DNA of 33,326 nucleotides, taken from assembly GCA_003327425.1 (NCBI GenBank), contig QOQW01000037.1, forward strand, positions 1-33,326. The letters run 5' to 3'. This document shows, piece by piece, positions 1-33,326 of the stretch. The translations under genes and the position numbers were made by a program. Origin of the DNA: Candidatus Ozemibacter sibiricus. Its GTDB lineage: Bacteria > Muiribacteriota > Ozemobacteria > Ozemobacterales > Ozemobacteraceae. Within the stretch, counting starts at the first letter, position 1, and each line of letters starts with the position of its first letter. Under the pieces are notes generated by a model. That model made no database searches and was not told the DNA's origin. It worked only from the letters and a program-made list of their open reading frames with translations.

Positions 1-84
1 GAACATCGTGGCCAGGTGGGCTTTCCCCAGGAGGTCGAGGGCAAAGCGTTGGCGAAGACAGGTCGTTGGCCGGGCACGGTCCAT
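1..84 (-). CDS. Possible start of an unidentified protein, cut by the window edge
   Basis: An ATG at 84 (or a GTG at 87) opens a frame that stays open for 28 codons to the window edge, in the same direction as the genes to its right and about 30 bases after the preceding stop. The visible residues (MDRARPTTCLRQRFALDLLG and onward) have the mixed hydrophobic and charged pattern of a real protein. There is no clear ribosome binding site. No family is recognised and the piece is too short to be sure that it is a gene. Confidence 0.3.
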   Translation of the reverse strand, partial: MDRARPTTCLRQRFALDLLGKAHLATMF

Positions 85-114
85 CACCCGCAGCCTTTTT
101 CATCTGTAGGGTTG

Positions 115-921
115 CTAGAGTGTCGTTATTTCCAGGGAATTAACAGAGAGCCCTCCCACGACGAACCCCAAAAAAGAATTTGTACAAGGAGCAGGTTCGA
201 GAGAATGATGATCCGCGGGTGGGCCCGGAGAATTCTTGCTGCCCGATACCGTCGATCGGTATGGTTCTGCGGAACTCGTTTGCGGAGGGGAGGTCTTGTG
301 AAGGTTCGATTCAAATTCCTCGTCCAAGCTGACAGGACAGATCGGAAGGTCCTGCTCCTCAAGCTCGATCAAAACCGAATCTCGTGCAGAACGAGTGGGC
401 AGGCCCATCTGGCTGGGGTCCTTGGCGAGGATCGCCGGGCGGTTGGCTTTGTCATGAACGGAAGACTTGAGGACCGGGAGGACTTCTGGAGGTTGAGAAA
501 TCCCTGGCACCGGCACCACCGCTGGACGATCCGCGGCTTCTGAACCATGCCCCGGGCGGAAGGGCCAGTCTTTAGGAGGTTGGGCCGCAGGTTGTGGAGC
601 CGGTGCGATTGAACGTCCCCGGGGGAAGGCCTCAATGGGGGAAGGAAAGGTGGCTTTCGTTCCCTCCAGGATAGGGGAGCAAGACGTTTTCCGGAGAAGA
701 CGGACCAAAACTCCCAAGTTCATCAAAAGAACCATGGTCAGGCCAAGATAGGGCGGATCCACACCTTGTTCTAATCGAGGGATGCCTAAAATATACTGCC
801 AGAACATCCATGCGCTGAGGCCAGCGATGAGACCCGACGGAAACATTCTTCCCAGATCTCGCAACCGCAGGTCGAACAACCGCTGGAAAAAGCCAAGGGT
901 GGAGGATTCGCCGTTTGTCAT
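115..921 (-). CDS. Hypothetical two-helix membrane protein with proline-rich tail
   Basis: This is a 268-residue protein of unknown function. Two hydrophobic segments near residues 29-47 and 58-77 should place it in the inner membrane as a hairpin. The remaining ~190 residues are rich in Pro, Ser, Ala and charged residues and look disordered, probably cytoplasmic. Its ATG overlaps the TGA of the upstream diguanylate cyclase gene (ATGA at 918-921), which strongly suggests translational coupling and a shared task with that enzyme. No catalytic motif is visible. The gene appears slightly less GC-rich than its neighbours. That it is a real gene is fairly sure because of the overlap; its role is unknown. 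Confidence 0.7.
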   Translation of the reverse strand: MTNGESSTLGFFQRLFDLRLRDLGRMFPSGLIAGLSAWMFWQYILGIPRLEQGVDPPYLGLTMVLLMNLGVLVRLLRKTSCSPILEGTKATFPSPIEAFPRGRSIAPAPQPAAQPPKDWPFRPGHGSEAADRPAVVPVPGISQPPEVLPVLKSSVHDKANRPAILAKDPSQMGLPTRSARDSVLIELEEQDLPICPVSLDEEFESNLHKTSPPQTSSAEPYRSTVSGSKNSPGPPADHHSLEPAPCTNSFLGFVVGGLSVNSLEITTL

Positions 922-2720
922 GCGGAAGTGCCACCAGGAACCTGGTAGACAGTGACGGTGTTGCGGCCGGCCTTTTTCGAGCCGTAGAGGGCCTCGTCGG
1001 CATGGCGGATCAGGTCGAGCTTCTCGTTGGCATGGTGCGGGAAGGTGGCCACGCCGAGACTGATCGTCACCTTGATGATGGTGCCATCGAGACCGGGGAA
1101 GTCGTGCTTCTCGACGGCCTTGCGGATGCGCTCGGCGACAGCGGCCGCGGCGACGGTATCGGTTTCGGGCAGAATGACGGCGAATTCTTCGCCCCCATAG
1201 CGGGCAGGAATGTCGACGGTGCGCAGCGAGGCCTTCAAGATCTGGGCGACCCCGGCCAGGACGATATCGCCCATCTGATGGCCGTAGGTATCATTGAACT
1301 TCTTGAAATGATCGATATCGAACAGGATCAACGAGACCTGTTTGGCATAGCGGCGGGCTCGCTTGATCTCGCTGGTCAAGCAGACCTGGAAATACCGATG
1401 CACGTAGAGCCTGGTCAAGCCATCGGTGATCGACAGCTCGTACAACCGTGACTTTTCCAGGGTCAGGGCGATCTGATTGGCCATGGTGGTGCCCAGCGCC
1501 AGGTCGGCCTTGGTGAAATCGCCCTCGTGGCGGTTGATGATGTTCATCACCCCGGAGCACCGTTGCTCGATCATCAGAGGCAGGCACAGGATGTTGCGGA
1601 CTTCCCAGGGGATGCCCGGGTCATAGGATTTGAAGGTGGCGGGCAGCTCGCGCTGGTTGACCAGCAGGGGTTCGCGAGTCTCGAACACGCGTCCCGCCAC
1701 GCCTTCGCCGGGCTTGATCTCGATGCGGGCGGTGCCGTCGGCGAATTCGCCGCCGTAGGCGACGCTGAGGGAAAGCGTGCCGGCATCTTCGTTGAACAGC
1801 AGGATGCTGCCCCGCTCGGCCTTCAGGCCGGTGACCGCCTTCTCGAGGATGGTCTTGAGGATTTCCTCGGTATTGCCGGCGAAATTGGTCTTCTGGCTGA
1901 TCTCGTAGAGCGTGCTCAACTCGTGGATCTTATTTTCCAGGGAGCACTTGCTGAGCACCAGCTCATCGGTCATCCGATTGAAGGTCTCGACGAGCAGGCC
2001 GATCTCGTCTCGCGTGGAGATGCCGGTGATGCGTTCCTGAAGGTTGCCGGCGGCGATGCGTCGAGCGCCGTCGGTCAGCAAGGCGATGGGGTTGGTCAGG
2101 TACCCTGAGAACAGGAAGCAGACCAGGAGCGTCAGCAAGGTCAGGCCGATGGCCACTTTGGCCGTTCGCCGGATGATCTGCTGCTTGAACCGGTCGAGTC
2201 GATCGTTGCTCTTGCTGACATCGATGAGGGCGATGGTCTTGCCTTCGGCATTCTTTACCGGGTAGTAGGCGGTCGCCCAGCTACCGAAGGCATCGACATT
2301 GGCGGCGCAATAGGTGGGCCGGGCTTCGTTCCAGGCCTCGAACATCTCAGGACTGACATCGAAAATGGGGTATTCGGGAATGAATTCCTCGCCGTGGCTG
2401 GCACCGTCGACGATATGGGTGAAGAACGTCCCGTCATAGCGGTAGACGGCCGCCCAGGGCACGTTGAAATTCTTCTGGACCGCCCTGAGGAAGGTCTTCA
2501 TCTCTTTGTAGTACGGATGGTGCACCGAATCGATGCTGAGCAGCCGGTCGGGATCGGCGAATTTCTCGATGAGCGCCGCCAGGGCCATCAGCTTGTCGGC
2601 CAGCTCCTTGTTGAAATCTTCGAAGGCCTGGGTGTAGGTCGTCCAGGTGGCGGTCAGAATCATGAACACCCCCAGCAACCCGAACACCAGGGACAACTTC
2701 CACTGCAATCTGAAGGTCAT
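918..2720 (-). CDS. Membrane-bound diguanylate cyclase (HAMP-GAF-GGDEF)
   Basis: Predicted to make cyclic di-GMP from two GTP at the inner membrane. Order of parts in the 600 residues: N-terminal membrane anchor (about 9-27), an extracytoplasmic sensor region (about 30-185), a second membrane segment (about 189-208), a HAMP linker (about 209-262), a GAF domain (about 275-425) and a GGDEF domain (about 430-595). The active-site loop reads RYGGEEF with GGEEF at residues 509-513, so catalysis should be intact. RTVD sits five residues before it and is a canonical I-site (RxxD) for product inhibition. I chose the ATG at 2720 because GGAG lies 8 bases upstream; an in-frame ATG at 2750 overlaps the upstream stop as ATGA but lacks a binding site. 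It lies between an NHL lipoprotein and a small membrane protein in one operon. The sensed signal is unknown. Confidence 0.93.
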   Translation of the reverse strand: MTFRLQWKLSLVFGLLGVFMILTATWTTYTQAFEDFNKELADKLMALAALIEKFADPDRLLSIDSVHHPYYKEMKTFLRAVQKNFNVPWAAVYRYDGTFFTHIVDGASHGEEFIPEYPIFDVSPEMFEAWNEARPTYCAANVDAFGSWATAYYPVKNAEGKTIALIDVSKSNDRLDRFKQQIIRRTAKVAIGLTLLTLLVCFLFSGYLTNPIALLTDGARRIAAGNLQERITGISTRDEIGLLVETFNRMTDELVLSKCSLENKIHELSTLYEISQKTNFAGNTEEILKTILEKAVTGLKAERGSILLFNEDAGTLSLSVAYGGEFADGTARIEIKPGEGVAGRVFETREPLLVNQRELPATFKSYDPGIPWEVRNILCLPLMIEQRCSGVMNIINRHEGDFTKADLALGTTMANQIALTLEKSRLYELSITDGLTRLYVHRYFQVCLTSEIKRARRYAKQVSLILFDIDHFKKFNDTYGHQMGDIVLAGVAQILKASLRTVDIPARYGGEEFAVILPETDTVAAAAVAERIRKAVEKHDFPGLDGTIIKVTISLGVATFPHHANEKLDLIRHADEALYGSKKAGRNTVTVYQVPGGTSA

Positions 2721-2746
2721 AGCAGCAGCTCCGGCCTCGGGCCCCT

Positions 2747-3745
2747 TCATTCCAGGGCGGTCACCGCCCTCACCCAGCGGCCGTCCGAGGCGATGACGTG
2801 CAGGCATTCGTTGATGGAATCGGCCACCAGCAGATCCCCGGTATCGCTAGCCCAGGCCACTCCGAACATCTGCAGACAGTCGGCTTTGAACCCCTGCTGC
2901 AAGGGCTGAATGGCCTGCCGGAACGACCCATCCGGGCCGAAGACCGACACCCGCATGGTCGACAACTCGGTGACATAGAGGTTGCCGGCGGCATCGAAGC
3001 ACAATCCCTGCGGGAACATGAAGCGCCCCTCCTCGCGGCCTTTGCCACCGAGGTGGCCCAGGAACGTCCCGTCAGGGGTAAAGCGGGAGAGGCGGAAGTT
3101 ATAGGTTTCGCAGACCAAAAGGGAGCCATCGGAGGCGACCGCCAGATCGTTGGGGTAGTAGAGCTGCCCTTCGCCGTGGCCGAACTCGCCGAACTTCACC
3201 AGCACCTTCCCCGATCGGTCGAGACGCACGATGGTATTCAATTCATAGTCAGCCACGACGAAAGTGCCATCGGAGAGGAATCGAATGGGACCAGGGGTAT
3301 GCAAAAGGCGCTTTTCCCCACGCCAGGCGAGACGATGGGTTTCTCGACCATCGAGAGTATAGAAACAGATCTCGGCTATGTTGCCCTCCTCCTGCTCCGC
3401 CTCGGAGAAGGCCACCGAGGTCTGCCGACCGTTGGTAACGGCCAGTTCACCGGCTGGTGAAACGGCTATGCCCCAGATGGAACTGCCGACCGGCATCGCG
3501 ATTTCACTGAGATAGCGAAAGCGTCGATCGGCGATCAAGACCCGGCCGCGCTGGGAATCATTGATGAAGATGCGGCTCAGGTCAGGGGCGAGGCACACGA
3601 GGTTGGGCCGATGGATCGCCTTGTCGACGGTTCCGCAGCCGTTGAGGGCGCATAGAAGAATTCCCATCCCCAGGACCAGGAATGGCACCGGCAAGGCCCG
3701 CCGGGACAAATGCTCAACCTCGGATGGGCTTGGACGATGTCTCAT
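2747..3745 (-). CDS. NHL-repeat beta-propeller lipoprotein
   Basis: A 332-residue secreted protein. The N-terminal hydrophobic stretch ends in the lipobox-like LNGC, so it is probably lipid-anchored after cleavage before that Cys. The rest carries NHL-type blades with the recurring pattern of a Pro-containing start, a G-x-LYV or LLV strand and a DxxNxR/L turn (for example YPNDLAVASDGSLLV and FPQGLCFDAAGNLYV), consistent with a six-bladed propeller of the kind used for binding proteins or sugars. The ATG at 3745 is preferred over a TTG at 3757. It is the first gene of the operon, and its stop lies next to or overlaps the cyclase start. It could be the outer-membrane or periplasmic partner that feeds a signal to the cyclase sensor domain; that is inference. 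Confidence 0.85.
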   Translation of the reverse strand: MRHRPSPSEVEHLSRRALPVPFLVLGMGILLCALNGCGTVDKAIHRPNLVCLAPDLSRIFINDSQRGRVLIADRRFRYLSEIAMPVGSSIWGIAVSPAGELAVTNGRQTSVAFSEAEQEEGNIAEICFYTLDGRETHRLAWRGEKRLLHTPGPIRFLSDGTFVVADYELNTIVRLDRSGKVLVKFGEFGHGEGQLYYPNDLAVASDGSLLVCETYNFRLSRFTPDGTFLGHLGGKGREEGRFMFPQGLCFDAAGNLYVTELSTMRVSVFGPDGSFRQAIQPLQQGFKADCLQMFGVAWASDTGDLLVADSINECLHVIASDGRWVRAVTALE

Positions 3746-4168
3746 GCTTCGATCCAAGGAAATCTTAGTCTTCTCCCGAGAATTTGTCCAATCTCTTCCC
3801 TCAACCTACCGAAGAGGAACGTCGGATGGCCGCGGAAGCTTGCCCCTGGAAGGGGGAAGTCAGCGTGACGGCCACTCTGTCAACCATGGCCCGTCGATCC
3901 GATTGATCGGGCCAGGGGGGCCAAGGGTGCATTGTCCACAACGACCCCGAAACGCCCCCCGCCAGCCTTCCATCTGGAAGAGCCACCCCGGACCTGCGAA
4001 GGAGCAACCAATGCGCCGCCATGACGGAGAGTTCGGCGGCCGTCGACCTGGCCGCAGCGAGGCGGCAACTCCAGACTGCCAGCCGAAGCAGATGATTTTT
4101 GGGGCCAGGGCGTGTAAGATGGGAACACCGGGCATTCCCGGCCAATATGCATTGCACCCAGAAATCCC
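3746..4168. other. 423-base intergenic region between divergent genes
   Basis: This region separates the minus-strand lipoprotein operon from the plus-strand zinc-ribbon gene, so it must hold promoters for both directions. On the plus strand a TAAGAT at 4115-4120 could be a -10 box for the gene starting at 4169, without a convincing -35. Next to it lies a short inverted repeat CCGGG-CATT-CCCGG (4128-4141). An ATG at 4011 preceded by GGAG opens a frame running to 4337 that overlaps the next gene; its Arg/Pro-rich composition looks like out-of-frame reading, so it is not called. Nothing else recognisable is seen. Confidence 0.5.
3762..3791 (-). promoter_or_regulatory. Candidate sigma-70 promoter for the NHL-cyclase operon
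   Basis: Read on the minus strand, TTGGAC (3786-3791) and TAAGAT (3762-3767) are separated by 18 bases and lie just upstream of the ATG at 3745. The match is moderate and only inferred by eye. Confidence 0.4.
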
Positions 4169-5359
4169 GTGGCTGAAGAAGAACTCCCCCGTCCCCACCA
4201 GCCGGTGGAAGAGGAAACGCCCCCGATTCCCGCGCCGCCGCCTCGCCCGCCAGCCGGTAGAACCGCCACCACCCGAGCTCCCACGCCGCCGCCTCGCGTC
4301 GTGGCGGCCCGCCCGACCCGGCCGCAGGCTCCGCTGACCGTGGGCAAACGCCCGTGTTTCGACTGCAACTACATTCTGTCGCCCTACCAGCATTTCTGCC
4401 CGCACTGCGGCGCCTTTCAGGCCCCAGACCAGCTGCCTCTCCTCGGGCTCGACGCGCGAGCGGTGTCGACCTTCCTGCTCGCCGAAGGGCAGAAATCATC
4501 GATCGCCAGCACGGTGGCAGCCGCTGGCTGGGTCCTGCTGGCGATGGCTCTGGTGATGGGGTTCCTGATGGTGCCTGGGGTGACCGCCATGACCAGGCTC
4601 CTGCTGAGCCCATTCCTCGGCGCTCTCCTGTGGTGGGTGGGCCGCCGCATCGCCCTGTATTACCTCTTCTACAAATGGATTCCCTACATTCAAGCCAATC
4701 GCTACCGCACGACCTTTCTGGCCATCGAGGTACAGCTCAAGAAACGACTGGGCGAGATCGAACGCAAATTGAAGGAACTCGAGGACCTGCGGGAACGCAC
4801 GCAGGGATTCCAGACGGGAAGCAGCCAGACGGCCGTGACCGTGACGCTCGACGCTGCCGAGAGCGCTCTGCGCGAGAAGCAGCAGCAGTACGAGATCCAG
4901 ATCTGGAACCTGCAGTTCAGTCAATGGTTCAACCGGATCTCGGGCATCGGGGTGCGCGGCAACCAGGATGGCATGAAGAACGACGTCGAACGCGTGGAAG
5001 AACTCGTCTACATCGGGCATCACTACCTCAACCAGATCAAAAAGGCGAAGCACCTCTCCCAAGAAGCGCGCGATGCCCTGTCGGCCAAGGTCCAGGAAGG
5101 TCTCGAGCTGTTGAAGAAGGTGCAGGAGATCGTTGTCAGCCAGGAAGCCGAGAAACTGGTGCAGCAGGTCAAGCCCCTCGATGGGGGACTCCCGGAAGAT
5201 CTTTCCGTGGAGGGACGGCTGGCCGCCCTCAACGTGCACGCCGCCCAGGTGTCTTTGGAAAGTCTGTCCGACGTCGTCGAACGGCTGGAACGCGAGTATT
5301 TCCGGATCGGGGTCGAGCGGAAGATCGCCAATGACACGCGCGCGCTGCTTCGCGAGTGA
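4169..5359 (+). CDS. Zinc-ribbon membrane protein with long coiled coil
   Basis: A 396-residue protein of unknown function. Residues 1-58 are proline-rich and probably disordered. A zinc ribbon follows with CxxC pairs at Cys63/Cys66 and Cys77/Cys80. Two hydrophobic segments (about 114-135 and 143-166) place it in the inner membrane. From about 175 onward the sequence is charged and heptad-like (KKRLGEIERKLKELEDL), predicting coiled coils that continue with breaks to the C-terminus. No enzyme motif is visible, so a scaffold or membrane-organising role is the most that can be suggested. The start is a GTG at 4169; no upstream in-frame alternative or Shine-Dalgarno sequence is evident, so the exact start is uncertain. 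Confidence 0.85.
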   Translation: MAEEELPRPHQPVEEETPPIPAPPPRPPAGRTATTRAPTPPPRVVAARPTRPQAPLTVGKRPCFDCNYILSPYQHFCPHCGAFQAPDQLPLLGLDARAVSTFLLAEGQKSSIASTVAAAGWVLLAMALVMGFLMVPGVTAMTRLLLSPFLGALLWWVGRRIALYYLFYKWIPYIQANRYRTTFLAIEVQLKKRLGEIERKLKELEDLRERTQGFQTGSSQTAVTVTLDAAESALREKQQQYEIQIWNLQFSQWFNRISGIGVRGNQDGMKNDVERVEELVYIGHHYLNQIKKAKHLSQEARDALSAKVQEGLELLKKVQEIVVSQEAEKLVQQVKPLDGGLPEDLSVEGRLAALNVHAAQVSLESLSDVVERLEREYFRIGVERKIANDTRALLRE

Positions 5360-5508
5360 ACTGGTGGGCGGGCGGCGATCGGCGCCACGCCGGGACCAAC
5401 GGTCAGTCGGAAAAAGACTGGCAGCGGAACCGCCCGCTTGGGGCCGGCATATTCCGTGCGACAATCGGCTGGCGAGCCCGCTCCGGATCGCACGTTCCAC
5501 CTCGTCCC

Positions 5509-5538
5509 TTGCCGGTGATTCCCGGCAGGTGCGATAGT
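5509..5538 (+). promoter_or_regulatory. Weak promoter candidate with overlapping inverted repeat
   Basis: TTGCCG (5509-5514) and GATAGT (5533-5538) are 18 bases apart, about 40 bases before the secreted-protein gene. A 6-bp inverted repeat TGCCGG/CCGGCA (5510-5515 and 5522-5527) overlaps the -35 position and might be an operator. Agreement with consensus is poor. Confidence 0.27.
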
Positions 5539-5579
5539 GAAGGAAGAAGACCGCGGGAGCGGCAGAAGGAGGTAGTGAC

Positions 5580-6443
5580 ATGAGGATGGTTCGTTGGTCT
5601 CTGTTCGCGCTGTCCCTGGTGCTGGTCGGGGTCACCGCTGCGCAAGCCGATCTCTACCTGAGCCATGGCCAGGACACGTTCTCCGTTCGCGTCACCAATC
5701 GGCATTTCAAGCCGATCTACGATGCCCGCGGGATGGTCTGGGTCAGTGGCAACTCCGCCCGCATCGAGGTCTCGGCGCCCGGCTATCGTTCCGGCGCCAC
5801 CACGGTCTTCCTGAACCCGAACACCCATTACTACTATGCGACCGTCACCCTCGATGATCCGTCGGTCTGGGTCGCCGTCAAGACCACCAATGGCACCTAT
5901 GTCGAAGGGGCCACCACCAACACCTATTCGCAATCGATGTACTGGGGCGACGAGTATGGCCTGCGCGTGTCCTTCCCCAAGAAGGGGTTCGAGAAGCTGA
6001 CCGAGCGGCAGATCGAGGTGCGCGTCAACTACCTGCATGCCTTCGTCCCCAAGGTCTACCTGAGCGACGCCGGCCCCCGCTGGAACCTCGAGGTGATCAT
6101 CAAACGCCGCGACCTGCGCGACCTGACCAACACCATCGAAATCCTGTTGACCCCCGATCCGGAACCCGCCACGCCTGCCACGCCCGCGCCGACCGCCGCC
6201 ATCGAGCCGATGGTGCTGGCCGCCGACTACCAGGCCAACCGCCTCGCCCTGCAGAACACCGACGATGCCGAGACTCGCGACGTGCTGACCGGCCGCCTGG
6301 AATCGCTGGCCCGCCGGATTCGCGACGCCGTGAACACGCTCGATGCCGGCGAAACCGCGCGACTGCTGAAGAAGGTCGGGATCGATTCCCCCCTGGGCCG
6401 AGAGATCCGGACCATGCAATCCTTCAACGACCTGCACCGCTGA
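5580..6443 (+). CDS. Secreted hypothetical protein
   Basis: A 287-residue protein with a clear signal peptide (about residues 1-23, ending in AAQA before DLYL), so it should be exported to the periplasm or beyond. The middle (about 25-200) is rich in beta-strand-like alternation, Tyr and Thr, including a DPSVWVAVKT segment. A Pro/Thr/Ala linker (about 198-212) leads to a helical C-terminal part that resembles a small charged bundle. No known domain is recognised. The start is well supported by AAGGAGGT at 5566-5573, six bases before the ATG, one of the best ribosome binding sites in the window, suggesting strong translation. A strong hairpin follows the stop, so it is probably transcribed alone. 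Confidence 0.87.
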   Translation: MRMVRWSLFALSLVLVGVTAAQADLYLSHGQDTFSVRVTNRHFKPIYDARGMVWVSGNSARIEVSAPGYRSGATTVFLNPNTHYYYATVTLDDPSVWVAVKTTNGTYVEGATTNTYSQSMYWGDEYGLRVSFPKKGFEKLTERQIEVRVNYLHAFVPKVYLSDAGPRWNLEVIIKRRDLRDLTNTIEILLTPDPEPATPATPAPTAAIEPMVLAADYQANRLALQNTDDAETRDVLTGRLESLARRIRDAVNTLDAGETARLLKKVGIDSPLGREIRTMQSFNDLHR

Positions 6444-6476
6444 CACCGGTCCAAGCGTCGGTTCCCGAAGCTGACC

Positions 6477-6514
6477 GCCGCCCCCCTCGACTGGCGAGGG
6501 GGGCGGCGTCTTTG
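6477..6514 (+). terminator. Hairpin terminator after the secreted-protein gene
   Basis: A perfect 13-bp GC-rich stem (6477-6489 with 6495-6507) with loop ACTGG is followed by a short, weak T stretch (GTCTTT). It sits 33 bases after the stop at 6443 and before the gpmA promoter. Confidence 0.8.
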
Positions 6515-6539
6515 CCGCTGGCGCCCGGTATGCTATACT
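6511..6539 (+). promoter_or_regulatory. Extended -10 promoter for gpmA
   Basis: TGC-TATACT at 6531-6539 is an extended -10 element (TGnTATACT). The -35 position (about 6511-6517, TTTGCCG) is a partial match only, as is usual for extended -10 promoters. It lies about 38 bases before the gpmA ATG. Confidence 0.65.
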
Positions 6540-6576
6540 GCGCCCATCGCACTGCCATTCGACAGAGGAGGCACGC

Positions 6577-7326
6577 ATGTACAAGGTCGTTCTGCTCCGC
6601 CATGGCGAGAGCACCTGGAACAAAGAAAACCGCTTCACCGGCTGGACGGACGTCGATCTCTCCGAGAAGGGCCTGGCCGAAGCCCATCAGGCGGGCCAGA
6701 CCTTGAAAAAAGAAGGCTACACGTTCGATCTGGCCTATACCTCGGTCTTGAAGCGAGCGATCCGCACCCTCTGGATCGTCCTGGATGAAATGGACCTGAT
6801 GTGGATTCCGGTCATCCGGAACTGGCGGCTCAACGAGCGGCACTACGGCGCCCTGCAGGGGTTGAACAAGTCGGAGATGGCCGCCAAATACGGCGAGCAG
6901 CAGGTGCTGGTCTGGCGCCGCAGTTACGACACACCGCCGCCCGCCCTCGAGAAGACCGACGAACGCTATCCGGGGCGCGATCGGCGCTACGCCGAGCTGA
7001 GCGAAAAAGAGCTGCCCTGCACCGAATCCCTGAAGAACACCGTCGAGCGGGTCGTTCCCTATTGGGAACAGACCATCGCGCCGTCCATCAAAGCCGGCAA
7101 GCGGGTGCTGATCGCCGCCCACGGCAACAGTCTGCGCGCTCTCGTCAAGTATCTCGACAAGATCTCGGACGAAGAAATCACCGGCCTCAACATTCCCACC
7201 GGCATTCCCCTGGTCTATGAGCTCGACAAAGCTCTGAAGCCGCTCAAGCACTACTACCTCGGCGATGAAGAGACGGTGAAGAAGGCCATGGAGTCGGTGG
7301 CCAATCAGGGCAAAGCCAAGAAATAG
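6577..7326 (+). CDS. gpmA: 2,3-bisphosphoglycerate-dependent phosphoglycerate mutase
   Basis: Interconverts 3-phosphoglycerate and 2-phosphoglycerate in glycolysis and gluconeogenesis, in the cytoplasm. The 249 residues match the full length of the cofactor-dependent family. The phosphoacceptor His9 lies in [10 protein letters not shown]; Arg60, Glu87 (in [11 protein letters not shown]) and His182 (in [14 protein letters not shown]) complete the active site. The conserved signature [15 protein letters not shown] is also present. GAGGAG at 6565-6570 supports the ATG at 6577, and an extended -10 promoter lies upstream. The TolC-family gene begins 22 bases after the stop and may be cotranscribed, although the functions are unrelated. 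The assignment is secure. Confidence 0.98.
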
Positions 7327-7348
7327 CCCGCGAGCCCATTCTCTCTTC

Positions 7349-8890
7349 GTGGTACGGACCGGCGTGCGGCCAGGGCTGGTCCTGGTTCCGGTTCTGATCG
7401 CGAGCCTGGCAGGTTGGCTCGTGGCCGCAGGAGAGCCCGCCTGGGGCGAGCCGGCGACCTTTTCCGCCCTGATCGGCCAGGCCGCCGGCCTGGCCGATCA
7501 GCCAGCTCTCGCCATCTGGGCTGGCCACCCGGATCAGACGATCGACGAGGGGGACTCGCCCTCTTCTACCAGGGACCAGGGAACGGCCAGCGAGGCATGG
7601 GGTCTCGCCGGGCCGGCCAGCCCCCCGCTCACCGTCGCCGAAGCGGTCGCCCAGGCCCTCGCGCATCATCCTCGCCTGGAGGAAGCGCGGGCGGGGCTGG
7701 CGGCCAGTCGAGCGCGGGTGCGCCAGGCCCAGGCCGCGTTCTGGCCCTCGGTGGTCGCGGCCGCCGACTATGAAGAAAAGGATCTGCCGCTGTCGGCTCT
7801 CGGCATGGGGCCGTTGCTGCGCGGCCCCCTCACTCCGCCCCGGCTGCATTCCGTGGTCTGGCGGCGCGGGGCCGGCTTCCGGATGCCCCTCTGGCGCGGC
7901 GGCCGCGATCAGGCGGCCCTGGCGGCCGCCCGGCTCGAGCAACGCGGGCAGGAGTTCGCGCTCGCCGAGGTCGAGACCGACCTGACCGCGCTGACCATCG
8001 AGGCCTACATCGAGGTCGAAAAGGCGCGGGAGCTGGTGCAGAGCGCCGAAGAGCACGAAGCCGCCACCCGGGCCCAGCTCGATCGTATCGCCCGGACGGT
8101 CGAAGCCGGGCTGGCGGTGAAATACGATCGACTGCAGATCGAAGTGCGCCTGGAAGCGGCGCGGGAAACACGGTTGGTGGCGCGGCATGCGCTCGAAACC
8201 GCCCGCACCGCCCTCAATCTCGCTCGTGGCGCGGCTCCCGACGCGCCGGTCTCGACCCGACCGATCGTTGCTTTCCCTCTCGCCACCGGCACCCTGGACG
8301 AGCTGACCGCCGATCTGCTGGCCCGTCATTCCGGATTGCAACAGGCCCGCCAACGGGCGGCCGAGGCCCGGCAACTGGAACGGTGGGAGCGGGCCGGACA
8401 TCGCCCCGAAGCCACCCTCCAGGGCAGCCTGTCCAACTATGGCGCCGACCATCCACCGCGGGAGCGGGGCTGGACCGTCACCGGAACGATCGAATGGAAG
8501 CTGTTCGACGGGGGCTGGCAGCAAGCCAGGGTCGAAGAGGCGCGGCAGAAGCGCCGCCAGGCGGAAGCGGCGGTGGCCGACCTCGAACGGGAGTTGCGCG
8601 CCGCGCTCGAGAAAGCCTGGCTGGCCCAGGAGTCGGCTCGACAGCGGCTGGCGGTCACCCGCAAGGGCCTTGAGCTGGCCTCCGAACAGATGCGACTGGC
8701 GGACATCCAGCGGGAAGCCGGCTATCTGACCGTGGTCGACCTGCTGGACAAGCAGGCCGAACTGACCCAGGCCCGGGTCGCCATGATCGGCGCCCGCTAC
8801 GACACCTACCTGTCGGCCCTGGCGCTCTGGCGGCTGACCGGCCGCTTGTCGCCCGACCTCGTCGCGGCCATCGACCAGGCCGAACCGTAG
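7349..8890 (+). CDS. TolC-family outer-membrane efflux protein
   Basis: A 513-residue protein predicted to form the trimeric outer-membrane channel of a type I secretion or tripartite efflux system. A signal peptide covers about residues 1-33. After a variable segment (34-92) come the two structural repeats of the OEP family: about 93-290, beginning with the typical LTVAEAVAQALAHHPRL motif, and about 305-505, both with long heptad helices rich in Ala, Glu, Arg and Gln. The second repeat includes LFDGGWQQARVEEARQKR, the usual L-F-x-G-G strand/turn. The gene starts with GTG at 7349 and no good ribosome binding site, so the start is approximate. No periplasmic adaptor or inner-membrane pump gene is adjacent; the RND exporter at 21056 is 12 kb away, and any link between them is guesswork. 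Confidence 0.93.
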   Translation: MVRTGVRPGLVLVPVLIASLAGWLVAAGEPAWGEPATFSALIGQAAGLADQPALAIWAGHPDQTIDEGDSPSSTRDQGTASEAWGLAGPASPPLTVAEAVAQALAHHPRLEEARAGLAASRARVRQAQAAFWPSVVAAADYEEKDLPLSALGMGPLLRGPLTPPRLHSVVWRRGAGFRMPLWRGGRDQAALAAARLEQRGQEFALAEVETDLTALTIEAYIEVEKARELVQSAEEHEAATRAQLDRIARTVEAGLAVKYDRLQIEVRLEAARETRLVARHALETARTALNLARGAAPDAPVSTRPIVAFPLATGTLDELTADLLARHSGLQQARQRAAEARQLERWERAGHRPEATLQGSLSNYGADHPPRERGWTVTGTIEWKLFDGGWQQARVEEARQKRRQAEAAVADLERELRAALEKAWLAQESARQRLAVTRKGLELASEQMRLADIQREAGYLTVVDLLDKQAELTQARVAMIGARYDTYLSALALWRLTGRLSPDLVAAIDQAEP

Positions 8891-8986
8891 GCTTCCCGGC
8901 TCCGCATCGGCCCGCTGCGGCCACGCCTCCGGGGCAACCAGGCGCCCAGGCGTAGTGAGAAGCTGTTCCCGCCGGTTGCTTCCATC

Positions 8987-9021
8987 TAGAATTCATGGGA
9001 AAATGATGCAGAATTCTGCAT
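8987..9021 (+). promoter_or_regulatory. -10 box and 16-bp palindrome before the hybrid kinase
   Basis: TAGAAT at 8987-8992 is a plausible -10 box without an obvious -35. It is followed at 9006-9021 by ATGCAGAATTCTGCAT, a perfect 16-bp palindrome ending three bases before the start codon. If the -10 is used, the palindrome falls within the first part of the transcript, where a bound regulator or an RNA hairpin would block expression. Confidence 0.5.
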
Positions 9022-9024
9022 TCC

Positions 9025-11778
9025 ATGGCAAAGAACGGCCCGCCCACCCTTCGAAGTCCTGGCCTCCACCTCGTGTTCGAGGCGGTGGGGAATCCCATCT
9101 TCGTGAAGGACCGGAAGCATCGGTGGGTGCTGGTCAATGAGGCGTTCTGTCGGTTCGTCGGCCGACCGCGCGACACCCTGCTCGGCGCCAGCGACTACGA
9201 TTTCTTCCCGAAAGAACAGGCCGATTTCTTCTGGTCCCGAGATGAAAAGGTCTTCGCCTCGCGCGGAACCGATCTCACCGAAGAATCGCTGACGGATGCG
9301 CAGGGCGAGACCCACATCATTCTCACCCGCAAGTCCTTTTTCGAAGATGAGCAGGGGACCGAGTTTCTCGTCGGCATCATCACCGACCTCACCTCCTGGA
9401 AGGAACAGGCTGCCGCCTCACGGCGGGCCAGCGAGGAGCGGTTCCGGGCCATCTTCGACGCAACGTTCCAATTCACCGGGTTGCTCACCCCCGAAGGGAC
9501 GGTGATCGAAGCCAACCGAGCCGCTCTCGATTTCGCCGGCATCACTCTCGAGGAGATCGTCGGGCGTCCCTTCTGGGAAGCCCGGTGGTGGGCGGGCGAC
9601 GAGGCCCGGGTGACCGCGTTGCAAGCCGCCATCGCCCGGGCCGCGCAGGGCGAGTTCGTCCGTTACGAGGTCATCTTGCAGGGAGCCGGAAGCACCACGG
9701 CACTCATCGATTTTTCCCTCAAACCGGTACGGAACGCCCAGGGCGACGTCGTCCTGCTGGTACCCGAAGGACGGGATATCTCGGCACCTCGGCAGGCCGA
9801 GGAAATGCTGCGTGAGACCCAGAACAACCTGGCGGCATTCCTCGAACAGGCCCAGGGCTTCTTCGTCTATCGGGTCCTGCCCCAGCCCGACAACCCGTTT
9901 TTCGGCAAAATCGCGTTCGTCAGTCCCTCCATCACCGAGGTCGCCGGCATCGAAGATCCCTATGACTTCGCCAACTGGTTCAAGAACCTCCATCCCGAAG
10001 ATCGGCCGCGGGTCGAAGCCGCCAACCGGCATACCGCGGCCACCGGAGAACCCTTCAACCAGGTGTTTCGGCTGTTCCATGCCAGACGCCAGGAATGGGT
10101 CTGGCTGCGGGCGATCTGCCATGTCGTCCGGGATGACAGCGGGCGGCTGGTGGATGCCCACGGCCTGTGCATCGACATCACCGAAACCAAGCGGGCCGAA
10201 GAGGAGATGGCCCGCCTGGCGCGTGAGAACAAGGCCACGGCCGATCGGATGGCCGCCTTGATCCGCGCCTCCAACACCGGAGCCTGGGAGTATGACCGCA
10301 CCTCGGGGGCGGTGCGGTGCAGCCCCGAGTATTTCTCCATGCTCGGTCGCGAAGAGGAAGGTCAGCAATCGGGCGGGGTGATGTCGATCGATCGGTGCTG
10401 GGTCGCCCTCCTCCATCCGGAAGACCGAGCCGCCGCGATGGCTCGTTTCCGCGCCTACCTCGACAACCCCGAGGGCATGTACGAGCAGGTCTTCCGCATG
10501 GCCCATCGCGATGGCCACTGGGTCTGGATCTGGTCGCGCGGCCAGACCCTGCGCGACACCGATGGCCGCCCCACCCCGATCACGGTGGGCACCCATATCG
10601 ATCTGACCGCGCAGAAAATGTTGGAGGACCGTCTGCGGCACGCCGAGAAGATGGAGGCCATCGGGCAGCTGGCCGGCGGCGTCGCCCACGATTACAACAA
10701 CCATCTGGCCGGCATCCTGGGCAATGCCGAGCTGCTGATGGCCCGCCTGACCGATCCCGCGCTGCGCGGCATGGTCGAGAACATCCGCAAGGCCGCCCTG
10801 CGGTCGGCCGATCTGACCAGGCAGCTGCTGGCCTTCGCCCGCAAGGGCAAATACATGACGGTGCCCATCGACGTGCATGCCCTCATCGACGATGTGGTAG
10901 CGCTGCTCGAACACAGCCTCGACCGTCGCATCACCATCCAGCGTCGCCTGGCCGCCGATCCGCCGCTGACCATGGGCGATCCGGCCCAGTTGCAGAGCGC
11001 CCTGCTCAATCTGGCCGTCAATGCGCGCGACGCCATGCCCCACGGCGGCGATCTGATCTTCGCCACGGCCATCGCCGATCTGCCCGGCCCCGCCCCTGAC
11101 CTGGACGTGGGGCCCGGCCGATTCTTGAAGATCGAGGTGACCGACACCGGCACCGGCATGGATGAAGAAACCAGGAAGCATCTGTTCGAGCCGTTCTTCA
11201 CGACCAAAGAGGCGGGGAAGGGCACCGGCCTCGGCCTGGCCGCCGTCTACGGCACCATTCGCAACCACCGCGGGGCAATCACCGTCGCCACCGCCCTGGG
11301 CCAGGGCACGACCTTCACGATCTTCCTGCCGTTGGCCACGGAAGAGGCCTTCGCCCGGCCGAGCGCTCCATTGCCCAGCACGCGCCCCGGACGCGGCCGC
11401 ATCCTGCTGGTCGAAGACGAAGAAATGGTGCGGGAGACCGCTCTCGCCATGCTGGAATCCCTCGGCTACCAGGTGACGGCCTGCGTGAATGGCCAAGAAG
11501 CCGTCGAGACCTTTCGCGAGCTCTGGCGCCAGATCGATTTGGTGATTCTCGACCTGATCATGCCCCGCATGGCCGGTCGCGAGACCTTCCACGCCATGCG
11601 GACCATCGACCCCGCCGTGCGGGTGCTGGTCGCCTCAGGATTCAGCGACGAGGCCACCGCCCGTCAGATCATCCAGGACGGCGCCCTGGGCTTCCTGCAG
11701 AAACCCTTCCAGTTGAACGAACTGGCCAGCAAGGTGGCTGGCCTCCTGGCGACGAACAAGCTCCAGACCGCTTCCTGA
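9025..11778 (+). CDS. Hybrid sensor histidine kinase with PAS domains and receiver
   Basis: A 917-residue signalling protein. No membrane segment is visible, so it probably acts in the cytoplasm. Four PAS-like regions (about 15-125, 135-260, 275-395 and 405-535; the third and fourth have PAC-type ends such as GLCIDITETKRAEEEM) should sense ligands or redox state. The kinase core follows: the phosphoacceptor His555 in GGVAHDYNNHLAGILGN, the N box Asn666 in AVNARDAMPHGG, G boxes DTGTGM and GKGTGLGLAAVYG. A receiver domain (about 791-908) has Asp843 in ILDLIMPRM and an acidic pocket in LVEDEE. Phosphate would pass from His555 to Asp843, or to an unlinked partner, as no separate regulator gene is adjacent. 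The ATG at 9025 lacks a Shine-Dalgarno sequence and directly follows a 16-bp palindrome. Confidence 0.95.
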   Translation: MAKNGPPTLRSPGLHLVFEAVGNPIFVKDRKHRWVLVNEAFCRFVGRPRDTLLGASDYDFFPKEQADFFWSRDEKVFASRGTDLTEESLTDAQGETHIILTRKSFFEDEQGTEFLVGIITDLTSWKEQAAASRRASEERFRAIFDATFQFTGLLTPEGTVIEANRAALDFAGITLEEIVGRPFWEARWWAGDEARVTALQAAIARAAQGEFVRYEVILQGAGSTTALIDFSLKPVRNAQGDVVLLVPEGRDISAPRQAEEMLRETQNNLAAFLEQAQGFFVYRVLPQPDNPFFGKIAFVSPSITEVAGIEDPYDFANWFKNLHPEDRPRVEAANRHTAATGEPFNQVFRLFHARRQEWVWLRAICHVVRDDSGRLVDAHGLCIDITETKRAEEEMARLARENKATADRMAALIRASNTGAWEYDRTSGAVRCSPEYFSMLGREEEGQQSGGVMSIDRCWVALLHPEDRAAAMARFRAYLDNPEGMYEQVFRMAHRDGHWVWIWSRGQTLRDTDGRPTPITVGTHIDLTAQKMLEDRLRHAEKMEAIGQLAGGVAHDYNNHLAGILGNAELLMARLTDPALRGMVENIRKAALRSADLTRQLLAFARKGKYMTVPIDVHALIDDVVALLEHSLDRRITIQRRLAADPPLTMGDPAQLQSALLNLAVNARDAMPHGGDLIFATAIADLPGPAPDLDVGPGRFLKIEVTDTGTGMDEETRKHLFEPFFTTKEAGKGTGLGLAAVYGTIRNHRGAITVATALGQGTTFTIFLPLATEEAFARPSAPLPSTRPGRGRILLVEDEEMVRETALAMLESLGYQVTACVNGQEAVETFRELWRQIDLVILDLIMPRMAGRETFHAMRTIDPAVRVLVASGFSDEATARQIIQDGALGFLQKPFQLNELASKVAGLLATNKLQTAS

Positions 11779-11999
11779 CTCGCCCGGTTCGTGCCCGCTC
11801 ACCACCGGGTCCACAGCGAATCGTGGGGCACGGGTCGAAGTTCGACCCGAAGCCTGTCCGCTGGCCGGGCTCCACCCTGGCCGGCCGCCATGACGCACAG
11901 GTGACGGCAACTCCAGCGCACCATGCTTCCCATCGGGAGCAGAAGGGCGTGAGAGCGGCGGCGTCTTCGAAGGAAGGCCGCTTCTGAGGCGGGTTTTCC

Positions 12000-12028
12000 T
12001 TGACTTGCCGGCCAGCGCGGCATAGAAT
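12000..12028 (+). promoter_or_regulatory. Sigma-70 promoter of the radical SAM / kinase / aminotransferase operon
   Basis: TTGACT (12000-12005) and TAGAAT (12023-12028) are separated by the optimal 17 bases. A start point near 12035 would leave a leader of about 28 bases before the ATG at 12063, with GGGGA (about 12052-12056) as ribosome binding site. Confidence 0.72.
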
Positions 12029-12062
12029 TTTCCGGTCATCCAGTGCAGGGACGGGGAACCGC

Positions 12063-13385
12063 ATGCGCGTCGCCCTCATCGATCCTTCGTTCATCCATCA
12101 GGGCCGGTTGCTGAAGCTCAAGCGGGTCGGCTATTTCCCTCTGACCATGCCCAGGCTGGCCGCCTGCTTCCCGCCGGAGACGCAACTGACCCTTATCTAT
12201 GAGAAATGCCAGGAGGTCGATGTCGACGTCCCTTACGATCTGGTCCTGTTCACGACGATGGGTCCGAACCTGGTGCGGGCCGAAGAGCTGGCGGCTCGCT
12301 TCCGACAACGCGGGATCCCCACCGTCGTCGGAGGATACAGCGTCCCGCCGTTCCTCGAACGATGCCAGGCCCATTTCGATGCGGTGGTGGTCGGGGACGG
12401 CGAAGCGATCATTCCGCGCCTGCTGAGCGATCTGGCGGCGGGTCGGCGACAGCGGGTCTATACCGACCTCGCCCCCTCGCTGGAGCGCCTGCCCCCGCCC
12501 CGGTTCGATCTGGTGCCTGCCGGCGTGATGGGCGATGTGGCGCCGGTCGAAGCCTCGCGCGGCTGCCCCAACGCCTGCACGTTCTGCGCGGTGACCGCTC
12601 TCTACGGCGCGCGGGCCCGCCGGGTGCCGGTCGCCGACGTCCTGCGCGACGCCCGGCAGGCCCGCCGCGAGCTGGGCCGCCGGCTGATCTACTTCACCGA
12701 TCCCAATTTCGCCGCCGACATGGCGCACGCCAAGGAGATCCTGCGCGGGCTCATCGCCGCCGACCTCGGCCTGGGGTGGCTGGCCAGCGTCGATCTGCGG
12801 GCCCTGGCCGACGAGGAGTTCCTGCGGCTGGCCAGGGCCTCGGGATGCTTCACCCTCCAGGTCGGCCTCGAGACCTTGGAACACCAGAACCTGCACGCGG
12901 TGAACAAGAGCTTCGCGGCCCGCCTCGACCAGACGGCGGCCGTGCGGCGGGCGCGGGCGCACGGCATCCCGGTGGTGGCCTTGATGATGCTGGGGTTCGA
13001 CGCCGACACTCCGGCGACCTTTCGCCAGGTGCAGTCCTTCCTCGAGCGGGAAAAGATCCCGCTGGCCGTGCTGCACCCTGTCGTGCCCATCCCCGGCACG
13101 CCGCTGCACGCCCGGCTGGCGGCGGAAGGCCGCCTGCTGCCCATCGATCCGGCGGATGCCGACGGGCTGCACCTGCATTTCCGACCGCGCCATTTCACCC
13201 CCGAGCGCTTCTTCGACGCCTACTGGCGGCTGAACCGCCGGCTGCTCAGCGGCCGCTCGATCGCCCGACGGTTCCTGCACGCTGGTTGGCTGCGCAACCC
13301 CCTGGCCTACCTGATTCTGCTGGTGACCAGCTTCCTGGCCCGGTCGGTGGTCGACCGCCGGCTGCCCATGGGCATGTACGAATGA
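12063..13385 (+). CDS. B12-binding-type radical SAM enzyme
   Basis: A 440-residue member of the radical SAM superfamily, in the subgroup with an N-terminal cobalamin-binding-like Rossmann domain (about 1-140: the start MRVALIDPSF, a VVGGYSVPPF strand-turn and a VVVGDGEA segment are typical). The iron-sulfur motif CxxxCxxC is Cys168, Cys172 and Cys175 in RGCPNACTFC. The radical SAM barrel spans about 155-360 and includes the GLET segment (FTLQVGLETLEHQN). The tail (about 370-440) ends in a hydrophobic stretch, LAYLILLVTSFLA, suggesting membrane association and thus a lipid-like substrate. Members of this group methylate or rearrange unreactive carbons. It is the first gene of the operon; its TGA overlaps the next ATG (ATGA at 13382-13385). 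The substrate is unknown. Confidence 0.9.
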   Translation: MRVALIDPSFIHQGRLLKLKRVGYFPLTMPRLAACFPPETQLTLIYEKCQEVDVDVPYDLVLFTTMGPNLVRAEELAARFRQRGIPTVVGGYSVPPFLERCQAHFDAVVVGDGEAIIPRLLSDLAAGRRQRVYTDLAPSLERLPPPRFDLVPAGVMGDVAPVEASRGCPNACTFCAVTALYGARARRVPVADVLRDARQARRELGRRLIYFTDPNFAADMAHAKEILRGLIAADLGLGWLASVDLRALADEEFLRLARASGCFTLQVGLETLEHQNLHAVNKSFAARLDQTAAVRRARAHGIPVVALMMLGFDADTPATFRQVQSFLEREKIPLAVLHPVVPIPGTPLHARLAAEGRLLPIDPADADGLHLHFRPRHFTPERFFDAYWRLNRRLLSGRSIARRFLHAGWLRNPLAYLILLVTSFLARSVVDRRLPMGMYE

Positions 13386-15931
13386 TCGATCCGCGCACGA
13401 AGCCCTCGCCCGTCATCGCCGACCTGTCGGCGGTGGGGGGGAAGGCCGCCCACCTGCTGGCGCTGCGCGACCTGGGAGCGCCCGTCCCGCCCTTCCTGGT
13501 CTGGCCGGTGGCCCAGTGGCGGAATTTCGTGGCTCATGCCATGGCCCGCCGCGAAGTCCCCTCCCCCACCCTGCCGGGAGACCTCGACGACGCCTCCGCC
13601 GAAGCGCGGCGCCAGGCCCTGCTGACCGTCCCCTTCCCCCCGGAGCTGCAGGCCGACCTGCAACGGGTCTGGGCGCATTTCGGTGGCCGCCCGCTCTGCG
13701 TGCGCTCCTCGGGTACGTTCGAGGATCTGGCCGACCTGTCGTTCGCCGGCCTGTACGACAGCGTCCTCGACGTGCGCACCGCGGCCGATCTGGAGCGCGC
13801 CGTGCGCACCTGCTGGGCGTCGGTCTACGGGCCGCGGGTGCGCCAGTACTGCCGCCATCATGGTCTGCCGCTGGCCAAGGCCGGTCTGGCCATCATCTTC
13901 CAGGAGTTCGTGGCCGGCCAGCAGGCCGGGGTGGCCTTCACCGTCAACCCCGTCACCGGCCGTCAGAACCACCTGCTGCTCGAATACTGCGAAGGCACCG
14001 GCGACAAGCTGGTGAGCGGCCAGGTGACTCCGCACAAAGCCGTCTGGGACCATAAAGCCGGGCGCTTGCTCGAAGGCCGCCTGCCGCCGGGTTTCCCCGC
14101 CTCCGCGCTGGCCCTGTTCCGGCGCATCCATCGCGAATTCGGGCAGCCCCAGGACATCGAATGGGTGCTGGCCGGAGGCCAGGTGTGGGTGGTTCAGACC
14201 CGCCCCATCACGCGGATCACGGTCGAGCCTTCGTTCGGTTGCTGGACGACGGCCGACTTCCGCGACGGCGGCGTCTCGAGCAGCGTGGTGACGCCGATGA
14301 TGTGGTCGCTCTACCGTTACATCTGGCAATTCTCCATGCCTCGCTACTTCGAGATCATCAAGATCCTCGAGCCTGAGCGCAAGACCGGGGTCAGTTGGGG
14401 GGAATGCCTGTTCGGCCGCCCGTATTGGAACCTCGGCGAGGTCGTGCGGCCCTTATTGAAGATCCCGGGCTTCGACGAGGGCAACTTCTTCTCCGATCTG
14501 GGCATCCAGACCGTTCCCGACTATCGGTTCCGGCGGGTGCCCACGACCCTGGCCAATGTCATCGGCATCGTGCCGACGGTGCTGGCCCTCGAACGCTACT
14601 ACGCCTACCGTATCCGGAAGAATCGCGAGTTCCGCCAGGCGTTTCCCGAGCTGATCAGACCCTTCGCCAAGACCGCGCTCTCTACGCTGTCGACGCCGGA
14701 GCTGGCCCGGCGATTCCGGCACTTGATCACGCACGTCTATTTCAAGACCGAATCGGCCTACTTCTTCACCATCTACAACACGAGCAACGCCAAACTCGAT
14801 TTCAAGATCTGGCTCGACACGCTCAACGGGCGCGGCAACGATATCTCGTACATCAAGCTGATCTCGGGTCTGCTGCGGATGAAACATCTGGCCCCCATGA
14901 AAGCGCTAGCCGACCTGGCTCGGCGCCTCCGTCGCGAACCGGAGCTGGCCGAGCTGGTGCTCCGCACGCCGGCGGGCGAGATCGACCGGGCCCTGGCCGG
15001 CCATCCACGGGGCGACTGGCTCGCGGCCGAAATGCGTTCGTTCCTCGCCCGCTACGGCTATCACAGCCCACGCGAACTCGATATCTCCTGCCCACGCTGG
15101 GAGGAAGACCCCCAGCCGGTCTGGCGGCTCCTCAAGACCTACCTGCGCGAGGGCGACCCGGCAGAGAGCGCCGTGGCCCACGAAAAACGCCAGCATGCGC
15201 TGTACCGCGCCGAGGTCGATCGGGCGCGGAGCTGCTACGAGACCTCGTGGCATCGGTGGCTTCCCTTCGAACGGTGGTTCTTCTTCCGGACCCTCCTGCG
15301 CACCCGCAAATACTGTTGGTGGCGCGAAGAGATGCGCGACTACTCGTCGCGGGTCTACGCGTTGATCCGCCGCTATCTGGTCGAAGCGGAGCGTCGACTG
15401 GGCCTCGAGCCGGGAGCCATCTGGTGGCTGACCTGGGAAGAGGTACTCGGCGGCCTGGAGGGGACCCTGTCGGCCGACGAACTGGCCAGGCGGCTGGCGG
15501 CCGCCATCGAAGAGGCCGAGATGTACCGCCTGTTCGCCAACCCTGACGAGCTGGGCACCGGCTTTTTGAGCCCCGCCGAGAAGAAGACTCCCGGTCGGGT
15601 CGGCACGCGCTGGCAAGGGCTGGGCTGCTCGCCCGGCGTGATCGAGGGGTCGGTGCGGGTGCTGCGTTCGATCGAGGAAGTCGACACCCTGCAACGCGGC
15701 GAGATCCTGGTCACGCCCTTCACCGACCCCGGCTGGACGCCCGCCTTCCACCTGCTGGGCGGCGTGGTCACCGAGACCGGCGGCATCTTGTCGCACGCTG
15801 CCGTCATCTCGCGAGAATACGGGATTCCCGCCGTGCTGAACCTGCCCGGCGCTTCTGGGCGCTTGCGCACCGGACAGCGCGTCCGGCTCGACGGATCGGC
15901 CGGAACGGTCGAGCTGCTAGGTGAAGGCTGA
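13382..15931 (+). CDS. Rifampin-phosphotransferase-like ATP-grasp / phosphohistidine-swivel enzyme
   Basis: An 849-residue dikinase-type protein. The N-terminal part (about 1-277) is a PEP-synthase-like ATP-grasp domain: VGGKAAHLLALRDLG, the VRSSGTFEDL loop and the ending WVVQTRPITRI. The C-terminal part (about 740-849) is the mobile His domain with His805 in TGGILSHAAVISREYGIPAV. The PEP/pyruvate barrel found in PEP synthase and PPDK is absent; instead a ~460-residue middle region (about 280-735) has the R/W-rich helical look of rifampin phosphotransferase (RTRKYCWWREEMRDYS). In that family ATP phosphorylates the His, which then passes phosphate to a small molecule. Total size matches rifampin phosphotransferase. 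It is coupled to both neighbours (ATGA upstream, TGATG downstream), which argues for a biosynthetic phosphotransfer step rather than antibiotic resistance. The acceptor is unknown. Confidence 0.9.
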   Translation: MIDPRTKPSPVIADLSAVGGKAAHLLALRDLGAPVPPFLVWPVAQWRNFVAHAMARREVPSPTLPGDLDDASAEARRQALLTVPFPPELQADLQRVWAHFGGRPLCVRSSGTFEDLADLSFAGLYDSVLDVRTAADLERAVRTCWASVYGPRVRQYCRHHGLPLAKAGLAIIFQEFVAGQQAGVAFTVNPVTGRQNHLLLEYCEGTGDKLVSGQVTPHKAVWDHKAGRLLEGRLPPGFPASALALFRRIHREFGQPQDIEWVLAGGQVWVVQTRPITRITVEPSFGCWTTADFRDGGVSSSVVTPMMWSLYRYIWQFSMPRYFEIIKILEPERKTGVSWGECLFGRPYWNLGEVVRPLLKIPGFDEGNFFSDLGIQTVPDYRFRRVPTTLANVIGIVPTVLALERYYAYRIRKNREFRQAFPELIRPFAKTALSTLSTPELARRFRHLITHVYFKTESAYFFTIYNTSNAKLDFKIWLDTLNGRGNDISYIKLISGLLRMKHLAPMKALADLARRLRREPELAELVLRTPAGEIDRALAGHPRGDWLAAEMRSFLARYGYHSPRELDISCPRWEEDPQPVWRLLKTYLREGDPAESAVAHEKRQHALYRAEVDRARSCYETSWHRWLPFERWFFFRTLLRTRKYCWWREEMRDYSSRVYALIRRYLVEAERRLGLEPGAIWWLTWEEVLGGLEGTLSADELARRLAAAIEEAEMYRLFANPDELGTGFLSPAEKKTPGRVGTRWQGLGCSPGVIEGSVRVLRSIEEVDTLQRGEILVTPFTDPGWTPAFHLLGGVVTETGGILSHAAVISREYGIPAVLNLPGASGRLRTGQRVRLDGSAGTVELLGEG

Positions 15932-18900
15932 TGCCGCCACGCCCCAAGCCCGCCAAAACGATTCGTCAGAGCGCTAGCCCCGACGGCCAGACGACCCGCC
16001 AGCCGACCGCGCCCCGTTCCGCCGGCGCTCCATCGCCGGGAAAAACGTCTGCAGGCGCGAAGAGAAAGATTGCCCCCGACGCCCCGCCTGCATCTTCGGC
16101 GGCTTCCGATCCAGCAGCGACGGCGACCCCGGCGGCGACCCGGGCGGCGACCCCGGCGCCGGCACCGGCCTCGCCCCCCGCCGCCGCGAATCCACCAGAC
16201 CCCTCCCCTCCCCTGCCCGCCACGCCCACGGTTCGACGATCTCCTCAGGCTGCTCCGGCCCGCCCGGCGTCCCAACCTCGAAGGCGATCGACGTCGTCGG
16301 GCCCGCGCGATACGACAGCCAGGCCACTCACCGGCCCGGACCGCACCGACGCAGGGGCCGGACCACCGCTCAGCGCTGGCTCTGCTGCCGCCCCCCCGCC
16401 TCCGCAGGCCCCACCGGGCCGCCCCCCAGACGGCCTGGCGGCTGGCGCCTCCATGGCCGACGAGCAAGAAGAGGCCAGGCGCCGCCACCCGCCCCGCCCG
16501 AAGGCTGGCGCTGAGCCTTCCCACCCCTCCTCGATGGCCAGCGCTTCTTCTCGATCCACCACCTCAGAAACCCCAGCCGAGGGCGACAGCGCTCCCCTGG
16601 CCGATCTCTACCAGCGGTTCTGCAAACCCGGCCTGGGCGCGATGCTGAAGGCCTTCGGGCTCGACATCGCCTACGAAAAGGCCCAGGGCGATCGGTTGAT
16701 CTGGCGCGACGCCGCCGGACGCCGCCGCACCGCCATCGACCTGGTCGGCTCCTACGGCGCCACACTGCTCGGTCACAATCACCCTCGCCTGCGACGCGTG
16801 CTGGCCAAGGCCCTGCAAGACTGCCCGCCCGTGCTGGTGCAGGCCAGCGTGCGCGGCGAAACGGCCCGTCTGGCCGAACGGCTGAACGACATCGCCCGGG
16901 CCCGCCTGGGAGCCGATTACGTGGTCCACCTGTGCAACAGCGGCGCCGAAGCGGTGGAAGCGGCGATCAAGCATCTGATCCTGATTCAGCGCGGCCGCTG
17001 GCAGGCTCGTTGCGAAGAGATCCTCACGGCGGCCGCCCACCTGCTGCGGCAGCAGGCGGCAGCGCCCGGCTCCTCGACGTTTCGCCACCTTTCCGAGTTC
17101 CTGGGAGAGAAAGTGCGTGATGCCGCCGAGGTGCTGGCGGCCCTCGACCGGTACAATTCGCGCGTGCTTGATACACCGCTGCCTTTGCTGGCCCTCGAAG
17201 GCGCCTACCACGGCAAGACCCTCGGCGCCCTCAGCCTGACCCACAACCCTCGCTATCGGTCTCCCTTCGCGCGGGAACTGCTGCCCACGCGGTTCCTGCC
17301 CCCCACGGCCGACGCGCTGCGCGAGGTCTTGACGCGATCGCGTCTCGAGCTGCTGCGGCTGACGCGCCGCCCGCGCGGCGGCCTGACCTTCGAGCCGGTC
17401 CCCATCACCGGCGCCTTGGGTCTGTTCGTCGAGCCGATGCTGGGCGAAGGCGGGGCCCGCCCCCTGCCCGGTTCTTTCTTGAAGGAAGCCGCCGAGATCG
17501 CCCGCACCGCCGAACTGCCAGTGGTGGCGGACGAGATCCAGACCGGGCTGGGACGAACCGGCACCTTCTTCGCCTGGGAACAGGCCGGGGCGCCCGCCCC
17601 CGATCTGCTGCTCCTGTCGAAGTTCCTGGGGGGCGGTCTGCTGAAGGTCTCGGCGATGCTGACCCGTCGAGAGATCGCCGACGACGAGTTCGGGGTGGTG
17701 CACACGTCGACCTACGCCGAGGACGGCCTGTCGAGTCGGCTGGCGCTCGCCGTCATCGACGCGCTCGAAGAGAAGGACGGCGCCCTGCTGGACGCGGTGC
17801 GCCAGGCGGGCGCCGCCTGGCGGGAACGTCTGCACGCCCTGCAGGCGCGGTTCCCCGATGTCATCCGCGAGGTGCGTGGTCGGGGGCTGCTGCTGGGCAT
17901 CGAGTTCGCCGACCTGCGCGACAGCGGCAGCCACCTGCTGCGCTTCCTGACCGAACAGGGCGACCTCGGCTACCTGTTCGCCGCGTATCTGCTGCACGCC
18001 CACGGCATCCGGGTGGCTCCCACCCTGAACGCCACCCGGACCATCCGCATCGAGCCCTCGGTGCTGCTTCCGCCCGCCGCCATGGCCCGGACGATCCGCG
18101 CCCTCGCCGCCCTCTGCCGCATCCTGCGCCGGCGCGATACCTTCCACCTGGTCAAATACATCCTTCCCGAATTTCGCACGCGGGCCACCCGCGGGCCAAC
18201 GGTCGCCGTGGAGGATTTCCGCGCCAACCCCGAGGCGGTCATGCAGCGACCGCCGCTCGCCCCCGAGAAGGTGGCCTTCCTGGGCCATTTCATCGATCCG
18301 ACCTATCTGGCGCGACACGAGCCGGCCTTGGGACGGTTCACGCCCGATCAGCTGGAAAGCCTGATCGAGCGCACCTGGAAGTATATCGATCCGTGCCTGT
18401 TCGCCTCGCGCGATATCGCCTCCCCGCTGGGCCCGGTGGTCAATTTCAATTTCGTGGGGTTGTCGGTGACCTCGGCCGTGCTGCTGCGCCACCTGCGCAC
18501 TCGCGATCTGGCCACCATCCGTCGGCAGATCCGGCTGGCTGTCGAAACGGCGCGCCGCGCGGGCGCGAAGCTGGTCGGCTTCGGGCAGTTCACCTCGATC
18601 CTGACCCGCAACTGCCAGGAACTGTGCGTGCCCGGGGTCGGCTTCACCTCGGGCAATACGCTCACGGCCGGCATGGCCGTGCGCGCCCTCGAGCAGGAGG
18701 TCGGGCGGCGTGGCTGGTCGTGGAACGATTTGCGAGTGGCCGTGGTCGGCGCCGGGGGCAACATCGGCTCGACCTTCGCCCGGCTGCTGGCCGACAAAGC
18801 CGGCCGCCTGCTCCTCATCGGAGGAACCGCCGCCGATTCGCGGCGACGGCTGGAAGAGACACGAGCCATGATCCTGGCGGACCAGGCCGCCCGCGTGCTG

Positions 18901-19470
18901 GCCGGCACCGTGGACACCCCGCTCGCCGAGTTCTTGCACCGGCGGGTCGGGCGGCGAGGGCTCGCGGAACTGCGAGACCAGGCGCGGGAAGTCGATTCCG
19001 CCCCCTTCGGCGCCCGCATCGCCGACCACTTGCGCGACCGATCCGGGGACGACCTGCCCATCGCGATCGCCGACCTGACCGCCGTGCGGGATTGTCGGGC
19101 CGTTCTGGCCGCGGTCAATGCCGTCCAGCCCTGCATCGGTCCGAACGATCTGGCCGCCGAAGCGGTGGTGTGCGATGTCAGCCTGCCCGATGCCCTGACC
19201 CCGGAAGCGGCTCGCCGCGAGGGGGTCGAGGTCTTCAAAGGCGGCATCGTGGCCCTGCCCAACCACGAGGTGCTGAACATCGGCGCCCTGCCGCTGGCCC
19301 CGGGCCTGGTCTATGCCTGCATGGCCGAGACCATCCTGCTCGGATTGGAGCGGCGGTGGGAAGATTACTCGGTCGGACCGCTCGACAAGCGCAAGGTGCT
19401 CGAGATGCTGGCCCTGGCCGATAAGCATGGGTTCCGCCTGGCCCGGCTCAAACTGAGTGCTTCCTTGTGA
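15931..19470 (+). CDS. Fusion of class-III aminotransferase and acyl-ACP reductase-like domain
   Basis: A 1179-residue fusion. Residues 1-~212 are Pro/Ala/Ser/Arg-rich and disordered. About 215-715 is a class-III PLP aminotransferase: HLCNSGAEAVEAAIK for phosphate binding, Asp534 in ADEIQTGLGRTG, and Lys564 in LLSKFLGGG as the Schiff-base lysine. About 775-1170 resembles cyanobacterial fatty acyl-ACP reductase: VAFLGHFIDP at its start, GVGFTSGNTLTAG, a nucleotide-binding VVGAGGNIGS (Gly940-Gly946), VFKGGIVALP, and Cys1130 in YACMAETILL, aligned with that family's thioester-forming cysteine. The likely chemistry is acyl thioester to aldehyde with NAD(P)H, then aldehyde to primary amine (inference; TamH of tambjamine synthesis is a known reductase-transaminase fusion). 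The ATG overlaps the upstream stop (TGATG) with AGGTGAAGG before it, which favours this start despite the odd N-terminus. Confidence 0.9.
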   Translation: MPPRPKPAKTIRQSASPDGQTTRQPTAPRSAGAPSPGKTSAGAKRKIAPDAPPASSAASDPAATATPAATRAATPAPAPASPPAAANPPDPSPPLPATPTVRRSPQAAPARPASQPRRRSTSSGPRDTTARPLTGPDRTDAGAGPPLSAGSAAAPPPPQAPPGRPPDGLAAGASMADEQEEARRRHPPRPKAGAEPSHPSSMASASSRSTTSETPAEGDSAPLADLYQRFCKPGLGAMLKAFGLDIAYEKAQGDRLIWRDAAGRRRTAIDLVGSYGATLLGHNHPRLRRVLAKALQDCPPVLVQASVRGETARLAERLNDIARARLGADYVVHLCNSGAEAVEAAIKHLILIQRGRWQARCEEILTAAAHLLRQQAAAPGSSTFRHLSEFLGEKVRDAAEVLAALDRYNSRVLDTPLPLLALEGAYHGKTLGALSLTHNPRYRSPFARELLPTRFLPPTADALREVLTRSRLELLRLTRRPRGGLTFEPVPITGALGLFVEPMLGEGGARPLPGSFLKEAAEIARTAELPVVADEIQTGLGRTGTFFAWEQAGAPAPDLLLLSKFLGGGLLKVSAMLTRREIADDEFGVVHTSTYAEDGLSSRLALAVIDALEEKDGALLDAVRQAGAAWRERLHALQARFPDVIREVRGRGLLLGIEFADLRDSGSHLLRFLTEQGDLGYLFAAYLLHAHGIRVAPTLNATRTIRIEPSVLLPPAAMARTIRALAALCRILRRRDTFHLVKYILPEFRTRATRGPTVAVEDFRANPEAVMQRPPLAPEKVAFLGHFIDPTYLARHEPALGRFTPDQLESLIERTWKYIDPCLFASRDIASPLGPVVNFNFVGLSVTSAVLLRHLRTRDLATIRRQIRLAVETARRAGAKLVGFGQFTSILTRNCQELCVPGVGFTSGNTLTAGMAVRALEQEVGRRGWSWNDLRVAVVGAGGNIGSTFARLLADKAGRLLLIGGTAADSRRRLEETRAMILADQAARVLAGTVDTPLAEFLHRRVGRRGLAELRDQAREVDSAPFGARIADHLRDRSGDDLPIAIADLTAVRDCRAVLAAVNAVQPCIGPNDLAAEAVVCDVSLPDALTPEAARREGVEVFKGGIVALPNHEVLNIGALPLAPGLVYACMAETILLGLERRWEDYSVGPLDKRKVLEMLALADKHGFRLARLKLSASL
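16122..16153 (+). repeat. 12-bp in-frame tandem repeat in the disordered region
   Basis: GGCGACCC recurs at 16122, 16134 and 16146, a 12-base period, encoding alternating Ala-Thr-Pro/Arg-Ala units within the low-complexity N-terminal part of the fusion enzyme. Because the period is a multiple of three, copy changes would alter length without breaking the frame. Confidence 0.6.
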
Positions 19471-19817
19471 GGTGCCTGAACCGCCCCGCTTGTTCCTGTC
19501 AGGGGCGCGCTCACGCCGCCTCGACGCTTCGGATCGAAGCCGGGTGGCGAATTGGCTGATCTCGAGCGCAGGACGGGAGCCGCGAACGCCTCTGCCTGGG
19601 ATTCCCCCTTTCCGAGAGGACAACCTGGGGTTCCACAATCTGAGCCAGATCCGAACACCCGACCTCGCTCGAGTCATTGGCCGCCGAAGCTGGTGCCTCG
19701 CCTGCGCCACGGCCTCGCTTCCCTTCGGCCCTATTGCAGGAAAAATCATGATTGACACCGTTTCCCCAGGCTTCTAAACTGGGAGAGTTCTCCAAAAAGT
19801 CTTATCTGGAGGAAACC
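19471..19817 (+). other. 347-base intergenic region with hairpins and a promoter
   Basis: No gene is supported here. A 6-bp inverted repeat CGCCCC/GGGGCG (19482-19487 and 19502-19507) and a compact hairpin GCTTCG-GAT-CGAAGC (19526-19540) follow the aminotransferase-reductase stop and may help to end its transcript, though no T run follows. A near-consensus promoter lies at 19752-19780, and the ribosome binding site GGAGGA is at 19808-19813. Confidence 0.5.
19752..19780 (+). promoter_or_regulatory. Near-consensus sigma-70 promoter
   Basis: TTGACA (19752-19757), a 17-base spacer and TAAACT (19775-19780). The -35 is a perfect match. Together with the strong ribosome binding site this predicts high, independent expression of the gene at 19818. 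Confidence 0.85.
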
Positions 19818-20855
19818 ATGAGAATCCTGTCGTGCCTGGTGATCCTGTGCCTGTCTTTCGCCCCCGTGGCCATGGCCGTGACCGCCGATGAGATCGTCGC
19901 CCATTTCGAGGAGAACCAGAACTGGACGAAATGTGCGATGGCAGCGTTCAAGGTGCTCAAGAAAGCCTCTGATCCGCGGATCGCCGACATGTATGAATTC
20001 GTCTCCGACAAGACCTATGATTACGAAGGCCTCATCATCGACGGCTCCGAATACCAGAATGCGGAACGCGGCCCTCTGGACGGACTGCTGTCGGTGATCA
20101 ATGATGGCGTGCTGGCCGTCATCCACAAGCTGGCCACCGATGAACACAAGAAGCTGTTCAAACCGACGTGGCTGGGCTTCCACACCCCCACCGACAAGAA
20201 AGTATCGAACTGGTTCTGCCTGATCATGGGCAACCACACCAAGACCTATCTGACGCGGGTCGACCAGCGGGCCAAGCTCGACGAGATCGGGGCCGATCCG
20301 CTGCAGATGAACCTGCTCGACAAGCGGTGGTTCACCTTCCAGGTGGTGAAAGATCTCGGCAACCGCGCGGTGCTGAAAGTACTGCCCAAGAGCGGTGCCC
20401 CGGTCAACGTCAAAGAGGCCACCATCGAGGTGGCCCGGCTGCAGGTCGGCGAGGCTGTCACCTGGTACGTGACGAAAATCTCGGGGACGCTGAACACCGG
20501 CTCTTCGGGCGTCACCGAGTTCGGCGACTTCCGCGTGGCAGCGGCGGTGCCGGGCAAGCAGTACATCGGCTGGTCGAACGACGGCAAGCAGATCGGCGAG
20601 GTGCCGGTCTATGGGCTCGGGCAGATCCAGCGCCAGAACGTCAAGCCCGATCAGAAATTGTTCGTCTTCGCGACCAGGCTCGACACCACCACCTACCAGA
20701 CCTCCCGCGAGGTCAAGGATTACGAGGTGAAACTGGTGACGAGCATCCAGCGGATCCACATCAATCCGCCGCTGCAGGTGGTGGCCGAGTACATCCAGCC
20801 CCAACGGTTGGCGACCTTGACCAAGGTGGCGCGCAAAATCGTTGCCGGGCATTGA
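19818..20855 (+). CDS. Secreted hypothetical protein next to the RND exporter
   Basis: A 345-residue protein with a signal peptide (about 1-21, ending in VAMA before VTADEI). The mature part has repeated basic/aromatic beta-like segments (VSNWFCLIMGNHTKTYL, RWFTFQVVKDLGN), a long middle with few charges clustered, and a Lys-rich C-terminus. The opening TADEIVAHFEEN is faintly like proteins of the LolA-like outer-membrane lipoprotein-sorting group that often sit beside RND/MMPL exporters, but I cannot confirm that family. GGAGGA at 19808-19813 fixes the ATG at 19818, and a near-consensus promoter and a following hairpin frame it as a single-gene unit. Function is unknown; a periplasmic role is likely. 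Confidence 0.85.
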   Translation: MRILSCLVILCLSFAPVAMAVTADEIVAHFEENQNWTKCAMAAFKVLKKASDPRIADMYEFVSDKTYDYEGLIIDGSEYQNAERGPLDGLLSVINDGVLAVIHKLATDEHKKLFKPTWLGFHTPTDKKVSNWFCLIMGNHTKTYLTRVDQRAKLDEIGADPLQMNLLDKRWFTFQVVKDLGNRAVLKVLPKSGAPVNVKEATIEVARLQVGEAVTWYVTKISGTLNTGSSGVTEFGDFRVAAAVPGKQYIGWSNDGKQIGEVPVYGLGQIQRQNVKPDQKLFVFATRLDTTTYQTSREVKDYEVKLVTSIQRIHINPPLQVVAEYIQPQRLATLTKVARKIVAGH

Positions 20856-20946
20856 TCGCAGGAAGCCAGCCACGCGGGTGACAATGGCTCTCTCCCTGGG
20901 CTATCACCGGCGGGCGGCTTGATCATCAACCTCCAAGGCATTCACG

Positions 20947-20973
20947 CAGGGGCGGGCCAACAGCCCGCCCCTG
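20947..20973 (+). terminator. GC-rich hairpin, probable terminator
   Basis: An 11-bp perfect stem (20947-20957 with 20963-20973) and a five-base loop lie about 90 bases after the stop at 20855 and before the exporter gene. No T tract follows, so termination could be Rho-assisted. Confidence 0.5.
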
Positions 20974-21055
20974 GCGTTCCCGTGAAATGTCGAGAGGATT
21001 CGATCCGGCCGGTCGACGAAGCCACCCGCCCTGAAACCTTGCCCGCCCGCCCGTC

Positions 21056-23671
21056 ATGAGCGAAGCATCAGGCTCCTCTGGTCTCCGACGGTGGTTTCGC
21101 TGGATCGCCGACCACCACCGCCTGGTGCTCGCCATCGGCCTGGCTCTCGCGGTTTTCAGCGGTGTCGGGGTGCGCTCGCTGGAGGTCGATTTCGCGATCG
21201 AAAGCTTCTTTCCCCATGACGACCGCCATCGGCGCGTGTTCGTCGATTATACCCGGCAGTTCGGAAAAGACGACGATGCCATCCTGGTCCTGTGCGAAGG
21301 CCGGGTTGTGCTGGCCCCGACCTTTCTGCTGGCCTACGACCGCCTGGCGTCGGCCCTGGCCCGTCGGCCCGAACTGCGCCGCGTCGACTCGCTCCTGGAC
21401 GTGCCCGTGGTCGATCAGACCGATGAGATGGAGGTCCGGATCCGCCCGTTGCGGGAACGATTGTTCCCCGCCAGCACGCCCCGCCCCGCCAGCGTTGCGG
21501 CCGTCGAGGGGGCTGAGCCGCCCGTCCAGGGGGCGGGGTCCGAGGACCCGCCCCCGACAGTGCCACTGCCCAGCCCAACGGATATCGGAGAGCCAGAGAG
21601 CACGGGAACGATCGCGAACGTCTTCCCACTGGCGGCCTCAGGGACAGCTCAACCGGCGGCCTGTCCTTCTCTCCCCCCCTCCGACGCCACGACGAGCGGC
21701 TTTTCAACCAGCGCTCTGGCGTCGCTGGCGGCTTCGTTGCGCCGCGATGGCCCCTTTCTCGGAAATTATGTAAATCCGGAGGCGGGGGTGGCCGTGCTGG
21801 TCCTGCGGCTGGCCCCGGAGTGGTCCGATCACCACGGACGCACCACAGCCGTCGCCCGATTGCGCCAGGCGTTGGCGACGATTCCCCATCCCGGCATCGA
21901 TCGTCTCAGCCTGGCCGGCATGCCGGTGGCCCGGGCCGACGGGATGGCCCTCATCCAGCAGGATCAAGCGACCCTTTTGCCCCTGTCGTTGCTGGTCACG
22001 CTGATCGTGCTCTATTTGATCCTCCCCGACTGGACCGATGTCCTCCTGGTCGTGCTGACCACCGGCTTCACCCTGGTTTATACCTTCGGATTGATGGGCT
22101 GGCTGGGGTGGAAGTTCTCGATTCTCAGCTCGGTGGCCCCAGTCATCCTTGTCACCACCGGCACCACCTATAGCGTCCATCCCCTGGTTCGCCTGCCTCG
22201 CCGGGGTCGCCTTCCAGATCGCGAGCGCTTCCCCGAGACCTTCGCCGATCTGTTCCCGGCCCTCGCCCAATGCTGTTTGACCACCATCGTCGGCTTCGCT
22301 TCCCTGCTGCCCATCCAGATCACGTTGGTGCATGAGTTCGTCGCCATCGTCGGCACGGGGGTGGCCATCGCCTTCATCGTCGCCATGACCCTCCTGCCCG
22401 CGATGGTCGCCGGATTGGCCGTCGATGGCGGGCCGGCCGCCGCCTCCCCGGCCCAGCTTCCTGTTCCCCGCCGAAGCCGGCGCGATATCTTGCGGCGGCT
22501 GTTGAACGACTTCCTGCCTCAGGTGTGGCGGCGGCCACGGCTGGTGCTGGCGCTGCTGGGTCTGCTCATGCTGGCTGGTCTTCTGGCCGGAACGCACGTC
22601 CGGGTGAAGGCCTATGTCTTCGACGATTTCTGGGAAGACTCCGCATTGATGCAGCAGATCAGGCGGGCCGAGCAGGCCTGCCTGGGCATCCTGCCCGTGG
22701 CTGTTCTGGTCGAGGCCGCGCCCCGGGAAACCGTAGTGCGACATCGCTACTTGTCCCAGGCCGCCTCGATCACCGCGTTCCTGCGAACCCTCCCCGGCAT
22801 CGGCAAAGTCGACAGCCCGACCGATTTCATCGGCGAGGTCTGGCGGCTTTTCCAAGAAGGGGAAGGCTCCCCTCCCCCGTTCCCGCCTGATGAATCATCG
22901 CTTTCGGCCATCTTCCGCTTCATGCTGTCGGCCGGCAACCTCGCGGCTGATCAGGATTTCCTGACCCGCGACCTTTCCACCCTGCAGATCAAGGCCCGCC
23001 TGTTCGACCTCGAATCGGCCTCGGCCGCCGCGCTGTTGGATCGCATCCGCGGCGCCCTGGCGGCCACCGCCGATGCCTCGACCACGCTGCAACTGACCGG
23101 CACCACCGTGATGATCCAGGAGACCTACCGGCAGACGATCAGCAGTTTCATGCAGAGCCTGGGCTTCGTCATCGGTTGCACCGTCATCGTGTTCGCGTGG
23201 TTCTACCGCGACCGCACTCTCGTCGGGTGGGCCACCGCCGGGAATCTCGGCCCCTTGCTCTGCACCTTCGGGTTCATGGGCTGGTGGGGCATTCCCATCA
23301 AGATCTCGACCATCACGATCTTCGGCATCGCCCTCGGCCTCGCCGTCGACGACACCATCCACTTCCTCACCGTCTTCCGGCAGTGGCGCGCGCGGGGCAG
23401 AACCGATGCCGAGGCGGCACGCCGGGCCATCGTCGGCACCGCCCGCGGCATGGTGGTCTCATCGGCGGCGCTGTTCGCCGGCTTCCTGGTCTTGCTCTGG
23501 TCGGAATTCGAAGCTCAGTACCTGATCGGTCTGCTGCTCTGCTTCAACATCGCGATCGCCCTGCTGTTCGATCTGGCGTTCATCCCGGCGGCCGTCTCGC
23601 TCTGGGGCCCGGCCTCAGGCCAGAGCGTTTCCGCCCCTAAGGGAAGAATGCCCCAGACGACGAACGGGTGA
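21056..23671 (+). CDS. RND-superfamily (MMPL/HAE-3-like) exporter
   Basis: An 871-residue inner-membrane transporter, probably proton-driven, of the RND superfamily branch that moves lipids and other hydrophobic molecules. Topology is the standard duplicate: one helix (about 22-42), a large periplasmic loop (about 45-295), five helices (about 300-455), then helix 7 (about 503-523), a second loop (about 525-695) and five helices (about 700-855). The second half contains Asp765-Asp766 in GLAVDDTIHFL, typical of the proton-relay helix. The first loop has an unusual low-complexity Pro/Ser/Ala/Gly insert (about 140-220). The ATG at 21056 lacks a Shine-Dalgarno sequence. It follows the acyl-amine-type operon and a secreted protein, which suggests, but does not prove, export of a lipid-like product. 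Confidence 0.93.
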   Translation: MSEASGSSGLRRWFRWIADHHRLVLAIGLALAVFSGVGVRSLEVDFAIESFFPHDDRHRRVFVDYTRQFGKDDDAILVLCEGRVVLAPTFLLAYDRLASALARRPELRRVDSLLDVPVVDQTDEMEVRIRPLRERLFPASTPRPASVAAVEGAEPPVQGAGSEDPPPTVPLPSPTDIGEPESTGTIANVFPLAASGTAQPAACPSLPPSDATTSGFSTSALASLAASLRRDGPFLGNYVNPEAGVAVLVLRLAPEWSDHHGRTTAVARLRQALATIPHPGIDRLSLAGMPVARADGMALIQQDQATLLPLSLLVTLIVLYLILPDWTDVLLVVLTTGFTLVYTFGLMGWLGWKFSILSSVAPVILVTTGTTYSVHPLVRLPRRGRLPDRERFPETFADLFPALAQCCLTTIVGFASLLPIQITLVHEFVAIVGTGVAIAFIVAMTLLPAMVAGLAVDGGPAAASPAQLPVPRRSRRDILRRLLNDFLPQVWRRPRLVLALLGLLMLAGLLAGTHVRVKAYVFDDFWEDSALMQQIRRAEQACLGILPVAVLVEAAPRETVVRHRYLSQAASITAFLRTLPGIGKVDSPTDFIGEVWRLFQEGEGSPPPFPPDESSLSAIFRFMLSAGNLAADQDFLTRDLSTLQIKARLFDLESASAAALLDRIRGALAATADASTTLQLTGTTVMIQETYRQTISSFMQSLGFVIGCTVIVFAWFYRDRTLVGWATAGNLGPLLCTFGFMGWWGIPIKISTITIFGIALGLAVDDTIHFLTVFRQWRARGRTDAEAARRAIVGTARGMVVSSAALFAGFLVLLWSEFEAQYLIGLLLCFNIAIALLFDLAFIPAAVSLWGPASGQSVSAPKGRMPQTTNG

Positions 23672-23718
23672 GGCATCGTCGGGCGACCGCCGCGGCGAGC
23701 CAGCGGTCAGGACCGCGG

Positions 23719-24420
23719 TCATGACGCCGGTTTCTGGCATTCGATGAGCAGCATGCGCCCGTTGCGGATCTCCCGGACCGGCAGCAGCCCGGCTTGCTGG
23801 AGGGCCGTGCGCAGAGCGGCCGGTTCGAACAGGGTCGACAGCAGGCCCAGCTCGACGTAGCGTTCGGCGAGACGGCGGGGCCACCACCCTCGAGGTCGCA
23901 GCAGGACCGAGGCGAAGAACGTTCCCCGCGGCCGCAGGACGCGCGCCATCGAGGCCAGGGCCTGCTCGGGGAAGGGGATCACATGCAGCCCACCGAAACA
24001 GCAGACCCGGTCGAACGAGGCCGGCGGGAATGGCAGGCAGCGGGCATCGCCGCGAACCGGCCGGAAGCGCTCGCGGCCGAGACGACGCACCGCGCGGGTC
24101 AGCATTTCCTCCGAGATGTCGAGTCCGATGAGGACAGGGTCGACGACCAGCCGGCGCCGGACGATGGCCGTCAGGGAGCCGTCGCCGATCGCCACATCGA
24201 GGACCGGCTCGGGATGCCCTTCCAGCGCTTCCCGATAGAAGCGGACGAGCGGCCCGAGCGCGGCCCGCCAGACCGTGAGCATATTGAGCAGGGCGAGCGG
24301 GGCATACGCCAGGGCATAGAAGCGATACGCGGCCCCGACCCGCTGGGAAGCGTCGGATCCCCCGCTGGGGAGACTGCCGGTTGTTCGTGCCGAGAAGGCT
24401 ATGGAGGCATCCAGCGTCAT
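23719..24420 (-). CDS. Class I SAM-dependent methyltransferase
   Basis: A 233-residue methyltransferase of the Methyltransf_11/UbiE-like type. Motif I is VLDVAIGDGS (residues 73-82), which binds S-adenosylmethionine; the acidic end of the second strand is Asp in LIGLDISEEML; the FDRVCCFGGLHVIP segment is motif IV-like, and RVLRPRGTFFAS matches the post-strand-five region. It has no membrane segment, but residues 30-55 are hydrophobic and aromatic. The ATG at 24420 is the best start; it overlaps the stop of a possible 16-residue upstream frame (ATGA). It is the last gene of the minus-strand group and converges on the exporter gene, with 47 bases between the stops. The methyl acceptor is unknown; a quinone-like or lipid substrate is typical of this subgroup. 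Confidence 0.9.
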   Translation of the reverse strand: MTLDASIAFSARTTGSLPSGGSDASQRVGAAYRFYALAYAPLALLNMLTVWRAALGPLVRFYREALEGHPEPVLDVAIGDGSLTAIVRRRLVVDPVLIGLDISEEMLTRAVRRLGRERFRPVRGDARCLPFPPASFDRVCCFGGLHVIPFPEQALASMARVLRPRGTFFASVLLRPRGWWPRRLAERYVELGLLSTLFEPAALRTALQQAGLLPVREIRNGRMLLIECQKPAS

Positions 24421-24467
24421 ACGGGCATCCGGTGTTGTTGGGTGTTCAGCCAAACGATCAGTTCCAT
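24417..24467 (-). CDS. Possible 16-residue leader peptide
   Basis: An ATG at 24467 opens a 16-codon frame (MELIVWLNTQQHRMPV) whose TGA overlaps the methyltransferase ATG as ATGA. The ribosome binding site is weak (TTGAGA). A perfect 10-bp palindrome CAAGCGCTTG lies just upstream at 24471-24480. It could couple translation of the methyltransferase, but may be chance. Confidence 0.25.
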   Translation of the reverse strand: MELIVWLNTQQHRMPV

Positions 24468-24547
24468 TCTCAAGCGCTTGGTTCCTTCCAAAGTACCTGA
24501 TGCACCCAGCCGAAGCAAGGCCTGGTCCGCATCCGGCGCGAAAAGCG

Positions 24548-25192
24548 TTAAATGGGGCGAGGAGAAGCGGGGGCCTGAATCGAACGAATGGCTTCGGCCA
24601 GAGCGGTTCGCACCGAGGGATCTTTTTCCGTGGCCTCGAGTTCACGGAGAGCGGGCAACACGGAGCGATTGTCCAATCGCTGGAAGGTCTGAACCAGATG
24701 CAATCGAATGGGAACAGGGGGGTTCGTCTTCAGGAATCGAATCAGACCATCGATGGCCGCCGCTCCGCGAACGCCTGCCAAGCCATCGATGAGCGCCCGT
24801 TGGAAGTCCAGCGATCGCTCAATGGCTAGGAGTTTCAGGAGAACCGGCACACCCTGGGGCAGACGACATTCCCCGATCGCTCGGGCAGCCGCCGCCCGCA
24901 CCTGAATGGAAGGATCGTGCAGAAGATATTCCTCCAGGGTCTGATAGGCTTGGCGCCACATTCCAGGATCCTCCTGGGGACAGCCAAATCCCATCGGATC
25001 ATTCACTGGCTCTTGAGTCAAGGCTTGGATGGTGCGTATCCGCTCCTCGACGCTTTGGCTTGGGAATCGAGCTCCAATTTTTCCAGACACCGAATCGCCC
25101 TCCGAACGAGGCCAACCCAACACGGCTATGATTAGCAAGAGAACTCCGATAAGCCAGGGGTGGTCGATCAGTAGATCCATCACGACGTCCAT
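24548..25192 (-). CDS. Membrane-anchored HEAT-repeat protein
   Basis: A 214-residue protein. A single N-terminal hydrophobic helix (about 10-29, LLIDHPWLIGVLLLIIAVLG) anchors it, and three or so HEAT/PBS-lyase-type helical repeats follow (about 80-212), recognised from SIQVRAAAARAIGECRL, LDFQRALIDGLAGVRG and DPSVRTALAEAIRSI. HEAT repeats bind proteins; no enzymatic residues are seen. The ATG at 25192 is preceded by GGGAGGGAGG, so the start is well supported. A candidate extended -10 promoter overlaps the end of the upstream epimerase gene, so it may be expressed on its own as well as by read-through. The partner is unknown. Confidence 0.82.
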   Translation of the reverse strand: MDVVMDLLIDHPWLIGVLLLIIAVLGWPRSEGDSVSGKIGARFPSQSVEERIRTIQALTQEPVNDPMGFGCPQEDPGMWRQAYQTLEEYLLHDPSIQVRAAAARAIGECRLPQGVPVLLKLLAIERSLDFQRALIDGLAGVRGAAAIDGLIRFLKTNPPVPIRLHLVQTFQRLDNRSVLPALRELEATEKDPSVRTALAEAIRSIQAPASPRPI

Positions 25193-25241
25193 CCTCCCTC
25201 CCAATTCGATGGGCAACTGGCTTTCAGCTTTGCCGAGAGAA

Positions 25242-25272
25242 ATTCTACCAGATAGGCCGAATTGGACGTCAA
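25242..25272 (-). promoter_or_regulatory. Candidate extended -10 promoter for the HEAT-repeat gene
   Basis: On the minus strand TGG-TAGAAT forms an extended -10 (TAGAAT at 25242-25247). A TTGACG at 25267-25272 lies 19 bases upstream, which is longer than ideal, and overlaps the stop codon of the epimerase gene. Confidence 0.45.
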
Positions 25273-26267
25273 GGAAGCCAGCCAACCTGGGAATACCATC
25301 TTCTGGTCAAGGCGATCCCCTGAGCGAGAGGGCTCCAGGTCAAGCCCGGCAGCAGGGTCTGCTGTCGGGAAAAATCCTGCAACCAATCCGAAAAGCTCAT
25401 CTCGCGGGCTTTTCCGCTGCTCATCAGGGGCGGTCGACCGGTCACCGTCTCAACCATATCGTACAGACGGCCCAGAAGGCGGGTGGCGCCGGGTGGCAGG
25501 AACAGCGAGCGCAACGGCGCCCGCCCGGCGGCGTCACCGAGACCGGCAGCCAGATCGTGGTCGGTGCAGATCGTGGGGTTCCCCACGTTGAGAATGCCGT
25601 CGAGTCGATCTTCATCGACCACCCGCCACAAGGCGCGGGCGATATCGGTGACCAGAGCGAGATTGAATCGCTTGCGCGCGGTGGCCAGACGGGGGAACCA
25701 TCCGCGTTCAGCCCACCGAAAAAGGTCGAGGAAGCAGGGATCGCCCGGGCCGTACACCGAGCAGAGCCTCACCACGAGATGCCGGCCTTTCTGCCCACCT
25801 GGGCTGACAGGGTCGGCCAGCAGAACTTTTTCTCCAGCCAGCTTCGAGCGGCCATAGAGGCAGACCGGTTGGGACCTCGCCTCTTCAGACAGGGGGTGGC
25901 CGGCTCGGGCCGGCCCGACCGCGGCGACCGACGAGACATAGATGAGGCGAGGCGGAGCGGGGAGTCCCCGGGCGGCTGTCAGGACATGGCGGATGGTCTC
26001 GACATTGGCCGCCCGGTACCGGGCGGGGGAATGGCCGAACATATTGCCGGCCAGATGCACGACCGTGTCGCACCCGATCATGGCCGCGCGCAGGGCCGCG
26101 ACATCGGACAGCGGCAGGGCGCGCCATTCCCACCCAGGGGCTTCGATGGGCGGCGTGCCGGGCAGGATGAGGGCCACTCCAGCATCGCGGCCGGTATCGA
26201 CGGCCATCTGCACCAGGTGCCGTCCGATGAAGCCGTTGGCCCCGGTGATCAAGGTTCGACGGGCCAT
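25269..26267 (-). CDS. NAD-dependent epimerase/dehydratase family protein
   Basis: A 332-residue extended short-chain dehydrogenase. The nucleotide-binding loop is TGANGFIG (Gly9, Gly12, Gly15), followed by the family's VVHLAGNMFG strand and the active-site Ser112/Ser113 in YVSSVAAVGP with Tyr138 and Lys142 in YGRSK. The C-terminal half carries the usual VRLCSVYGPGDP and LNVGNP segments for substrate binding. The family acts on nucleotide sugars, hydroxysteroid-like or acyl substrates, so the reaction cannot be fixed; a keto-reductase on a lipid is as likely as a sugar epimerase here. The ATG at 26267 lies 19 bases inside the end of the upstream SDR gene, indicating one operon with it. Confidence 0.92.
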   Translation of the reverse strand: MARRTLITGANGFIGRHLVQMAVDTGRDAGVALILPGTPPIEAPGWEWRALPLSDVAALRAAMIGCDTVVHLAGNMFGHSPARYRAANVETIRHVLTAARGLPAPPRLIYVSSVAAVGPARAGHPLSEEARSQPVCLYGRSKLAGEKVLLADPVSPGGQKGRHLVVRLCSVYGPGDPCFLDLFRWAERGWFPRLATARKRFNLALVTDIARALWRVVDEDRLDGILNVGNPTICTDHDLAAGLGDAAGRAPLRSLFLPPGATRLLGRLYDMVETVTGRPPLMSSGKAREMSFSDWLQDFSRQQTLLPGLTWSPLAQGIALTRRWYSQVGWLP

Positions 26268-27058
26268 TGGAACTCGTCGTGCGCTTGCGGCTGGATACGG
26301 ACCTGCGTGCGATACCGATGGGCGAGCCACCAGTACACCCGATCCGGAAGCCAGGAAAGCAGGGTCATTCCCCAGGCGTGGTACCAGGGAAAGCGGATGA
26401 TGTCGTGGCCGGCCTCGATGCAGGCCAGAACATGCCGCACGCCGCGTTCGACCGGCCAGATGCCGGGCATGGGAAACCGGTTCTGCGCGCTCATCGGCGT
26501 TGCCACATAGCCCGGAGCGATGGTGATGACACGAATTGCAGAACCGTACAAGTCGATTCGCAGGCAGTCGAGATAGCGTTCCAGCGCGGCCTTGGAGGCG
26601 CAATACGCCCCGCCGCGCGGCATGCCGCGAACCGCCGCCATGCTGGTAAACCCGGCCAGCACCGCCTCCGGCCGGCGCCGCAACCCAGGCAGGGTGAGAT
26701 CGATGAGGCGCACCGCGCCTTCGAAGTTCACCCGGATGGTGTCGAGGGTGCGCGCGAGATCAGGCGCTTCGACGAAATCGGGCCGGGAAACGCCAGCACA
26801 GTAGAACACCCCGTCGAGGTCGGGGGCTTCCCGCTGCAGGAATTCCCCGAGGCGCGCGATATCTTCGGGGCGGCGCACATCGCCGGGGTGCAGGAGCAAC
26901 CCGCCTTTGCCGCGGAAATCGGGATCTTCCGCCAGCGCCCCAGCCCGGCGCGAAAAGGCAATGACCCGATTCTCCCGCTGCAACAGCTGGCGAACCAATT
27001 CCCGGCCCAGGCCGCTGGTGGCACCGACCACCAACAGAGTGCGTTGCGTGAGCTTCAT
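26249..27058 (-). CDS. Short-chain dehydrogenase/reductase
   Basis: A 269-residue classical SDR, an NAD(P)-dependent oxidoreductase. It has the cofactor loop GATSGLG (Gly12, Gly16, Gly18), Asn111 in IRVNFEG, and the catalytic Ser139, Tyr152 and Lys156 (FTSMAAVRG and YCASK). The end beyond about 215 is aromatic and basic (WYHAWGMTLLSWLPDRVYWW), a pattern of SDRs acting on lipids at the membrane surface, such as 3-ketodihydrosphingosine reductase-like enzymes; this is suggestive only. The ATG at 27058 follows the upstream stop by four bases and its 3-prime end overlaps the epimerase gene, so the three genes form one operon. The exact substrate is unknown. Confidence 0.92.
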   Translation of the reverse strand: MKLTQRTLLVVGATSGLGRELVRQLLQRENRVIAFSRRAGALAEDPDFRGKGGLLLHPGDVRRPEDIARLGEFLQREAPDLDGVFYCAGVSRPDFVEAPDLARTLDTIRVNFEGAVRLIDLTLPGLRRRPEAVLAGFTSMAAVRGMPRGGAYCASKAALERYLDCLRIDLYGSAIRVITIAPGYVATPMSAQNRFPMPGIWPVERGVRHVLACIEAGHDIIRFPWYHAWGMTLLSWLPDRVYWWLAHRYRTQVRIQPQAHDEFQWPVEP

Positions 27059-27062
27059 GGGC

Positions 27063-28109
27063 TCAACGACTGGCCCGCAGGGAAGCATCGTAGGCCAGCA
27101 GAGCCTTGAGATAGGCCTGCAGGTCGCTGCACGTGCCGAACAGGTTCAACAGATAGGGGACATCGAGGGGAAAGGCCTTCCCATCGATGGAGAGGGTGAT
27201 TCCCGGGTCGGCGCGCATCCGGCCGATCCGTTTGATGGTCAGGTTCTCTTCCTGGGCGCGGGCCAGGAAGGCTGGTTCGCGGGCGGGGGACACCGCCAGG
27301 ATCAACTCGTACTCCCCCATGCCGAAGACGTTGACCAGCCACAGCGGAAAGCGGATCTTCTCGGTCAGGGCGACCAGGGGCGGCGCGTAGAGATCGGGCG
27401 CGTGTTCGAAGTCGATCCCCACCCCGTTGAGATCGGCCAGGATCGCCAACCCCTGCAGCAGCGCATCGCTCGTGTCGATGGAACACGACACGAAGGGCGC
27501 CAGCGCCAGGCCTTCCTTGAGACGGGCCACCGGCTTGTACTCTTTTTCCAGGGTCGCCCACAGGCCTTTGTCGACCTGGGAGGCGATGCCCAGCAAGTTG
27601 CCCGTGCCAAGGGGGCCCGTGATGTACAAGAGATCGCCGGGCGCGCCGCCCACCCGCAGCGTGGGCTCGGCGCGAGCGATGGTTCCGAGAGCGGTACAGG
27701 TGAATCCAGGCTCGGACGCGAAGTTGGTATCGCCACCGAGGCAGTAGGTGCCATGAGCGCGCACCGCGGCATCGACACCGTTGAAGAACGCCTCCTGCCA
27801 GGCCGCCTCGGCGGTGCGCGGGAAGCTGACGGCGACCAGCACGCCGAGTGGCGAGGCCCCGACCGCGGCCAGGTCGCTGAGACTGTGGGCCACCACGTTC
27901 CAGCCCAGGATGAAGGGATCGCGGATGATCCCGAGGGCGTATTCCTCATGGATGCCATCGACGGTCGCGGCCAGCCACGACCCGTCGGCCATCCGCACGA
28001 TTTCGGCATCGGCTTGATGGGTCCGGTTGCGCTGCTGCGGATGTCGTTCCAACCGCGCGGTCAAACGGTTGATCAGCGAAAACTCCGTATACTTCTCCAA
28101 CCCAGCCAT
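27063..28109 (-). CDS. AIR-synthase-related, thiamine-monophosphate-kinase-like protein
   Basis: A 348-residue member of the PurM/ThiL/SelD fold. Matches to ThiL in order: TVDGIHEEYA in place of the TTD-VEG-HF segment, SLSDLAAVGASPLG, LGGDTNF, DTSDALLQGLAILAD and GMGEYELIL in place of the GGEDYEL box. The N-terminal GDDAA metal/ATP motif of genuine ThiL is altered to QADAE. It therefore may not phosphorylate thiamine phosphate; it could act on another substrate or have lost catalysis. GAAAGGAT lies upstream of the ATG at 28109, and a candidate extended -10 promoter is nearby. It heads the operon with the SDR (gap of four bases) and the epimerase. No thiamine genes are close, which weakens a thiamine role. 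Confidence 0.82.
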   Translation of the reverse strand: MAGLEKYTEFSLINRLTARLERHPQQRNRTHQADAEIVRMADGSWLAATVDGIHEEYALGIIRDPFILGWNVVAHSLSDLAAVGASPLGVLVAVSFPRTAEAAWQEAFFNGVDAAVRAHGTYCLGGDTNFASEPGFTCTALGTIARAEPTLRVGGAPGDLLYITGPLGTGNLLGIASQVDKGLWATLEKEYKPVARLKEGLALAPFVSCSIDTSDALLQGLAILADLNGVGIDFEHAPDLYAPPLVALTEKIRFPLWLVNVFGMGEYELILAVSPAREPAFLARAQEENLTIKRIGRMRADPGITLSIDGKAFPLDVPYLLNLFGTCSDLQAYLKALLAYDASLRASR

Positions 28110-28145
28110 GGCTGCATCCTTTCTGGAAGAACGAGTCTGCGGCCC

Positions 28146-28154
28146 ATGATACCA
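28146..28154 (-). promoter_or_regulatory. Candidate extended -10 promoter for the ThiL-like operon
   Basis: On the minus strand TGG-TATCAT (TATCAT at 28146-28151) is an extended -10 element about 37 bases before the ATG at 28109. No convincing -35 is seen. Confidence 0.45.
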
Positions 28155-28236
28155 CAGCGAGCAATGCAGGCATTCGGGGCCGATCATCCCTCAACCGCAC
28201 GGCAACATCAAAGGCATCGGGTCGGTCAGCGTGAGA

Positions 28237-28283
28237 AATTCCAACTGCAAAATGTAAGGGTTTTCCCTTACAACCTGGGAATT
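28237..28283. repeat. Nested inverted repeats upstream of the lipoprotein promoter
   Basis: An inner perfect 8-bp stem TGTAAGGG-TTTT-CCCTTACA (28253-28272) is enclosed by AATTCC/GGAATT (28237-28242 and 28278-28283). The block ends three bases before the -35 box of the next gene. It could be an operator or a hairpin that insulates the two divergent transcripts. Confidence 0.65.
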
Positions 28284-28285
28284 AG

Positions 28286-28314
28286 TTGACTGTGGGGGGG
28301 GTACATGATATATT
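28286..28314 (+). promoter_or_regulatory. Sigma-70 promoter with a G8 tract in the spacer
   Basis: TTGACT (28286-28291) and TATATT (28309-28314) are exactly 17 bases apart, and eight consecutive G (28294-28301) fill much of the spacer. The ATG of the lipoprotein gene follows at 28346. Loss or gain of a G by slippage would move the spacing to 16 or 18 and change promoter strength. Confidence 0.72.
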
Positions 28315-28345
28315 TCCTCCGCAATTTCTCCCACGGGAAGTTCGT

Positions 28346-30709
28346 ATGTTGCGAAGGATCCTGAGTTGTTGTCTGCTTGGCGCCTTCTTGTTGGCCGTGG
28401 TGTTGAACACCGGCTGTGGCGGTGGAGGCGGAGGAGGAGGCTTTTTTGCCGGTCTGGCGACGTTCGTTCTGATCGTTGCGGCCACCGGTGGTACCGCCGG
28501 CACGGCCGCGGCGTTCGCCGCCAACGTTCGCACTTCACCCCAGAGTGCTGTTGCCGCCCAGGCGGCCGTCCGGACCATCAGCATCAATGGAGACAAAATC
28601 AAGGTCAAGATCACTCCGATGAAGGACGGACAAGCCGTAGGGGCGACTCTCTATATCAATACCGCTGACTTGAAGGCCGAGGGACAGGTATTGAAGGGGC
28701 AGTCGACCGTTGAATACTCCCAGAAAGAATTCCGGGTCGAGATCGTGAGCGGCGATTCCGAGATCGTCCTCCTGAAAGGCATCAAAGGGGTAGAGGCCAT
28801 CCCCGCCGATACGAAGGTCAATGCCGCCATCGACCCCGTCGAAACCGCCAAGGCGATCACCTATGAAAAATGGGTGTCCGGCAGCCCCGACAAGAGCTTT
28901 GCGGCCTTCGAATACAATCTTGCCAAAACCACGGGCGCCGTCGCTTCCTTGACCGACCTGGCCAATACCATCCAGACCACGTTGGCCAACCACACGGCTC
29001 CTTTCACCACCCAGATCCTGGAATCGTCCACCATCCAGGACACCGCCCAGGCCAACGCCTCCGGCATCTCGAAGGACGTTCCGCCCACCACCGTCCCCGA
29101 GACCAAGACCATTTCCGACCCTGTCGAGCAACCCTCTACCCAGGTGAAATACGCCATCGCCGAGTCGACCAACACGGCGCTGACCGGCGTTCCCCTTCGC
29201 AGCCTGCGGATGGAAACCGCCCCCATGGCGCCCAGCGTGGTTCCCGTCATCGGTGGCAACACCGCCCTCAACCTCGAGGGCATGAAGAACATCCTCATGA
29301 CCGCCCTCACTGGTGGCACCCGCGTCTATGATGGCCCCGAGGTCGACAACCCCGAGATGATGGTTGCCACCTTCACCGAGACCGCCGTCTCCATCGAACA
29401 GTACCGGTACACCGTCATCTGGGGTTCCAATCCCCCTCAAATGCAGCGGAACCCTTATCCTTCCATTCGCCGAGTGCTTTCCAACATCAAGGCGCAAAAG
29501 ACGGGCGATGTCGTCACCCAAATTGAAATCGGTGCCAGTTCCACCCTTGAATTGGTCGAAATCAACGGGCAGACCGGCGCCATACTCCAACGGAATGTCC
29601 TGAAAATCGTCAACGATGGCCTTACTGGCGTCATTGGGTTCCGCGAATACAACAATCAAGGTATTTTCTACCCTGAAGCCCTGAACACCAATTGGACCTA
29701 TCGTTACACCCAAAGCGCCAGTGAAACCGTCAATGTAACCCTTAATGGCAACCTGATCGTAGATTTCGAGACCCAGGAATACGCAAATAACACCGTGGCG
29801 GAGACCATCCGTGGGCGCCTCAGCCTGTCTGGCATTTCCGGCTCCATGTCTGCCACCAAAGGCTTCTTGTACGGCCAGTATTACTACGGCACCACCCCGA
29901 TGGGATTTCCCTTCGCTCCCAAGGTGAACTTTGGGGCCTTGAATTCGGATGATGGAGCGGCCAACCTCAACCTTGGAACCACGGTGGTCATTGCCGGCTC
30001 TGGGAAATCGACCAGTGGCATTTCTCTCGACAATCTGACCATCACGCTCAATAATGTACAAAAGTCCGGTTCTGGACGAACCCTGACCTTCTCCTGCAGC
30101 AATTCCTCGGTCAACACCCTGCTCACCTACACCGGCAGCTCGCCCGAAGCCTATGGGTACATCAAATCGCTGGCCGTGGCCATCTCCAATTTCTCGTTCA
30201 ACTCGGCCAACAATCCGATGGTACCCAACGGGACGACCATCACCGTCACCAAGGTCAACACCGACAACACCACCGATACCATCACGTATACAACGGAAAA
30301 CAACCAGATCGTCCTTTCCTCGGGCAGCACCAAATTCGGTGGTGGTCGCGAGACGGTGACCAATCTGGCGAACGGCGACCTCCAGGTCCAGGGAGAGGTC
30401 ACCCTGGCCAACTCCAACGGCAAGAAGGTATCCCTGAAGTATACCGCGACCAAGGCCAAGAGCAGTGGCGACATCACGGTGACCGTGAACCTGAGCGGCG
30501 AGATCGTCACCGGAACCATCGCATTCACGCTGACCCCCAACAGCACCACCACGCTGATCACCAACGGGACGTACCAGGCGGGCAGCGTTTCCGGCACCTT
30601 CACGCTGAATCGCAATGGCACCGGCATGCTGACCATCGGCAACCAGACCCTCAACTTCGCTCTCCACGGTACCGGCTCGCCCCTGGCCTCCCTCCTTGCC
30701 CTCCAATGA
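28346..30709 (+). CDS. Large Thr/Asn-rich putative lipoprotein
   Basis: A 787-residue secreted protein of unknown function. The signal peptide ends at VLNTGC; Cys24 is the likely lipidation site although the residue at -3 is Asn, an atypical lipobox. A run of eight Gly follows the Cys as a flexible spacer. After an Ala/Thr-rich segment, the protein is rich in Thr, Asn, Val and Ser with beta-strand alternation, particularly from about 390 to the end, where short units such as GTFTLNRNGTGMLTIGNQ resemble surface beta-repeat proteins. No Cys pairs or enzyme motifs are obvious. Base composition is less GC-rich than the neighbouring genes. GGGAAG lies before the ATG at 28346. Its promoter has a G8 spacer tract, suggesting variable surface expression. 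Confidence 0.83.
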   Translation: MLRRILSCCLLGAFLLAVVLNTGCGGGGGGGGFFAGLATFVLIVAATGGTAGTAAAFAANVRTSPQSAVAAQAAVRTISINGDKIKVKITPMKDGQAVGATLYINTADLKAEGQVLKGQSTVEYSQKEFRVEIVSGDSEIVLLKGIKGVEAIPADTKVNAAIDPVETAKAITYEKWVSGSPDKSFAAFEYNLAKTTGAVASLTDLANTIQTTLANHTAPFTTQILESSTIQDTAQANASGISKDVPPTTVPETKTISDPVEQPSTQVKYAIAESTNTALTGVPLRSLRMETAPMAPSVVPVIGGNTALNLEGMKNILMTALTGGTRVYDGPEVDNPEMMVATFTETAVSIEQYRYTVIWGSNPPQMQRNPYPSIRRVLSNIKAQKTGDVVTQIEIGASSTLELVEINGQTGAILQRNVLKIVNDGLTGVIGFREYNNQGIFYPEALNTNWTYRYTQSASETVNVTLNGNLIVDFETQEYANNTVAETIRGRLSLSGISGSMSATKGFLYGQYYYGTTPMGFPFAPKVNFGALNSDDGAANLNLGTTVVIAGSGKSTSGISLDNLTITLNNVQKSGSGRTLTFSCSNSSVNTLLTYTGSSPEAYGYIKSLAVAISNFSFNSANNPMVPNGTTITVTKVNTDNTTDTITYTTENNQIVLSSGSTKFGGGRETVTNLANGDLQVQGEVTLANSNGKKVSLKYTATKAKSSGDITVTVNLSGEIVTGTIAFTLTPNSTTTLITNGTYQAGSVSGTFTLNRNGTGMLTIGNQTLNFALHGTGSPLASLLALQ

Positions 30710-30771
30710 CCTCACAGTTTCCGGGTCCTTGGGCCGGGAACCACATCTAGGGTGACCCTTTTTGACAATCA

Positions 30772-30799
30772 GGTGTCGCGTGGGCAACCACGCGACACC
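30772..30799 (+). terminator. 12-bp hairpin terminator after the lipoprotein gene
   Basis: A perfect 12-bp stem (30772-30783 with 30788-30799) is closed by the GNRA-type loop GCAA, about 60 bases past the stop at 30709. The following CGTTTC is only a weak T stretch. Confidence 0.68.
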
Positions 30800-30950
30800 C
30801 GTTTCAGAGCGGTTCCCCGGTACTGCATGAAGATACCTGGAAGCCCCAAGAAGACCTGAAAAAGTGTCCCTGGAATTCGAGAAACGCCACGCGAATTTCA
30901 AGATCCCGCCTTGACGAACTCCCCATGATGTTCAGCTTCTCACTTCAACA

Positions 30951-32354
30951 ATGATCTATGTCTCAAATCACCTTTTCGCCAGATCATGGCGCAAAGCTTT
31001 TATCACCTTCAGCGCAATAGCCTTCCTCCTATGTCCAGCGTCAGCGCCCGCCGTGGACATCTATGGCCTGATGTCCCTGCCGCCCCTTCCCCCGCCTCTC
31101 GCCTCGCCATCCTATCGCCTTGCCCAGAACGCCTTTCGGCTCACTTCGACGTGGGAAGAAATGTACCGGAAATGGCTCGACGGCCAGGAGGTCGCTCGTT
31201 TCACCGGATCCCGGCAGGATGCTCGCCTCGAATGGGGCATCACCCAACGATTCGGCCTGGCGGGACATTGGCGAATCGACGGGCGTCAGGACTTTCTGAA
31301 TCGCGAAACAGACAACCTCGATCCCTTCGATTTCCGAAACCACGAAGAAGCCGACACCCTGGCCCTTCGTTGGTGGGGGAATGACGCGGCAGTAGAATAC
31401 GAGGCCAGCCGATCCACCGACCGTTTTTCCGGGCGGTTCACCCTTCATCCCAACCTGGTGAAAGCGCTTGGTTCGCAGCCCGATCTCGATTTCAGAACCC
31501 GTGCCGGCACCAACGCCCTTCGCGCCACCTGGGCCTGGAACGATCTGCAGTTCATCGGCGAAACCTCACGCAGCATCATCGACCATGCGATTCGCACGCT
31601 GAATAGCCGAATCGCTCTTGTGGTTCCGCTTCGACGTGTGGTTCGCGAACTTGGCGGCACCATTGCCGTGAACAGCCGCGATCTGGTTCAGCCCTTTTTC
31701 CGTTGGCACCGCCGATACGATCGAGGAACGGGGGTCAGCGAAAAAGACGGTCGGTTCATCTTCGGCCGCACCCAATCTGACCTGACGCTGACCACCCATG
31801 CCTTTGGCCTGACGGTGAAACGGCATCGTCGGCCCTGGTTCGTCGAGTATGCGCGCCACAGCCTGTCTGGAACTGAAACCCTCCGCAACAATCTGATCAC
31901 CCTCGACCCCCTGTTCCTTTTCGCCACCAATGAGGTCGGGACGCTGGTGAACATTCCCCAGAAATACCCCTGGTCGACCCGGATCGGCGGCAAGTTCCGA
32001 TTGCCTCGGAACTTCTCTGGGGAGTTGCAATATGCCCTTTCGGAAATCAGCTTCAACACGATACAAACCAACGATAAAATCTCTTTTTTCCGCAGGCGCC
32101 GGGAGCAATCCACAGACATTCGGGATTTCCGATACCGAGTCCATCGGTCGGAACTGGCCTTTCACCGCCCCGATCGGCACGGTGGCTGGTCGGCCCTGCT
32201 TCGCCTGCTGGTTCCACAGGAGATTGCTCGCCCGCCCAAAGAAGGGATGCCTGGGCCACCTGCTCCCGCTCCCGGGCCCGCTCCAGTAAAGGCAGAAGAA
32301 AAAATACGGGGCGGGTGGCAGCTCACCCTGGAGCGAACCTTCCTTTTCAAGTGA
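30951..32354 (+). CDS. Predicted outer-membrane beta-barrel protein
   Basis: A 467-residue protein with a signal peptide (about 1-35, ending in ASAPA before VDIYG). The mature part shows repeated alternating polar/hydrophobic strands with many Arg, Phe and Trp residues (RLEWGITQRFGLAGHWRI, TRIGGKFRLPRNFSGELQYA), acidic-basic turns, and a C-terminal strand LTLERTFLF just before the final Lys, similar to the closing strand recognised by the Bam machinery. A Pro/Ala-rich stretch (about 428-448) precedes it. No exact family is recognised. The ATG at 30951 has no strong ribosome binding site. It follows the lipoprotein gene after a terminator, and converges on bpt with only ten bases between stops. 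A porin or a surface anchor role is possible. Confidence 0.8.
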   Translation: MIYVSNHLFARSWRKAFITFSAIAFLLCPASAPAVDIYGLMSLPPLPPPLASPSYRLAQNAFRLTSTWEEMYRKWLDGQEVARFTGSRQDARLEWGITQRFGLAGHWRIDGRQDFLNRETDNLDPFDFRNHEEADTLALRWWGNDAAVEYEASRSTDRFSGRFTLHPNLVKALGSQPDLDFRTRAGTNALRATWAWNDLQFIGETSRSIIDHAIRTLNSRIALVVPLRRVVRELGGTIAVNSRDLVQPFFRWHRRYDRGTGVSEKDGRFIFGRTQSDLTLTTHAFGLTVKRHRRPWFVEYARHSLSGTETLRNNLITLDPLFLFATNEVGTLVNIPQKYPWSTRIGGKFRLPRNFSGELQYALSEISFNTIQTNDKISFFRRRREQSTDIRDFRYRVHRSELAFHRPDRHGGWSALLRLLVPQEIARPPKEGMPGPPAPAPGPAPVKAEEKIRGGWQLTLERTFLFK

Positions 32355-32364
32355 GGGAAGCCGC

Positions 32365-33081
32365 TCAGCGAGTCATGGTCTCCGCCGGGACCCAGTTTCC
32401 TTCCGGGGTCAGGATCTCGCAGGGGCGGTAGAGAGCCTTGTACTCCATGCTGGGACAGCCACGGACATAGTAGCCAAGATAGACCCAGGGCCGTTGGCGC
32501 TGCCGGGCCAGCTCGATGGTTTGCAGAATAAGGTAGGTGCCGAAGCTGCGGCGGGGCTGCGACAAATCGTAGTAGTGGTACACGGCGGAAACCACGTGGG
32601 GCGTCAAATCAACCAGCATTACCCCGCGCAGAGCCTCGCCTTCCCAAAGCGTGATTTCGAGCGCAGGAATGAGATTGAAAACAAAACTGAGGCAATACCC
32701 CGTTTTGCTTTCGGAGTGCCGGGGCCAGGTTTTTCGGGTCTGCTGCGCCCGATGGTAGGAGGCAAAGAGGGCGAGCCGTTGGTCATCGACCTGGGGTTCC
32801 CCGAGGCGCACCTCGAGCCCACGGTTCCTGGCCCATGCCCGCATTTGACTGCGATTGGGCCGGAAGGTTTCGACCGATACACGAATCGGTCGACATTCCT
32901 GGCATCCGAGGCACAAGGGGTGGAACATGGCCACGCCGAACTTCCGCCACCCTTGATTCATCCGAGCCTCATACTCGAAAGGGGATAATCGGCTGTAGAT
33001 TTCGTATTCGAGGATGGCCTTCCGATCGGGAAGGTAGGAACACCGATCGGGGCCTTGAATGAACCGATCAAGAATGATCAT
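32365..33081 (-). CDS. bpt: Aspartate/glutamate leucyltransferase (N-end rule)
   Basis: Transfers Leu from Leu-tRNA to the N-terminus of proteins beginning with Asp or Glu, marking them for ClpS-ClpAP degradation in the cytoplasm. The 238 residues match the length of Bpt. The N-terminal Cys cluster is Cys14 (in DRCSYLPDRKAILEYE), Cys57, Cys60 and Cys63 (FHPLCLGCQECRPIRVSV), followed by FRPNRSQMRAW. The C-terminal GNAT-like half contains LRGVMLVDLTPHVVSAVYHYYD and WVYLGYYVRGCPSMEYKALYRPCEIL, which are family hallmarks. The start at 33081 was chosen because the family begins near this point; the adjacent AGG offers a weak binding site. It lies alone, between the rRNA operon and the beta-barrel gene. 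The assignment is firm at family level; whether it transfers Leu or Arg depends on lineage. Confidence 0.92.
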   Translation of the reverse strand: MIILDRFIQGPDRCSYLPDRKAILEYEIYSRLSPFEYEARMNQGWRKFGVAMFHPLCLGCQECRPIRVSVETFRPNRSQMRAWARNRGLEVRLGEPQVDDQRLALFASYHRAQQTRKTWPRHSESKTGYCLSFVFNLIPALEITLWEGEALRGVMLVDLTPHVVSAVYHYYDLSQPRRSFGTYLILQTIELARQRQRPWVYLGYYVRGCPSMEYKALYRPCEILTPEGNWVPAETMTR

Positions 33082-33201
33082 CCTGCCCCCCCGCAGGGAA
33101 CATCTTTTTTCGAGTTGCTCAGGCCAAAGCCAGCAGAGTTTTTGGGGGTCGGGTTTCCGGGGCCATCCGATGCAGCGAACGGAAACATCGTCCGTACATG
33201 C

Positions 33202-33231
33202 GAACCCCCCAGGATTGGTCCTGGGGGGTTC
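33202..33231 (-). terminator. Strong hairpin downstream of the 5S rRNA
   Basis: A perfect 13-bp stem (33202-33214 with 33219-33231), rich in G and C, has a four-base loop and begins only a few bases after the 5S 3-prime end. No T tract follows on the minus strand, so it may act with Rho or serve as a processing signal. Confidence 0.7.
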
Positions 33232-33234
33232 ATG

Positions 33235-33326
33235 ATCTTGGCGGCGACCTACTTTCCCACACAGCTGCCCATGCAGTATCATCGGCGTGTCCGGGCTTAA
33301 CTTCCGAGTTCGGAATGGGATCGGGT
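33235..33326 (-). rRNA. rrf: 5S ribosomal RNA, partial
   Basis: Read on the minus strand, the segment holds the highly conserved core CCGAACTCGGAAGTTAAGCC and ends with GTAGGTCGCCGCCAAGA, typical of bacterial 5S rRNA. About 30 bases of the 5-prime end lie beyond the window. The 3-prime end is estimated (33235-33237). The orientation means that 23S and 16S genes are expected to the right. Confidence 0.95.

Follow-up and report, generated by a model that had tools for sequence, protein, structure and literature searches.

Genes accompanying a putative fatty-amine-forming fusion enzyme in Candidatus Ozemibacter sibiricus: a candidate pathway for an exported lipid-like molecule

Three genes on the forward strand occupy positions 12,063-19,470 of the window – the whole 33,326-nucleotide stretch of Candidatus Ozemibacter sibiricus DNA analyzed here. 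They encode, in order, a B12-type radical SAM enzyme (rSAM), a PEP-synthase-like ligase, and a transaminase-thioester reductase fusion. We refer to the fusion as TA-TR, to the ligases that accompany it as L1, and to a second ligase as L2. Open reading frames and family matches bear out the three-gene cassette that an earlier note had read from the sequence, and the promoter and gene overlaps that it described are present as well. The sigma-70-type promoter, TTGACT-N17-TAGAAT at 12000-12028 (forward strand), is real: it has 10 of 12 matches, promoter-like sites over 11.7-20 kb exceed the number expected from shuffles (3 observed, 0.4 expected), and the sister species G001 keeps it as TTGACT-N17-TACAAT. 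The rSAM stop overlaps the ligase start as ATGA (ligase ATG at 13382), and the ligase stop overlaps the fusion start as TGATG (fusion ATG at 15931). Four relatives keep the first overlap, at 4 nt in three and 8 nt in one. The second is kept within the genus only, as ATGA in G001, with no such overlap elsewhere.

The first gene (12063-13385, forward strand) encodes a 440 aa protein with a Radical_SAM match (Pfam, 4e-16) and, in the alignment, a CxxxCxxC cluster motif (C168/C172/C175). Its B12-binding domain is a weak Pfam match (26.9 bits against a cut-off of 32.1), and the protein was rejected as a member of TIGR04072, the ladderane-type B12 radical SAM family (86.9 bits against a curated cut-off of 360). 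Each genome has several paralogues from the large radical SAM family, and the radical SAM gene is the variable part of the gene neighborhood. A relative of it accompanies a TA-TR that lacks an L1 in Flavobacteriaceae (L011) and in other Riflebacteria (L098, L151), and the Nocardia, Mycobacteroides, and gammaproteobacterial clusters described below lack the gene.

The second gene (13382-15931, forward strand) encodes L1, an 849 aa ligase/phosphotransferase with a PPDK_N ATP-binding domain (6e-49), a helical middle, and a swivelling His domain (PEP-utilizers mobile domain, 3e-22). H805 and the ATP-site residues are invariant in the alignment, so L1 is probably active. L1 is not a phosphoenolpyruvate synthase, as Pfam gives no PEP-utilizers_C match and the AF2 model (pLDDT 84) lacks the C-terminal PEP/pyruvate-binding TIM barrel. 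The model has a full-length Foldseek match to rifampin phosphotransferase (Rph; E=4e-36), the nearest solved structure. PigC, RedH, and TamQ share with L1 the combination of PPDK_N and swivelling His domains without a TIM barrel, as well as partnership with a TA/TR-derived amine or pyrrole. However, the NCBIfam scores of L1 lie far below the cut-offs for RedH (295 of 1350 bits), PigC (277 of 1300), and Rph (264 of 999), and its identity to RedH is only 26-29%. In a tree of 53 ligases that included true RedH and Rph sequences but neither PtTamQ nor PigC, L1 formed one clade (100/100) separate from Rph and from RedH, which formed its own clade (100/100). The cut-offs thus rule out RedH and PigC, the tree also rules out RedH, and score and clade together rule out Rph. 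Because the tree and the NCBIfam scores agree, L1 is, by sequence comparison, a new clade of the PigC/RedH/Rph superfamily. The tree of L1 agrees only in part with that of TA-TR. The gammaproteobacterial sample yielded no true PigC, and searching with 30 bases of DNA from the RedH locus gave no match.

The third gene (15931-19470, forward strand) encodes a TA-TR fusion of the PtTamH type, 1179 aa long when read from the overlapping ATG. A class III transaminase domain (16594-18063; Aminotran_3, 6e-60) is followed by an acyl-ACP-reductase-like thioester reductase domain (18064-19470) that resembles AAR and PigE structures. The PLP lysine K564, the catalytic-position cysteine C1130, and G940 and G943 of the GxxGxxG motif are invariant in 25 of 25 aligned fusions; G946 is taken from the window sequence. 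The Pro/Ala-rich N-terminal extension or linker (15931-16593, the first ~220 aa) is reduced to ~66 aa in G001 and missing in other genera, so the translation start is uncertain and the extension is possibly not fully translated. The best named NCBIfam match is PigE from prodigiosin biosynthesis, at 322 bits against a cut-off of 850. PigE has the same two activities with its reductase domain first (PMC8341465), and this opposite domain order, together with the score, led us to reject that identity. PtTamH, from the tambjamine YP1 cluster of Pseudoalteromonas tunicata, matches the third gene in its N-terminal transaminase, C-terminal AAR-like reductase, PLP lysine, nucleotide motif, and catalytic-position cysteine, and in vitro it converts C12-ACP to the C12 amine with NADH and glutamate (PMC9594044). 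Unlike PtTamH, the window's fusion has a Pro/Ala extension and lies near an L1-clade ligase, a radical SAM gene, and lipid-type genes, with bipyrrole genes not seen in the clusters that we read. Fatty-amine formation by TA-TR, predicted from these shared residues and architecture, is the most secure functional statement that can be made about the locus.

Downstream of the trio, a promoter scan found a second promoter-like site on the forward strand, TTGACA-N17-TAAACT at 19752-19780. It precedes the gene for W10 (19818-20855, forward strand), a predicted secreted protein of 345 aa with no Pfam family that is conserved beside an MMPL/RND-family exporter gene (21056-23671, forward strand; Pfam MMPL, 9e-19). 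The AF2 model of W10 is poor (pLDDT 51), and its best Foldseek match, to LolA3/LolA (E ~1e-2), is not significant. Four genes follow on the reverse strand: a SAM-dependent methyltransferase of uncertain start (23719-24420), related to the methyltransferase half of an SDR-methyltransferase fusion in Nocardia and Mycobacteroides; an NAD-dependent epimerase/reductase (25269-26267); a short-chain dehydrogenase (SDR; 26249-27058) 50% identical to that of the G007 cluster described below; and an AIR-synthase-like protein (27063-28109) that is a kept neighbor in G001 and G003 and whose membership in the pathway is uncertain. Different relatives keep different subsets of W10, the exporter, the methyltransferase, the epimerase, and the SDR. 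We recognized neither an acyl carrier protein nor an acyl-activating enzyme in the window and therefore presume that fatty acid synthesis supplies the acyl donor.

We examined how widely this gene order is shared. The counts of adjacency come from few genomes, most of them MAGs, and genes in relatives were called with a simple codon-usage script. The order rSAM-L1-TA/TR is kept in G001, G003, G007, and G014, which represent three genera of the window's family. In a genome from another Riflebacteria family (G037), L1 adjoins TA-TR, and their contig also carries three radical SAM genes at a distance of ~15 kb. Outside the phylum, L1 adjoins TA-TR in an alteromonad MAG (L007) and in Mycobacteroides (L028), and in Nocardia (L012, L019, L021) a single 1945-aa protein contains L1, TA-TR, and a kinase-like domain. 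In G022 the two genes are on separate contigs, and the contig carrying a second copy in G042 stops at L1. We also ran a profile search for L1 alone, which is unbiased toward TA-TR neighbors, on 399 Nocardia-order genomes and 369 Gammaproteobacteria. It found no new case among the former and one new L1 genome among the latter (G083), in which TA-TR is the neighbor; L1 is rare, and almost none of the other ~765 sampled genomes carries it. A plasmid collection contained no match to L1 over most of its length and held TA-TR fusions in other contexts only. The earlier note's refuting condition, that the three families never occur together beyond this genome and its closest relatives, receives a divided answer: we found the strict trio only in the phylum Riflebacteria, and the L1/TA-TR pair in three phyla.

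The trio also belongs to a larger gene set. In G007 (L092 and L153) it lies within one ~30 kb cluster that further encodes a HAD protein, an SDR, an epimerase, a methyltransferase, a PKS, a second radical SAM enzyme, an NTP_transf_5 protein, L2, a TMPK-like kinase, an alpha-oxoamine synthase, a DAGK-like kinase, and an MMPL protein. Ten of these families (TA-TR, L1, L2, TMPK-like, oxoamine synthase, NTP_transf_5, HAD, DAGK, SDR, and methyltransferase) are present in one cluster in both Mycobacteroides (L028 and L216) and Nocardia (L012 and L217). That most of the gene set recurs in Nocardia and Mycobacteroides argues for a real biochemical system. The idea of a self-contained three-gene system does not survive this comparison, as the radical SAM gene is variable and about ten other families recur with L1 and TA-TR. 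Six of these are on another contig of the window's genome, where a second locus (C5, ~109-119 kb) encodes NTP_transf_5, L2, HAD, TMPK-like, oxoamine synthase, and DAGK proteins; the PEP-synthase-like L2 of this locus is without an ATP-binding domain.

The second-locus synthase scores under the serine palmitoyltransferase cut-offs (378 bits against 640 for the best SPT model) and also under those for KBL and BioF. With orthologs defined as at least 70% identical, the synthase is present in five of five genomes with an intact trio versus 2 of 35 others, both of which are less than 70% complete (P ~3e-5, hypergeometric test ignoring phylogeny, on few related MAGs). In the same-genus genome G002, the promoter, the rSAM start, the transaminase, W10, and the MMPL gene survive as remnants in collinear order, with several deletions; no ligase is left, and the alpha-oxoamine synthase was not found. 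Among these few related MAGs, a sister genome has lost both the trio and the synthase. In Gammaproteobacteria, L1 and L2 lie beside genes for a CDP-lipid synthase, a CDP-alcohol phosphatidyltransferase, a PS decarboxylase, and a UbiA-like protein – neighbors that point to lipids.

We propose that the trio is probably the core of an uncharacterized pathway for an exported lipid-like molecule containing a long-chain amine, and that known enzyme chemistry in a new combination is the best reading of the gene set. Very likely, C1130 of the reductase domain accepts a fatty acyl group from acyl carrier protein and the domain reduces this group to the aldehyde; the fused transaminase, with PLP on K564, then very likely converts the aldehyde to a primary fatty amine. 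Because L1 is adjacent to TA-TR, or fused to it, L1 would act with this amine. Using ATP and a phosphohistidine at H805, it may phosphorylate an oxygen of a partner molecule and join the amine to that partner, in the manner proposed for PigC, RedH, and TamQ, or alternatively phosphorylate the amine product itself. The partner is plausibly a sphingoid-like amino-ketone or amino-alcohol: the oxoamine synthase would supply the amino-ketone, the SDR or epimerase would reduce it, and the window's methyltransferase, SDR, and epimerase would help to make or finish it. The second-locus synthase, DAGK-like, TMPK-like, HAD, and nucleotidyltransferase-like proteins and the second ligase would likewise make and finish the partner, with the kinases, HAD, and NTP_transf_5 proteins building a phosphate-containing head. 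The radical SAM enzyme could be an optional tailoring enzyme that modifies the chain or the partner by C-methylation or another radical step, and W10 and the MMPL transporter may export the product. The architecture and residues shared with PtTamH, the conserved lipid-like cluster, and the MMPL exporter thus support the long-chain-amine system suggested in the earlier note, and what falls away is the trio as its unit and the claim that the enzymes fit no nameable pathway. The tambjamine pathway ends with such a pairing of ligase and transaminase/reductase (TamQ and TamH).

That resemblance raises the idea that the cluster is a tambjamine or prodiginine relative in which L1 condenses a pyrrole aldehyde with the fatty amine. 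Homologues of four pig/tam functions can be pointed to – the ligase, TA-TR, the methyltransferase, and the second-locus oxoamine synthase, which would stand in for the PigH synthase domain. However, L1 is excluded from the RedH clade, lipid-type kinases and an MMPL exporter are present instead, and neither the annotated window genes nor the surroundings of the synthase locus revealed a prolyl-AMP ligase, a prolyl-PCP dehydrogenase, or a pyrrolyl-ketoacyl synthase. The annotated window genes and the synthase-locus flanks that were read likewise gave no recognizable genes for the bipyrrole aldehyde MBC. With no bipyrrole genes seen in these clusters, we regard a tambjamine cluster, or another relative of these pigments, as improbable. 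We hold it equally doubtful that the three genes are mere neighbors, with TA-TR feeding a stand-alone amine pathway while L1 and the radical SAM enzyme act elsewhere. TA-TR fusions do occur without L1 in Rheinheimera, Xenorhabdus, Photobacterium, and Haematobacter, and the size and paralogy of the radical SAM family would fit chance proximity; against this stand the promoter, the overlaps, the order kept across genera, the Nocardia L1/TA-TR fusion, and joint decay in G002.

A weightier alternative, though one we still consider less than probable, is that L1 is a true, Rph-like kinase that phosphorylates the fatty-amine product on its hydroxyl or amine and so yields a phospholipid-like head group or a phosphoramidate, with no coupling step. 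The fold match to rifampin phosphotransferase favors such a kinase, and the gammaproteobacterial neighbors keep it alive: there and in other Riflebacteria, L1 lies beside CarS-like CDP-lipid synthase, CDP-alcohol phosphatidyltransferase, PS decarboxylase, and UbiA-like enzymes, for which the lipid must be phosphorylated. DAGK, TMPK-like, HAD, and NTP_transf_5 proteins in the wider gene set fit it as well. Yet L1 lies outside the Rph clade and far under its cut-off, the pathway already has a DAGK-like lipid kinase, and neither the window cluster nor G007 nor Nocardia showed CarS, PssA, or PSD genes. The context of L1 is also lipid synthesis, not resistance as for Rph.

A further reading, which we put forward only tentatively, is a new class of two-nitrogen bacterial lipids, in which a sphingoid-like amino-alcohol from the oxoamine synthase and a fatty amine from TA-TR are joined or head-grouped by L1 and L2. 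In this reading L1 and L2 would form a new PEP-synthase-like clade, much of the gene set would be common to Riflebacteria and Mycobacteriales, and Gammaproteobacteria would have related modules. By analogy, bacterial sphingolipid pathways such as that for Caulobacter ceramide phosphoglycerate have a similar mix of alpha-oxoamine synthase, lipid kinase, and nucleotidyltransferase-type enzymes; to our knowledge, TA-TR and two PEP-synthase-like ligases are not part of them. Our searches brought up no account of such a pathway and nothing beyond PtTamH that combines a fatty amine with a PEP synthase, and at the level of titles and abstracts we saw no description of this cluster in Riflebacteria.

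These results describe a new clade of dikinase-type ligases that is physically tied to a putative fatty-amine-forming enzyme. The family is now associated with condensing pigments and phosphorylating antibiotics, and the L1 reaction would widen this range. Because the pathway recurs in three phyla, with Nocardia and one genome of Mycobacteroides chelonae among the carriers, the proposal is testable in culturable organisms, and the product of the pathway may be a lipid that lipidomics has yet to look for.

In Nocardia, the transaminase-thioester reductase fusion (TA-TR) and the L1 ligase, from a distinct clade of Rph-fold swivelling-His ligases, are joined to a thymidylate-kinase-like domain within a single chain of ~1945 amino acids (L012:8378-14215, L019:8369-14203, and L021:8408-14242).

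The window genome encodes a second, PEP-synthase-like ligase (L2) at its second locus (11798-13858 within L225, which spans 104000-123999 of contig C5). The N-terminal ATP-binding domain is absent from this L2 and from that of the related genome G003 (L229) – L2 is full length in G007 and G014 and almost so in G001. The ATP-binding domain of the shortened proteins may be supplied in trans, or the genes may be in decay. We observed a decayed copy of the trio cluster in G002 (L097), which belongs to the same genus as the window genome. Several internal deletions are present in this copy, and the Pro/Ala-rich linker of gene 3 is fused to the promoter and the start of the radical SAM gene; an oxoamine synthase was sought in G002 and not found. 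In G037, from another Riflebacteria family, three tandem radical SAM genes (L145:452-4408) lie upstream of the L1/TA-TR cluster.

TA-TR fusions also occur without L1. TA-TR, two GNAT-like proteins, and at least two radical SAM genes, with L1 absent, are shared between family f7 of the Riflebacteria and a MAG from the Flavobacteriaceae (L098, L150, L151, L011) and constitute a sister system. Rheinheimera, Xenorhabdus, and Photobacterium (L003, L005, L006, L008, L240) encode a distinct TA-TR system that lacks L1 and includes an ACP, ketosynthase-like genes, SDR reductases, and, in several cases, an MMPL-like exporter; its product is probably a polyketide or fatty chain with a terminal amine. Many Chloroflexi, mostly Anaerolineae (L023-L080), encode TR-domain relatives in which the transaminase part is undetectable.

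The ligases recur in other contexts. Actinobacterial L2-type ligases (L206, L207, L209, L210, L211) reside within a conserved cluster that encodes a large AMP-ligase-like protein, an ACP, a reductase, an NDK-like protein, and an AfsA hotdog protein. A UbiA-like gene is also part of this cluster, and these neighbors are butyrolactone-type. In Gammaproteobacteria (L197, L198, L007), L1 and L2 lie next to genes for a CarS-like protein, a CDP-alcohol phosphatidyltransferase, a PS decarboxylase, and a UbiA-like protein, present in varying subsets, and these clusters look like an unusual phospholipid pathway.

Follow-up and report, generated by a model that had tools for sequence, protein, structure and literature searches.

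A conserved palindrome and a G8-containing spacer at the promoter of a putative lipoprotein operon in Candidatus Ozemibacter sibiricus

The window analysed here, a stretch of 33,326 nucleotides from contig QOQW01000037.1 of Candidatus Ozemibacter sibiricus, contains a gene for a putative lipoprotein of 787 amino acids (28346–30709, plus strand, ATG at 28346), a gene for a partner protein of 467 amino acids (30951–32354, plus strand), and a divergent thiL-like neighbour (AIRS/AIRS_C; 27063–28109, minus strand), which is syntenic in a congener. The 787-residue protein begins with a signal peptide, followed by a lipobox-like sequence, LNTGC, which is atypical, and a glycine-rich tether (MLRRILSCCLLGAFLLAVVLNTGCGGGGGGGG...). 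It matched no Pfam family, peptide patterns retrieved no close relatives from the genome contigs, and its predicted structure (pLDDT 53) was too low in confidence for use. The protein had been described as a large surface-type lipoprotein and a typical variable antigen; with an atypical lipobox and no family match, it is at most a candidate for such a surface antigen. The partner was modeled by AlphaFold as an all-beta barrel, with a pLDDT of 59, and its Foldseek matches were outer-membrane barrels; we regard it, with low confidence, as a predicted outer-membrane beta-barrel. The barrel gene also stands after the lipoprotein gene in two other genomes, G004 and G005. Another Riflebacteria MAG retains part of the barrel gene at its thiL-ate locus (L067, 985–1307), where the lipoprotein gene has no match, and the corresponding locus of L068 gave no match to the operon; the operon is thus not constant in the family.

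Upstream of the lipoprotein gene, on the plus strand, lie a −35 hexamer TTGACT (28286–28291), a 17-nt spacer GTGGGGGGGGTACATGA (28292–28308), and a −10 hexamer TATATT (28309–28314), both hexamers being recovered by a sigma-70 pattern scan as well as by reading the sequence. The same scan showed that the spacer ends in the TG of an extended −10 element (TGA-TATATT; TG at 28306–28307), and a Shine-Dalgarno-like GGGAAG is located at 28335–28340. This promoter was the only sigma-70-like match in the scanned region (28110–28420); it agrees with the consensus at 10 of 12 positions and has the TG before the −10 hexamer, a quality for which shuffled sequences gave an expectation of 0.2. The TTGACT-N17-TATATT promoter therefore exceeds chance. 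A G8 homopolymer (28294–28301) follows the −35 hexamer within the spacer and stops 7 nt short of the −10 hexamer. The original prediction, that the two hexamers stand 17 bp apart with eight G between them and that only this count gives 17 bp, can be read directly from the DNA: seven G would give 16 bp and nine G would give 18 bp. Nevertheless, the extended −10 element may make a strict dependence on spacing less certain.

The same arrangement of thiL and the lipoprotein gene was found on contig C306 of the congeneric genome G002, where the orthologous promoter reads TTGACA-GGTTAAAAAGGTACGAC-TAGAAA. Its spacer has the same length of 17 nt; the letters differ, and the G-run is absent. An element located further upstream has the form TGTAAG-N8-CTTACA and ends exactly 13 bp before the −35 hexamer in both the window and G002. 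In the window, this element, which was absent from the original prediction, is a perfect 8-bp inverted repeat, TGTAAGGG-TTTT-CCCTTACA (whole, TGTAAGGGTTTTCCCTTACA; 28253–28272, no strand), and its center lies approximately 58 bp before the predicted transcription start, near 28321. An additional TTGTAAG half-site stands beside the palindrome in G002 (L034, 1501–1545), which suggests a second, overlapping operator in that genome.

We searched for the palindrome across the family. TGTAAG-N8-CTTACA occurred at two, one, and one sites in the three congeneric genomes, in which the reversed control gave none, and at no site in 21 other family genomes. When one mismatch was allowed, all eight extra matches differed in one way, by an A-to-G change or its complement, which gave the form TGTARG-N8-CYTACA; this form was thus set after the one-mismatch matches had been seen. 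Five, five, and three exact sites were found in the three congeneric genomes (n = 13), against none for the reversed control and approximately 1.5 expected by base composition. The 21 other genomes had three sites against seven for the control, which is a background level. Relaxing the R/Y form by one mismatch gave no signal above the control, and only exact sites were therefore used.

Eight of the 13 sites are orthologous. Three lie between argF and an unnamed gene, and three lie between genes for a PAS histidine kinase and a LuxR-type response regulator, each in all three congeneric genomes; the other two are the lipoprotein-promoter palindromes, present in both genomes that have this promoter. 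Neighbours of the remaining sites are a Cas10/Cmr2-type gene in the window's own genome (G000:C19:24958–24977, L032), a Cas6 gene in a congener (G001:C65:7679–7698, L033), a gene for a cNMP-binding/AAA protein (G001:C10), a PAS-kinase-like gene (G001:C152), and receiver-domain-like reading frames (G000:C37). The response regulator encoded beside the conserved site (G000:C36 locus) combines Response_reg and GerE domains, and its position makes it a candidate for the protein that would bind the palindrome. The palindrome is downstream of the likely −10 hexamer at the argF-side and PAS-kinase sites, so that the regulator would need to repress there; the place of the palindrome near the lipoprotein promoter would be activator-like, and that on the argF side repressor-like. 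These results suggest that the palindrome at 28253–28272 is likely an operator for a regulator. It is clearly the conserved feature of the window's promoter and, as a predicted control element, is better supported than the G8 tract.

We then considered how unusual the G8 tract is. One such run was observed in the window, against an expectation of 1.7 (first-order Markov) to 2.0 (independent letters), and GGGGGGGG had 339 matches on both strands of the organism's own genome; G8 in itself is therefore not above chance. For the promoter pattern TTGAC-N-TANNNT, a reversed-pattern control gave counts similar to the signal, and we therefore used the distribution of spacer lengths instead. Among the 100 matches listed for the organism's own genome, the spacer was 17 nt in 53 and 18 nt in 18, with one to seven matches at each of the other lengths. 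The 17-nt spacers among these listed matches consist of 39% G, so that G7 or longer is expected in 2 to 3% of them, and it was present in 4 of the 53 against 1.1 to 1.7 expected by the Markov model. A wider pattern admitting spacers of 9 to 29 nt gave 24 spacers with G7 or longer in the three congeneric genomes, including the organism's own. Exactly 17 nt was found in 22 of these, and the remaining two are second readings of promoters for which a 17-nt reading also exists. Runs of C7 or longer were about as common (22 in the same three genomes), nearly all in spacers of 17 or 18 nt. In orthologous promoters, substitutions alter the G- or C-runs and the length of 17 is nearly always kept; the C-run pair L114/L115, with 17 and 18 nt, is an exception. 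The genes that follow such promoters at 17 bp in the genus include phoH-, hpf-, tldD-, and serA-like genes, names which are our reading of the N-termini rather than a database result. G-runs in spacers are thus a compositional habit of this G-rich genus and are common to its housekeeping promoters; in this genus, the tracts did not stand apart from normal spacer composition as marks of contingency genes.

A different picture was obtained in sister genera. In G004, which belongs to another genus, the promoter of the homologous operon reads TTGACA-TTTTC-G12-TAGTAT, again with 17 nt between the hexamers; its lipoprotein is 31% identical to that of the window over most of the length, and its barrel partner is 40% identical. 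Other homologs of the lipoprotein gene have ordinary spacers with no G-runs. All five spacers with G9 or longer in the sister genera precede exported-looking proteins, and their lengths are 15, 16, 17, 19, and 20 nt. Lipoprotein-like genes follow three of them (G003:C6:10351–10377, spacer 15; G003:C129:37130–37157, spacer 16; G004:C338:8771–8799, spacer 17). The promoters of two related secreted-protein genes in G014 (C150:27519–27549 and C182; L212, 310–340; L213, 310–341) resemble each other and contain G9 runs, their spacers being 19 and 20 nt long; the one of these two proteins that was scanned carries DUF6531. Spacing of 17 bp thus occurs in one of these five spacers against 22 of 22 in the window's genus (P approximately 3e-4), a test that is weakened by shared ancestry and the small sample. 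Most of the sister-genus runs abut the −10 hexamer, unlike the G8 tract of the window. Assorted spacings of this kind would be expected if loci that switch had been assembled, and as a hypothesis, switching by slippage suits the sister genera better than the window's promoter.

Taken together, we favor, with a probability of roughly 0.6, an operator-regulated sigma-70 promoter whose G-run is compositional. An extended −10, sigma-70-type promoter would drive the operon for the lipoprotein and the outer-membrane barrel, and its adjustable control would most likely be a DNA-binding regulator bound to the 20-bp palindrome, whose end lies 13 bp before the −35 hexamer, a place typical for activators. 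The LuxR-type response regulator is the best candidate for this role; its gene is downstream of the PAS histidine kinase gene and has the same palindrome beside it in the three congeneric genomes. The G8 tract would result mainly from the G-rich composition of the spacer, with selection holding the length at 17; occasional slippage might change expression, yet it would not be the evolved control. Two observations count against a purely compositional origin: spacers with G7 or longer are somewhat more frequent than a Markov model predicts, and the G12 tract in the homologous operon of G004 is hard to put down to coincidence.

The alternative put forward in the original prediction, a phase-variable promoter in which slippage of the G-run shifts the spacing off and on 17 bp and so turns the lipoprotein-barrel operon off and on, retains its geometry and gains from the G12 tract that the homologous operon of G004 carries at the same 17-bp spacing. 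It is also in line with the sister-genus spacers with long G-runs, which all precede exported proteins and, at 15 to 20 nt, are less tied to 17, and it has direct precedents in porA and tp0126 (PMC7864442; PMC2791445). However, a G8 tract is short and ordinary in this genome, the congener without a G-run keeps the same spacing, and the window's tract is placed differently from most of the sister-genus runs. All G-run promoters found in the genus are at 17, which would be unexpected for a population of switching loci, and housekeeping genes carry the same feature. Because the run is compositional, is not conserved in the congener, and is shared by housekeeping promoters, we consider switching in the window's genome a minority reading and rather unlikely. 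Similar doubt applies to a broader form of this idea, in which the Candidatus Ozemobacteraceae would switch exported proteins, including the lipoprotein-barrel operon, by slippage of poly-G in promoter spacers, the window's genus having control through the response-regulator operator in addition. Still less probable, in our view, is that the G-rich spacer is kept as an element of constant length for another promoter property, such as spacer conformation, melting, or choice of start site. An hpf-type promoter with G7 at 17 bp does occur in four genomes of two genera (L101, L102, L216, and L218), and G005 and G022, with a GC content of approximately 46 to 48%, are among the carriers of this feature; the spacer of the congener's lipoprotein promoter, by contrast, is A-rich at the same length, so that a G-run is not required at this promoter.

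Comparison with known systems defines what the window shares with them. In Neisseria meningitidis, porA has a poly-G tract between the −35 and −10 hexamers and is highly expressed at 17 bp (PMC7864442; PMC2791445). Both promoters have a homopolymeric G tract between hexamers at 17 bp; for porA, however, length variation and expression states have been shown, whereas the run in the window is a G8, its genus is G-rich, and the conserved element at its promoter is the palindrome upstream. The promoter of Treponema pallidum tp0126, which encodes an OmpW-like protein, also contains poly-G, is best at 17 bp, and has a tract length reported to affect transcription (PMC7864442); the likeness to the window is that of poly-G between the −35 and −10 hexamers of an outer-membrane gene, a putative one in the window, and on the window's side it is one of geometry. 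N. meningitidis nadA with NadR combines an operator for a regulator with a repeat tract close to the promoter (PMC2791445). The nadA tract, however, is upstream of the promoter, whereas that of the window is within the spacer, where a change in its length would leave the distance from operator to −35 unchanged. The regulons of LuxR/NarL-type response regulators (Response_reg and GerE) resemble the window's system in having a palindromic 20-bp operator upstream of the regulator's own gene, as found in all three congeneric genomes; the link between TGTARG-N8-CYTACA and this regulator is one of position.

Among the titles and abstracts listed for Riflebacteria or Ozemobacter, none dealt with phase variation. 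If the window's promoter does switch, phase variation through promoter spacers would no longer be confined to the host-associated pathogens cited above but would include an environmental lineage that is uncultured, and the loci in sister genera would allow concrete tests. Should the promoter not switch, G8 spacers are to be expected before housekeeping genes in G-rich genera, and geometry alone therefore does not identify contingency loci. The palindrome, for its part, would define a small, testable regulon with sites near type III CRISPR genes as well.

Long G-runs were also noticed outside promoter spacers. In G014, runs of G11 (L207, minus strand, 307–317) and G10 (L211, minus strand, 303–312) lie within coding frames, behind a lipobox-like cysteine, and are candidate translational switches, since slippage there would shift the frame. 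Runs of G26 (L156) and G30 (L191) in G008 are located at the extreme contig ends and were disregarded as probable sequencing or assembly artefacts. In G003, a G14 run on contig C68 stands with TTGACT and lacks a convincing −10 hexamer, a G17 run lies inside a frame of 505 amino acids (L172, 217–233), and a G18 run is just upstream of a frame of 499 amino acids (L179, minus strand, 300–317); the G17 and G18 runs are both away from the contig ends.
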